A DNA stretch of 38,940 nt from Planctomycetota bacterium (GTDB lineage Bacteria; Planctomycetota; Planctomycetia; Gemmatales; Gemmataceae): positions 1-38,940 of the forward strand of contig VGYC01000055.1 in assembly GCA_016873095.1 (NCBI GenBank), read 5' to 3'. A program made the position numbers and the translations under genes. Each line of letters starts with the position of its first letter. The stretch's first letter is position 1. The notes under the pieces are model-generated. The model did not search any database, was not told the DNA's origin, and saw only the letters and a list, made by a program, of their open reading frames with translations. This document shows positions 1 to 38,940 of the stretch, piece after piece.

Positions 1-27
1 GCCACCGTCCGTGGTACACTCATGATT

Positions 28-124
28 GGCTCCGGTCGACATCGGTTCCTTCGGGACCATCACCGCCATGCGGTAAAACGGGCCTGCTTCGGCAGACCCA
101 TCATAGGCTCGACCGGAGCCTTTT
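28..124 (+). other. multi-hairpin region, candidate structured RNA or terminator
   Basis: Positions 28-39 and 109-120 form a perfect 12-base inverted repeat. Three smaller hairpins lie between them: 41-60 with a cTTCGg loop, 62-74 with 5-bp arms around CAT, and 80-99 with a second cTTCGg loop and one mismatch. The right arm also forms a local hairpin (106-110 with 116-120) followed by TTTT at 121-124, which resembles an intrinsic terminator for plus-strand transcription. UUCG loops make the plus strand the likelier RNA. The same bases can be read as open frame on the minus strand without a stop, so a coding origin is not excluded. I do not recognise an RNA family, and the left end may lie outside the window. 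Confidence 0.35.
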
Positions 125-316
125 ATACTTGTCAGCATTGTTGGGAATGTCGCCTTGCTTGGCAGCTGGTTTCGACGGGTTTGCCGAGGGATCTTCCACC
201 CGCGCGGACGAATGCTGTGACCGCGTTGGCGAAGCGGTCTTGTCCCGTTCGACGCATCCCGCAGTCAGTTGAAGTAGACACAGGCTGCCAATGCCAAGTC
301 CTAAGCGTATATTCAT
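101..316 (-). CDS. small lipoprotein, possibly frameshifted near its 3' end
   Basis: The 71-residue product starts MNIRLGLGIG and has a hydrophobic signal ending in the lipobox LTAGC, so it should be a lipid-anchored secreted protein. The rest is polar and rich in Ser, Lys, Pro and Ala. The start at 316 is supported by GGGAG about 8 bases upstream. The stop is at 101-103. Just before it, at the AAAA run around 121-124 (minus-strand AAG TAT AAA AGG), a one-base slip would join a second open frame that runs to position 1 without a stop and contains a sequence like YRMAVMVPKEP. The gene may therefore be longer and truncated by a real or assembly frameshift. It diverges from the PQQ gene. Function unknown. 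Confidence 0.5.
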   Translation of the reverse strand: MNIRLGLGIGSLCLLQLTAGCVERDKTASPTRSQHSSARVEDPSANPSKPAAKQGDIPNNADKYKRLRSSL

Positions 317-424
317 TGCAGCACTCCCGGCTGATGTGTACAACTTGGAATTCTATCGGCCAGCGGTTGGCAGTCAAGAAAGGATCGCCGCAATCGGAAC
401 CATGGAACCATGGCAGGGCAATCA

Positions 425-1684
425 ATGTACCGCCTTCTCACCAGCACGCTCTCCCTCCTCACCATCGCCGCCGTCACCCACGCCGAGAACTGGCCCACCT
501 GGCGTGGCCCGCGTGAGAACGGTGTCAGCAACGACAAGTCGTTGCCGGTCGTCTGGAGCGCGACCAAGAACATCCGCTGGAAGACGGCGTTGCCGGAGGC
601 GGGGAACTCGACGCCGATTGTCTGGGGGAACCGCATCTTTCTCACGCAGGCGCTCGACAAGGGGAAGCGGCGGGCGGTGCTGTGCTTTGACCGGGCGGAT
701 GGGAAGAAGCTCTGGCAGCGCGAGCTGGCTTGCACCACCAAAGAAACCACGCATGCGGACAATCCGCATTGTTCCGGGTCGCCAGTGACGGATGGCCAGG
801 CGGTGTATGCCAGCTTTGCGTCGGCCGGCATTGTCGCCTATGACTTCGACGGCAAGCTGCTCTGGCATCACAAGCTGGAGCCGCTCTTGCATATCTTCGG
901 CAACGGGTCGAGCCCGACGCTGTACAAGGACCTGGTCATCGTCTTTCACGGCCCCGGCGAGCCGACGTACATGATCGCGCTCGACAAGCGTACCGGCAAG
1001 CAGGTCTGGAAGCAGAACGAGCACGCGCTCAATCATCAGCTCTTCGGTACGTGGAGCTCGCCGGTGCTGGCCCGGTTCGGCCAGCGCGACGAGCTCTTGA
1101 TGTGCTTGCCCGGCGAGAAGATCGGCGGCGACGGCTGGGTGAAGAGCTACGACCCGGCGACGGGCAAGGAACTATGGCGGTGCGTGGGACTGGGCGCGTC
1201 GCTGTACGCGTCGGCCACGGTGTCGCCGGCCACGGACGCCATCGTCGCCGCCTCCGGGTTCTACGGCCCGGTCATGGCGATACGCCCGGGCGGCAACGGC
1301 GACGTAACCAAATCGCACCGCATCTGGCACGAGGCGGGCAAGAATCCGCAACGTATCGGCACGCCGGTGGTCGCGGACGGCTACCTTTATCTCGCCGAGG
1401 CCGCCGGCTTTGCCGAGTGCCGCGATGCGCGCACCGGCAAGCGACTCTGGAAGGAACGACTCGACGGCAAGCTCTGGGGCAGCATGCTGCTCGCCGCCGG
1501 CCGGCTCTATGTCAGCAACCTGGAGGGGCAGACCTACGTGCTGGCCGCGGGGCCGAAGTTCCAGCGCCTCGCCACCAACGATATCGGCGAGCCGACCTAC
1601 GCGGCGCTGGCGGCATCCGACGGGGAGATTTTTCTGCGGACGTGGAAACATCTGTATTGCATCAAGGGCAACGACCAACGTTGA
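425..1684 (+). CDS. secreted PQQ-type beta-propeller repeat protein
   Basis: The product is 419 residues, beginning with a signal peptide (MYRLLTSTLSLLTIAAVTHA, then ENWPTWRG). The NWPTWRGP opening and repeated blade motifs (ALDKRTGKQVWK, YDPATGKELWR, RDARTGKRLWK) mark the outer-membrane-protein-assembly BamB/PQQ-like propeller family, very abundant in planctomycetes. These proteins often have no enzymatic PQQ site, and I see no catalytic residues to name. An in-frame ATG at 410 would add five residues. I prefer 425 because the signal peptide is then canonical and AGGG lies about 8 bases upstream. The gene stands alone between the divergent lipoprotein gene and a convergent membrane-protein gene. 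The substrate or partner is unknown. Confidence 0.85.
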   Translation: MYRLLTSTLSLLTIAAVTHAENWPTWRGPRENGVSNDKSLPVVWSATKNIRWKTALPEAGNSTPIVWGNRIFLTQALDKGKRRAVLCFDRADGKKLWQRELACTTKETTHADNPHCSGSPVTDGQAVYASFASAGIVAYDFDGKLLWHHKLEPLLHIFGNGSSPTLYKDLVIVFHGPGEPTYMIALDKRTGKQVWKQNEHALNHQLFGTWSSPVLARFGQRDELLMCLPGEKIGGDGWVKSYDPATGKELWRCVGLGASLYASATVSPATDAIVAASGFYGPVMAIRPGGNGDVTKSHRIWHEAGKNPQRIGTPVVADGYLYLAEAAGFAECRDARTGKRLWKERLDGKLWGSMLLAAGRLYVSNLEGQTYVLAAGPKFQRLATNDIGEPTYAALAASDGEIFLRTWKHLYCIKGNDQR

Positions 1685-1770
1685 GCCCGAAGCGTCAGCG
1701 AGGACGGATGTAGCCTGCGGGCAACCCGCTGCGCATGGGAGGCGACACGGCGCTTGCGCTTCGGGTTCAA
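1681..1770. repeat. inverted-repeat element between convergent genes
   Basis: The left arm at 1681-1694 (TTGAGCCCGAAGCG) pairs with the right arm at 1757-1770 (CGCTTCGGGTTCAA) at 13 of 14 positions, and weaker pairing continues inward. It overlaps the stop codon of the upstream PQQ gene and reaches the stop of the convergent membrane-protein gene. It could therefore act as a bidirectional terminator or be a dispersed palindromic repeat. The AGCCCGAAGCG-type core looks familiar from planctomycete intergenic DNA, but I have not verified that. Confidence 0.55.
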
Positions 1771-2267
1771 GATCTAGCTCGCCGCGATCGCCAGGCACGC
1801 GCGATAAGAACAAGTCCGCCGGCTGCACCGACGAGATAGCTTGCCGCATGTGCCCAGGCAACGGCCAGAAACGGCACATGTTTGTGCGTGGGGATGTCCA
1901 TCGACAGGCTTTCGGAAAGCGTGACTATCCCGCTGCTTGCCGCGGCCCATCCCGCAAGACCGGAGAGCAACGCTGTTGTTGCAATGAAAGCCATCAGCCA
2001 GAGCAAGGGCCTGCTCAGCCAAGCGGCGTCGCGTTTTGGCCGCTCGCCCGCGCGTGCCGCCAGCGCCAGCAACACGCCCAGAAACAGCCCAACCCACCAG
2101 GTCGCGAAAACGCCCCAGCCCAGGCCCAGCAGCGTTGGGTCGTCCGTGCCAAAGATTGGCGGATGGGCTACCGTGAAGTACTCAACACAGATGCGGGCGC
2201 TGACTTGATCATGCAGCACGCCGTAGGCGATGGCCGCGCCCATAGACATGAGGACGATTCGCACCAT
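1767..2267 (-). CDS. hypothetical membrane protein downstream of nuoC
   Basis: The protein is 166 residues with about four predicted membrane helices: near 1-20, 45-72 (GLGWGVFATWWVGLFLGVLL), 87-110 and 135-158. It ends in a basic tail (RAWRSRRARS). Polar loops carry VSARICVEYFTVAHPPIF, a phrase I associate with uncharacterised planctomycete membrane proteins, though I can name no family with certainty. It starts 21 bases after the nuoC stop on the same strand, so it is probably co-transcribed with the complex I genes. Nothing shows it is a complex I subunit. No strong ribosome-binding site is visible before the ATG at 2267. Confidence 0.7.
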   Translation of the reverse strand: MVRIVLMSMGAAIAYGVLHDQVSARICVEYFTVAHPPIFGTDDPTLLGLGWGVFATWWVGLFLGVLLALAARAGERPKRDAAWLSRPLLWLMAFIATTALLSGLAGWAAASSGIVTLSESLSMDIPTHKHVPFLAVAWAHAASYLVGAAGGLVLIARAWRSRRARS

Positions 2268-2288
2268 GGGGAACCACAGATTGTCGCC

Positions 2289-2819
2289 TCACCTCCCCCG
2301 TATCCCATGATACTCGAGCGGAAACTCGTAGTCCTTGCGCAGGGGATGGCCGACCCAGTCTTCGGAGAGAAGGATGCGGCGGAGGTCCGGATGGTCTGTG
2401 AACCAGACGCCGGAGAGGTCGTAGACTTCGCGCTCGTGCCAGTCGGCGGCGGACCAGATGGAGGTGACCGACGGCACTTCCGGCAGGTCGCCCGGCTTGT
2501 CACCCTTCCAGCGCGGCAGCATGAGCTTGAGCACGAGGCGATGGCGGTGCGTGAAGCTGGACAGGTGATAGACGACTTCCAGGTGCGGCTCGAAGCCGGC
2601 CTTGGCGACCTTCTTCGGATCCGGCTCGCAGTAATCGACGCCGCTGATGCAGTTGAGCAACTCGAAGCGCAGGGCCGGCTCGTCACGAAGAAAACGGCAA
2701 ACCTCGACGAGGTCGCCCGGCTCGACAACGAAGAAGGGATCGAGAGCTTCCAGGTTCTTCGACTTGATGCGTTCGCCAAACTTCTGTTCGAGGGTCTGGA
2801 TAATCTGGTCGGCGGTCAT
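2289..2819 (-). CDS. nuoC: NADH-quinone oxidoreductase subunit C
   Basis: The 176-residue product matches the 30-kDa subunit of complex I. The diagnostic C-terminal signature is present: HEREVYDLSGVWF, then DHPDLRRILL and a HPLRKDYEFP ending. NuoC sits in the peripheral arm with NuoD, NuoB and NuoI and helps form the quinone-module scaffold. It carries no cofactor. The length is usual for an unfused NuoC, so this is not a NuoCD fusion. It starts 15 bases after the nuoB stop. nuoD, which normally follows, is absent here; the next gene is a membrane protein. Confidence 0.95.
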   Translation of the reverse strand: MTADQIIQTLEQKFGERIKSKNLEALDPFFVVEPGDLVEVCRFLRDEPALRFELLNCISGVDYCEPDPKKVAKAGFEPHLEVVYHLSSFTHRHRLVLKLMLPRWKGDKPGDLPEVPSVTSIWSAADWHEREVYDLSGVWFTDHPDLRRILLSEDWVGHPLRKDYEFPLEYHGIRGR

Positions 2820-2834
2820 CGGTGGGTCTCGTGG

Positions 2835-3467
2835 TCAAGCCTTTGCGGGGGCAGCTTTTTCCTTAGTGGCCTTGGCAAAGGCGTTCTGTTTTTCCATGGC
2901 CTTCAGCGGATCGGCGTCGCTCAATTCGGGCGGCAGGAGCACGTAGCCGGTGCGGGCGGGAATCGGGATCTCGATCGGCTGGTTCTTGGTGAGGCCCTTC
3001 ATGCCGCGAACCTTGTCCTGGATGCGCATGAGGCCTTCGAGGAGGGCTTCCGGCCGGGGCGGGCAGCCAGGAACGTAGACATCCACCGGCACGACCAGAT
3101 CGACGCCCTTGACGACGTTGTAGCCGTACTTGTAGTAAGGCCCGCCGCCGCAGGTGCAGGCGCCCATGGCGATGACGAATTTCGGGTCGGGCATCTGGTT
3201 ATAGAGCCGGCGGACACGGCTGGCCATCTTGAAATTGACGGTGCCGGCCACGATCATCAGGTCCGCCTGCCGCGGCGTGGCCCGGAAGGCGCCGGCCCCG
3301 AAGCGATCCATGTCGTAGCGCGACGCGCCGCTGGCCATCATCTCGATCGCACAGCAGGCCAGGCCAAACGTCATCGGCCACATGCTCGATTCGCGAGCCC
3401 AGTTGATCGTCTGCTCGATCGTCGTCGTGATGACGCTTTCTTCGAAACGGCCTTCGAGCCAACCCAT
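2835..3467 (-). CDS. nuoB: NADH-quinone oxidoreductase subunit B
   Basis: The protein is 210 residues and contains the N2 tetranuclear iron-sulfur cluster ligands of the PSST/20-kDa subunit: adjacent C38 and C39 in [11 protein letters not shown]104 in GACTCGGG and C135 in [10 protein letters not shown]2 is the last electron donor to quinone. I chose the ATG at 3467, giving [10 protein letters not shown], rather than the GTG at 3479. GGAG lies 6-7 bases upstream of that ATG, and NuoB proteins of this type commonly begin MGW. The C-terminus has an added Ala/Lys-rich tail of about 25 residues after the conserved domain. It lies between nuoA (33-base gap) and nuoC (15-base gap). Confidence 0.95.
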
Positions 3468-3500
3468 GCGCTGCTCCACAGTTCAATGACAAATCGAAAC

Positions 3501-4145
3501 TCACCTGGCGAGGGCGTGCTCCGGTTGGGGCAACTTCTCCAGCGGTTTTTCCAGATCGCGTTCGGAGCTGGTGCTGCGGACCCAGTTGATATCGCCGCGC
3601 TTCCACAGGTAGGCGAAACCGACCATGAGGACGCCGAAAAAAACCAGGATATCGCAGAATGCAAACAGGGCAAAACTTTCCGCGGTGCCCGGCGCTATGC
3701 CGTCCTTTTCCAGCTGGCTATAGGTGACACCCTCCACGGGCTTCATGTAGGAAGAAGGCACCAATACCTGGCGTGAGAGCGCGATGCGCCGCTCCTGGGG
3801 TTGCTCCTCCTTGCGGATCGTGCCTTTCGCCACCTGCGAGGTCTTTGGAGACACCGCATCGAGGTCCGGCCGTGACAGGGCATTGGCACTGCCAAAGACG
3901 ACGGCCCAGGGAAAGAAGAACGCAACTTCCACGTCGAAAATCACAAAGAGCAGGGCGACGACGTAGTAACGCAGGTCAAACTGAATCCAGGCGCTGCCCA
4001 CGGTGGGCTCGCCGCATTCGTAGATCGTCATCTTGTCCGGCTCCGGGCGATTGGGCCGGATGAACTTGCCCATCAGCAGGTGGACAAAGAGAAAGAATGC
4101 GCCCACGCCGACGAAGACAACGATGAAGAACGTCAAGATAGTCAT
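3501..4145 (-). CDS. nuoA: NADH-quinone oxidoreductase subunit A with an extra loop
   Basis: The protein is 214 residues, where NuoA is usually about 120-150. Helix 1 is at about 5-27. The conserved loop Cys is C44 in YECGEP, followed by SAWIQFDLRYY. Helix 2 is at about 60-85 (LLFVIFDVEVAFFFPWAVVF). Helix 3 is at about 157-180 (ESFALFAFCDILVFFGVL). Between helices 2 and 3 is an additional charged segment of roughly 65-70 residues (about 87-155). In complex I the YECGEP loop faces the quinone cavity on the cytoplasmic side, so this insert should lie on the opposite, periplasmic side. The stop is 33 bases before nuoB. The family is certain; the role of the insert is unknown. Confidence 0.93.
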   Translation of the reverse strand: MTILTFFIVVFVGVGAFFLFVHLLMGKFIRPNRPEPDKMTIYECGEPTVGSAWIQFDLRYYVVALLFVIFDVEVAFFFPWAVVFGSANALSRPDLDAVSPKTSQVAKGTIRKEEQPQERRIALSRQVLVPSSYMKPVEGVTYSQLEKDGIAPGTAESFALFAFCDILVFFGVLMVGFAYLWKRGDINWVRSTSSERDLEKPLEKLPQPEHALAR

Positions 4146-4166
4146 GTTGCTCTCGTGCCCGTGTAC

Positions 4167-4661
4167 TCAGTTCGGCACACCGCCACTTTCCAGCTTCTTT
4201 CGGCCCTGGAAGCCAGAATCCAGTTCGTGCCAGTGGGCCACCTCGGGCTCGTCCAGCCGCCAGCACAGGAACACCACACGGTCGTCGCGCATGCTGGGAA
4301 AATCGACCAGTCCGGTGTCGTAATCCTTCAAGACGACCTGCAGCCCTTTGAGTTCGTTTTCGAGCTCGCGCATGCGTTCCTGATCGCGCTCGTGCTCGTC
4401 GGTCAGTTCCTCAACTTCCCTGGCGAAGGCGCTCGCCGTGGAGCCGGCCTCCTTCATGCGCATGAGCCGTTCGTGGCGCTGGCGGAGCACCGCCGCCAGC
4501 TCCGTGACGTCACGCAGGATAGCGCGGAGCAATGGCAAGGTGGCGTTTGCCTCGGGGACAGTAAACAGCTTCTTGAAGGTCGGCTTCCGATGCGGCGGCC
4601 TGGTCTTGCGTTTGGGAATCAAGCGCGTCTCGCTTTCATGAATCAGTTTGAGCGATTTCAA
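4167..4661 (-). CDS. DUF2203 family protein within the nuo cluster
   Basis: The frame gives up to 164 residues. The core FTVPEANATLPLLRAIL near residue 33 and the ending KDYDTGLVDFPS with VFLCWRLDEPEVAHWHELDSGF match the DUF2203 family, small proteins of unknown function. Between them is a heptad-like charged helix (about 55-110) suited to a coiled coil. The start is uncertain. The frame opens with a TTG at 4661, five bases past the nuoI stop, but AAGGA is too close to it to be a good ribosome-binding site; a later non-ATG start is possible. Its place between nuoI and nuoA implies co-transcription with complex I, not a proven functional link. Confidence 0.8.
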   Translation of the reverse strand: MKSLKLIHESETRLIPKRKTRPPHRKPTFKKLFTVPEANATLPLLRAILRDVTELAAVLRQRHERLMRMKEAGSTASAFAREVEELTDEHERDQERMRELENELKGLQVVLKDYDTGLVDFPSMRDDRVVFLCWRLDEPEVAHWHELDSGFQGRKKLESGGVPN

Positions 4662-4665
4662 GTCC

Positions 4666-5241
4666 TTACGTCTTGGCGGCCGGGGTGGGCGCCGGGGCCG
4701 CCGGCTTTGGCGGAGGCGGCGGATCTGGCGGCTTGGTCCACACCGGCTCGGGAGTCAGCTTCGAGGCCGCGATCGCCGTCGGATTCAGCGACGCCTGGCC
4801 CCAGGCCGTCTCCACCGGCAGCTTGGCGAAGTCCACAATGCAGCCATCCCGGCTGAAGCAACTCTGATCGTAGGTCGAGCCCATGAAAATGCAATCCACA
4901 GGACATGGATCGACACACAGAGCGCAGAACATGCACTTGGTGTAGTCGATCTTGAAGCCGTTGACACGAAACCCCTTGCCCACCGGGTTCTTGATCTTCT
5001 CGATGTAGATGCAGTCGACCGGGCAAGCGCGGGCGCACTTGTCGCAGCCGATGCAGGTGGTGAGGTCGAAGCGATGGAAGCCACGATAGCGTGCCTTGAC
5101 GGGCACCGGCAACTCGGGGTACTCGAAGTGCTGCGTGAAGGCCTTGCGGCGGTACGTCTGAAAGAAGTACCACAGGGTGATCCACATGCCCTGCCCGACG
5201 GTCTTGATAGCCGTCACGATGTTACGCCACCACTCGCGCAT
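4666..5241 (-). CDS. nuoI: NADH-quinone oxidoreductase subunit I
   Basis: The 191-residue product carries two 4Fe-4S ferredoxin motifs: C63-x2-C66-x2-C69-x3-C73 and C103-x2-C106-x2-C109-x3-C113, each with a following PVDCI. These bind clusters N6a and N6b, which pass electrons toward N2 in NuoB. An N-terminal amphipathic segment ([16 protein letters not shown]) is typical of the subunit's membrane-facing arm. After about residue 165 there is an unusual Pro/Ala-rich tail ([17 protein letters not shown]). I chose the ATG at 5241 (MREWWRN) because the upstream in-frame extension runs through a palindromic repeat and is not family-like. It is the first gene of this nuo group. Confidence 0.93.
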
Positions 5242-5252
5242 CAGTTGACTTT

Positions 5253-5336
5253 CGTAGCGACAAGCTGCCAGCTTGCCGGCACCTGTTTGTTTGCCATCGC
5301 CCGTTTGTGCCGGCAAGCTGGCAGCTTGCGGCTATG
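5253..5336. repeat. paired palindromic repeat, type A, copy 1
   Basis: Arms 5253-5282 and 5307-5336 are inverted copies of one another, matching at about 27 of 30 bases and separated by 24 bases. Each arm contains the near-palindromic core CAAGCTGCCAGCTTG or its complement. The element fills much of the gap between nuoI (minus) and the FHA gene (plus). A second copy of the same family is at 24972-25061. It could be a REP-like element, a transcription-stopping structure or a regulator of the flanking divergent genes. Confidence 0.75.
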
Positions 5337-5457
5337 GAGATTGTATGGGCCGGCGGCGGCACCGCAAGGCTCGATGCCCTGTCGAAATCGGGCCGTCAGA
5401 CCGCTTGCGGGGCAATTTTGTTCTATAGTTGCGTATCCCGCCAGAAGGAAGACCAGA

Positions 5458-6159
5458 ATGGAACAGACAAACACGGCGGACACGGTGCCCGTCCTGGTGT
5501 TGCTTTTCGGCAGTCATGGGCGCAATGCCTGGCCGCTGCAGCGCGAGGTCGTCGCGCTGGGTCGAGCCCATGGGTGCGATATTCAGCTGGACGCGCCAGA
5601 CGTATCCAGCCTGCATTGCGTCATCTGGCGCAGCGAGTACGGACTCGAACTGCGGGACTGTGGCAGCCGTTCGGGAACATTGCTCAACGGCGAACCGGCC
5701 AGCCAGACGCACTTGCATGATGGCGACGTGTTGCAAATCGGCTCATTTTCTTTTCGGGTGCATGTGCCGGCGATGCTGACGCGCGACTCCGGGCCCGATG
5801 CGCGTCTGGAGCGCCTGCAGAGGTCGCGCCGACACCTTGTGCAGCTTGCCCTGACATTTCGCAGGCGCTGCCACGCTGCCCAGGTGTTGCTGGCGCCCGA
5901 CGCCGCCACTTTCGACCTGAATCGCAAAGCGTCCGGCCTGCGCAATTGCTTCCAGGCCTATCAGCAACGCATCCGTCAGCTCGAACAGGCCGAACGGGAA
6001 CTCGTCCGAGACCGCGAAAGCTTTGAAGAGGAGAAGCAGGCCCACGAGGAGCTGGTGCGGCAAGCCAAGGAAGTTCTGGCCCGCCATGACGCAAACAAGT
6101 CGAGTCGCGGCGGCTTCGGATTCTTCCGCCGTCAGCGGCAGCTGGAGACCAAGCCATGA
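5458..6159 (+). CDS. FHA-domain protein with a coiled-coil tail
   Basis: The product is 233 residues. An N-terminal forkhead-associated fold occupies about 12-105. It shows the expected spaced motifs: LGRAHGCDIQL, then SSLHCVI, then LRDCGSRSGTLLNG and a final DGDVLQIGSFSF. FHA domains bind phosphothreonine peptides, so this protein probably reads Ser/Thr-kinase signals in the cytoplasm. Residues about 120-215 are charged and helical, consistent with a coiled coil, and a basic GGFGFFRRQRQ tail follows. The start at 5458 has AAGGA about 9 bases upstream. Its stop overlaps the start of the next gene (ATGA), so the two are translationally coupled and their products probably interact. No signal peptide or membrane segment is seen. 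Confidence 0.88.
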   Translation: MEQTNTADTVPVLVLLFGSHGRNAWPLQREVVALGRAHGCDIQLDAPDVSSLHCVIWRSEYGLELRDCGSRSGTLLNGEPASQTHLHDGDVLQIGSFSFRVHVPAMLTRDSGPDARLERLQRSRRHLVQLALTFRRRCHAAQVLLAPDAATFDLNRKASGLRNCFQAYQQRIRQLEQAERELVRDRESFEEEKQAHEELVRQAKEVLARHDANKSSRGGFGFFRRQRQLETKP

Positions 6160-6878
6160 ACGACCAGGCCATGAGCAAACATGACGCCAGTCTCGACTCA
6201 CGCGAAGCCGCGCTGCGGCAAGCGGAGGACTCGGTTCGAGAGCAACGTGCCGAGCTCATGCGCATGATGGCCGAGCTGCGCGGCATGCACGATTCACTCC
6301 GCCGGCACAAGTCCGACACGCCGGAAGAGCTGCAAAAACTGCGACGCGACAACGAGGAACTGCGGCAGCTGCTGATCGAGATGGAGTCGCAGCCGCCGTC
6401 GCGGCCGGCCGAAACGCCCGATCCGGACCTGTTGCACGAATTGCAAGAACTGCACGCCGAGTGCGAGCAACTGCGCCGGCAGCTACAGGATCGCGACAAG
6501 CGAGTCGATGAACTCCGCCGCAAGGACGAGGAGCGCGCGGCCTGCCAGGAAACGGCCGGCGAGGCGCGTGACGCCAATGACCTGGAAGCTTTCGAGGCCG
6601 AGCTGAATCGCTTTCGCCAGCAACTGGAGTCGGACCGGAAAAAGCTCAACGCCGAATGGCAGCAGGTCCGCATGCGTAACGAGGAGCTTGACGAGGCCAC
6701 GCGCGAGATGGAGATGGAGTTTTCGCGCGAGCGCGCCGAACTGGCCCGCGAGCGCACCCGGCTGGAACGACTCCGCGAAGAAGTTCGCGTCGAGATGGAG
6801 CGCATGCAACGCGAATCGGCAGTGCGCGAGAGCCTCGTGAGTGTGCAAAAGTTGCGCGAGCGACTCAACCCACGATGA
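6156..6878 (+). CDS. coiled-coil protein coupled to the FHA gene
   Basis: The 240-residue product is almost entirely heptad-like and rich in Glu, Arg, Leu and Gln (for example ELQKLRRDNEELRQLL, QLHAECEQLRRQ-type runs and RERTRLERLREEV). One proline-rich break occurs near 87-97 (PPSRPAETPDPD). This indicates two long coiled coils joined by a hinge. No enzymatic motif, signal peptide or membrane helix is visible. The start codon overlaps the FHA gene's stop by four bases, so the products are likely made in fixed ratio and may form a phosphopeptide-controlled scaffold; that is inference. It converges with the CDGSH gene across a 57-base gap. Confidence 0.82.
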   Translation: MNDQAMSKHDASLDSREAALRQAEDSVREQRAELMRMMAELRGMHDSLRRHKSDTPEELQKLRRDNEELRQLLIEMESQPPSRPAETPDPDLLHELQELHAECEQLRRQLQDRDKRVDELRRKDEERAACQETAGEARDANDLEAFEAELNRFRQQLESDRKKLNAEWQQVRMRNEELDEATREMEMEFSRERAELARERTRLERLREEVRVEMERMQRESAVRESLVSVQKLRERLNPR

Positions 6879-6935
6879 CAGGTCGATGCCTTGCCGACCA
6901 CGTCAACTGGCAAGGTCCGCGGCCGCTGCACATTG

Positions 6936-7154
6936 TCAAGACTGCGGGGCGGTCTCGGAAGCCTGGAAGGTCGCCGCACGGTGCGAGCCGTCGCAGAACG
7001 GCTTGACCTTCGAATGGCCACAGCGGCACAGAGCGACATTTTCCTTTCCCGCCGGCAGCGGGAACGCGTTTCCGAGGTGATCGACTATCTTGAGTGTGGC
7101 GGCCGGAACCACCAGCGGGCCATTTTCCCGGCAACGAATGACGATGTCGCTCAT
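6936..7154 (-). CDS. CDGSH-type iron-sulfur protein
   Basis: This 72-residue protein carries one complete CDGSH motif: C43-R-C45, then HSKVKPF and C54-D-G-S-H58. The three cysteines and one histidine bind a redox-active, acid-labile 2Fe-2S cluster, as in mitoNEET-like zinc-finger-CDGSH proteins. The N-terminal half (VVPAATLKIVDHLGNAFPLP) is the usual partner strand region of small bacterial single-motif members. The ATG at 7154 has a strong AGGAGG four bases upstream and is preferred to an earlier in-frame start at 7172. It is cytoplasmic by lack of a signal peptide. Its physiological partner is unknown. Confidence 0.92.
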   Translation of the reverse strand: MSDIVIRCRENGPLVVPAATLKIVDHLGNAFPLPAGKENVALCRCGHSKVKPFCDGSHRAATFQASETAPQS

Positions 7155-7184
7155 GCATCCTCCTCTTGTCACTCAGCGATTCAC

Positions 7185-7895
7185 TCAGATGTCATACTCG
7201 CGAACGGTCGCCGCAAACCAGCGGCTGATCTCTCTGGAGATCTGCGTCAAGAACCGGTTGCGGAATTGCAGGGCGCTGCTGCTGCCGGCATCTTCCGGCC
7301 CGGTGGGAGGATATTCGGCGCGATAGGTTTCGTCCATGACCAGTCCCTCCTCGCGCGGCTTGCTCATGTCAAATACCGTCACCGACAGTTCGGTCCGGCC
7401 GCGGAGCAACTGCCGGCTCGAGCCGCCTTCATAGAGTGAGAGGTTATTGATCTCGAGACTGATCACGTAGTCGGCATTGAAGTGCTTGCCGATCTCGTGG
7501 GCCGAGACCAGCCGGCTGTCGCCATTGCGATTGACAAAGCTGCGCACCTGATAATGCGGGATGATTTTGATGCGGTCGCGATTGTCGTCGTAGCGCTTCT
7601 TGAGAGCGGCGGTGAGGCGCTCGCTGAGATCACCATCCACGCCGTGCAGGTCCCCGACAAAATTGCCCTGCGCCGCGAGCGGATGGGCAAAGTAGGCATG
7701 AATCACCACGGTCACTTCCTTCTTGTCCGTGGTCAAGGGCAGCTTGGGAGCGATCTTGTCCTCCATCCACGGCATCAGGAGATAGAGCGTGCCCGGATTG
7801 CAGCCCATGCTCATGACGGCGCCGACCAGGAAGACGTATAGCCAAGGCGACGGCTTGCCACCCACGATGCCAAGGAACTTCAGCGTCCGTGCCAT
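7185..7895 (-). CDS. membrane-anchored hypothetical protein
   Basis: About 236 residues. After MARTLKFLG there is a hydrophobic segment (WLYVFLVGAVMSMGC) that could be an uncleaved anchor or a weak lipoprotein signal with Cys at MSMGC. The remaining soluble domain has alternating strands and helices (VTVVIHAYFAHPLAAQG, DRIKIIPHYQVRSFV, FNADYVISLEINNLSLYE, LSVTVFDMSKPREEG). That pattern recalls uncharacterised planctomycete lipoproteins of an outer-membrane or transport-associated type. I chose the ATG at 7895 because GGAGAA lies about 7 bases upstream; an in-frame ATG at 7928 exists. It directly follows the DUF2752 gene, so the two are probably an operon. Function unknown. Confidence 0.72.
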   Translation of the reverse strand: MARTLKFLGIVGGKPSPWLYVFLVGAVMSMGCNPGTLYLLMPWMEDKIAPKLPLTTDKKEVTVVIHAYFAHPLAAQGNFVGDLHGVDGDLSERLTAALKKRYDDNRDRIKIIPHYQVRSFVNRNGDSRLVSAHEIGKHFNADYVISLEINNLSLYEGGSSRQLLRGRTELSVTVFDMSKPREEGLVMDETYRAEYPPTGPEDAGSSSALQFRNRFLTQISREISRWFAATVREYDI

Positions 7896-7930
7896 GTCAA
7901 TTTCTCCATCGTCAGGCTGAAAAGCCATGT

Positions 7931-8422
7931 CTAGATCGCCTGCGTCAGCAGCACCACTCCCCAGCGTGCGAACAGCAACAACACCAGCGCGAGCACGCCG
8001 AGCACCAGCGCCCGCTCGACGTTACGAACCAGAAGCCAGCGTCCGCGGACGGCGCAGGCAAGAAACCATGGGCCAATGAGTAGCAGCGCGATTGCCAGGA
8101 ATGTCCCGACAAAATTCGCCCGCAGCGAGTTCACCGGATCGCCATGCGCCAGCAGCGTGAAACTGCTGGTCATGCCGCAAGAGGGACAGGGCAAGCCGGT
8201 GACGGCCTTGAAGGTGCAAGGCGGAAACCCCATCTGACGATGCGTTTCCTCGAGCCATACCCGTCCGTCCTTGTAAGGGTTCAGCCGGAAAGCGACGACA
8301 AACACCGCCGCCAGCCCGGCCGCAATCAGCACCAAAAGCAGACGGATCCAGCCGCGTATCCTTGAGCCAATGCCACGCCCGGGCGGAAGCCGATTGGCGA
8401 GGGCCTCGCCGCCTACGTTCAT
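7931..8422 (-). CDS. DUF2752 membrane protein
   Basis: The 163-residue product has three or four predicted membrane helices (about 25-45, 105-122, 135-157) and the DUF2752 signature: CTFKAVTGLPCPSCGMTSSF followed by HGDPVNSLRANF. The paired cysteines in LPCPSCGMT are a hallmark of this small inner-membrane family, whose biochemical role is not established. The gene starts at 8422 after a 245-base gap from dapF. It is followed closely by the membrane-anchored protein gene at 7895, so it is probably first in that short operon. Confidence 0.88.
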   Translation of the reverse strand: MNVGGEALANRLPPGRGIGSRIRGWIRLLLVLIAAGLAAVFVVAFRLNPYKDGRVWLEETHRQMGFPPCTFKAVTGLPCPSCGMTSSFTLLAHGDPVNSLRANFVGTFLAIALLLIGPWFLACAVRGRWLLVRNVERALVLGVLALVLLLFARWGVVLLTQAI

Positions 8423-8667
8423 GATTTCATCCGCTTAAGTTGGGAGGGGGACCATAGCGAGCAACCGTATGGGCCGCAATAGCAATCTCGCCGGCGAATG
8501 CGTTGCCTGGGCCGGACGCGGGCGACCCCCGACAAAGAAAAAAGGCAGCGGCGGGATATTCATAAGCCTTTCAGGGAAAAGACGTTACAATTTCCGCGTC
8601 TGCCGGGAATTCGTTGCCGGGGTTTCGAGAGGGTGGTGGCAACGCAATGAATCCGGATGAAGGACTT

Positions 8668-9501
8668 TCACCCCGGCCATTCCCCCGAGAACACCTCGAC
8701 TGCCGGCCCTTTCATGAACACATGGTTGTCCTTCTCCGACCAGGAAAGCTCGAGATCGCCGCCGGGCAAATGGGCAACGATGTCCCGGACAGTCCTGCCG
8801 GCCAGGACGCCCGCGACTGCGACCGCGCAAGCTCCCGTACCACAGGCCAGCGTTTCACCCGAGCCACGCTCCCAGACGCGCATCGTCACCTCGCCGGGAC
8901 CGTTGACGCGGACGAACTCGACGTTGGTCCGCCGCGGGAACGCCGGATCGACCTCAATCTGCCGGCCAACCCTGTGCACCAGATCGTCGGTTATCTCATC
9001 CACGAAGATCACACAATGCGGATTGCCCATGGACACGCACGTTGCCGACAGTTCATGCCGCGGCAGACGGACGTTGACGGGCGGATCGCCGGGCAAGGTC
9101 GTCGGAATGCGCTCGGCTTGCAGGATCGGTTCGCCCATGTCCACACGGACCTGCTCGACGAGACCGTTGCGAGTCTCCAGCTCGAGCGTGAGGACGCCGC
9201 GGCCGGTCTCGATCGTAAGGCTCGGCTTGCGGGCAATGCCGTGGTCGTGAACATACTTGGCGACGCAGCGAATGCCGTTGCCACACATCTCCGATTCGCT
9301 GCCGTCGGCATTGAACATGCGCATGCGTGCATCAGCGCGTTCGGACGGGCAGATCAGGATCAGGCCGTCCGCGCCGACGCCGAAGTGGCGGTCGCTGATC
9401 TTGCGGCTGATTCCCGCCGGGTCCCGGGGCGGCGGCTGGCGGAAGCAATCGACATAGACGTAGTCGTTGCCGATGCCTTGCATCTTGGTGAAGCGGAGCA
9501 T
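8668..9501 (-). CDS. dapF: diaminopimelate epimerase
   Basis: The 277-residue protein interconverts LL- and meso-diaminopimelate in the lysine and peptidoglycan-precursor pathway, using two cysteines without a cofactor. Both are visible: C73 in MCGNGIRC and C220 in ACGTGACA. Other conserved pieces are the opening [15 protein letters not shown], then [29 protein letters not shown] and [13 protein letters not shown]. Length and motif order are standard. The ATG at 9501 has an AGAGG-like site upstream. It is the last gene of the minus-strand run from 21.9 kb, but a 114-base gap with a terminator-like palindrome separates it from the MoaD-ThiF gene, so it probably has its own promoter. Confidence 0.95.
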
Positions 9502-9598
9502 GACGCTGCCTCTCGCAAATCAAAGGATCACCATCACATGAAATATAACCGCGCCGGCCGAGAATACAAGGCGTCCGGCACCACGGCGTTCGACGCCT

Positions 9599-9620
9599 GA
9601 TGAACCGCAAGCGGTTCATC
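9599..9620. terminator. palindrome at the end of the MoaD-ThiF gene
   Basis: GATGAACCGC at 9599-9608 and GCGGTTCATC at 9611-9620 form a perfect 10-bp stem with two bases between. It overlaps the stop codon of the MoaD-ThiF gene (9616-9618). No clear T-run follows, so it may act with a partner factor or as a repeat. The core ACCGCAAGCGGT also forms the arms of the element at 27171-27230. Confidence 0.45.
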
Positions 9621-10626
9621 GAGCGTCGGAGCAACAGACGCGACACTGCGGCCTGCGCGCGATACTCACGCGCCGGAAGCTCATATCACGCAGATCGCCG
9701 ACGAGCATCTTGCCCGCCAGCGTCTCGCCGAGGCCGGCGATGATCTTGATGATCTCCATCGCTCCCAGGCTGCCGACGGTCGCGGCCACGGCGCCGAACA
9801 CCGGAAAGTCGCGTCGCCAGCCGGGCGGTTCCTCCGGATACAGGCAGGCCAGGCACGGCGATTGGCCAGGCAGCACCGTCGTGAGCTGGATCTCCATCTC
9901 GTACATGGCGCAATCGACGAGCGCCTTGCCCTGGGCAACAGCGGCGGCGTTCATGAGCAGCCGCTCGCGGAACAGTGGAGCGCAGCAGGCGACGGCATCC
10001 ACCTGGCCGACCAGCCGCGTCACGTTCTCCGCGCTGATGTTCTCGTCCACCTGCACAACTTCCACCGAGGGATTGAGGTCGTTGAGCTTGCGAGCCGCCT
10101 GTGGAAGCCGCGGCCGACCAATGCCAGCATGCGACATGAGAAGTTGCCGGTTGAGGTCGTCCAGCCGCAGATCGCCGGCATGGGCGAGGACCAGGCGGCC
10201 GACGCCGGCGGCTGCCAGCGCGTATGCCACCATGCCGCCGACGCCACCGCAGCGCGACACCAGCACAGACGACGCTTTGAGGCGGCGTTGCCCAGTGTCG
10301 CCAAAATCCTTCACCCAGAGCTGCCACTGGTAGCGGCCGCGCTCGTCGTCGGTCAAGGGTGGCACTTCCATGCCGCCAGCCATGGGCGGCAAGAGGGTGA
10401 TCACGTCGCCGTCGCACAGCAGCCTTTCCGTGTCGGTATGCACGAGATCTTCGCCGACAAAGACGAGCAGGGCAGGGGAGAGGAAGCCGCTGATGCCCGC
10501 CGGCCCGCGAGCAGCGAGGTTTGCCAGCAGCTTGCCCAACGTGCAGCCGGGCTCGAGGTCGATCTCCTCCGAGGCGATCCCGGCAGCGTGCTTGAGCTGA
10601 GCAAGATACTTCACGGTGACACGCAT
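9616..10626 (-). CDS. MoaD/ThiS-like domain fused to a MoeB/ThiF-like domain
   Basis: The 336-residue protein begins with a ubiquitin-fold sulfur carrier (about 1-85) ending in LLPPMAGG. A MoeB/ThiF/HesA domain (about 86-336) begins at the next residue, Met86 (MEVPPLTDDERGRYQWQL). The ThiF part has the nucleotide-binding stretch VLVSRCGGVGG, the LNRQ arm (158-161) and probable zinc cysteines C258/C261 and C328/C331. In MoeB the free Gly-Gly carboxyl end of MoaD is adenylated; here it is internal. At the position of the usual TDN Asp, the sequence reads ACCAPLFRERLL, so the catalytic Asp appears missing. An internal ATG at 10369-10371 could yield a separate ThiF protein, but no good ribosome-binding site precedes it. 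It follows the ModC-like gene by 18 bases, suiting a molybdenum-cofactor role. Confidence 0.85.
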   Translation of the reverse strand: MRVTVKYLAQLKHAAGIASEEIDLEPGCTLGKLLANLAARGPAGISGFLSPALLVFVGEDLVHTDTERLLCDGDVITLLPPMAGGMEVPPLTDDERGRYQWQLWVKDFGDTGQRRLKASSVLVSRCGGVGGMVAYALAAAGVGRLVLAHAGDLRLDDLNRQLLMSHAGIGRPRLPQAARKLNDLNPSVEVVQVDENISAENVTRLVGQVDAVACCAPLFRERLLMNAAAVAQGKALVDCAMYEMEIQLTTVLPGQSPCLACLYPEEPPGWRRDFPVFGAVAATVGSLGAMEIIKIIAGLGETLAGKMLVGDLRDMSFRRVSIARRPQCRVCCSDAR

Positions 10627-10644
10627 GATGACCTCGGAGCCTCG

Positions 10645-11304
10645 TCACGCCATTGGCGAATCTGCTTCGCCCGGAATGATGACGCCGTCGCGCAGGTGGA
10701 AAATGCAATCGGCCAGCGTCTTCGCCTCTTGCACGTCGTGCGTCACGTGCAGGACGGTAGCCCCGGTATGCGAGCGCACCGTCCGCAAGAGAGCGACCAT
10801 CTCGCTCTTGGTCTCGCTGTCGAGCGCGGTCAACGGCTCGTCGAGCAGCAGCACCGCTGGCCGAAACGCCAGCGCCCGTCCCAGAGCGACGCGCTGCGCC
10901 TCGCCGCCGCTCAAGCCGTGCGGCGTGCGATCCAGGAGCCGCCCTAGCCCCAGCCAGTCGGCCAGTTCCTGCACACGCGCAGCCATGTCCGCCTCGCTCC
11001 AGTGGCGAATCCGCAGCGAGAAACACAGGTGCTCGCGGACCGTCAGCGAGGCGAACAGGGCGCGATCCTGCGGCACGTAGCCGACGCCGCGCTCCGCCGG
11101 CTTGAGCCGCGTCACGTCCCGGTTCATGAGCAAGATACGGCCGGCAACGACCTTGCGCAAGCCACAGATCGCTTCGAGCAAGGTCGTCTTGCCGCTGCCC
11201 GTCTTGCCCATGAGGATGGCGTAGTCGCCGGCAGCTACTTGCAGGCAAGCGCCTGCGAGGGAAAACGGGCCGGAGTTTATCGCGACGTCTTCCAGGCTAA
11301 TCAT
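10645..11304 (-). CDS. ModC-like ABC transporter ATPase
   Basis: The 219-residue ATPase has Walker A GKTGSGKTT near 33, a Q-loop in YVPQDRALF, the signature LSGGEAQRVALGRAL and Walker B VLLLDEPLTALD followed by the H-loop in LHVTHDVQEA. This pattern and the single-domain length fit the molybdate/tungstate/sulfate class, but it lacks the C-terminal regulatory domain of longer ModC proteins. It should energise the permease encoded 10 bases upstream. The substrate is inferred from neighbours: ModB-like permease, ModA-like binding protein and MoaD-ThiF. Sulfate or another oxyanion is possible. Confidence 0.88.
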   Translation of the reverse strand: MISLEDVAINSGPFSLAGACLQVAAGDYAILMGKTGSGKTTLLEAICGLRKVVAGRILLMNRDVTRLKPAERGVGYVPQDRALFASLTVREHLCFSLRIRHWSEADMAARVQELADWLGLGRLLDRTPHGLSGGEAQRVALGRALAFRPAVLLLDEPLTALDSETKSEMVALLRTVRSHTGATVLHVTHDVQEAKTLADCIFHLRDGVIIPGEADSPMA

Positions 11305-11314
11305 GGCTCGGTAG

Positions 11315-12157
11315 TCACGGCCTCAAGGCTCGATCCAGCGTGCCTTGCGACCCGGCGCGGCGGAGAATGAGCAGCACGGTGACGGCCGCCAGCAACATCA
11401 GCAACGACACGGCCGCGGCTGCCTCGATATTACCAATACTGAATTCGAGGAACACCGTCGTCGGCAGCACCTCCGTGCGCATGCGCGTTGTGCCTGAAAA
11501 GACCAGGATCGGCCCGAACTCGCCCATGGAGCGCGCCCAGGCCAACGTCGCCGCCGTCAACAGCCCGCGCCTCGCTTCCGGAAAGACCACCTTCCAGAAA
11601 GCCTGCGCGCGCGTGCAGCCAAGCGTCAACGCCACCGCCTCGGCACGTGGGCTGATCTGCTCGAAGGTAACGCGCATGGTCCGCACGGCGAAGGCGCAGG
11701 CGACAGTGAACTGCGCCAGCACCACGCTCGGCACCTCGAAGGTCACGCCCATGATGTGCCGCTCGAACCAGCGCAACGCACCCACCTGAAACAGCAACAA
11801 GAGTGCGAGGCCCACCACCAGCGGCGGCAGCACGATGGGAATGTCCACGACGGCATCGATCCAGCGCTTGCCCGGAAAGTCGAATCTTGCCAGCAGATAG
11901 CCAAGCGCGATCGCCACCCACAGCGATAAGAGGGTGGTCAGCGTGCACGACAGCAAGCTCAGGCGGATCGCGTAGCGGATCTCCGGGCTGGCGAGCGCCG
12001 CCAGCACGTGCGCCGGCGAGGTGAATGCCGCCTGGGCCACCAAGAGGCCGACGATCAAGATCACGTAGACGCCGCCGAGGATGGCAAAGCAGACGAAGAA
12101 GGGCCAGTCGGAGCGGGACACCGGCGAATGTTCAGATTCCTTGACGGTCTCGGCCAT
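11315..12157 (-). CDS. ModB-like ABC transporter permease
   Basis: The 280-residue inner-membrane protein has about six helices. It also has the binding-protein-dependent transport EAA loop, here EAVALTLGCTRAQAFWKVVFPEAR, which contacts the ATPase. Preceding segments VDIPIVLPPLVVGLALLLLF and later ARSMGEFGPILVFSGTT are characteristic of molybdate/tungstate/sulfate permeases. The unusually polar N-terminal 18 residues precede helix 1. It starts 10 bases after the frameshifted gene and is followed by the ATPase gene after a 10-base gap, so the transporter parts are co-transcribed. Confidence 0.9.
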   Translation of the reverse strand: MAETVKESEHSPVSRSDWPFFVCFAILGGVYVILIVGLLVAQAAFTSPAHVLAALASPEIRYAIRLSLLSCTLTTLLSLWVAIALGYLLARFDFPGKRWIDAVVDIPIVLPPLVVGLALLLLFQVGALRWFERHIMGVTFEVPSVVLAQFTVACAFAVRTMRVTFEQISPRAEAVALTLGCTRAQAFWKVVFPEARRGLLTAATLAWARSMGEFGPILVFSGTTRMRTEVLPTTVFLEFSIGNIEAAAAVSLLMLLAAVTVLLILRRAGSQGTLDRALRP

Positions 12158-12166
12158 GATGCCATC

Positions 12167-13254
12167 TTAATCCGGCCCAGGCAAGTCGGCGAACTCGAAC
12201 GGCACCTGAATCTCCACGACGCGTGTCGGCAGTTCCCATTGAAGATTTGCGGGCGCTTCCTCGGCGTGCCTGCCGCGCGTGTGCTCCGCGCCGAAGGTGA
12301 CCATGAAGGTGTCGTCCTCATGCGTACAGCCGCGCGGAAAGAATGCCCGGCCTGCGGCATCGAGTAGCCGCACGGCACGCATGCGCTCCTGGTCCGACCG
12401 GGCCGGCCAGCCGATGTCCGGCGTCTCGCCTTCGCCCCAGGAAGCCAGCTTGACCTGGTAACGCGTGCGTCTGCCGGATTCACTCTTGCCGATGGAGCGA
12501 ACCGCAAAGTGGGCGCGACCCACGGATTTCACGAGGTTCTTCGCGTCCAGCACGTCCTTCACTTCCCAGACCTGGCTCTTGGTCGCGGCAATCACGTCCA
12601 GCGTGCCAGAGACCTTCGTGAGCGTACGCTCGTCCCTGGTCGGAGTGTGGAACATCGCCTTCACGTGCCACATTTGCCGTGCCTTTGAGTCAGGCTCACG
12701 CACAAGGGTCTTGGCCTTCAGCTTGCGTCCCTGGCCGACAACCGCGCTGAAGCGAGCTTCTGGCAGCCCACGCGTCCGCAGTTTTGGGTCGGCAAGCACG
12801 ATGAAATCGACCTCGGTATGCTGGCCGTACGCCGGCTCACCTGCCTCAGCGAGCGACAGGCAGTGCGAAACCCGGCTGGCGACCAGAAAGAACGGTCCGC
12901 GAACCAGACCCGGTCCCTGCAGGCGAGGATCGCGGCCTTTGCGCAGGTAAAGCACCCAGCCGCCGGCGTTGTCGCCCGTGTCGCGGGCATCGAGCAGCGC
13001 GAAGCTCAGGTTGAGGCGACGCGGCCCATACCGGCTTCTTTCGTGACCTGCCGCATGATGTCCAGAGGCGACGCATCCTTGGCATGCACGGTCACCAGCG
13101 TGGGCCCGCCCAGTTCCTCGGACGCCGCATCGGCGCTGACGCGAGGCGGCGGCGCGTGCTGTGGTTGTGCCGTCAGCGTTGCGCCCAGCGCGGCAGCCGC
13201 TGCCATCGCCATCATCGTTGCCAGACTTCGTCGCCAAGAATTCGACAAGCTCAT
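12167..13254 (-). pseudogene. secreted protein gene with an apparent -1 frameshift
   Basis: The gene starts at 13254 behind AAGGAGGG with ideal spacing. It encodes a signal peptide (MSLSNSWRRSLATMMAMAAAAALG) and a typical planctomycete segment (TLVTVHAKDASPLDIMRQV), then hits a stop at 13006-13008. From about 13025 leftward another frame stays open to 12167. It reads like a natural continuation (LNLSFALLDARDTG, GWVLYLRKGRDPRLQGPG, GPFFLVASRVSHCLSLAE, ending VVEIQVPFEFADLPGPD). The two parts together would make about 360 residues. The join needs a -1 shift or one missing base near GGGCCGCGTCGCC. This may be a real pseudogene, programmed shifting or an assembly error. It lies between the tandem binding-protein gene and modB. 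Function unknown. Confidence 0.7.
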
Positions 13255-13319
13255 GGAGACCCTCCTTGGTCACGGGAGGTGAGAGGATAACTTACCCACG
13301 CAAGGCGGGCAATGCCAAG

Positions 13320-14927
13320 TCACTTGATCTTGACCGTGAACCCCAGCCGCTCGAAACGCATCAGGCTTTCCGGAGCCAGCAATGCATCGAGGAAGCGGCG
13401 CATCAGTTGCCGGTTGCCGCTGTCGCGCGCGATGGAGAAGGTCTGCACGGCGACGGCGCCGGGTCGATCGATGTCGATCACGTCGATGTGTTTTTCAATG
13501 TTTGCTGGGTTGCTCAGAGCATTGCTGCGGCCGACGATGGCGACGTCGAGATGACCGGCGCACATCTGATTGACCAACGTATGAGCCGCATCGGAATTGA
13601 TCAGCCTCGGATTCTTCTTCGTGTTGTAGGCGCTCTCGGGAAACTCGGCATGAACCAGCATGTCCCGGACGAGCTTGCCGATGGCCGAGTTGCGCGGATG
13701 CGGCAGGCCGATGCGCACATCATCGCGTTTCAGATCGTCGAGAGACTTGATGCCCTTCGGATTGCCCTTGGGGACGATAATCACCAAGCGATTCTCCAGA
13801 ATGATGCGTGCCGGTTCAAACCACTGCTTCACCATGTCTGCAAAAGAGACGTCGCAGGACAGGTAGGCGTCGGGGAAATACCCAGGCTTGTCGCCGCGGC
13901 GAATGCTCTCCATCTGACTGACGAGGATGCCGCAGCCGGCGTAGCTGGTATCGATGCGCACGCCCTCGCGCTCCGAAAATGCCTTGACCACATCGCGCAC
14001 GCCGGGTTCCAGCATGGCGCCGGCGGAAAGATGCAGCCGCGGCGACACACGCCAGGCGTCAGCGTCGGGCATCGGCTCGAAGTGATACTTGGCAAACACC
14101 TGCAAGCCGGCGTCGCCGGCGGTCAGATAACGGGCGAAGCGCAATGCCGTTGCGGGGTTTGCGCTCTTCCGCAGGACACCAATTTCGATGCGCTCGAAAA
14201 ACGCTTTGGCGTCCGGCAACGGCACAACGACGACGCCGGGGAACTGCTTGCCCACCGCGTCCCAGGCCAGACCGACCGAGTCCGGGTTGGTCTGCACCTG
14301 TTGCACAACTTCGTTGACCGTTCCAACCGTCGAGACCCGCGCTCCGCGTCCGGTCCGGCGTCTTTCGAGTTCGCCCCAGATGCCGGCCAACTGGAAGAAC
14401 CGCCGTCCGACATTCCCGATGGCAGTGCCTTCCGGGTTGCCAAGGAAAACTTTCAGGTCGTCACGTAGCAGGTCCTTCACGCCGGCGACAGGGCTACCCG
14501 CGGCCGTGAGCTTTTCTTGCGTCGGCCCGTGCACGACCAGCGCGGGCCGAATGATCGCCACGGGTATGATCTCGGCGACCAAACCCAGCTTCTGTGCGTC
14601 GCGCATGAAGCCGCTGTCGGCGGAAATGAACAGGTCGCCGTCGCCGTTCTTTGCCCGAATTCGCGACAGCAAATTACCCGAGCCGTCATAGATGGCCTGC
14701 ACGTTCACGCCGTATTGATCGAGATAGTCGTGGATGATTTCGTTGACCGGCCGGTTCATGCCGTTGGCACAATAAAGCAGCAAAGTGCCCGATTGATGTC
14801 CAGGCCGATCCCATGGGCTCGCCAGCAACGTCACCAGCACCGCGATGGCAAGGAGCGACACAATGCCCAGCGACCAGCCCTCGCCGATGCGGCGATAGAG
14901 CTTCGTTAGATGTCGGAATCGCGACAT
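13320..14927 (-). CDS. membrane-anchored tandem ModA-like substrate-binding protein
   Basis: The protein is 535 residues. A single N-terminal helix (about 19-37) would tether it outside the inner membrane. Two type-2 periplasmic binding domains follow. Domain 1 (about 48-290) opens GTLLLYCANGMNRPVNEII with DGSGNLLSRI. Domain 2 (about 297-535) opens RLHLSAGAMLEPGVRDVV with SYAGCGILVSQ. Each opening corresponds to the ModA/WtpA pattern of an anion-binding loop after strand 1 and a G-S-G-type loop. Normal ModA has one domain of about 250 residues. I chose the ATG at 14927 over an upstream TTG at 15002 because the longer N-terminus is not protein-like. Neighbouring ModBC-like genes suggest molybdate or tungstate delivery. 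Confidence 0.85.
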   Translation of the reverse strand: MSRFRHLTKLYRRIGEGWSLGIVSLLAIAVLVTLLASPWDRPGHQSGTLLLYCANGMNRPVNEIIHDYLDQYGVNVQAIYDGSGNLLSRIRAKNGDGDLFISADSGFMRDAQKLGLVAEIIPVAIIRPALVVHGPTQEKLTAAGSPVAGVKDLLRDDLKVFLGNPEGTAIGNVGRRFFQLAGIWGELERRRTGRGARVSTVGTVNEVVQQVQTNPDSVGLAWDAVGKQFPGVVVVPLPDAKAFFERIEIGVLRKSANPATALRFARYLTAGDAGLQVFAKYHFEPMPDADAWRVSPRLHLSAGAMLEPGVRDVVKAFSEREGVRIDTSYAGCGILVSQMESIRRGDKPGYFPDAYLSCDVSFADMVKQWFEPARIILENRLVIIVPKGNPKGIKSLDDLKRDDVRIGLPHPRNSAIGKLVRDMLVHAEFPESAYNTKKNPRLINSDAAHTLVNQMCAGHLDVAIVGRSNALSNPANIEKHIDVIDIDRPGAVAVQTFSIARDSGNRQLMRRFLDALLAPESLMRFERLGFTVKIK

Positions 14928-15006
14928 ATGATTGACCGTTGTTCGCCGATCGCTTGCGGTCGTCACGCACCGGCCAACGCGCGCGAGTGCGAGAATGCTC
15001 AAGCGG

Positions 15007-15690
15007 TTAGCTTCCCCCCATCTTGCTCAGTTGAGCGGCGTCGATGCGGGTGGTGGGCAGCGATACCGTTCGCTGCGCCACCTCCGCGACACGGGCATCG
15101 TGAGTCGCCAGCAACACCGTCCCGCCCTGACGCGCGTGGTCGGCCAGGAAGTCCAGCACGGTCTTGCCGTTCTCGTCGTCGAGGTTGCCCGTGGGTTCAT
15201 CGGCTAGCAGCAAGCGCGGGCGGTGCAAGAGAGCGCGGGCCAGGGCCGTCCGTTGCCGTTCGCCGGTGCTGAGAGCAGCCGGCACGTGGCGGGCACGATT
15301 GCTGAGTCCGAAGATCGAAAGCAACTCATCGGCACGGTCCTGAGCATTGCCCACCGGCCGCACCAGGTTGGCAGCCAGCACGTTGTCGCGGACGTTCAGA
15401 TAAGGAAGCAAATGAAACTGCTGAAAGACAAAGCCGATGTTCTCGGCCCGGAAATCCGCGCGTGCCTCGGCCGACAGTTGAAAAAGATCACGACCATCGA
15501 CGATCACCCGGCCAGTGTCCGGGCTCAGCAGTCCGCCGGCAAGCAACAAGAGCGTGGACTTACCGGCGCCGCTCGGGCCGCGAACCGCAACCATCTCGCC
15601 GGCAGCGACGTGCAATGAAAAGTCCGCCAGCGCCGTCACCGGGCCCGACGGGCCGGGATAAATCTTGCGAACCTGATGCAACTCGAGCAT
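15007..15690 (-). CDS. LolD/MacB-type ABC transporter ATPase
   Basis: The 227-residue ATPase has Walker A GPSGAGKSTLL near 39, Q-loop FVFQQFHLLP, signature LSTGERQRTALARAL, Walker B LLLADEPTGNLD and switch His in LATHDARV. The ADEPTGNLD form and Q-Q-F-H-L sequence are characteristic of the LolD/FtsE/MacB family that works with FtsX-fold permeases rather than uptake systems. Its ATG abuts the stop codon of the FtsX-type permease gene (15691), so they are made together. The likely role is extraction or export of a lipoprotein, peptide or cell-envelope substrate; the actual cargo cannot be told. Confidence 0.93.
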   Translation of the reverse strand: MLELHQVRKIYPGPSGPVTALADFSLHVAAGEMVAVRGPSGAGKSTLLLLAGGLLSPDTGRVIVDGRDLFQLSAEARADFRAENIGFVFQQFHLLPYLNVRDNVLAANLVRPVGNAQDRADELLSIFGLSNRARHVPAALSTGERQRTALARALLHRPRLLLADEPTGNLDDENGKTVLDFLADHARQGGTVLLATHDARVAEVAQRTVSLPTTRIDAAQLSKMGGS

Positions 15691-17013
15691 CTAGTTCTCC
15701 CACAGAACCGTTGCCGGGTCCTGCCGAACCGCTTCTCTTGCAGGGAACCAGCTCGCCAGCACACTCAGGAGCAACGTCCCCACGAGGACAAGCAGCAGCA
15801 TCTCCGGATCGAACAGCGACGAAATCGCGAATCCGGCCTCGCTGAGGATGACGCCGGTGATTGTGCCGACGACGTAGCCAAGCAACGCCCCGAGCAGGCC
15901 TGTCAGCACAGCCTTGCCGACGAAAATCGCCATGATCGGCCGGTTCCGCATGCCAAGTGCCCGGAAGATACCGATCTCACTTGCCCGTTCCCGGACATTT
16001 TGAAAGGCCAGAAGCCCCATGCCGAGCAGACAACCCAGGAAGACCACGGGTACGAGCACGGCGGCGAGCTCTTCCGTCTGGTCCTTGAGTTCTTGCCGAT
16101 GTTCTTCCTCGCGTTTGATGGCCTGGCGTGCCTCGCGGGCAGCGCGATTGCGGGCCTCGGCACGCGCCTGGGCTTGCGGTCCCAGCTCGATGATCTGCGT
16201 ATCCGGCAGGATGGACGAAATCTCCGAGTGGATACGCGCCAGCCGATCCGCCTCGCAATTGCATTCCAGGGCAAGAATCTCGCTAATCTGACCGGGCCGT
16301 TGCAGGATCTTCTGCGCCTCGCCCAGGTTGATCCACAAGGCGATGTCTTCCTCGCGGACTCCGGTCGCGGCCTGCAACTTGTGGACAGTCAAATAGGCGG
16401 TGGGCAGCTTCCTGATGATCTCGGCCTCACCCTCTCGAACGCGGCGCGAAAGGGTGAGCGCGATCTTGTCGCCGCGAGCGATGCCGAGGCTACGATGCAG
16501 CTCGTGGCCGACAACAACGGTCCCCGGCGGTACAGCGTCGCGCAGCGGCTTCTTCTCCTGCCTCTTGAAAATGGCCAGCTCGCCGCGTGTACCCTTGACG
16601 AGGATGGGTCGCCCCTTCTCCTCCCAGGTGACGCGCTCGCGGAGGATGGGCAGAACATGGTTGATGGTGGCGACGCCCGATTTGGCGAGTCGATCGGCAT
16701 ATTCCTCCGGCATGAAGACAGCAACGTCCTCGTCGGCATGCCAGCTTGCCAGGTCCAACCCCTTCGGCAAGATGTGCAGGTTGAAGCCAAGCTGGAGGGT
16801 GATCTTGCGATAGTCGTCTTCCAGCGCTTTCATCGCAGCGCGCGTCTGGGCCTCCTTGGCAGCGATGATTTCCTCGGTTCGCCGATCGTGCCGGCTCAAG
16901 ATTGCGACGAACGCCACCAGGCACGCAATCGCGATGGTGACGGTGAACACGCTCATCGCGAAATTGAGCTTGCGGTAGGCAATTTCATGTAGAATTAGCC
17001 GGCCAATCGTCAT
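15691..17013 (-). CDS. FtsX/MacB-type ABC transporter permease
   Basis: The 440-residue protein has one N-terminal helix (about 18-40), a long extracytoplasmic domain (about 45-310) and three C-terminal helices in the FtsX domain. The region VPVVFLGCLLGMGLLAFQNVRERASEIGIFRALGM contains the ERASEIGIFRALG coupling element typical of this family. Residues about 280-310 are a charged helical hairpin (AEARNRAAREARQAIKREEE). It overlaps the upstream lipoprotein gene by four bases and abuts the ATPase gene. This gives a three-gene unit of lipoprotein, permease and ATPase, probably one envelope transporter. Confidence 0.92.
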   Translation of the reverse strand: MTIGRLILHEIAYRKLNFAMSVFTVTIAIACLVAFVAILSRHDRRTEEIIAAKEAQTRAAMKALEDDYRKITLQLGFNLHILPKGLDLASWHADEDVAVFMPEEYADRLAKSGVATINHVLPILRERVTWEEKGRPILVKGTRGELAIFKRQEKKPLRDAVPPGTVVVGHELHRSLGIARGDKIALTLSRRVREGEAEIIRKLPTAYLTVHKLQAATGVREEDIALWINLGEAQKILQRPGQISEILALECNCEADRLARIHSEISSILPDTQIIELGPQAQARAEARNRAAREARQAIKREEEHRQELKDQTEELAAVLVPVVFLGCLLGMGLLAFQNVRERASEIGIFRALGMRNRPIMAIFVGKAVLTGLLGALLGYVVGTITGVILSEAGFAISSLFDPEMLLLVLVGTLLLSVLASWFPAREAVRQDPATVLWEN

Positions 17014-18092
17014 GGCTGCCGTACCTGGGTTCTTCTCAAAGCTCGACGGCGTGCCAGCAGGGCCAGAATTGCGACGGCGCCAAGCAGGGCCAGCGTTGTG
17101 TTGCGCACGAGCGGCATCGAGCCAGCGCTCGCGGGCGGCGCATGCGGCGTCAGGTCAATCGCCCGAGTTGCGACGTGCAGAGATTCCGGATCCGTGCCCG
17201 TCTCCCAGTCTGCCGTGATCAGCAGGTCGACGCCTGGATTGAGGCGTTTGACTTCGCACGAGCAGGCGCCGGTCAAGAACGCGGCCGATTCACCGATGTT
17301 TCGCTCAGTGATCCCTTTACCCACGAGCGCGTGCAGAACGATTCCTCGACCAAAGACGGGAAATACCATCGGCTCGCGGCGCTCATGCAGTCCCTCTTCC
17401 GTCTGGAGCAGCATGCGCACGAGCATGTCCTCGGCGGCATCGGCCCGCGAGACGGAGAGGACGGAGAATTCCAGCCGCACTTTCGGTCCGCGCGGATTGA
17501 GCAACTTATCCTGCGGCGCCGTGGTGATGTCCGGGAGCTTCAGACTCCGTTCCAGCTTCACGAGGCCTGCCTTGAGCGTCGCAAGCGCGGCGGAGTCCTT
17601 CTTTGGGTCACCCGACTCCAGCAAGAGCCACACCGCGGATGTGCCGGCCCAGATTTGCTTGGCGATTCTTCGGCGAGCCGGCGAATCGAGGATGCTGCGC
17701 ACAGTCTCGCCGCTGAATGCACCAGTCCAGATCGGCGCGGCAATGTCGGCGGCATCGGGAAAGCGTAATACCAGGCAGGGCCGGGGCGCCTGTTTCGCGA
17801 GCTTGTCCCAGGCGCCATCGTGCTTCCTGGAGAGGTCGACTCGAGTCAGGTTGACGTTCGCCGGACAATCCGGACGATCTGTGTATTCTTGCAACTTCTC
17901 GAGCAAGCGCCTGTCCTCCTCGGCGAGCGGTTCATCGTGCAGCAGGACAAGCTCATAGCGATCCGGTCTCCAGCGATCGAGCGCAAACCGGAAGACCGGT
18001 ATGTTGCAAGCGCCCGCGACCGCGATACCAAGAAACACGACGGCACTAACCATCAAGAGACGTGAGGCAGAATCTGGCAAGCGCGGTTTCAT
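17010..18092 (-). CDS. putative lipoprotein of the FtsX/LolD operon
   Basis: The 360-residue product starts MKPRLPDSASRLL with a hydrophobic stretch ending VAGACNIPVF. That is consistent with a lipoprotein signal with Cys at GAC, although an uncleaved anchor is possible. The segment FRFALDRWRPDRYELVLLHDEPL is a pattern I recall from uncharacterised planctomycete proteins next to such transporters. A second helix lies near the C-terminus (NTTLALLGAVAILALLA) with a basic tail, so it may be anchored at both ends. The ATG at 18092 has AGGA 7 bases upstream. The stop overlaps the permease start (ATGA). It may be the extracytoplasmic partner of the transporter. Function unproven. Confidence 0.75.
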   Translation of the reverse strand: MKPRLPDSASRLLMVSAVVFLGIAVAGACNIPVFRFALDRWRPDRYELVLLHDEPLAEEDRRLLEKLQEYTDRPDCPANVNLTRVDLSRKHDGAWDKLAKQAPRPCLVLRFPDAADIAAPIWTGAFSGETVRSILDSPARRRIAKQIWAGTSAVWLLLESGDPKKDSAALATLKAGLVKLERSLKLPDITTAPQDKLLNPRGPKVRLEFSVLSVSRADAAEDMLVRMLLQTEEGLHERREPMVFPVFGRGIVLHALVGKGITERNIGESAAFLTGACSCEVKRLNPGVDLLITADWETGTDPESLHVATRAIDLTPHAPPASAGSMPLVRNTTLALLGAVAILALLARRRALRRTQVRQP

Positions 18093-18154
18093 GATGGTCC
18101 TGCACGAACGTTGGCTCTTCTGGCTTTTCGGAGCGGAGAGCCGTGCTACATCGT

Positions 18155-21100
18155 TCAACGCTCTTCGGCGATGATTTCGACGCCACATAGAATTGTAGCC
18201 GCATCCGGAGTGGTCGAGGTAGGCGAAAGGCGAATCACAAGGTTACCCTCTACGGCAATGCCGGCGAATTCCTTGACCAGCGCGCGATTCGGGCCGCCGG
18301 CCTCCTTGACGATGTCAAGGTCGACGACCTTCTGGTCCTGCACCTGAAGATCAATGAGTCGTTCTCCGGGCTGCAAGTTGTCCGGCTCCACGAAGTGCAG
18401 GCGCACCGTGAACTTTCGAACGTCATCTTTCAAATCGTTGAGGCCGATACTGATCGACGACAGGCCGCGGGCACCTGAAGAGGCCACCCAGCTCTGCTTG
18501 CCATGCACGCGCGACGAATGCTGCCGAAACCATTCTGGTTGCTCTGGAATGGTCTTGATGGGCACGGTCGGGGAGTAGCCTCCGGTGCTGGGGTATTCAA
18601 TCCACAACGTGCCGTTGTCGGCTCGGCGATCCCCCGGCGCGCCGAGGTTGATGCCCAAGCGCCGAATGGGCCCCTTGATCGACTTGGTTCCGAAGTAGGT
18701 CCACAACTCAGCCTCCGGCATGTGCACCAGCGCCAGCGACGTTTGATTCTGATAGCTGCAAGTGCATGTCCGTGTATAGTCAGGCGCATTGAGCAGTCCG
18801 CCGGCAACGATGAGATTATTGGTGCAACTCGAGCGAAAGCCGCCAACGTTGGCGGTGCCACCGTCGTTACACAGATCATAGAAGCCGGCTGCACCGGAAC
18901 GAAACGTCAGCAAGTGTTGCGACGCCGCCGGCGTGTTGCAGCCATAGGTTCGCAGCCATTCCCACGGAACCGGGGTACCCGAGACGGGGTCGAGCCGCGT
19001 CTTGACCTTGCCGGAGAGCAGGTCGCAGGCGCCCTGACCTTGCAGGATGGTGTCGCCATGAATCATGGCGGGGCCGACAAGCGCCTTGTCGAACCACAGC
19101 ACCTTGCCGTCGGCTGCGCGGAAAGCGCGCATGCCGCGCGGTTCGTCGGAGATGGTGTCGCGGGCCACACGGCCGGCCTCCACCAGCACATCGTGCTTGG
19201 CCGAGTAACTCAGCCAGGTCCCGAAAACGCCTTCTTCCGTGGCCCAAAGACGCTTGCCGGTCTTGAGATCGAAGGCGGTCAGCCTGGCTTCGTGATCCGG
19301 TTCCTCGCCGCGACGATTGAGTCGCGCCAGTTGCGGACCGGAGAGGCGGTCGATGGCGTACAACCGGCCGCCGCCGACACAGATGCCATTGTGTCGGAAG
19401 CCGTCGCGGGCCGAGGCCATCCACGATACCTTGCCGGTGCGCCGATCCATGACGACCAGATGCTTGCTCGAGGATAAATTGTCGTTGGCGCCTCGCGCGG
19501 CCTTGCCAAGCAGCTTGCCAAGGCCCAGATCGTTCAGGTCGTCATCGCCGTTGTTCTTTTTCTTCTTGGTATTCTTGTCCGGCACGTCCACGAGCGGATC
19601 AGCACCGCCAATGAGATACTCGCCGACCACATTTAGATAGCCCCAGCGCGGCGATTCCTTCATGCCATCAAGCAGCGGCAGGCGAAACTCGGCGACTGGT
19701 TTGCCGGTGTCCGGATCGAGCCGAAGACAGGTCCTGTCCAGCGCAACATAAATGCCGTCGCTCATGGAGATGTAGTTGGTGCCGCTCGAGTTCGCGCCGG
19801 GCTGATGGGCCAGGTTGTTGAAGAATGAACCGACACCGGGCAGTTGAATCTGCCAGAGCAGCCGGCCAGTGTAGGCATCCAGTGCCCGCAAGAAATGCAC
19901 GCCCTCGACAATGACGCGGCCGTCAATGACCTGTGGCTGCGGACCGTGGCCATGGCGCGGCAGAACGCCGTCGTTGCCCGAACCACCGAACCAGAGAATG
20001 CCAAGCGGAGCCTTGACGAGCCGGTCGGGGGACACACGGGTGTTGGCGGCATCGGCATGCTCGTGCGTCCAGTTGCCCGCGCCGGGCAACGGTCCCGCAC
20101 GGACCAGACAGGGCAAGCCGTCCAACTCAGCGATCTTGACGTTGGCGAACTCGTCACCCCTGGTGGGAACCAGTTTTTCCAAGGAACCGGCGGAGCCCCT
20201 GGTAAAGAAAGCCCGGCTGCCGTAGGGCCTCATCGCCTGGACAATTAACGCAATCGACTTCGCATCCGCGTCCAAGGTGACCACCGCAAGGCTCGCGAGG
20301 TACGGCGGCATCTCGAAAGTCCCAGGATCAGCCTGATAAACGACGGCCCGCGTGCCGTACAGATCCGAAGCCGACAGATTCTCCCATAGTGAATGTGTTG
20401 CATCCTTGTCGGCATCGACGACGATCACGTGAAAATCACTCTGCTTGATCAGTTCCATGACCAGGTCTGCGTCAGCGGCGCCCCAGACGACGGCGAAACC
20501 GGCCCGCGACCCGGTTGCAGCGAGCAGCTTGCCAACCCGTGCTGCCGCCGCATCGGCCGTGCGCACGGTGCGCGCCAGCTTGGGCCGATGGAGCACGACA
20601 ACGCGCTCGTCCGCGCCGAAGCAATAAATCCGGCCTTCGAGCGTGACCGCGAACAAACGATCATCGGCAGCCAGCAACCGGGCAACGGTCCCTTGCACTT
20701 CCATCGACCAGACCACGCCGTTGCCCCTCACGCCGACATCGATGGCCAGTACATTGTTGCCGGCCGCCGCGTAGAGTCGACCTCCGGCCTTGATGAGTTC
20801 CTGCACCGGCGGGGTCTTGCAGGAAGTCAGCTCGTCCATGTGCCAGCGGGTCACCTGGGTTTTCTCGCCCTTGCGATCGACGGTGTCCTCCGTCCTGTGA
20901 GCGGCCGACTTGAGGTCAAAGGCCCGGCAGGCACCGGCGACATGTGTGTACAGCGTGTCGCCATCGATCACGGCACGGGCCTTGTCCGCAGGCGTCCCGC
21001 TGCCGCTTGCCAGCTGGTTCAGCTCGCCCTGGTGCTTGGCGTCCTTCAGGTCGAAAACGGAGCCGGCGTTGAAGAAGAGGCTCATGCCGGCGGCAACTTC

Positions 21101-21925
21101 ATGCCCGCCGCGACGGCCATTCTCCGCAAGCAGTAACTGCAGAAGTTTGCCCGTCTTGCGATCGTACACCGCCGGCACCGAGCGGCCGCCGGGGATGAGT
21201 AATCGATCACCGGCGACCACCAGGTGGCCCTGAGGCGCCACGCCCGCAAAGGAATCCGCATAGTGCGGCTGCTTGATGAATAGCGCCCCGTCGCCGTCAT
21301 TGGTCCAGCGCACGCGGCCGGTTCGAGCATCGAGTGCATGGATGAACGTGCCCATGAACGGCCAGATGCTGGCGGCAAAGTAGACGGTATCGTCGGCGAC
21401 GACGGGCGCGCCGCGCGCCGGCCAGGTGGAGATCAGCCGCTCATTGCCGAGGATCTTGCGATCCGACGGCCCGCCGCGAAACCGCCACAGCCGCTTGCCC
21501 GTTGCCGCCTCCAGGCAATACAGGTAGCCATCATCCGAGCAGACAAAGAGCCGGGTCTCCCAGGCGACCGGCGCAAAGCGGACCGGGCCGCCCAGGCACA
21601 CGCGCCAGATCGGCTCGCCGCTGCGCGTGTCGAGCGCCGTGACGCTATCGTCGCGCGACGACCCGAAGATAAGCAACCTGCCGACAACAACGGGTTCGTA
21701 GCATGCGTCGAACTGCATGCGCGGCTGATCGGGCCAGGCCGGCTTCAGAGCCGGCAACTCGCGGACCCAGTGGGCATGCAGCTTGTCGGGAAGCGGCGTC
21801 GGCGAGGCAGCGCCGCGGTACGCATCGTGCCGCCACATGGGCCAGTCGGCGGCGCGTGCCCGCGCCCCGGACGCAACTGCGATCAGCAGGCCTGCCAGAA
21901 GGGTGGACAGCCGGCGAATATGCAT
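18155..21925 (-). CDS. large PQQ-propeller protein with methyltransferase-like and malectin-like parts
   Basis: The product is 1256 residues with a signal peptide (MHIRRLSTLLAGLLIAVASG, then ARAADWPMWRHD). About 30-450 is a first beta-propeller (ALDTRSGEPIWR, LEAATGKRLWR, LDARTGRVRWT). About 460-585 is a Rossmann-like segment resembling a SAM-methyltransferase fold (AGFAVVWGAADADLVMELI, FHVIVVDADKD, DLYGTRAVVYQADPG, PPYLASLAVV), probably without intact catalysis. A second propeller follows to about 1080. The C-terminal end (FTVRLHFVEPDN, VVDLDIVKEAGGPNRALVKEF) resembles a malectin-type carbohydrate-binding domain. The ATG at 21925 has GGGGA 6 bases upstream. It heads a long co-directional gene run, 62 bases before the lipoprotein gene. 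Probably periplasmic or surface; substrate unknown. Confidence 0.87.
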   Translation of the reverse strand: MHIRRLSTLLAGLLIAVASGARARAADWPMWRHDAYRGAASPTPLPDKLHAHWVRELPALKPAWPDQPRMQFDACYEPVVVGRLLIFGSSRDDSVTALDTRSGEPIWRVCLGGPVRFAPVAWETRLFVCSDDGYLYCLEAATGKRLWRFRGGPSDRKILGNERLISTWPARGAPVVADDTVYFAASIWPFMGTFIHALDARTGRVRWTNDGDGALFIKQPHYADSFAGVAPQGHLVVAGDRLLIPGGRSVPAVYDRKTGKLLQLLLAENGRRGGHEVAAGMSLFFNAGSVFDLKDAKHQGELNQLASGSGTPADKARAVIDGDTLYTHVAGACRAFDLKSAAHRTEDTVDRKGEKTQVTRWHMDELTSCKTPPVQELIKAGGRLYAAAGNNVLAIDVGVRGNGVVWSMEVQGTVARLLAADDRLFAVTLEGRIYCFGADERVVVLHRPKLARTVRTADAAAARVGKLLAATGSRAGFAVVWGAADADLVMELIKQSDFHVIVVDADKDATHSLWENLSASDLYGTRAVVYQADPGTFEMPPYLASLAVVTLDADAKSIALIVQAMRPYGSRAFFTRGSAGSLEKLVPTRGDEFANVKIAELDGLPCLVRAGPLPGAGNWTHEHADAANTRVSPDRLVKAPLGILWFGGSGNDGVLPRHGHGPQPQVIDGRVIVEGVHFLRALDAYTGRLLWQIQLPGVGSFFNNLAHQPGANSSGTNYISMSDGIYVALDRTCLRLDPDTGKPVAEFRLPLLDGMKESPRWGYLNVVGEYLIGGADPLVDVPDKNTKKKKNNGDDDLNDLGLGKLLGKAARGANDNLSSSKHLVVMDRRTGKVSWMASARDGFRHNGICVGGGRLYAIDRLSGPQLARLNRRGEEPDHEARLTAFDLKTGKRLWATEEGVFGTWLSYSAKHDVLVEAGRVARDTISDEPRGMRAFRAADGKVLWFDKALVGPAMIHGDTILQGQGACDLLSGKVKTRLDPVSGTPVPWEWLRTYGCNTPAASQHLLTFRSGAAGFYDLCNDGGTANVGGFRSSCTNNLIVAGGLLNAPDYTRTCTCSYQNQTSLALVHMPEAELWTYFGTKSIKGPIRRLGINLGAPGDRRADNGTLWIEYPSTGGYSPTVPIKTIPEQPEWFRQHSSRVHGKQSWVASSGARGLSSISIGLNDLKDDVRKFTVRLHFVEPDNLQPGERLIDLQVQDQKVVDLDIVKEAGGPNRALVKEFAGIAVEGNLVIRLSPTSTTPDAATILCGVEIIAEER

Positions 21926-22201
21926 GAATCGTCCCCGAAAACAAAGCAAGTCGGCGCAAGTCAGGTGGGAGTTTCGTCAGGCGGCACGCACGCCGCCCAT
22001 TCTCTTTTACCCAGCCTATCGCCGCAGGTTTCGCAAGGCAAGACGGAACGGCCGCTGACTTCGTGAAAGCGGTTCACAAATCTCCCCGCTTCGGAATGAA
22101 ATGCCTGTGCCCGGAGCGCCAGAGCGCCAGCGTGGGCGCACGTGGCGTCTCGGCAACGCTGGTCGCGCTCATTGCCTGCGACTCACATCTGCCAGTACCA
22201 T

Positions 22202-22903
22202 ATGGGCATGCATATCGACCTCAACAGCGACCTGGGCGAGGGCTGCGGGCACGATGAGGAGTTGCTGCCGCTGCTCACATCCGCCAATATTTGCTGCGGC
22301 TTCCACGCCGGCAATCCGGACACGGCCTGGCAAACGCTTGCCGCCGCGGCCCGGCTTGGCGTTGTCGTCGGAGCGCATCCGGGCTTTCCGGACCGCGAGC
22401 ATTTCGGCCGCCGCGAGATCGACATGCCCGAGGACAAGGTCTATCGCGAATGCCTGTACCAGGTCGGTGCTCTGGTCGCGCTGGCGCTGGCCGTGGGTCA
22501 ACCGCTGCGCTACCTCAAGCCACATGGGGCGCTCTATAACATGGCGGGCCGCAACGATCGCTATGCCCGGCCCATCGTCGCAGTTGCACAACGCTTGTCG
22601 TTGCCGTTGGTGGGCTTGCCTGGTTCGCGCATGGAGGCGATGGCCGCCGGACACTGCCAGTTCGTTGCCGAGGGCTTCGCCGATCGCCGCTATCTGCCGG
22701 ATGGCTCCCTGGGGCCGCGTTCCCGGCCGGATTCCATGATCGACAATCCGGCCGAGGCCGTGGACCAGGTCATGCGCTTCATCGACGAGGGTCGCATCCA
22801 GACCATCTGCGTGCACGGCGACAATCCGCAGGCGCTCGCCTTCGTCCGCGGGCTGCGACAAGCGCTGGTCGATCGGGGCGTGACATTGCGGGCCTTCGCA
22901 TGA
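22202..22903 (+). CDS. pxpA: 5-oxoprolinase subunit A (LamB/YcsF family)
   Basis: The 233-residue protein shows the family's motifs in order: HIDLNSDLGEG at the start, ANICCGFHAGNPD, GAHPGFPDREHFGRREI, LKPHGALYN, LPGSRMEAMA, EGFADRRYLPDGSLGPRS and the final VHGDNPQAL. PxpA works with PxpB and PxpC in ATP-dependent cleavage of 5-oxoproline to glutamate. The start is at 22202 or the ATG at 22208; neither has a strong ribosome-binding site. Its last four bases overlap the pxpC start (ATGA), so they are coupled. The upstream 276-base gap separates it from the divergent giant PQQ gene and shows no clear promoter. Confidence 0.93.
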   Translation: MGMHIDLNSDLGEGCGHDEELLPLLTSANICCGFHAGNPDTAWQTLAAAARLGVVVGAHPGFPDREHFGRREIDMPEDKVYRECLYQVGALVALALAVGQPLRYLKPHGALYNMAGRNDRYARPIVAVAQRLSLPLVGLPGSRMEAMAAGHCQFVAEGFADRRYLPDGSLGPRSRPDSMIDNPAEAVDQVMRFIDEGRIQTICVHGDNPQALAFVRGLRQALVDRGVTLRAFA

Positions 22904-23829
22904 GTCTACGCGTGCTGGAACCGGGCCTGTGCTCGCTGCTGGTGGACCAGGGCCGGCTCGGCCACCGCAATCTCGGCGTGCCGCTCGGCGGCGCCGCCGA
23001 CCGCTGGTCGCTGACCTTGGGCAACGCTCTGGTTGGCAATCTGCCGGACGCGCTGGCTCTGGAAATCTCGCTCGCCGGGCCTTCATTGCGTGCTGAGGGA
23101 CAAGTCGCCTGCGTCCTCTGCGGTGCTCCCTTCTCGATGATGTGCAACGACCGCTATCGGGTAGTGGGCACGACCTTCACGCTCCAGGCTGGGGACGAAT
23201 TGACGATCGGCGGCACGACGACCGGCATGCGTGCTTATCTCTGCGTTCGCGGCGGGTTCACGGCGCCGGCCATACTCGGCAGTCGCTCCTCACTCGAGCC
23301 GATCAGGGCGGGGGCGGAGTTGCCGTGCCTGGCCGGGCGAATCCACGGGCGGTTCTTGCGCGACTTGCCATTCGCTTCTCCCACGGTCTTGCGTGTTCTC
23401 CCCGGCCTGCAAGCTGACTGGTTTGACATGGCCGAGTTCCTGTTGCAAGAGTATACCGTCACGCCGGCGAGCAATCGCATGGGCCTCCGCCTGGACGCGA
23501 CACCGTTGACCTTTAACGATCCGGGCCGGGAGATGTCGTCGGAGCCGGTTTCGCCCGGAGCGGTGCAGGTGACGCGCGACGGCCGCTGCATCTTGCTGGG
23601 CGTCGATGGCCAGACCATCGGCGGCTATCCCAAGATCGCCCACGTCATTCAGGCCGACCTCGACGCCGTCGGGCAACTGCGCCCCGGCGACCACTTTCGC
23701 TTCGTGCGCGTGGACCTGGCCGAGGCCCGCCGAGCCTACCTGAAACGCTGCGCCGATCTCGACGATTGGGTGAAACGGCTGCGCACCAGCCTCGAGGGCT
23801 GGCGTGGCCTTTCACCCGTGAATATGTAA
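22900..23829 (+). CDS. pxpC: 5-oxoprolinase subunit C (KipA family)
   Basis: The 309-residue protein matches the KipA/biotin-dependent carboxyltransferase-like family. It shows the opening LRVLEPGLCSLLVDQGRLGHRNLGVPLGGAADRWS in pieces, then RAYLCVRGGF, TVTPASNRMGLRL and SPGAVQVTRDGRCILLGVDGQTIGGYPKIAHVI. In the characterised system PxpB and PxpC form a complex that acts with PxpA. Here pxpC follows pxpA directly with a four-base overlap and no pxpB lies between or after them. The length matches an unfused KipA, so PxpB is not hidden as a fusion. The next gene is separated by a large inverted repeat. Confidence 0.92.
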   Translation: MSLRVLEPGLCSLLVDQGRLGHRNLGVPLGGAADRWSLTLGNALVGNLPDALALEISLAGPSLRAEGQVACVLCGAPFSMMCNDRYRVVGTTFTLQAGDELTIGGTTTGMRAYLCVRGGFTAPAILGSRSSLEPIRAGAELPCLAGRIHGRFLRDLPFASPTVLRVLPGLQADWFDMAEFLLQEYTVTPASNRMGLRLDATPLTFNDPGREMSSEPVSPGAVQVTRDGRCILLGVDGQTIGGYPKIAHVIQADLDAVGQLRPGDHFRFVRVDLAEARRAYLKRCADLDDWVKRLRTSLEGWRGLSPVNM

Positions 23830-23845
23830 ATTGACGAAACCACGG

Positions 23846-23954
23846 GTGCCATGCTCACGGCTTTGCGTGAGCATGGCGATCAGCGTGTCCGCATGCATCA
23901 TAACTTTCAGGCGACATGTCTAGCCATACTCACGCAAAGCCGTGAGCATGGCAC
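23846..23954. repeat. paired palindromic repeat, type C
   Basis: Two 32-base arms at 23846-23877 and 23923-23954 are inverted copies with one mismatch, separated by 45 bases. Each arm is itself a hairpin: GCCATGCTCACG, six-base loop, CGTGAGCATGGC. The element therefore consists of two stem-loops facing each other. It lies 16 bases after pxpC and ends 27 bases before the dehydrogenase start. It may be a REP-like doublet, a small non-autonomous mobile element or a strong terminator. Confidence 0.85.
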
Positions 23955-23981
23955 ACCTGTTTGCCACATGCACCATCCACC

Positions 23982-24965
23982 ATGACCAAGGTTCTCATTG
24001 CTCCGGCGACCCTGGCCGGGCTCGACATTTCGTACCTGAAAGTGTTGGCCGACGCCGGCTTTCAGCCACGGTTTCCGCCGCATGCCCATCAGCTAACCGA
24101 GGATGAATTGCTGGAACAGCTCGACGGCGTGGCCGCATCGCTGGCCGGCTCGGAGCCGTACACCCGGCGCGTCCTCAAGGCGCATCCGCAGTTGCGCGTC
24201 GTCGCCCGCGCCGGCGTGGGCTACGACGCCGTCGATGTGGCGGCCGCGACGGAGCAGGGCGTCGCCGTCTGCATCGCCCCGGGCACCAATCAGGAATCGG
24301 TCGCCGAGCACACCTTTGTGCTGATCCTGGCGCTGGCGAAAAGATTGATTTCGCAGCACAGCGGGACATGCAACGGTCTCTGGCCGCGACAATCGAACTT
24401 GCCGTTGCGGGGCCGGGTGCTCGGCATCGCCGGCCTGGGCCGTATCGGCAAGGCGGTGGCCATCCGCGGCGCCGCCTTCAACATGAAGCTCATCGCCTTC
24501 GAGCCGTTCCCGGATCTCGCCTTCGCCAAGCAGTACAACATCGAGCTGGTCCCGTGGGACCGACTGCTGGCCGAATCAGACTATCTCACCTTGCACATGC
24601 CGCTGACGCCGGAGTCGCGCTACCTCATCAACAAGACCAGCCTGGCGAAAATGAAGCCGTCGGCGTACCTCATCAACACGGCTCGCGGCGGCCTGGTTTG
24701 CGAGGCCGATCTGCTGGAGGCGCTGCAGGCGGAGCGCCTCGCCGGCGTTGGCCTCGACGTCTTCGAGGACGAACCGCCGCCGGTGAAGCATCCGCTGTTC
24801 GCGCTGGACAATTGCGTGTACACGCCGCACGCCGCCGGCGTGGACACGCAATCGCGCGACGACATGGCGCTGTCCGCGGCGCGGACCATCGTGGCTTTGA
24901 GCCGCGGGGAATGGCCGGCGGAGGCGGTCGTCAATCCGGAGGTGAAGGCCAAGTTCCGCTGGTGA
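23982..24965 (+). CDS. NAD-dependent D-2-hydroxyacid dehydrogenase
   Basis: The 327-residue protein is a member of the D-isomer 2-hydroxyacid dehydrogenase family (phosphoglycerate, glyoxylate and related dehydrogenases). The Rossmann motif is GLGRIG at 151-156. The catalytic trio is R235 in NTARGG, E264 in LDVFEDEP and H283 in TPHAAG. The substrate-side loop AGVGYDAVDV is also typical. It lacks the C-terminal ACT region of long SerA enzymes, so 3-phosphoglycerate is only one of several possible substrates. I chose the ATG at 23982 (MTKVLIAP), though no obvious ribosome-binding site precedes it. The gene lies between two palindromic elements. Confidence 0.92.
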   Translation: MTKVLIAPATLAGLDISYLKVLADAGFQPRFPPHAHQLTEDELLEQLDGVAASLAGSEPYTRRVLKAHPQLRVVARAGVGYDAVDVAAATEQGVAVCIAPGTNQESVAEHTFVLILALAKRLISQHSGTCNGLWPRQSNLPLRGRVLGIAGLGRIGKAVAIRGAAFNMKLIAFEPFPDLAFAKQYNIELVPWDRLLAESDYLTLHMPLTPESRYLINKTSLAKMKPSAYLINTARGGLVCEADLLEALQAERLAGVGLDVFEDEPPPVKHPLFALDNCVYTPHAAGVDTQSRDDMALSAARTIVALSRGEWPAEAVVNPEVKAKFRW

Positions 24966-24971
24966 CATCGC

Positions 24972-25061
24972 CGTAGCCGCAAGCTGCCAGCTTGCGAGCT
25001 TGAATCCGCGAGCGCGAAACGTCATTGCGAGGGGCTGACAAGCTGGCAGCTTGTCGCCACG
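24972..25061. repeat. paired palindromic repeat, type A, copy 2
   Basis: Arms 24972-24999 and 25034-25061 are inverted relatives (about 23 of 28 bases) around the same core CAAGCTGCCAGCTTG found at 5253-5336, with a 34-base spacer. It starts 7 bases after the dehydrogenase stop and ends next to the ribosome-binding site of the S9 peptidase gene (GGAGGTGG at 25061-25068), so it could terminate the upstream message or influence initiation. Confidence 0.75.
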
Positions 25062-25071
25062 GAGGTGGACC

Positions 25072-27150
25072 ATGTTTCGCATCCTTACGCTCGTTCTTTT
25101 CCTCATCCCGTCCTTCGCCGTTGCCGACGAGCCGGTCAAGAAACGCCCCATCACCGTCGAGGACCTCTGGAAGGTCAAACGTCTCGGCCCGCCGAGCATC
25201 TCGCCGGATGGCAAGCAAGTCGTCGTCGAGGTCACGACCTACTCGATGAAGAAGAACGATAGCACGTCGAACCTGTGGGTGCTGTCCACGGATGGCAAGA
25301 AGCAGACGCAGCTCACCAACACGGCCGGCAAGAACTCCAGTCCGAAATGGTCGCCGGATGGCAACTGGATCGCTTTTCTGAGCAAACGCGGCAGCGATGC
25401 CGTCGCGCAGCTCTACGTCATCTCCCCGGCCGGCGGCGAAGCGCGGCGGGTGACGAACATGCCGATGGCCCCGTCCGGCGTGAAGTGGTCGGCCGACAAC
25501 AAGACGCTCTATACCGTCGCCTCCGTGTGGCCGGACACGCCCGACGATGAGAGCTATCGCAAGAAGGAGAAAGCGCAGAAGGACAACCCGGTGAAGGCGT
25601 TGGTGATCGACGATGCCGTCTATCGCTACTGGGATCGCTGGATCGCGGACGGCAAGAAGCCGACGATCTTCGCGGTGGATGTCGCCACCGGCAAGCATCG
25701 CGACCTGCTGGCCGGCACGGGCAAGCACCTGCCGCCGCTATCGCCGTCCGTCGCCGACTTCGATGTGTCTCCCGACGGCAAGGAACTCTGCTTCGTCGCC
25801 GATTCCGCCAAGGACCCCGGCACCGACACGAACCTCGACCTGTACACGCTGCCGCTCGACAAGAAGGGCAAGCCGCGCAGCATCACCGCGGACAACACGG
25901 CCAACGACACGCATCCGGTGTACAGCCCGGATGGCAAGTATCTCGCGTTCCTGCGGCAGACGATCAAGTTCTTTTACGCGGATCGGCAGCGGTTGATAGT
26001 GATGGATCGAGAAAGCGGCAAGAGCAAGGTATATACATCCAAACTTGATCGATCTTGCAGCCATCCACAATGGCTTCCCAAATCGTTGACAGAGTCGAAG
26101 GAGCCATGGTTCGTAGTTGAAACCGAAGACAAAGGACGACTGAGATTCTACATGTGTGCTGGCCAAGCAAGTTCGCCGATGTTATTGGATGACTTTAGCG
26201 CTTCCGGCCGATCAATGGCCATCGCTCGGGGTACGACTTTCGGCGACCCGCTGTTTCTCCAGTCAAGCTTTAACCTGCCGCCGACGCTTTTCACGCTCGC
26301 TCCCGAAGGAAAAAGTGGCCAGCTCAGCCACTTCAACGACGACCTCGTCTCGCGCTGGCAGCTCGGCAAGGTCGAGGAGCGTTACTTCAAGGGCGCCGAC
26401 GATGAAGACGTGCACATGTGGATCGTGTATCCGCCGAGTTTCGATCCGAAGAAGAAATGGCCGCTGGTGCAGGTGGTGCATGGCGGGCCGCACAACGGCA
26501 TCATGACGGACTTCAGCTTTCGCTGGAACCTGCAGCTCTGGGCAGCGCAGGGCTGGGTAATCGGCTGCGTGAACTTTCACGGCTCGTCCGGCTTCGGGCA
26601 GAAATTCGCCGATTCGATCACCGGCGACTACGCCACCAAGCCGACCATCGACATCATGAAGGCCACCGACTGGTTCGAGCAGCAGCCGTGGATCGACAAG
26701 AGCCGCATCGCGACGGCCGGCGCCAGCTACGGCGGTTTCATGATGGCCTGGCTCAACGGGCACACCGAACGGTTCAAGGCCATGGTCTGCCACGCCGGCG
26801 TGTTCAGCTACCACACGCAGATGGCCTCCGACGTGGTCCGCGGCCGCGAACGCGCCTTAGGCGCCTTCCCCTGGACCGACATCAGCCGCATCGACAAGGT
26901 CTCGCCGCAACGTTACTCGAAGAACATGAAGACGCCGACTCTCATTCTGCATGGCGAGAAAGACTTCCGCGTCCCGGTGGCCCACGGCCTGGAGTACTAC
27001 AACACGCTGCGGCAAAAAGGCGTGCCGACGCGGCTCGTTTACTTCCCGGATGAGAATCACTGGATCTTGAAGCCGCAGAATTCAAGGTTGTGGCATCGCG
27101 AGGTGTTCGGCTGGCTGGAGAGGTACATCGGCACGGGGCCGACGAAATAA
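25072..27150 (+). CDS. secreted S9 family prolyl oligopeptidase-like peptidase
   Basis: The 692-residue protein has a signal peptide (MFRILTLVLFLIPSFAVA, then DEPVKK). A WD40/TolB-like beta-propeller follows (about 30-390; repeated SPDGK-type motifs such as ISPDGKQVV, WSPDGNWIAF, YSPDGKYLAF). The C-terminal alpha/beta-hydrolase has catalytic S552 in GASYGGF, D631 in HGEKDFRVP and H663 in DENHW. These features fit acylaminoacyl- or dipeptidyl-peptidases of clan SC, which cut short peptides. The ATG at 25072 has GGAGGTGG just upstream. Codons for about residues 320-395 (roughly 26025-26250) use far more A/T third bases than the rest: 37 of 74 end in G or C, against well over 80% nearby. This suggests a mosaic origin. 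Confidence 0.95.
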   Translation: MFRILTLVLFLIPSFAVADEPVKKRPITVEDLWKVKRLGPPSISPDGKQVVVEVTTYSMKKNDSTSNLWVLSTDGKKQTQLTNTAGKNSSPKWSPDGNWIAFLSKRGSDAVAQLYVISPAGGEARRVTNMPMAPSGVKWSADNKTLYTVASVWPDTPDDESYRKKEKAQKDNPVKALVIDDAVYRYWDRWIADGKKPTIFAVDVATGKHRDLLAGTGKHLPPLSPSVADFDVSPDGKELCFVADSAKDPGTDTNLDLYTLPLDKKGKPRSITADNTANDTHPVYSPDGKYLAFLRQTIKFFYADRQRLIVMDRESGKSKVYTSKLDRSCSHPQWLPKSLTESKEPWFVVETEDKGRLRFYMCAGQASSPMLLDDFSASGRSMAIARGTTFGDPLFLQSSFNLPPTLFTLAPEGKSGQLSHFNDDLVSRWQLGKVEERYFKGADDEDVHMWIVYPPSFDPKKKWPLVQVVHGGPHNGIMTDFSFRWNLQLWAAQGWVIGCVNFHGSSGFGQKFADSITGDYATKPTIDIMKATDWFEQQPWIDKSRIATAGASYGGFMMAWLNGHTERFKAMVCHAGVFSYHTQMASDVVRGRERALGAFPWTDISRIDKVSPQRYSKNMKTPTLILHGEKDFRVPVAHGLEYYNTLRQKGVPTRLVYFPDENHWILKPQNSRLWHREVFGWLERYIGTGPTK

Positions 27151-27170
27151 TCCCACAATCGGTCGTAGAT

Positions 27171-27230
27171 TCAACCGCTTGCGGTTTCGCGCTCAGGCGC
27201 GCGCCAGTGCGCGAAACCGCAAGCGGTTGA
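27171..27230. terminator. perfect 22-bp inverted repeat between convergent genes
   Basis: Arms 27171-27192 and 27209-27230 are perfect inverted copies of 22 bases with a core ACCGCTTGCGGT. The 16-base spacer itself contains the palindrome GGCGCGCGCC. It sits between the stop codons of the S9 peptidase (plus) and the CoA-transferase (minus), so a bidirectional transcription-stopping role is plausible. No T-run is present. Confidence 0.7.
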
Positions 27231-27232
27231 CT

Positions 27233-28366
27233 CTACCCCTGGCTGAGTTCGCGGCGGATCCGCGCGCCGTGCTCATCCAGTTCCGGGGCGGGGCGGCGCG
27301 TCGTTGTCTCTTCCACGCCGCTCACCTTGATGGGGTTGCCCGGCATCGTCAGCCCGCCCGCTTCGACGAGCATGTTGCGGGCGCGCACCTGCGGGCTCGC
27401 CAGCGAATCGGCGATGTTGTTGATCGGGCACGAAGGCACGCCGGCCAGCTCGAGCTCTGTCAGCCAGTGCTCGGCCGGCTTGTGCTTCAGCACTTCCTCG
27501 ATGGCGTCCTTCAGCGCGTCGATATTCACCAGCCGGCTCCGGTTGCTCTGGAAACGTGGGTCGCCCGCCAGCTCGGGCCGGCCCAGCGCCTGACAGAGCC
27601 GGCGGAACAGGCTGTCGTTGCCGATGCCGACGATGATGGCGCGATCCGCGGTCGTGAAGCTCTCGAACGGCGCGATCGACGGATGCCGGTTGCCCATCGG
27701 TCCGGGGATGACGCCGGTGGTTGCGTAGCGCATGACGGCGCTTTCCAGGATGGCGATCTGGCCGTCGAGCATGGCGACATCGATCTTCGTTCCCAGGCCG
27801 GTGCGTTCGCGCTGAAAGAGGGCGGCGTTGATGCCGGCCAGGCAGAAGAGTCCGCCGGTGATGTCGCCGATGGAGGTGCCGGCCTTGGTGGGCGGCGAGC
27901 CGGGTTGCCCGGTGACGCTCATCAGGCCGCCGAGCGCCTGCACGATGAGGTCGTAGGCCGGCTTCTCGCGCCACGGGCCGGTGTGCCCGAAGCCGGAGAT
28001 GGCGGCGTAGATCAAGCGCGGCTGGATCGTCTTCAACATCTCGTAGCCCAGGCCGAGCTTCTCCATGGTGCCGGGGCGAAAGTTTTCGGCCAGCACATCG
28101 GCGCGGCGGACCAGGCCCAGGAACACCGCCTTGTCGGCGGCGTCCTTGAGGTTCAGGGCGATGCTCTCCTTGCCGCGATTGAGCGACATGAAGTAGGCAG
28201 ACTTGCCTTGGAAGAACGGCTCGAACTGGCGGGAGTCGTCGCCGCCGTCGGGGTTCTCGACCTTGATGACGCGCGCGCCTAGCTCGGCAAGCATCATCGT
28301 GCAATAGGGGCCAGCCAGCACCCGCGTCAGGTCCACGACGGTCACTCCGGTCAAAGGCCCGGCCAT
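27233..28366 (-). CDS. CaiB/BaiF family CoA-transferase
   Basis: The 377-residue protein is a class III CoA-transferase. It has the opening GPLTGVTVVDLTRVLAGPYCTM in pieces, VIKVENPDGGDDSR, then LNRGKESIALNLK, ENFRPGTMEKLGLGYE, IYAAISGFGHTGP and the catalytic Asp D168 in GTSIGDITGGLF. These enzymes move CoA between carboxylic acids through an aspartyl-CoA thioester. The acids used cannot be told from sequence alone; succinyl-CoA-type donors are common. The ATG at 28366 has GGAGG four to five bases upstream and is preferred to the longer frame from 28480. It diverges from the next plus-strand gene across 119 bases. Confidence 0.93.
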   Translation of the reverse strand: MAGPLTGVTVVDLTRVLAGPYCTMMLAELGARVIKVENPDGGDDSRQFEPFFQGKSAYFMSLNRGKESIALNLKDAADKAVFLGLVRRADVLAENFRPGTMEKLGLGYEMLKTIQPRLIYAAISGFGHTGPWREKPAYDLIVQALGGLMSVTGQPGSPPTKAGTSIGDITGGLFCLAGINAALFQRERTGLGTKIDVAMLDGQIAILESAVMRYATTGVIPGPMGNRHPSIAPFESFTTADRAIIVGIGNDSLFRRLCQALGRPELAGDPRFQSNRSRLVNIDALKDAIEEVLKHKPAEHWLTELELAGVPSCPINNIADSLASPQVRARNMLVEAGGLTMPGNPIKVSGVEETTTRRPAPELDEHGARIRRELSQG

Positions 28367-28485
28367 GCGTCCTCCAGGGTGTTTTTGTTCAGATCCCACC
28401 AAAAATGTTACGACCAACTCGCAAAATGCAAGGTAGAGTTGCATTGTACCCGTCCAGCGGAGATTCAAGTACGAGGTCAAAGACG

Positions 28486-29274
28486 ATGTTGCTGCGTAGA
28501 TGGCTGGCGAACCTGGCGCACGTCCTGATGCTGGCCTCGGTGTTTGTGGTCGTCCTTGGCGGATCGGCGCTGCTTGTCGCCTTGCTGCTGTCCTGGTTTC
28601 GCGACAGCCCGGCCACGGCCGCCGAAAACCTGTACAGCGGCCTGGTGTGCGGCCTGATCGCCTGGTTATTCATCGCGGTGTTTCATCTGCGCCGCGACAC
28701 CATACGTCTGCCCTTCGTGGACCAAGCATCGTTCGTCAAGCTCCTGCAAGAAGTGCTGGCGGAATTCGGTTACGAGCGGCACGGCGATGCCGCCGTGTCG
28801 TGGTACAAGCCATCGTTTCGTTCCTTTCTGCTGGGCGGACGCGTGCGCTTCGAAGTGAAGGGCAACGAGGCGGTGCTGGCAGGACCGCGGTATTGCCTGG
28901 AGCTGTTGAAACACGGATTGCGGATCCGAACGCAACTGGGGAAGGTGCAACAGGCCATCCGCGAGAGCCGCCGGCGGCAGGGCGAACGTCTGCTCAGCCG
29001 CGTGCAACTGGCCGTGCGCGTGCCGGTGGCGTCATGGTCCGACATCGAGCAGCACGTAGTCAAGCCGTTGAGCCGCGAGGGAGACGTGATCTGTGAGCTG
29101 AACGTGCTGGTCCGCAATGATGCCGGTATTCGCGAGAACATAATCGAATGTCAGATCCGTTCCTGGCTGGCCAGCCAGGAAATCGGCCACGAAGTGCACA
29201 AGGATTACTTGCAGCGCGACGAGAGCTCGCAACGCAATCCACAACTGTCAGTGCCGGAGGCGGCCTGCACTTAA
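28486..29274 (+). CDS. hypothetical two-helix membrane protein
   Basis: The 262-residue product starts MLLRRWLANLAHV and has two close membrane helices (about 9-36, VFVVVLGGSALLVALLLSW; and about 51-70, LYSGLVCGLIAWLFIAVF). A cytoplasm- or periplasm-facing domain of about 190 residues follows, containing FVKLLQEVLAEFGYERHG, KPSFRSFLLGGRVRFEV and AVLAGPRYCLELLKHGLRI. I recognise no family. It lies 62 bases upstream of hemW on the same strand and may be co-transcribed. An earlier in-frame ATG at 28426 exists, but 28486 gives the more natural start. Confidence 0.72.
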   Translation: MLLRRWLANLAHVLMLASVFVVVLGGSALLVALLLSWFRDSPATAAENLYSGLVCGLIAWLFIAVFHLRRDTIRLPFVDQASFVKLLQEVLAEFGYERHGDAAVSWYKPSFRSFLLGGRVRFEVKGNEAVLAGPRYCLELLKHGLRIRTQLGKVQQAIRESRRRQGERLLSRVQLAVRVPVASWSDIEQHVVKPLSREGDVICELNVLVRNDAGIRENIIECQIRSWLASQEIGHEVHKDYLQRDESSQRNPQLSVPEAACT

Positions 29275-29336
29275 GTGGTCGATCGCGGAGCGGATGCCGG
29301 CGACGACCGGCCAAGCCGTCGAGTAGAATCGAGGGG

Positions 29337-30494
29337 ATGAAGGGCACGCGTCAACTCGACTCACCATGGCTCCATCCGCGAGCCGCTTATGTCCACATCC
29401 CTTTCTGCCTGCAGCATTGCAGCTATTGCGACTTCGCCGTGGTCGCTGGTCGCGATGAGCGCATCGACGAGTATCTCGACGCGCTGGGTTGCGAACTGCG
29501 TGGCTTGCAAGAGCCGCATCCCGTCGCAACGCTGTTCGTGGGCGGGGGCACGCCGACGCACCTGAACTGTGTCCAGCTTGAACGCCTGCTTGACCTGCTT
29601 GCCACCTGGCTGCCGCTCGAGCCAGGCCATGAATACACGGTTGAAGCCAATCCGGAGACGCTGACCGACGACAGGATCGCGTTGCTGGCAAGCCACGCGG
29701 TGACGCGGCTCAGCCTGGGCGCGCAATCCTTTTCCGCGCGCGTCTTGACGGCCTTGACGCGCAGCCATCATGCCGCCGACATCCGCCGCTCGGTGACTCG
29801 TGCCCGGGAACGCATCGACACTGTTTCCCTCGACCTGATCTTCGGCGTTCCCGGGACGACGCTGGCGGACTGGCGCCAGGACCTCGACGAGACGCTGTCC
29901 CTCGGCATCGGGCACGTTTCCACTTACGGGTTGACCTACGAGAAAGGGACGCTGCTATGGAAGCAGAAGCGCGACGGCCAGGTACATGCGCTCGATGAGC
30001 AGACTGAATTGACCATGTACGAGCACAGCATGGACCGATTGCAGTCGGCCGGCTTCGAGCACTACGAGATTTCCAGCTTCGCCCGGCCGGGGCGACGCTG
30101 CCGGCACAACCAGGTCTACTGGGCCAATCACGCCTACCTGGGCTTCGGCCTCGGAGCCGCACGCTATGTGAACGGCACGCGCGAGGTCAATACTCGCGAT
30201 CTGGCAACGTATCTGGATCGCTGCCGTAGCGGCCGGTCGCCCACCATGCAGTCGGAGACCTTGTCGCCGCTGGACCGAGCCCGCGAAACGCTTACCGTGC
30301 AGCTTCGGCGTGCCGAAGGCATCGAGCGCATGTCGTTTCACGCCCAGACTGGCTTCGACCTGGACGAACTCGCCGGCGCCACGATCCGCAGACTGGTCGA
30401 GCTTGCGCTGCTGGCCGACAACGGCATCTCTGTTCGCCTGACGCGTCGCGGCAAGTGCGTGGCCGACTCGCTGACTCTGGAGTTTCTCAAATGA
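29337..30494 (+). CDS. hemW: radical SAM heme chaperone HemW-like protein
   Basis: The 385-residue protein opens with AYVHIPFCLQHCSYCDF, the radical-SAM cluster motif with C24, C28 and C31 followed by a Phe. That is the HemW pattern; true HemN has another Cys there. Further family motifs are FVGGGTPTHL, VEANPETLT, RLSLGAQSF, VSLDLIFGVPG, STYGLTYEKGT, HYEISSFARPG and HNQVYWANHAYLGFGLGAA. The HNQVYW motif is linked to heme handling in HemW. The protein probably delivers heme to membrane enzymes and is often misnamed coproporphyrinogen oxidase. The ATG at 29337 is very close to GAGGGG, so the exact start is not certain. It converges with the BBP7 gene, with only 16 bases between stops. Confidence 0.92.
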   Translation: MKGTRQLDSPWLHPRAAYVHIPFCLQHCSYCDFAVVAGRDERIDEYLDALGCELRGLQEPHPVATLFVGGGTPTHLNCVQLERLLDLLATWLPLEPGHEYTVEANPETLTDDRIALLASHAVTRLSLGAQSFSARVLTALTRSHHAADIRRSVTRARERIDTVSLDLIFGVPGTTLADWRQDLDETLSLGIGHVSTYGLTYEKGTLLWKQKRDGQVHALDEQTELTMYEHSMDRLQSAGFEHYEISSFARPGRRCRHNQVYWANHAYLGFGLGAARYVNGTREVNTRDLATYLDRCRSGRSPTMQSETLSPLDRARETLTVQLRRAEGIERMSFHAQTGFDLDELAGATIRRLVELALLADNGISVRLTRRGKCVADSLTLEFLK

Positions 30495-30510
30495 ATCTCC
30501 AGGAACTGCC

Positions 30511-32034
30511 TTACCAGCTGAAGATGGCGCCGAAGCTGACACCGTGGGCCCAGAAGGTGGACTGGTTCAGCAATGGCCGCGGGTTGGCGAGAGGGCCGAC
30601 GCGGTTCTGGTTTGGCAACAGGCCGGTATCGATGCGACCGTCGACCTGCTCGCCGACGCGCATCACGGTGTTGAGGTAAAGAAACTCGTAGCCGATGAAC
30701 AGCTTGAGCCGGTCGGTCGCGTTCCAGCCGACCTTGACTCCGAGATCGGGCATGATGCCGAACTCGTTACGCGAGTAGTTGCTGATGTTACTGCTGAGGG
30801 CATGCAAACCGCCAGCCTGGCCGTTGGCGTCGCTGATGCCGTTGATACTCAACGACTGCGAGACATTGCCCACGCCAAGCTTGAAGAACCCGCCGACGGT
30901 CCAGTAGCGCAGGAAGTTCCAGTTAAACTCGGCTCCCGCCTGGATGGCGTTGAAGCTGTTGCTGGTCGCGAACTGGTCGAGCGTGCGAATCGTGCCGAAG
31001 CTGGGCAATCGAGCAGCGCCGCCCCTGGACTGGTTGTAAATGCTCAATGACTCATTCAGGCTCAGGTTGCGGTAACCGAGAATGCAGTCCACCCACAGCA
31101 GTGGCCCCTGATACCACTTGTAGCGGCCATTGACTTCGATGCCCCAGAACTCGCTCGTCGAGGTGGCGGCAAAACTGCCGTTGGTCAGGGTCAAGAGCGG
31201 AGTCGTGTTGTTGCCTAGCGGCACGAACATGGTGCCGTTAGCGCCAAAGTTAGCGGTGCGCCGGCCGAAGAACGTGCCGATGACCTCGACGCCCACGTCG
31301 GGATAGCACGGACACCAGCAGCCCAGTGTGAAGCGCCCGCCGTTGCGTCCCGGACTGGCGAGCTGGTTGTTGCCATAGAGGACGGTGCTGTTGAGATTGT
31401 TCAGGTTGCCCGTGGTCAGCAACGGCGTGACGTTGTCCTGGCGGATAGTCCAGAGCAGGTACTCGGCGCTGGCGTAGAAGAAGTTTCGCGGTCCGACGCC
31501 GCCGAGAAAGAACGGATACGCCGGTCCGCCGAGGCCATCGCCGGACAGGCCGTCATCCAGCGGCAGGATCAGGCCGTCCGCCGGGGAAGGCAGGGGAGTG
31601 GGCGCAGTCGGAATCTCTTCGAGCGGCTCTTGCGTGTCCTTGGTTGAAGGCTTGCCGTTCCGGGTGCCAGATGACGAGCCGCTGCCCTGCGCGCCTTTGT
31701 CCTGTGCCGTGCCGGCAATCACTGGGCCACTGGGCAAGGGCGAGGCATGGCGAATTTCCTGGCGATTTTCCTCGCCGCCGCGCGTGCGTGCGACGGGCAC
31801 TGGCCGGAAATCGATGGGTGTGACGCCGGACGCAGCGGGTCTCTGGTCGGCTACCGGCAAGGCCACGGGCCGAGCCAGCGAGACACCACGACTGGTCGAG
31901 CCCGCTGCCGAGGAGCCGCCCTGCGCGGCGGCCTGCTGGGCGCGCGGCGCCGCCGGCCGCCACTGGATCTCCTCTGCCCAGAGCGGCGACATCAACCCCG
32001 CGAGTGACAGCAATATGGCAGTCTTCGCTCTCAT
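30511..32034 (-). CDS. BBP7-family outer-membrane beta-barrel protein
   Basis: The 507-residue protein has a signal peptide (MRAKTAILLSLAGLMSPLWA, then EEIQWRPA), a Pro/Ser/Gly-rich linker to about residue 175, then a barrel domain that begins near FFYASAEYLLWTIRQDN with PLLTTG. It ends in an aromatic residue (GVSFGAIFSW), as outer-membrane barrels do. The AEYLLW motif marks the planctomycete BBP7 family. GGAAGGTG lies about 6 bases before the start. It is paralogous to the gene at 32402-34180: both have EIQWR/EVQWR after the signal, the AEYLLWTI motif, the GYEFLYL segment and a similar ending. It lacks the cysteine-rich linker of its paralog. Function, perhaps porin or structural, is unknown. 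Confidence 0.88.
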   Translation of the reverse strand: MRAKTAILLSLAGLMSPLWAEEIQWRPAAPRAQQAAAQGGSSAAGSTSRGVSLARPVALPVADQRPAASGVTPIDFRPVPVARTRGGEENRQEIRHASPLPSGPVIAGTAQDKGAQGSGSSSGTRNGKPSTKDTQEPLEEIPTAPTPLPSPADGLILPLDDGLSGDGLGGPAYPFFLGGVGPRNFFYASAEYLLWTIRQDNVTPLLTTGNLNNLNSTVLYGNNQLASPGRNGGRFTLGCWCPCYPDVGVEVIGTFFGRRTANFGANGTMFVPLGNNTTPLLTLTNGSFAATSTSEFWGIEVNGRYKWYQGPLLWVDCILGYRNLSLNESLSIYNQSRGGAARLPSFGTIRTLDQFATSNSFNAIQAGAEFNWNFLRYWTVGGFFKLGVGNVSQSLSINGISDANGQAGGLHALSSNISNYSRNEFGIMPDLGVKVGWNATDRLKLFIGYEFLYLNTVMRVGEQVDGRIDTGLLPNQNRVGPLANPRPLLNQSTFWAHGVSFGAIFSW

Positions 32035-32155
32035 GCAGCACCTTCCTTGGCTGAAGCGCGGCAACATCCAGCGGCAGGATTCCAAATCCAGCCGGCGACG
32101 AATGACAAGCGGCGCCAGGATCGCCCATCCGGCTCCACATGATGCTCCACCCTTC

Positions 32156-32192
32156 ACTTCGGCCAGACCGAATCGTGCGGGGCAATCGTTCG
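32156..32192 (-). promoter_or_regulatory. conserved bipartite element upstream of BBP7 gene 1
   Basis: On the minus strand CGAACGATTGC is followed after exactly 18 bases by GCCGAAGT and then an A/G-rich stretch (GAAGGGTGG). The same two blocks with the same 18-base spacing occur upstream of the paralogous BBP7 gene at 34276-34312, while the bases between differ. It lies about 120 bases before this gene's start codon. It may be a promoter or operator shared by both genes, or residual homology after duplication. Confidence 0.5.
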
Positions 32193-32347
32193 CCGGGGAC
32201 ATGATCGAAATTGGCAAGTGAGAGAAGCTACAATGCCGCAGTTTCCGACAATCGCCAGGAAGATCAAGATGGGCAAGACGTGAAATGCGACCGCGACGGC
32301 TAAAGCCGCCGGATTGCGAACGCTTGATGGGATCCCGAGAAAACAAA

Positions 32348-32376
32348 CAACCCGCGCGGTTGACCCTCGCGGGTTG
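32348..32376 (-). terminator. intrinsic terminator of BBP7 gene 2
   Basis: CAACCCGCG (32348-32356) pairs perfectly with CGCGGGTTG (32368-32376) around an 11-base loop. On the minus strand the hairpin is followed by TTTGTTTTCTC. It lies about 25 bases after the stop codon at 32402, which is the normal place for a factor-independent terminator of that gene. Confidence 0.8.
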
Positions 32377-32401
32377 AATGGTTGTACCTGCCGGCGCGGT
32401 T

Positions 32402-34180
32402 TTACCAGTAGTAGAGCGCCCCGAAATTGACGCCGTGGGCCCAGAAGTCGTTGGTGCGGAACAGCACGGCCGGTTGCTGCGGCTGGCTGCCGGAAGTCGA
32501 AGCGGCGCCCGGAATCAGGTTACGATTGATGCGCGGATCGACCTGCTCGCCGACCCGGATGACATTGCTCAGGTAGAGAAACTCATAGCCGACGAAAAAG
32601 CGCAGGTTCTCGGTGGCGTTCCAGCCAAGCTTGACGCCACAGTTGGGCATGACGGCGAATCGATTTGCCTCGCGGCTCGCGATGTTGCTCTCGAGCGCCA
32701 GGAAACCGCCGGACTGAACGGCCGGTGGCGGAAACGCCACGTTTGACTGGCCGTTGATCCCGAGCACCTGGTTGACGTTACCCAGGGCGACCTTGGCCGT
32801 GCCGGTCACCGTGAAGCGCCGTGCAAAGTTCCATTGCCCCTCGATGCCGAGCTGGCCGCCGTTGAAGTTGTTGCGCGTGCTGAAGCGGTCGATGAAGCGC
32901 TCGCCGTTCTCGAGGTCGTCGATGACCAGCAGTTCGGTCAGATCCAGGTGACGGTAGCCAACCAGGGCGTCGAGCCAGGCGCACGGACCGCACCACAACT
33001 TGCCGCGCAGGTTGGCCTCAATCCCCCAGAGATCGCTTGTGTTCAGGACCCGGAAGCTGCCGGTCGTCTGCTGGAAACCGTTGGCTGTCACCGGGTAGGC
33101 CGTCGGAATCACGTTGGCCTCTCCTGTCTGTGCATTGATGAACGGCCGCATCAGGATCGGATTGGTGTTGTTGTCAGCGAAGAACGTGCTGCGGCCTTGG
33201 CCGAGGAAGAAGTAAGACACCTCGACACCCAGACGATCCAGACCGGGTAGCCAGAAGCCTGCGGTGAAGCGAGCGCCGCTGCGCAGCGTATCGGCAAGCT
33301 GATTGCTGCCGTAGAGCACTTGCGTGTCCAGCCGGCCCGGGATGCCCACCTGGGCGCCGTCGCCGATCGGCCCGGTGGTCAGCAACGGCGGCACGTTGTC
33401 CGGCGTGATCGTCCAGAGCAAGTACTCGGCGCTGACCCAGAAGAACTGCCGCGAGTTGCAACCATCGACAAAGCAGCAGCCACAACCGCAGCCGCCGCAG
33501 CTCGCACAGCTGCTGCATGAAACGCATTCGCTGCAAATCGGCTCGCAGCAACAGGTCGAGCAGCTGCAGGATTCGCAACAGGTCTCGCAACACGATGCAT
33601 CACAGCACGACCCCCAGCGGCCGGAACGGCACCGGCCGCGACGGCCAAAGCGCCCGCAACACATGTCGCAAACGCACGAGCATTCACAGCAGTCGCAGCA
33701 GCCGCCGCAGCATTCGCCAGCGTTACAGCTCGCGCACTCGCCGCCGCGAATGCCATCCAGCGGCATCTCCGAACTCGGTCCGTGAGGCACAATTCGCTCC
33801 TCGCCTTCATTCATTGCCGGCACCGGCTTCGGCCGCACCGGAATGGTCTCGGGCTGAGGAGCAGTCGCGATGGCCTGCGTCGTCATCGGCAAGCTCGGAC
33901 CGGAGGGCAGGGGCGCGGGGAAGCGCTCGGCGTCGGTCGGCACGCGGACGATGCCGACCGGACGAAACGACACCGGGGTCACCGCCGAATCGTGCATGGT
34001 CCGATCCGGCTCGACTGCCGTCGGCCGCGCCAGCGTCACCGGCCGACTGGACGCACCCGCGCTCGCCGCCGGTTGTCCCGGTCGCGGCGTCGCGGCACGC
34101 CATTGCACTTCTTGCGCGTGTAACGGATCGATCAGCAGCGCTAGCGCCAGGGTCAATCCGGTGGCTGTGCGAATCGTCAT
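32402..34180 (-). CDS. BBP7-family outer-membrane protein with a cysteine-rich linker
   Basis: The 592-residue protein has a signal peptide (MTIRTATGLTLALALLIDPLHA, then QEVQWRAA), a proline-rich linker to about 145, and a cysteine-rich segment at 149-241 holding about 35 cysteines, many in CC or CxC pairs. The BBP7 barrel follows, starting FFWVSAEYLLWTITPDNVPP with PLLTTG and ending GVNFGALYYW. AAGGAGGG stands about 8 bases before the ATG at 34180; an in-frame ATG at 34255 exists but gives no signal peptide at the N-terminus. The cysteine-rich part could bind metals or form disulfide cross-links in the envelope. The paralog at 30511-32034 has none of these cysteines. A terminator lies just downstream. 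Confidence 0.88.
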   Translation of the reverse strand: MTIRTATGLTLALALLIDPLHAQEVQWRAATPRPGQPAASAGASSRPVTLARPTAVEPDRTMHDSAVTPVSFRPVGIVRVPTDAERFPAPLPSGPSLPMTTQAIATAPQPETIPVRPKPVPAMNEGEERIVPHGPSSEMPLDGIRGGECASCNAGECCGGCCDCCECSCVCDMCCGRFGRRGRCRSGRWGSCCDASCCETCCESCSCSTCCCEPICSECVSCSSCASCGGCGCGCCFVDGCNSRQFFWVSAEYLLWTITPDNVPPLLTTGPIGDGAQVGIPGRLDTQVLYGSNQLADTLRSGARFTAGFWLPGLDRLGVEVSYFFLGQGRSTFFADNNTNPILMRPFINAQTGEANVIPTAYPVTANGFQQTTGSFRVLNTSDLWGIEANLRGKLWCGPCAWLDALVGYRHLDLTELLVIDDLENGERFIDRFSTRNNFNGGQLGIEGQWNFARRFTVTGTAKVALGNVNQVLGINGQSNVAFPPPAVQSGGFLALESNIASREANRFAVMPNCGVKLGWNATENLRFFVGYEFLYLSNVIRVGEQVDPRINRNLIPGAASTSGSQPQQPAVLFRTNDFWAHGVNFGALYYW

Positions 34181-34275
34181 TTCCGCTACCCTCCTTGGCA
34201 GGGGCGTCCGGCCAGGCCCGCTCTCCAATGGCCCGGGCCAGGCGCCGCGACGCATCGAGCTATCTTACCTCCTTT

Positions 34276-34312
34276 ACTTCGGCACGATGCGCAGCACCGG
34301 CGCAATCGTTCG
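34276..34312 (-). promoter_or_regulatory. conserved bipartite element upstream of BBP7 gene 2
   Basis: On the minus strand CGAACGATTGC is followed after 18 bases by GCCGAAGT, then AAAGGAGGTAAG. Both blocks and their spacing match the element at 32156-32192 upstream of the paralog. It ends 95 bases before the chosen start codon at 34180. Confidence 0.5.
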
Positions 34313-34545
34313 TCCAGGGGTTTTCGGAAAAACGGTCAAGCGGGGAGTTACAGTGAACAAACCCGGCACATACGCCCTGTCCATCATGACGGGCAACACG
34401 GGAGAATGCGGCAGATTGGCAAGAATAGTTACCGCCGCGAGAATCATTGCCGCTTAACACGAACGCGAGACCAGTCGTGGCGGCAAGTGCGCTCCCGGGC
34501 AGACTTCGGGAACGGAGCGGGCAAGACAAAGGGCGCGCGCAAGAA

Positions 34546-34572
34546 AAGCCGGGAACTGTCGGTCCCCGGCTT
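34546..34572 (-). terminator. intrinsic terminator of the SdrD-type gene
   Basis: AAGCCGGG (34546-34553) and CCCGGCTT (34565-34572) form a perfect 8-bp stem with an 11-base loop. On the minus strand the stem is followed by TTCTTGCG, so with the final stem bases a TTTTCTT run forms the release tract. It lies about 70 bases after the stop codon at 34642. A CTCGTTTTC tract on the other side could give weak activity on the plus strand. Confidence 0.75.
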
Positions 34573-34641
34573 CTCGTTTTCAGCTTGGCCTGATAACTTT
34601 GAGGCTGCCCACAAGGCCTCGCCCTGCGGCAGACAGCACTG

Positions 34642-37600
34642 CTAGACTTTCAGTCGATTCCGCGCCAGCTTCATGAACTCTGCGGAACTCAGCAGAGTCT
34701 GCATGAGGCTATGCTCGCTGACCTGGCCGGCTTGCAGCTTGTCGGTCCACTGCTGGATCTCGGCTGCCGAGGGCATCCGCCGGAGCACGGCGATGAAGCT
34801 GCCGATGACCGCCTGGCTCTGCGCCGCACTTGTATTCAGCAAGTTCGTGGCAATGTCGGCCACGCCCAGCGTGCCCAGCGACTGCACCAGCGTCAGGCGC
34901 GTCAGCGAGTCCGGAATCTGCCGCAACACGTCTTCGTAGAAACCGAGAATGAACGTTTCCGGCGTCGAGTGCGCGGCCAGGTATTCCGCCGACGTCAGCA
35001 CCGTGAAGCGGACGTCATTGAGGCTGCCACCGGCGAGCAAGCTGTTGACGCCGCTCGCCAGTTCCGCGGCGTTCGGGCCGCGATGCAGGATCGAACTGTA
35101 GATCTTCTTGACCTCATAGGACCAGTGCTCCTTGGTGTTCCACAGCGACTTGACCATCTGAGACGCCGGCATGCCCTTGCGCAACCGCGTCAACCAGGTG
35201 GTGGCCTCAGCACGCGTCGGCGGACGGTTGTCGAGAGTCTTGTACGTGCCATCGATGAAGGTCAGCAAGCGCAGCACCCGGGGATCCATCGATTTTTCCC
35301 AGCCAGGGGCCAGCTGGTTCTTGCTGACGATGGGCGCCCGCGTCACCAGCGGCGGAATGTTTTGCTGCAACACCTTGCCCGGCTGATTGAAAACCGTGAT
35401 CGGCACGGTGCTCCTGTTGTTGGTCGGGTTCGGGTCAGGTGTCGAAGACGTGACCGTCGAGACGTTGATGAATGTACCCACCGCCAGCGGTGCCTTGGCG
35501 GTGATGGTGATGACGCTGCTCTCGCCGGCAGCCATGCCGGACCGCGTCGCCGTGATCACGCCATTGCTCACGGTGATTGTCCAGCCGGCGCCGGTAGCGC
35601 CAACGTAGGTTACTCCCGTCGGCAACGTGTCCGTGACGCTGACGTTTTGCGCAGGCCCGGTGCCGAGATTGCTCACATTCAGCGTGTAGGTGAAGGTTGC
35701 GCCGATCTGCACGGTGCTGGAGCTGACCGTCTTGACGATGGCCATGTCCGCCGGCTGCAGCTCGCCGAAGTTGTTGTCCGTACCCTGGATGCCCATGCCC
35801 AGCGCGATGCCGAAAAACTGGTTCGTCGCCGTCTGGCCGCCCGGAGTGCCAATGTTGTTGGGACCTTCGGCGTATCCCGCCGGCTGCGTCTCGGTGATCG
35901 TGTAGGTTCCGGGGCGCAGGTTAGTGAACTGGTAGAAGCCGGACTGATTGGTGGTCGTCGTCATCTGCACGGAACCCAGGCTGGTCGTGCCCGTGAGCGT
36001 GATGGTCACGTTGGCGATTGCCGGGTCACCGGCATCCTTGACGCCGCTGTTGTTGATGTCGAGATACACGTATCCTGACAGACTGGCCGGCACGAGCTCG
36101 CCGAAGTTGTTGTTCAGACTCTGCTTCCCGGAAGCAAGCGGCACGCCCGAGATCATGTTGGTCCCGGCGGTGCCGCCCAGCGAGCCGGGCGTGACGATGC
36201 CATCCAGATAACTGGCTGGCTGCGTCTCGGTCACGGCGTAGCTGCCGGGCCGCAAACCGGTGAATTCATAGTAGCCGGCCGCGTTGGTCTGCGTCGTCTT
36301 GGAGACGCTGTTGCCCAGGTCGTCGGTGCCACTGAGCGTCAAGGTGACCAGGTTGATGGCACTTTCGCCGCCTTCCTTGATGCCGTTGTTGTTGGCGTCC
36401 ACGTACACGTAGCCGGAAAGGCTGGCCGACTCAAGTTCACCAAAATTGTTGGTGACGCTGTTCGAGGCAGAGTTCAGGTTGATCTGGCTGATGATATTGG
36501 TGCCCGCCACGCCGCCGGTCGAACCGGGCGTGACCTTGCCATCGAGGTATGCGATCGGCTGGGTCTCGGTCACGGTGTAGCTGCCAGGCCTCAGGCCAGT
36601 GAACTCGTAAAAGCCGGCCGCATTGGTCTGCGTCGTCTTGGAGACGCTGTTGCCCAGGTCGTCCGTACCGGTAAGCGCCAGGTTGACGAGGTTGATGGCG
36701 CTCTCGCCGTTCTCCTTGATGCCGTTGTTGTTGCTATCAACGTAAACGTAGCCGGAAACCTTGGCCGGAATGAGCTCGCCGAAGTCGTTGTCCTTGAGGT
36801 CCGTATTGTTCAGCGTGACCTGAATCTTGTTTGTGCCCGGCGGGACATTGAGGACATTGCCGCCGCTGGACAGCTTGCCCGGGACATAGCCGGCGGGCGG
36901 CTGTTCGTTGAGGATGATCGTGTAGTTGCCTTTTTCGAGGCAGTTGCCGGGAATGTAGCGATAGACGACCTTCACCGTGCTGTCGCCCGTGCTGATGAGC
37001 TGGGCCACGAGGTTGCCGCCGCCGGTGGCGGACGAGGTAGCCTTGCCATCCGTGGTCAGCGACACGGTACCGGTGCCAGTGAAGCCGGCCATGTCGTTGC
37101 CCGTCAGCGTCAGCATCTTGGAGCCGGTAGCGGACTTGGGCGCGAAAGTAAAACCACTGTTGCCGTTGAAATCGAGAACCAGGTCATACTTGGCGGCATT
37201 GAAGGAACCGGCATTGGCCGACAGATCCAGCATCGACGTGAACCCGGGGCCGGTCAACTTGATGTTTCCGGCGACGGTCGCGTTGATGGATGCCGGCGAG
37301 GTCTCGCTCGTGTTCTCGACCTTGATGGTGCTGGTGATCGTCCCGCTGTGATAGATCTCCACCGCCAGAAGCTGGCCCAGCGATGAATCAAACTTGTTCA
37401 CTAGCTTTGACAGCGAGTAGTCCGTCTGCGTGGCGGGATAGACGATGGTCTGTTCGATCGTTGTTTCGGCCGTGTTGACAGTGGGATCGTGATCGAACGA
37501 ATAGAAGCCGTTGCTGTCGGTGACCGTCGTGGCGATGAGCTTGTTGCTGGCATCCACAAGCTTAATGGTGGCATTGGCGATGGGGTTTTCGCCGGCCTCG

Positions 37601-37752
37601 CGCAGGCCGTTGTTGTTCAGATCGTGGAAGACATGGCCGCTGATGACGTTGCAGCTCATGAGCGAGCGTTCTTCGAGAGACTCGATGGCCAATGGGCGCG
37701 ACGCGGTCCGCGGCTTGCTCGTCTTCTTGCTGAGGCATGAAAAGACTCCCAT
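34642..37752 (-). CDS. large surface protein with SdrD-B, DUF11 and DUF4214 domains
   Basis: The 1036-residue protein begins MGVFSCLSKKTSK and has the motif LAIESLEERSLMS at 21-33. That N-terminal ESLEER motif is common to planctomycete exported surface proteins and probably serves in sorting. SdrD-B-like Ig folds begin at about 38, 334, 447 and 558, each with GYVYxDxNNNGxK-type calcium-loop sequences and a NNFGEL ending. A DUF11-type repeat (about 665-790; ADMAIVKTVSSSTVQIGATFTY) follows. The C-terminus (about 825-1030) has two DUF4214-like repeats with LLSSAEF and LTSAEYL. It is likely an extracellular adhesive or matrix protein. GGGAGG stands 5 bases before the ATG. The gene is monocistronic by its own terminator. 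Confidence 0.9.
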   Translation of the reverse strand: MGVFSCLSKKTSKPRTASRPLAIESLEERSLMSCNVISGHVFHDLNNNGLREAGENPIANATIKLVDASNKLIATTVTDSNGFYSFDHDPTVNTAETTIEQTIVYPATQTDYSLSKLVNKFDSSLGQLLAVEIYHSGTITSTIKVENTSETSPASINATVAGNIKLTGPGFTSMLDLSANAGSFNAAKYDLVLDFNGNSGFTFAPKSATGSKMLTLTGNDMAGFTGTGTVSLTTDGKATSSATGGGNLVAQLISTGDSTVKVVYRYIPGNCLEKGNYTIILNEQPPAGYVPGKLSSGGNVLNVPPGTNKIQVTLNNTDLKDNDFGELIPAKVSGYVYVDSNNNGIKENGESAINLVNLALTGTDDLGNSVSKTTQTNAAGFYEFTGLRPGSYTVTETQPIAYLDGKVTPGSTGGVAGTNIISQINLNSASNSVTNNFGELESASLSGYVYVDANNNGIKEGGESAINLVTLTLSGTDDLGNSVSKTTQTNAAGYYEFTGLRPGSYAVTETQPASYLDGIVTPGSLGGTAGTNMISGVPLASGKQSLNNNFGELVPASLSGYVYLDINNSGVKDAGDPAIANVTITLTGTTSLGSVQMTTTTNQSGFYQFTNLRPGTYTITETQPAGYAEGPNNIGTPGGQTATNQFFGIALGMGIQGTDNNFGELQPADMAIVKTVSSSTVQIGATFTYTLNVSNLGTGPAQNVSVTDTLPTGVTYVGATGAGWTITVSNGVITATRSGMAAGESSVITITAKAPLAVGTFINVSTVTSSTPDPNPTNNRSTVPITVFNQPGKVLQQNIPPLVTRAPIVSKNQLAPGWEKSMDPRVLRLLTFIDGTYKTLDNRPPTRAEATTWLTRLRKGMPASQMVKSLWNTKEHWSYEVKKIYSSILHRGPNAAELASGVNSLLAGGSLNDVRFTVLTSAEYLAAHSTPETFILGFYEDVLRQIPDSLTRLTLVQSLGTLGVADIATNLLNTSAAQSQAVIGSFIAVLRRMPSAAEIQQWTDKLQAGQVSEHSLMQTLLSSAEFMKLARNRLKV
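36094..36753 (-). repeat. two near-identical in-frame SdrD-B repeats
   Basis: The coding units at about 36430-36753 (residues 334-441) and 36094-36420 (445-553) are near-duplicates. They share GTDDLGNSVSKTTQTNAAG and EFTGLRPGSY, and long DNA identity around the LGNSVSKTTQTN stretch. The neighbouring repeats at both sides are more diverged, so this pair reflects a recent duplication or gene conversion. Confidence 0.75.
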
Positions 37753-38027
37753 GATCGCCTCCCTGCCAGATGGAGAATAGCCCGGCGTGGACCCGGTATC
37801 GGACTATGCATCGGCGCAGCTCGGCAACGATCTGAAGGAGAAAGGCGTACAATCGACGCCCTGGGAAAAGCCGCAAAAATCGGCGGAGTCGGAGGAAACC
37901 TGTGAGCACGAATGCGCAATCTGGGCAAAGCTTGCCGATATGCTCGACACGCGTGCCAGGATGATTGGGACCCCGGAATGACGATGGCGGCGAAAGGTGC
38001 GCCGGTCGGGGCCTGATCGCCAGTTGC

Positions 38028-38940
38028 TCAGACCTGCACACTCTTGCCGATGCGCTCTCGGCCACGGAACCACGGTCGCAGGACCTCCGGGATGACGACG
38101 CTGCCGTCGGCCTGCTGATTGTTCTCCAGAATCGCAAGAATGGCGCGAGTGATTGCCACAGCCGTACCGTTCAGCGTGTGCACGAAGCGCGTCCCCTTGT
38201 GCCTGGGCCCCTTGTAGCGGATGTTGAGGCGGCGGGCCTGGTAGTCGGTGCAGTTGGAGGTGCTCGTGACCTCGCCGAACTCGCCGCCCTGGCCCCGGCC
38301 GGGCATCCACGCTTCAAGATCGTACTTGCGGTACGCCGGGCCGCCCAGCTCGCCGGTGCAGGTGTCGATCACCTGGAACGGCAGGCCGAGGCCCGCGAAG
38401 ATCTTCTCTTCGATGGCAAGCAATTCCTGATGAATGGTCTCGCTCTGGTCTGGCGTGCAGAAGGCGAACATCTCGACCTTCGTGAACTGGTGAACGCGAT
38501 AGAGCCCGCGCGTGTCGCGGCCGGGCGCGCCGGCTTCCGTGCGAAAGCAATGGGAAAGCCCGACGTACTTCATCGGCAGCTGCAATTCGTCGAGCACCTG
38601 GTCCCGATGCATGCCGCCCAACGTGATCTCGGCGGTGGCGACCAGGCAGAGATCGGTATTCTCCAGGCCATAGATTTGCGTCTCCGGCCCGCGCGGGATG
38701 AAGCCGATGCCTTCCAGGACATCGACGCGAGCCACGTCCGGAGTGATGATCGGCGTAAAACCGGCGTCGATCAACGTGTTCATGGCGTACTGGATGAGCG
38801 CCAGCTCCAGCAGAACAGCATCGTTCTTGAGGTAATAGAACTTCGGTCCCGCGACCGACGAACCGGCCTCGAAATCCACCAGATCGAGCGACTCTGCCAG
38901 GGCCACGTGATCCTTGACGGGGAAATCGAAGTCGCGCGTC
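38028..38940 (-). CDS. serS: seryl-tRNA synthetase, 5' end beyond the window
   Basis: About 303 C-terminal residues are present; the gene continues past the right edge, where the frame reads TRDFDFPVKDHVALAESLDL, a typical SerRS lead-in to the catalytic domain. Class II motif 2 is FRTEAGAPGRDTRGLYRVHQF in pieces and motif 3 is HTLNGTAVAITRAILAILE. The serine and ATP pocket includes TAEITL and GEVTSTSNCTDYQARRLNIRY. The enzyme charges tRNA-Ser in the cytoplasm. The missing part should be the N-terminal coiled-coil arm of about 110-130 residues. The 275-base gap before the SdrD-type gene has no clear terminator. Confidence 0.96.
   Translation of the reverse strand, partial: TRDFDFPVKDHVALAESLDLVDFEAGSSVAGPKFYYLKNDAVLLELALIQYAMNTLIDAGFTPIITPDVARVDVLEGIGFIPRGPETQIYGLENTDLCLVATAEITLGGMHRDQVLDELQLPMKYVGLSHCFRTEAGAPGRDTRGLYRVHQFTKVEMFAFCTPDQSETIHQELLAIEEKIFAGLGLPFQVIDTCTGELGGPAYRKYDLEAWMPGRGQGGEFGEVTSTSNCTDYQARRLNIRYKGPRHKGTRFVHTLNGTAVAITRAILAILENNQQADGSVVIPEVLRPWFRGRERIGKSVQV

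Follow-up and report, generated by a model that had tools for sequence, protein, structure and literature searches.

A planctomycete BBP7 barrel protein with an extreme cysteine-rich segment, and a possible periplasmic cysteine collar in its relatives

A BBP7 gene and its surroundings

The stretch of DNA analysed here, called the window, is 38,940 nucleotides long and comes from a Planctomycetota bacterium of the family Gemmataceae (assembly GCA_016873095.1, contig VGYC01000055.1, positions 1 to 38,940). Towards one end it encodes a protein of the BBP7 family (PF07585, also DUF1551), a predicted outer-membrane barrel. The match covers the whole profile (1-350 of 350) with 272.6 bits against the Pfam gathering cut-off of 26 and an E-value of 6.9e-81. 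The parts of the gene are collected in Table 1. From the N-terminus, a signal peptide-like stretch, probably cleaved after LHA as judged from its letters, is followed by a spacer, then by a segment crowded with cysteines, and finally by the barrel. Nearby lies a BBP7 paralog whose barrel is preceded by a Gly/Ser/Pro linker with no cysteine at all.

Table 1. Features of the BBP7 gene and its paralog in the window
Feature	Positions	Strand	Basis
BBP7-family outer-membrane barrel protein gene (592 aa + stop)	32402..34180	-	ORF; PF07585 match; barrel tree
Likely ribosome binding site AAGGAGG, 9 bases 5' of the ATG	34190..34196	-	Sequence
Signal peptide-like N-terminus, residues 1-22	34115..34180	-	Sequence; helix 2-20 in low-confidence model
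Pro/Ala/Arg-rich spacer, residues 23-148, Cys-free	33737..34114	-	Sequence; partly alignable with paralog and L059
Cysteine-rich segment, residues 149-241, 35 Cys in 93	33458..33736	-	Translation, composition
BBP7 barrel domain PF07585, residues 248-592, ten long strands predicted	32405..33439	-	Pfam; models
CGPC, residues 397-400, predicted periplasmic turn T2	32981..32992	-	Cys mapping on model
Neighbouring BBP7 paralog, 507 aa	30511..32034	-	Pfam; sister in barrel tree, support 0.995

Just upstream of the BBP7 gene (34642-37752, minus strand) is the gene of a 1036-residue surface-like protein with choice-of-anchor E, SdrD B-like repeats, DUF11 and a DUF4214-like end. Two PQQ/BamB-like beta-propeller proteins are encoded at 413-1684 (plus strand) and at 18155-21949 (minus strand), of which the larger also matches malectin weakly. 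A SBP_bac_11/BPD transporter pair, substrate unassigned, is found among 20 further ORFs of the window that were compared with Pfam.

Composition and reality of the cysteine-rich segment

The cysteines, 38% of the residues of the segment, fall mostly into close pairs (10 CC, 7 CxC and 15 CxxC). The rest includes 13 Ser, 13 Gly, 10 acidic residues and 6 Arg, with no His and no Lys. The coordinates and counts given in the initial annotation proved exact on recount, and its contrast with the cysteine-free linker of the paralog and its placing of the segment between signal peptide and barrel were both borne out.

A composition of this kind might come from an error of frame, assembly or annotation, and the genome is indeed a draft in 548 contigs. 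I consider such an origin scarcely credible. The paralog matches the window protein in the same frame on both sides of the segment, over residues 3-107 (47%) and 235-592. Another relative, L040 from the metagenome-assembled genome Gemmataceae bacterium PMV_1.61 (L059 lies on the same stretch of contig), can be aligned throughout, signal peptide included, with 39% identity over the full length. As relatives keep the same frame on either side of it, the segment is no frameshift artefact, and the suspicion voiced in the initial annotation, that indels at both ends might have put it in a wrong frame, falls. The codons agree. TGY occurs 35 times in the frame of the gene, once and three times in the other frames of the same strand and zero to five times in those of the opposite strand, while 5000 base shuffles of the segment gave a mean of 4.8 TGY codons and a maximum of 13. 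In the rest of the window, the surroundings of the segment left out, no stop-free stretch of 93 codons in any of the six frames encodes more than 13 cysteines, and in 400 kb of the organism's own genome the richest of 3712 open stretches (at least 60 codons) has 19 and the next 16. The gene is preceded by a ribosome binding site, and other genomes have cysteine-rich segments at the same place. The flanks, the single TGY-rich frame and the ribosome binding site together led me to reject the artefact.

As an exact sequence the segment stands by itself. Used alone as a query, it found no convincing relative in its own genome (E up to 10), in 95 genomes of its family (E up to 0.1) or in 397 genomes of its class (E up to 0.01), two draws that overlap; there were weak matches only, the best with an E-value of 0.001. 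A search of PDB sequences gave zero matches at E up to 1. From each of 28 fetched loci the most cysteine-rich open stretch was taken. One of these, L096, is a ferredoxin-like protein, and two others, the 18-cysteine stretch of L098 and the 13-cysteine stretch of L100, were judged by eye to be chance frames and set aside.

Cysteines ahead of the barrel in other BBP7 proteins

If the sequence of the segment is not shared, its kind may be. Among 162 distinct BBP7 proteins, class-wide loci included, cysteine makes up 7.8% of the 40 residues immediately ahead of the barrel (the near part), 1.3% of residues 41-100 upstream (the far part) and 0.8% of the barrel itself. The near part is richer than the far part in 93 proteins and poorer in 13, out of the 136 with enough upstream sequence to be scored (the other 26 have fewer than 120 upstream residues). 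This set excludes barrels shorter than 300 residues and one broken copy, L039. In a set of 138 distinct BBP7 proteins, mostly from the family of the window organism and including L039, cysteine amounts to 3.5% of the 100 residues that lead up to the barrel, 0.7% of the barrel and 0.9% of residues 100-200 upstream. Counted in steps of ten residues upstream from the barrel, with the window protein left out, the values for this set are 7.3, 8.7, 6.2, 2.9 and 1.9%, then about 1%, so the excess is limited to the last 40-50 residues.

How far these figures depend on the choice of proteins can be judged from the way they were taken. Twenty regions were chosen mostly for matches that start upstream of the barrel, and 18 of them are within the set of 162. 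The remaining loci are best-scoring matches, except for 60 regions that were taken in list order and are reported apart. In the proteins of these 60, the near part has 4.2% cysteine, the far part 0.5% and the barrel 0.7% (53 scored; near part richer in 27, poorer in 9), and the median is one cysteine among the 100 residues that precede the barrel. The list-order values are lower, and the enrichment is therefore real but weaker than in the best-scoring loci. It extends beyond the Gemmataceae: 31 of 35 BBP7 proteins from outside that family carry one or more cysteines among the 100 residues ahead of the barrel, and cysteine reaches 11.5% in the near part as against 2.3% in the far part (33 scored). 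For these 35 the family codes were assigned by hand from tables, the barrel limit was 280 residues, and there is overlap with the set of 162.

The window protein has the most extreme count ahead of the barrel among the BBP7 proteins examined. Its 35 cysteines are about twice those of the next, L074, with 18, followed by L011 and L039 with 14 each and L076 with 13; 152 of the 162 proteins have fewer than ten. The number can vary among near relatives, for four BBP7 proteins of one genus (L012, L072, L076 and L074) have 7, 7, 13 and 18. At the other end, 36 of the 162, the sister paralog included, have no cysteine within 100 residues of the barrel on its N-terminal side, which argues that whatever these cysteines do is dispensable for the barrel. 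In close pairs of proteins, Pro (68%), Cys (65%, a figure inflated by BLOSUM62 scoring) and Arg (60%) are among the best-kept residues of the pre-barrel region. The counts show no bias towards even numbers, which would have hinted at disulfides (54 even against 53 odd among proteins with at least two cysteines).

Cysteine-rich linkers in BBP7 homologues, which the initial annotation had suggested looking for, are thus present, some relatives having 7-18 cysteines at this place. The objection that no homologue shares the segment fails for its kind and holds for its exact sequence in the 95 family and 397 class genomes searched.

Two smaller observations belong here. A motif CGPxGR directly ahead of strand 1 is common to several relatives (for example L017, L019, L022, L081-L084, L116 and L153) and is possibly a docking or folding signal. 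The broken copy L039 (G003:C142) combines a linker of tandem CVSAP-like cysteine-rich units with an interrupted barrel frame, which makes it a pseudogene unless the assembly is at fault.

On which side of the membrane?

In bacterial outer-membrane barrels, by a well-established rule, the side with the short turns and the two termini is the periplasmic one. AlphaFold2 models of the window protein, full length and barrel alone, both have ten long strands with the N-terminus on the side of the short turns. Four of the five connections from odd to even strands are long (at least 24 residues), and those from even to odd strands have 3-6 residues. By the topology rule, the cysteine-rich segment would lie most likely in the periplasm, directly under the mouth of the barrel, and not at the surface. 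I infer the side in this way because the models, built on three sequences, have low confidence (pLDDT 41 for the full length and 64 for the barrel alone). The initial annotation had the segment exposed either in the periplasm or at the surface. Exposure outside the cytoplasm stands, and of the two sides the models, at low to middling confidence, suggest the periplasm and not the surface.

Among the solved folds listed in a structural comparison, those nearest to the barrel model, itself of middling confidence, are Legionella porin I, OpcA and the omptins, the best rows having Z between 18.9 and 21.6: 9nh1 (Z 21.6, rmsd 4.1, 246 residues aligned), OpcA 1k24 (Z 20.9, rmsd 3.5, 229 aligned) and OmpT 1i78 (Z 18.9, rmsd 4.3, 227 aligned). 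Both OpcA and the omptins are ten-stranded, with their termini in the periplasm. On this model the predicted fold resembles theirs; identity to the window barrel is 7-12%, and the omptin family of Pfam gave no match in a scan up to E 1, which returned BBP7 only. I know of no cysteine collar in omptins, OpcA or Legionella porin I. A table in PMC4827864 enters both omptin and DUF1551 under the chlamydial porin family PomS/T, and this grouping agrees with the omptin-like fold predicted here.

Cysteines within the barrel lie almost only on one face of the model

The strands of the model, mapped onto the 162 BBP7 barrels, allow their cysteines to be assigned to parts of the barrel. There are 445, and 397 of them fall in the four short turns plus one to five flanking strand residues on each side (widest at T2), an area of 5852 of the 57513 residues. 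The long loops, with 25333 residues, have 8, and the rest of the strands, with 26328 residues, has 40. T1 has 91, T2 (residues 393-402) 271, T3 12 and T4 23, making T2 the chief hot spot of the family, and the CGPC of the window protein lies there. The proteins taken in list order give the same picture (134 in turns, 2 in long loops and 3 in strands).

The total for the turns depends on where their limits are set. Under strict limits, 233 cysteines are in the turns (2598 residues), 205 in the strands (30068 residues) and 7 in the long loops (24847 residues); of the 205, 117 occupy residues 396-397, where strand 4 ends next to T2. With turns and loops both widened by two residues, the numbers are 376, 8 and 61. 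The long loops have 7-8 cysteines under every limit, and their near-absence there is independent of the limits. The pattern covers BBP7 barrels only, and it may be of use as a guide to topology in a family that is still uncharacterised.

Of the 162 proteins, 102 have cysteines in both places, ahead of the barrel and in T1 or T2. Another 24 have them ahead of the barrel but in neither of these turns, 24 in these turns but not ahead of the barrel, and 12 in neither place. The correlation between the counts before the barrel and in T2 is weak (Spearman 0.32, not corrected for kinship). The one-sided pattern within the barrel is the strongest support for the view that the pre-barrel segment and the turns would be together on one face.

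Distribution and history

BBP7 was found in 247 of 297 genomes of the class Planctomycetia and in none of 14 control genomes. P0001 was matched in all 95 family genomes. In a draw from the phylum, 101 of 393 genomes had a match, and 6 of the matches listed lie outside the class. Among the listed class genomes with no match, 19 of 20 belong to the family coded f3, and there is no f3 among the listed matches; judged from these searches, one whole family seems to be without BBP7.

In a tree of the 162 barrels the window gene is the sister of its cysteine-free neighbour. The state of having at least nine cysteines before the barrel requires 8 changes on the tree, as against a mean of 13.6 and a minimum of 11 when the labels are shuffled, so large collars have been gained or lost repeatedly and yet are clustered. 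A periplasmic collar of cysteines appears, if the modelled topology is right, to recur in many BBP7 proteins of the class; the sequence is unique to the window protein, the kind is common. The initial annotation had offered the segment as a good candidate for an undescribed device. It does not stand alone, as cysteine recurs at the predicted periplasmic face of many BBP7 proteins of the Planctomycetia. As for its being undescribed, no description of a cysteine-rich linker or collar in BBP7 was found in the open papers searched, and this is apparently a known barrel family with an undescribed periplasmic cysteine collar.

What might the cysteines do?

I propose that they form a disulfide collar. 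The signal peptide, the proline-rich spacer and the cysteine-rich segment abutting strand 1 would make up the periplasmic N-terminal tail of a ten-stranded barrel, and the cysteines of the tail would join those of the periplasmic turns in a thiol-rich collar at the inner mouth. In an oxidising periplasm the thiols would form disulfides, a few of which would brace the tail to the turns. Where the collar is expanded, surplus cysteines would join one barrel to another, or to further cysteine-rich proteins of the envelope, and these cross-links would stiffen it. The analysis shows the segment, its place, the recurrence of such a collar in the class and the one-sided spread of cysteines on the model; I infer the side, the disulfides, the cross-linking and the partners, and give the proposal about an even chance of being right. 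The organism's own genome has two matches to the DsbB family (each over about 60% of the profile, above the cut-off) and one to the DsbD family, which I count in favour of an oxidising periplasm and disulfide formation. No VKOR was found in it, which counts against disulfides, and the 36 proteins with no cysteine ahead of the barrel, the 12 that lack both parts of the collar and the weaker enrichment in the list-order proteins count against the proposal as well.

An alternative view is that the segment binds metal, as a metallothionein-like array of thiolates for soft metals (Cu, Zn, Cd, Hg) or as a holder of iron-sulfur clusters, in the periplasm near the mouth of the barrel. So dense a set of CC, CxC and CxxC is typical of thiolate metal sites, and some TIGR03000 proteins of the same genome have repeats rich in Cys and His. 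Metallothioneins, however, are small, soluble and mostly cytosolic, whereas the segment belongs to a secreted barrel protein and matched no metallothionein in Pfam (E up to 1) or among PDB sequences (E up to 1). It has neither His nor Lys, and none of the 20 further ORFs matched a metal-resistance family in Pfam (E up to 1e-4). Relatives with 2-8 cysteines, together with the cysteines of the barrel turns, fit disulfides at least equally well. I regard metal binding as unlikely, and favour disulfides over metal or iron-sulfur clusters, a choice that sequence alone cannot decide. The disulfides might instead be entirely internal, making a knot in or under the mouth that gates or rigidifies the barrel and has no links to other proteins. 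The segment does abut strand 1, the turn cysteines are on the same side of the model, and the counts before the barrel and in T2 are correlated, if weakly. Thirty-five cysteines with no spacing common to the relatives compared are, however, unlike a defined knot, and the sister paralog does without the segment; I doubt this reading too. Finally, the segment may be a low-complexity linker, tolerant of cysteine, that was lengthened by slippage during replication and does nothing in particular. That the exact segment has no convincing relative, that the count ranges from 7 to 18 within one genus, and that the paralog and 36 of the 162 relatives have none are what such drift would lead one to expect. 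It does not account for an enrichment at the edge of the barrel that recurs across the class, for long loops nearly free of cysteine, or for cysteine being among the best-kept residues ahead of the barrel in close pairs, nor is the DNA of the segment a simple repeat (self-identity 0.36-0.47 at lags of 3-30 bases). Drift is, to my mind, distinctly improbable.

Relation to known cysteine-rich envelope proteins

How an envelope with little or no ordinary peptidoglycan is kept stable is an old question in planctomycetes, whose walls have been described as rich in protein. A concrete candidate for anchoring or cross-linking the outer membrane is a widespread barrel whose cysteines are nearly confined to one face; as its collar is the largest found, the window protein would be the natural one to test.

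The proposed network would work like that of the chlamydial outer-membrane complex, from the same superphylum (PVC), whose barrel also bears cysteines. Passages of PMC549562 and PMC3561449 describe the chlamydial porin MOMP as cross-linked by disulfides with OmcA and OmcB. Cross-linking is established there; in BBP7 it is a proposal from sequence and model. The positions differ as well: six of the nine cysteines of MOMP were modelled in outer loops, according to a passage of PMC549562, whereas those of the window protein are in the N-terminal tail and the predicted periplasmic turns. Chlam_OMP had no match in the window protein (the Pfam scan up to E 1 gave BBP7 only).

Nearer by, parts of PMC8567305 report cysteine-rich YTV proteins in wall preparations of Gemmataceae, and parts of PMC10632474 list such proteins among the essential genes of Planctopirus limnophila and suggest that they affect the rigidity of the wall through their cysteines. 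They, too, are cysteine-rich envelope proteins of planctomycetes, but BBP7 is a predicted membrane barrel, and the two are likened by description only. If they nevertheless meet, a belt of BBP7 thiols on the inner side of the outer membrane would, in the Planctomycetia, tie that membrane by disulfides to a wall of cysteine-rich proteins, doing a job like that of Lpp or OmpA on the peptidoglycan of other bacteria, and the number of cysteines in the collar would tune the tie. This wider idea is speculative and I think it unlikely, but if it were true, the window protein with its 35 cysteines would be the strongest anchor seen.

Other cysteine-rich proteins are encoded in the organism's own genome, which has 13 matches to TIGR03000. 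Four of the frames, L171, L172, L176 and L180 (G000:C74, C260, C61; L171 and L180 are adjacent genes), have 16-36 cysteines, mostly in GC-x-GC-like repeats such as CHGCHGC and CYGCYGC that follow a hydrophobic N-terminus. From their sequences, these proteins are candidate partners of the collar or else a further cysteine-rich family. The other nine frames chosen have 1-9 cysteines, and in four of them (L174, L175, L177 and L183) a neighbouring frame seems to have been chosen. The letters YTV occur in the domain of L172.
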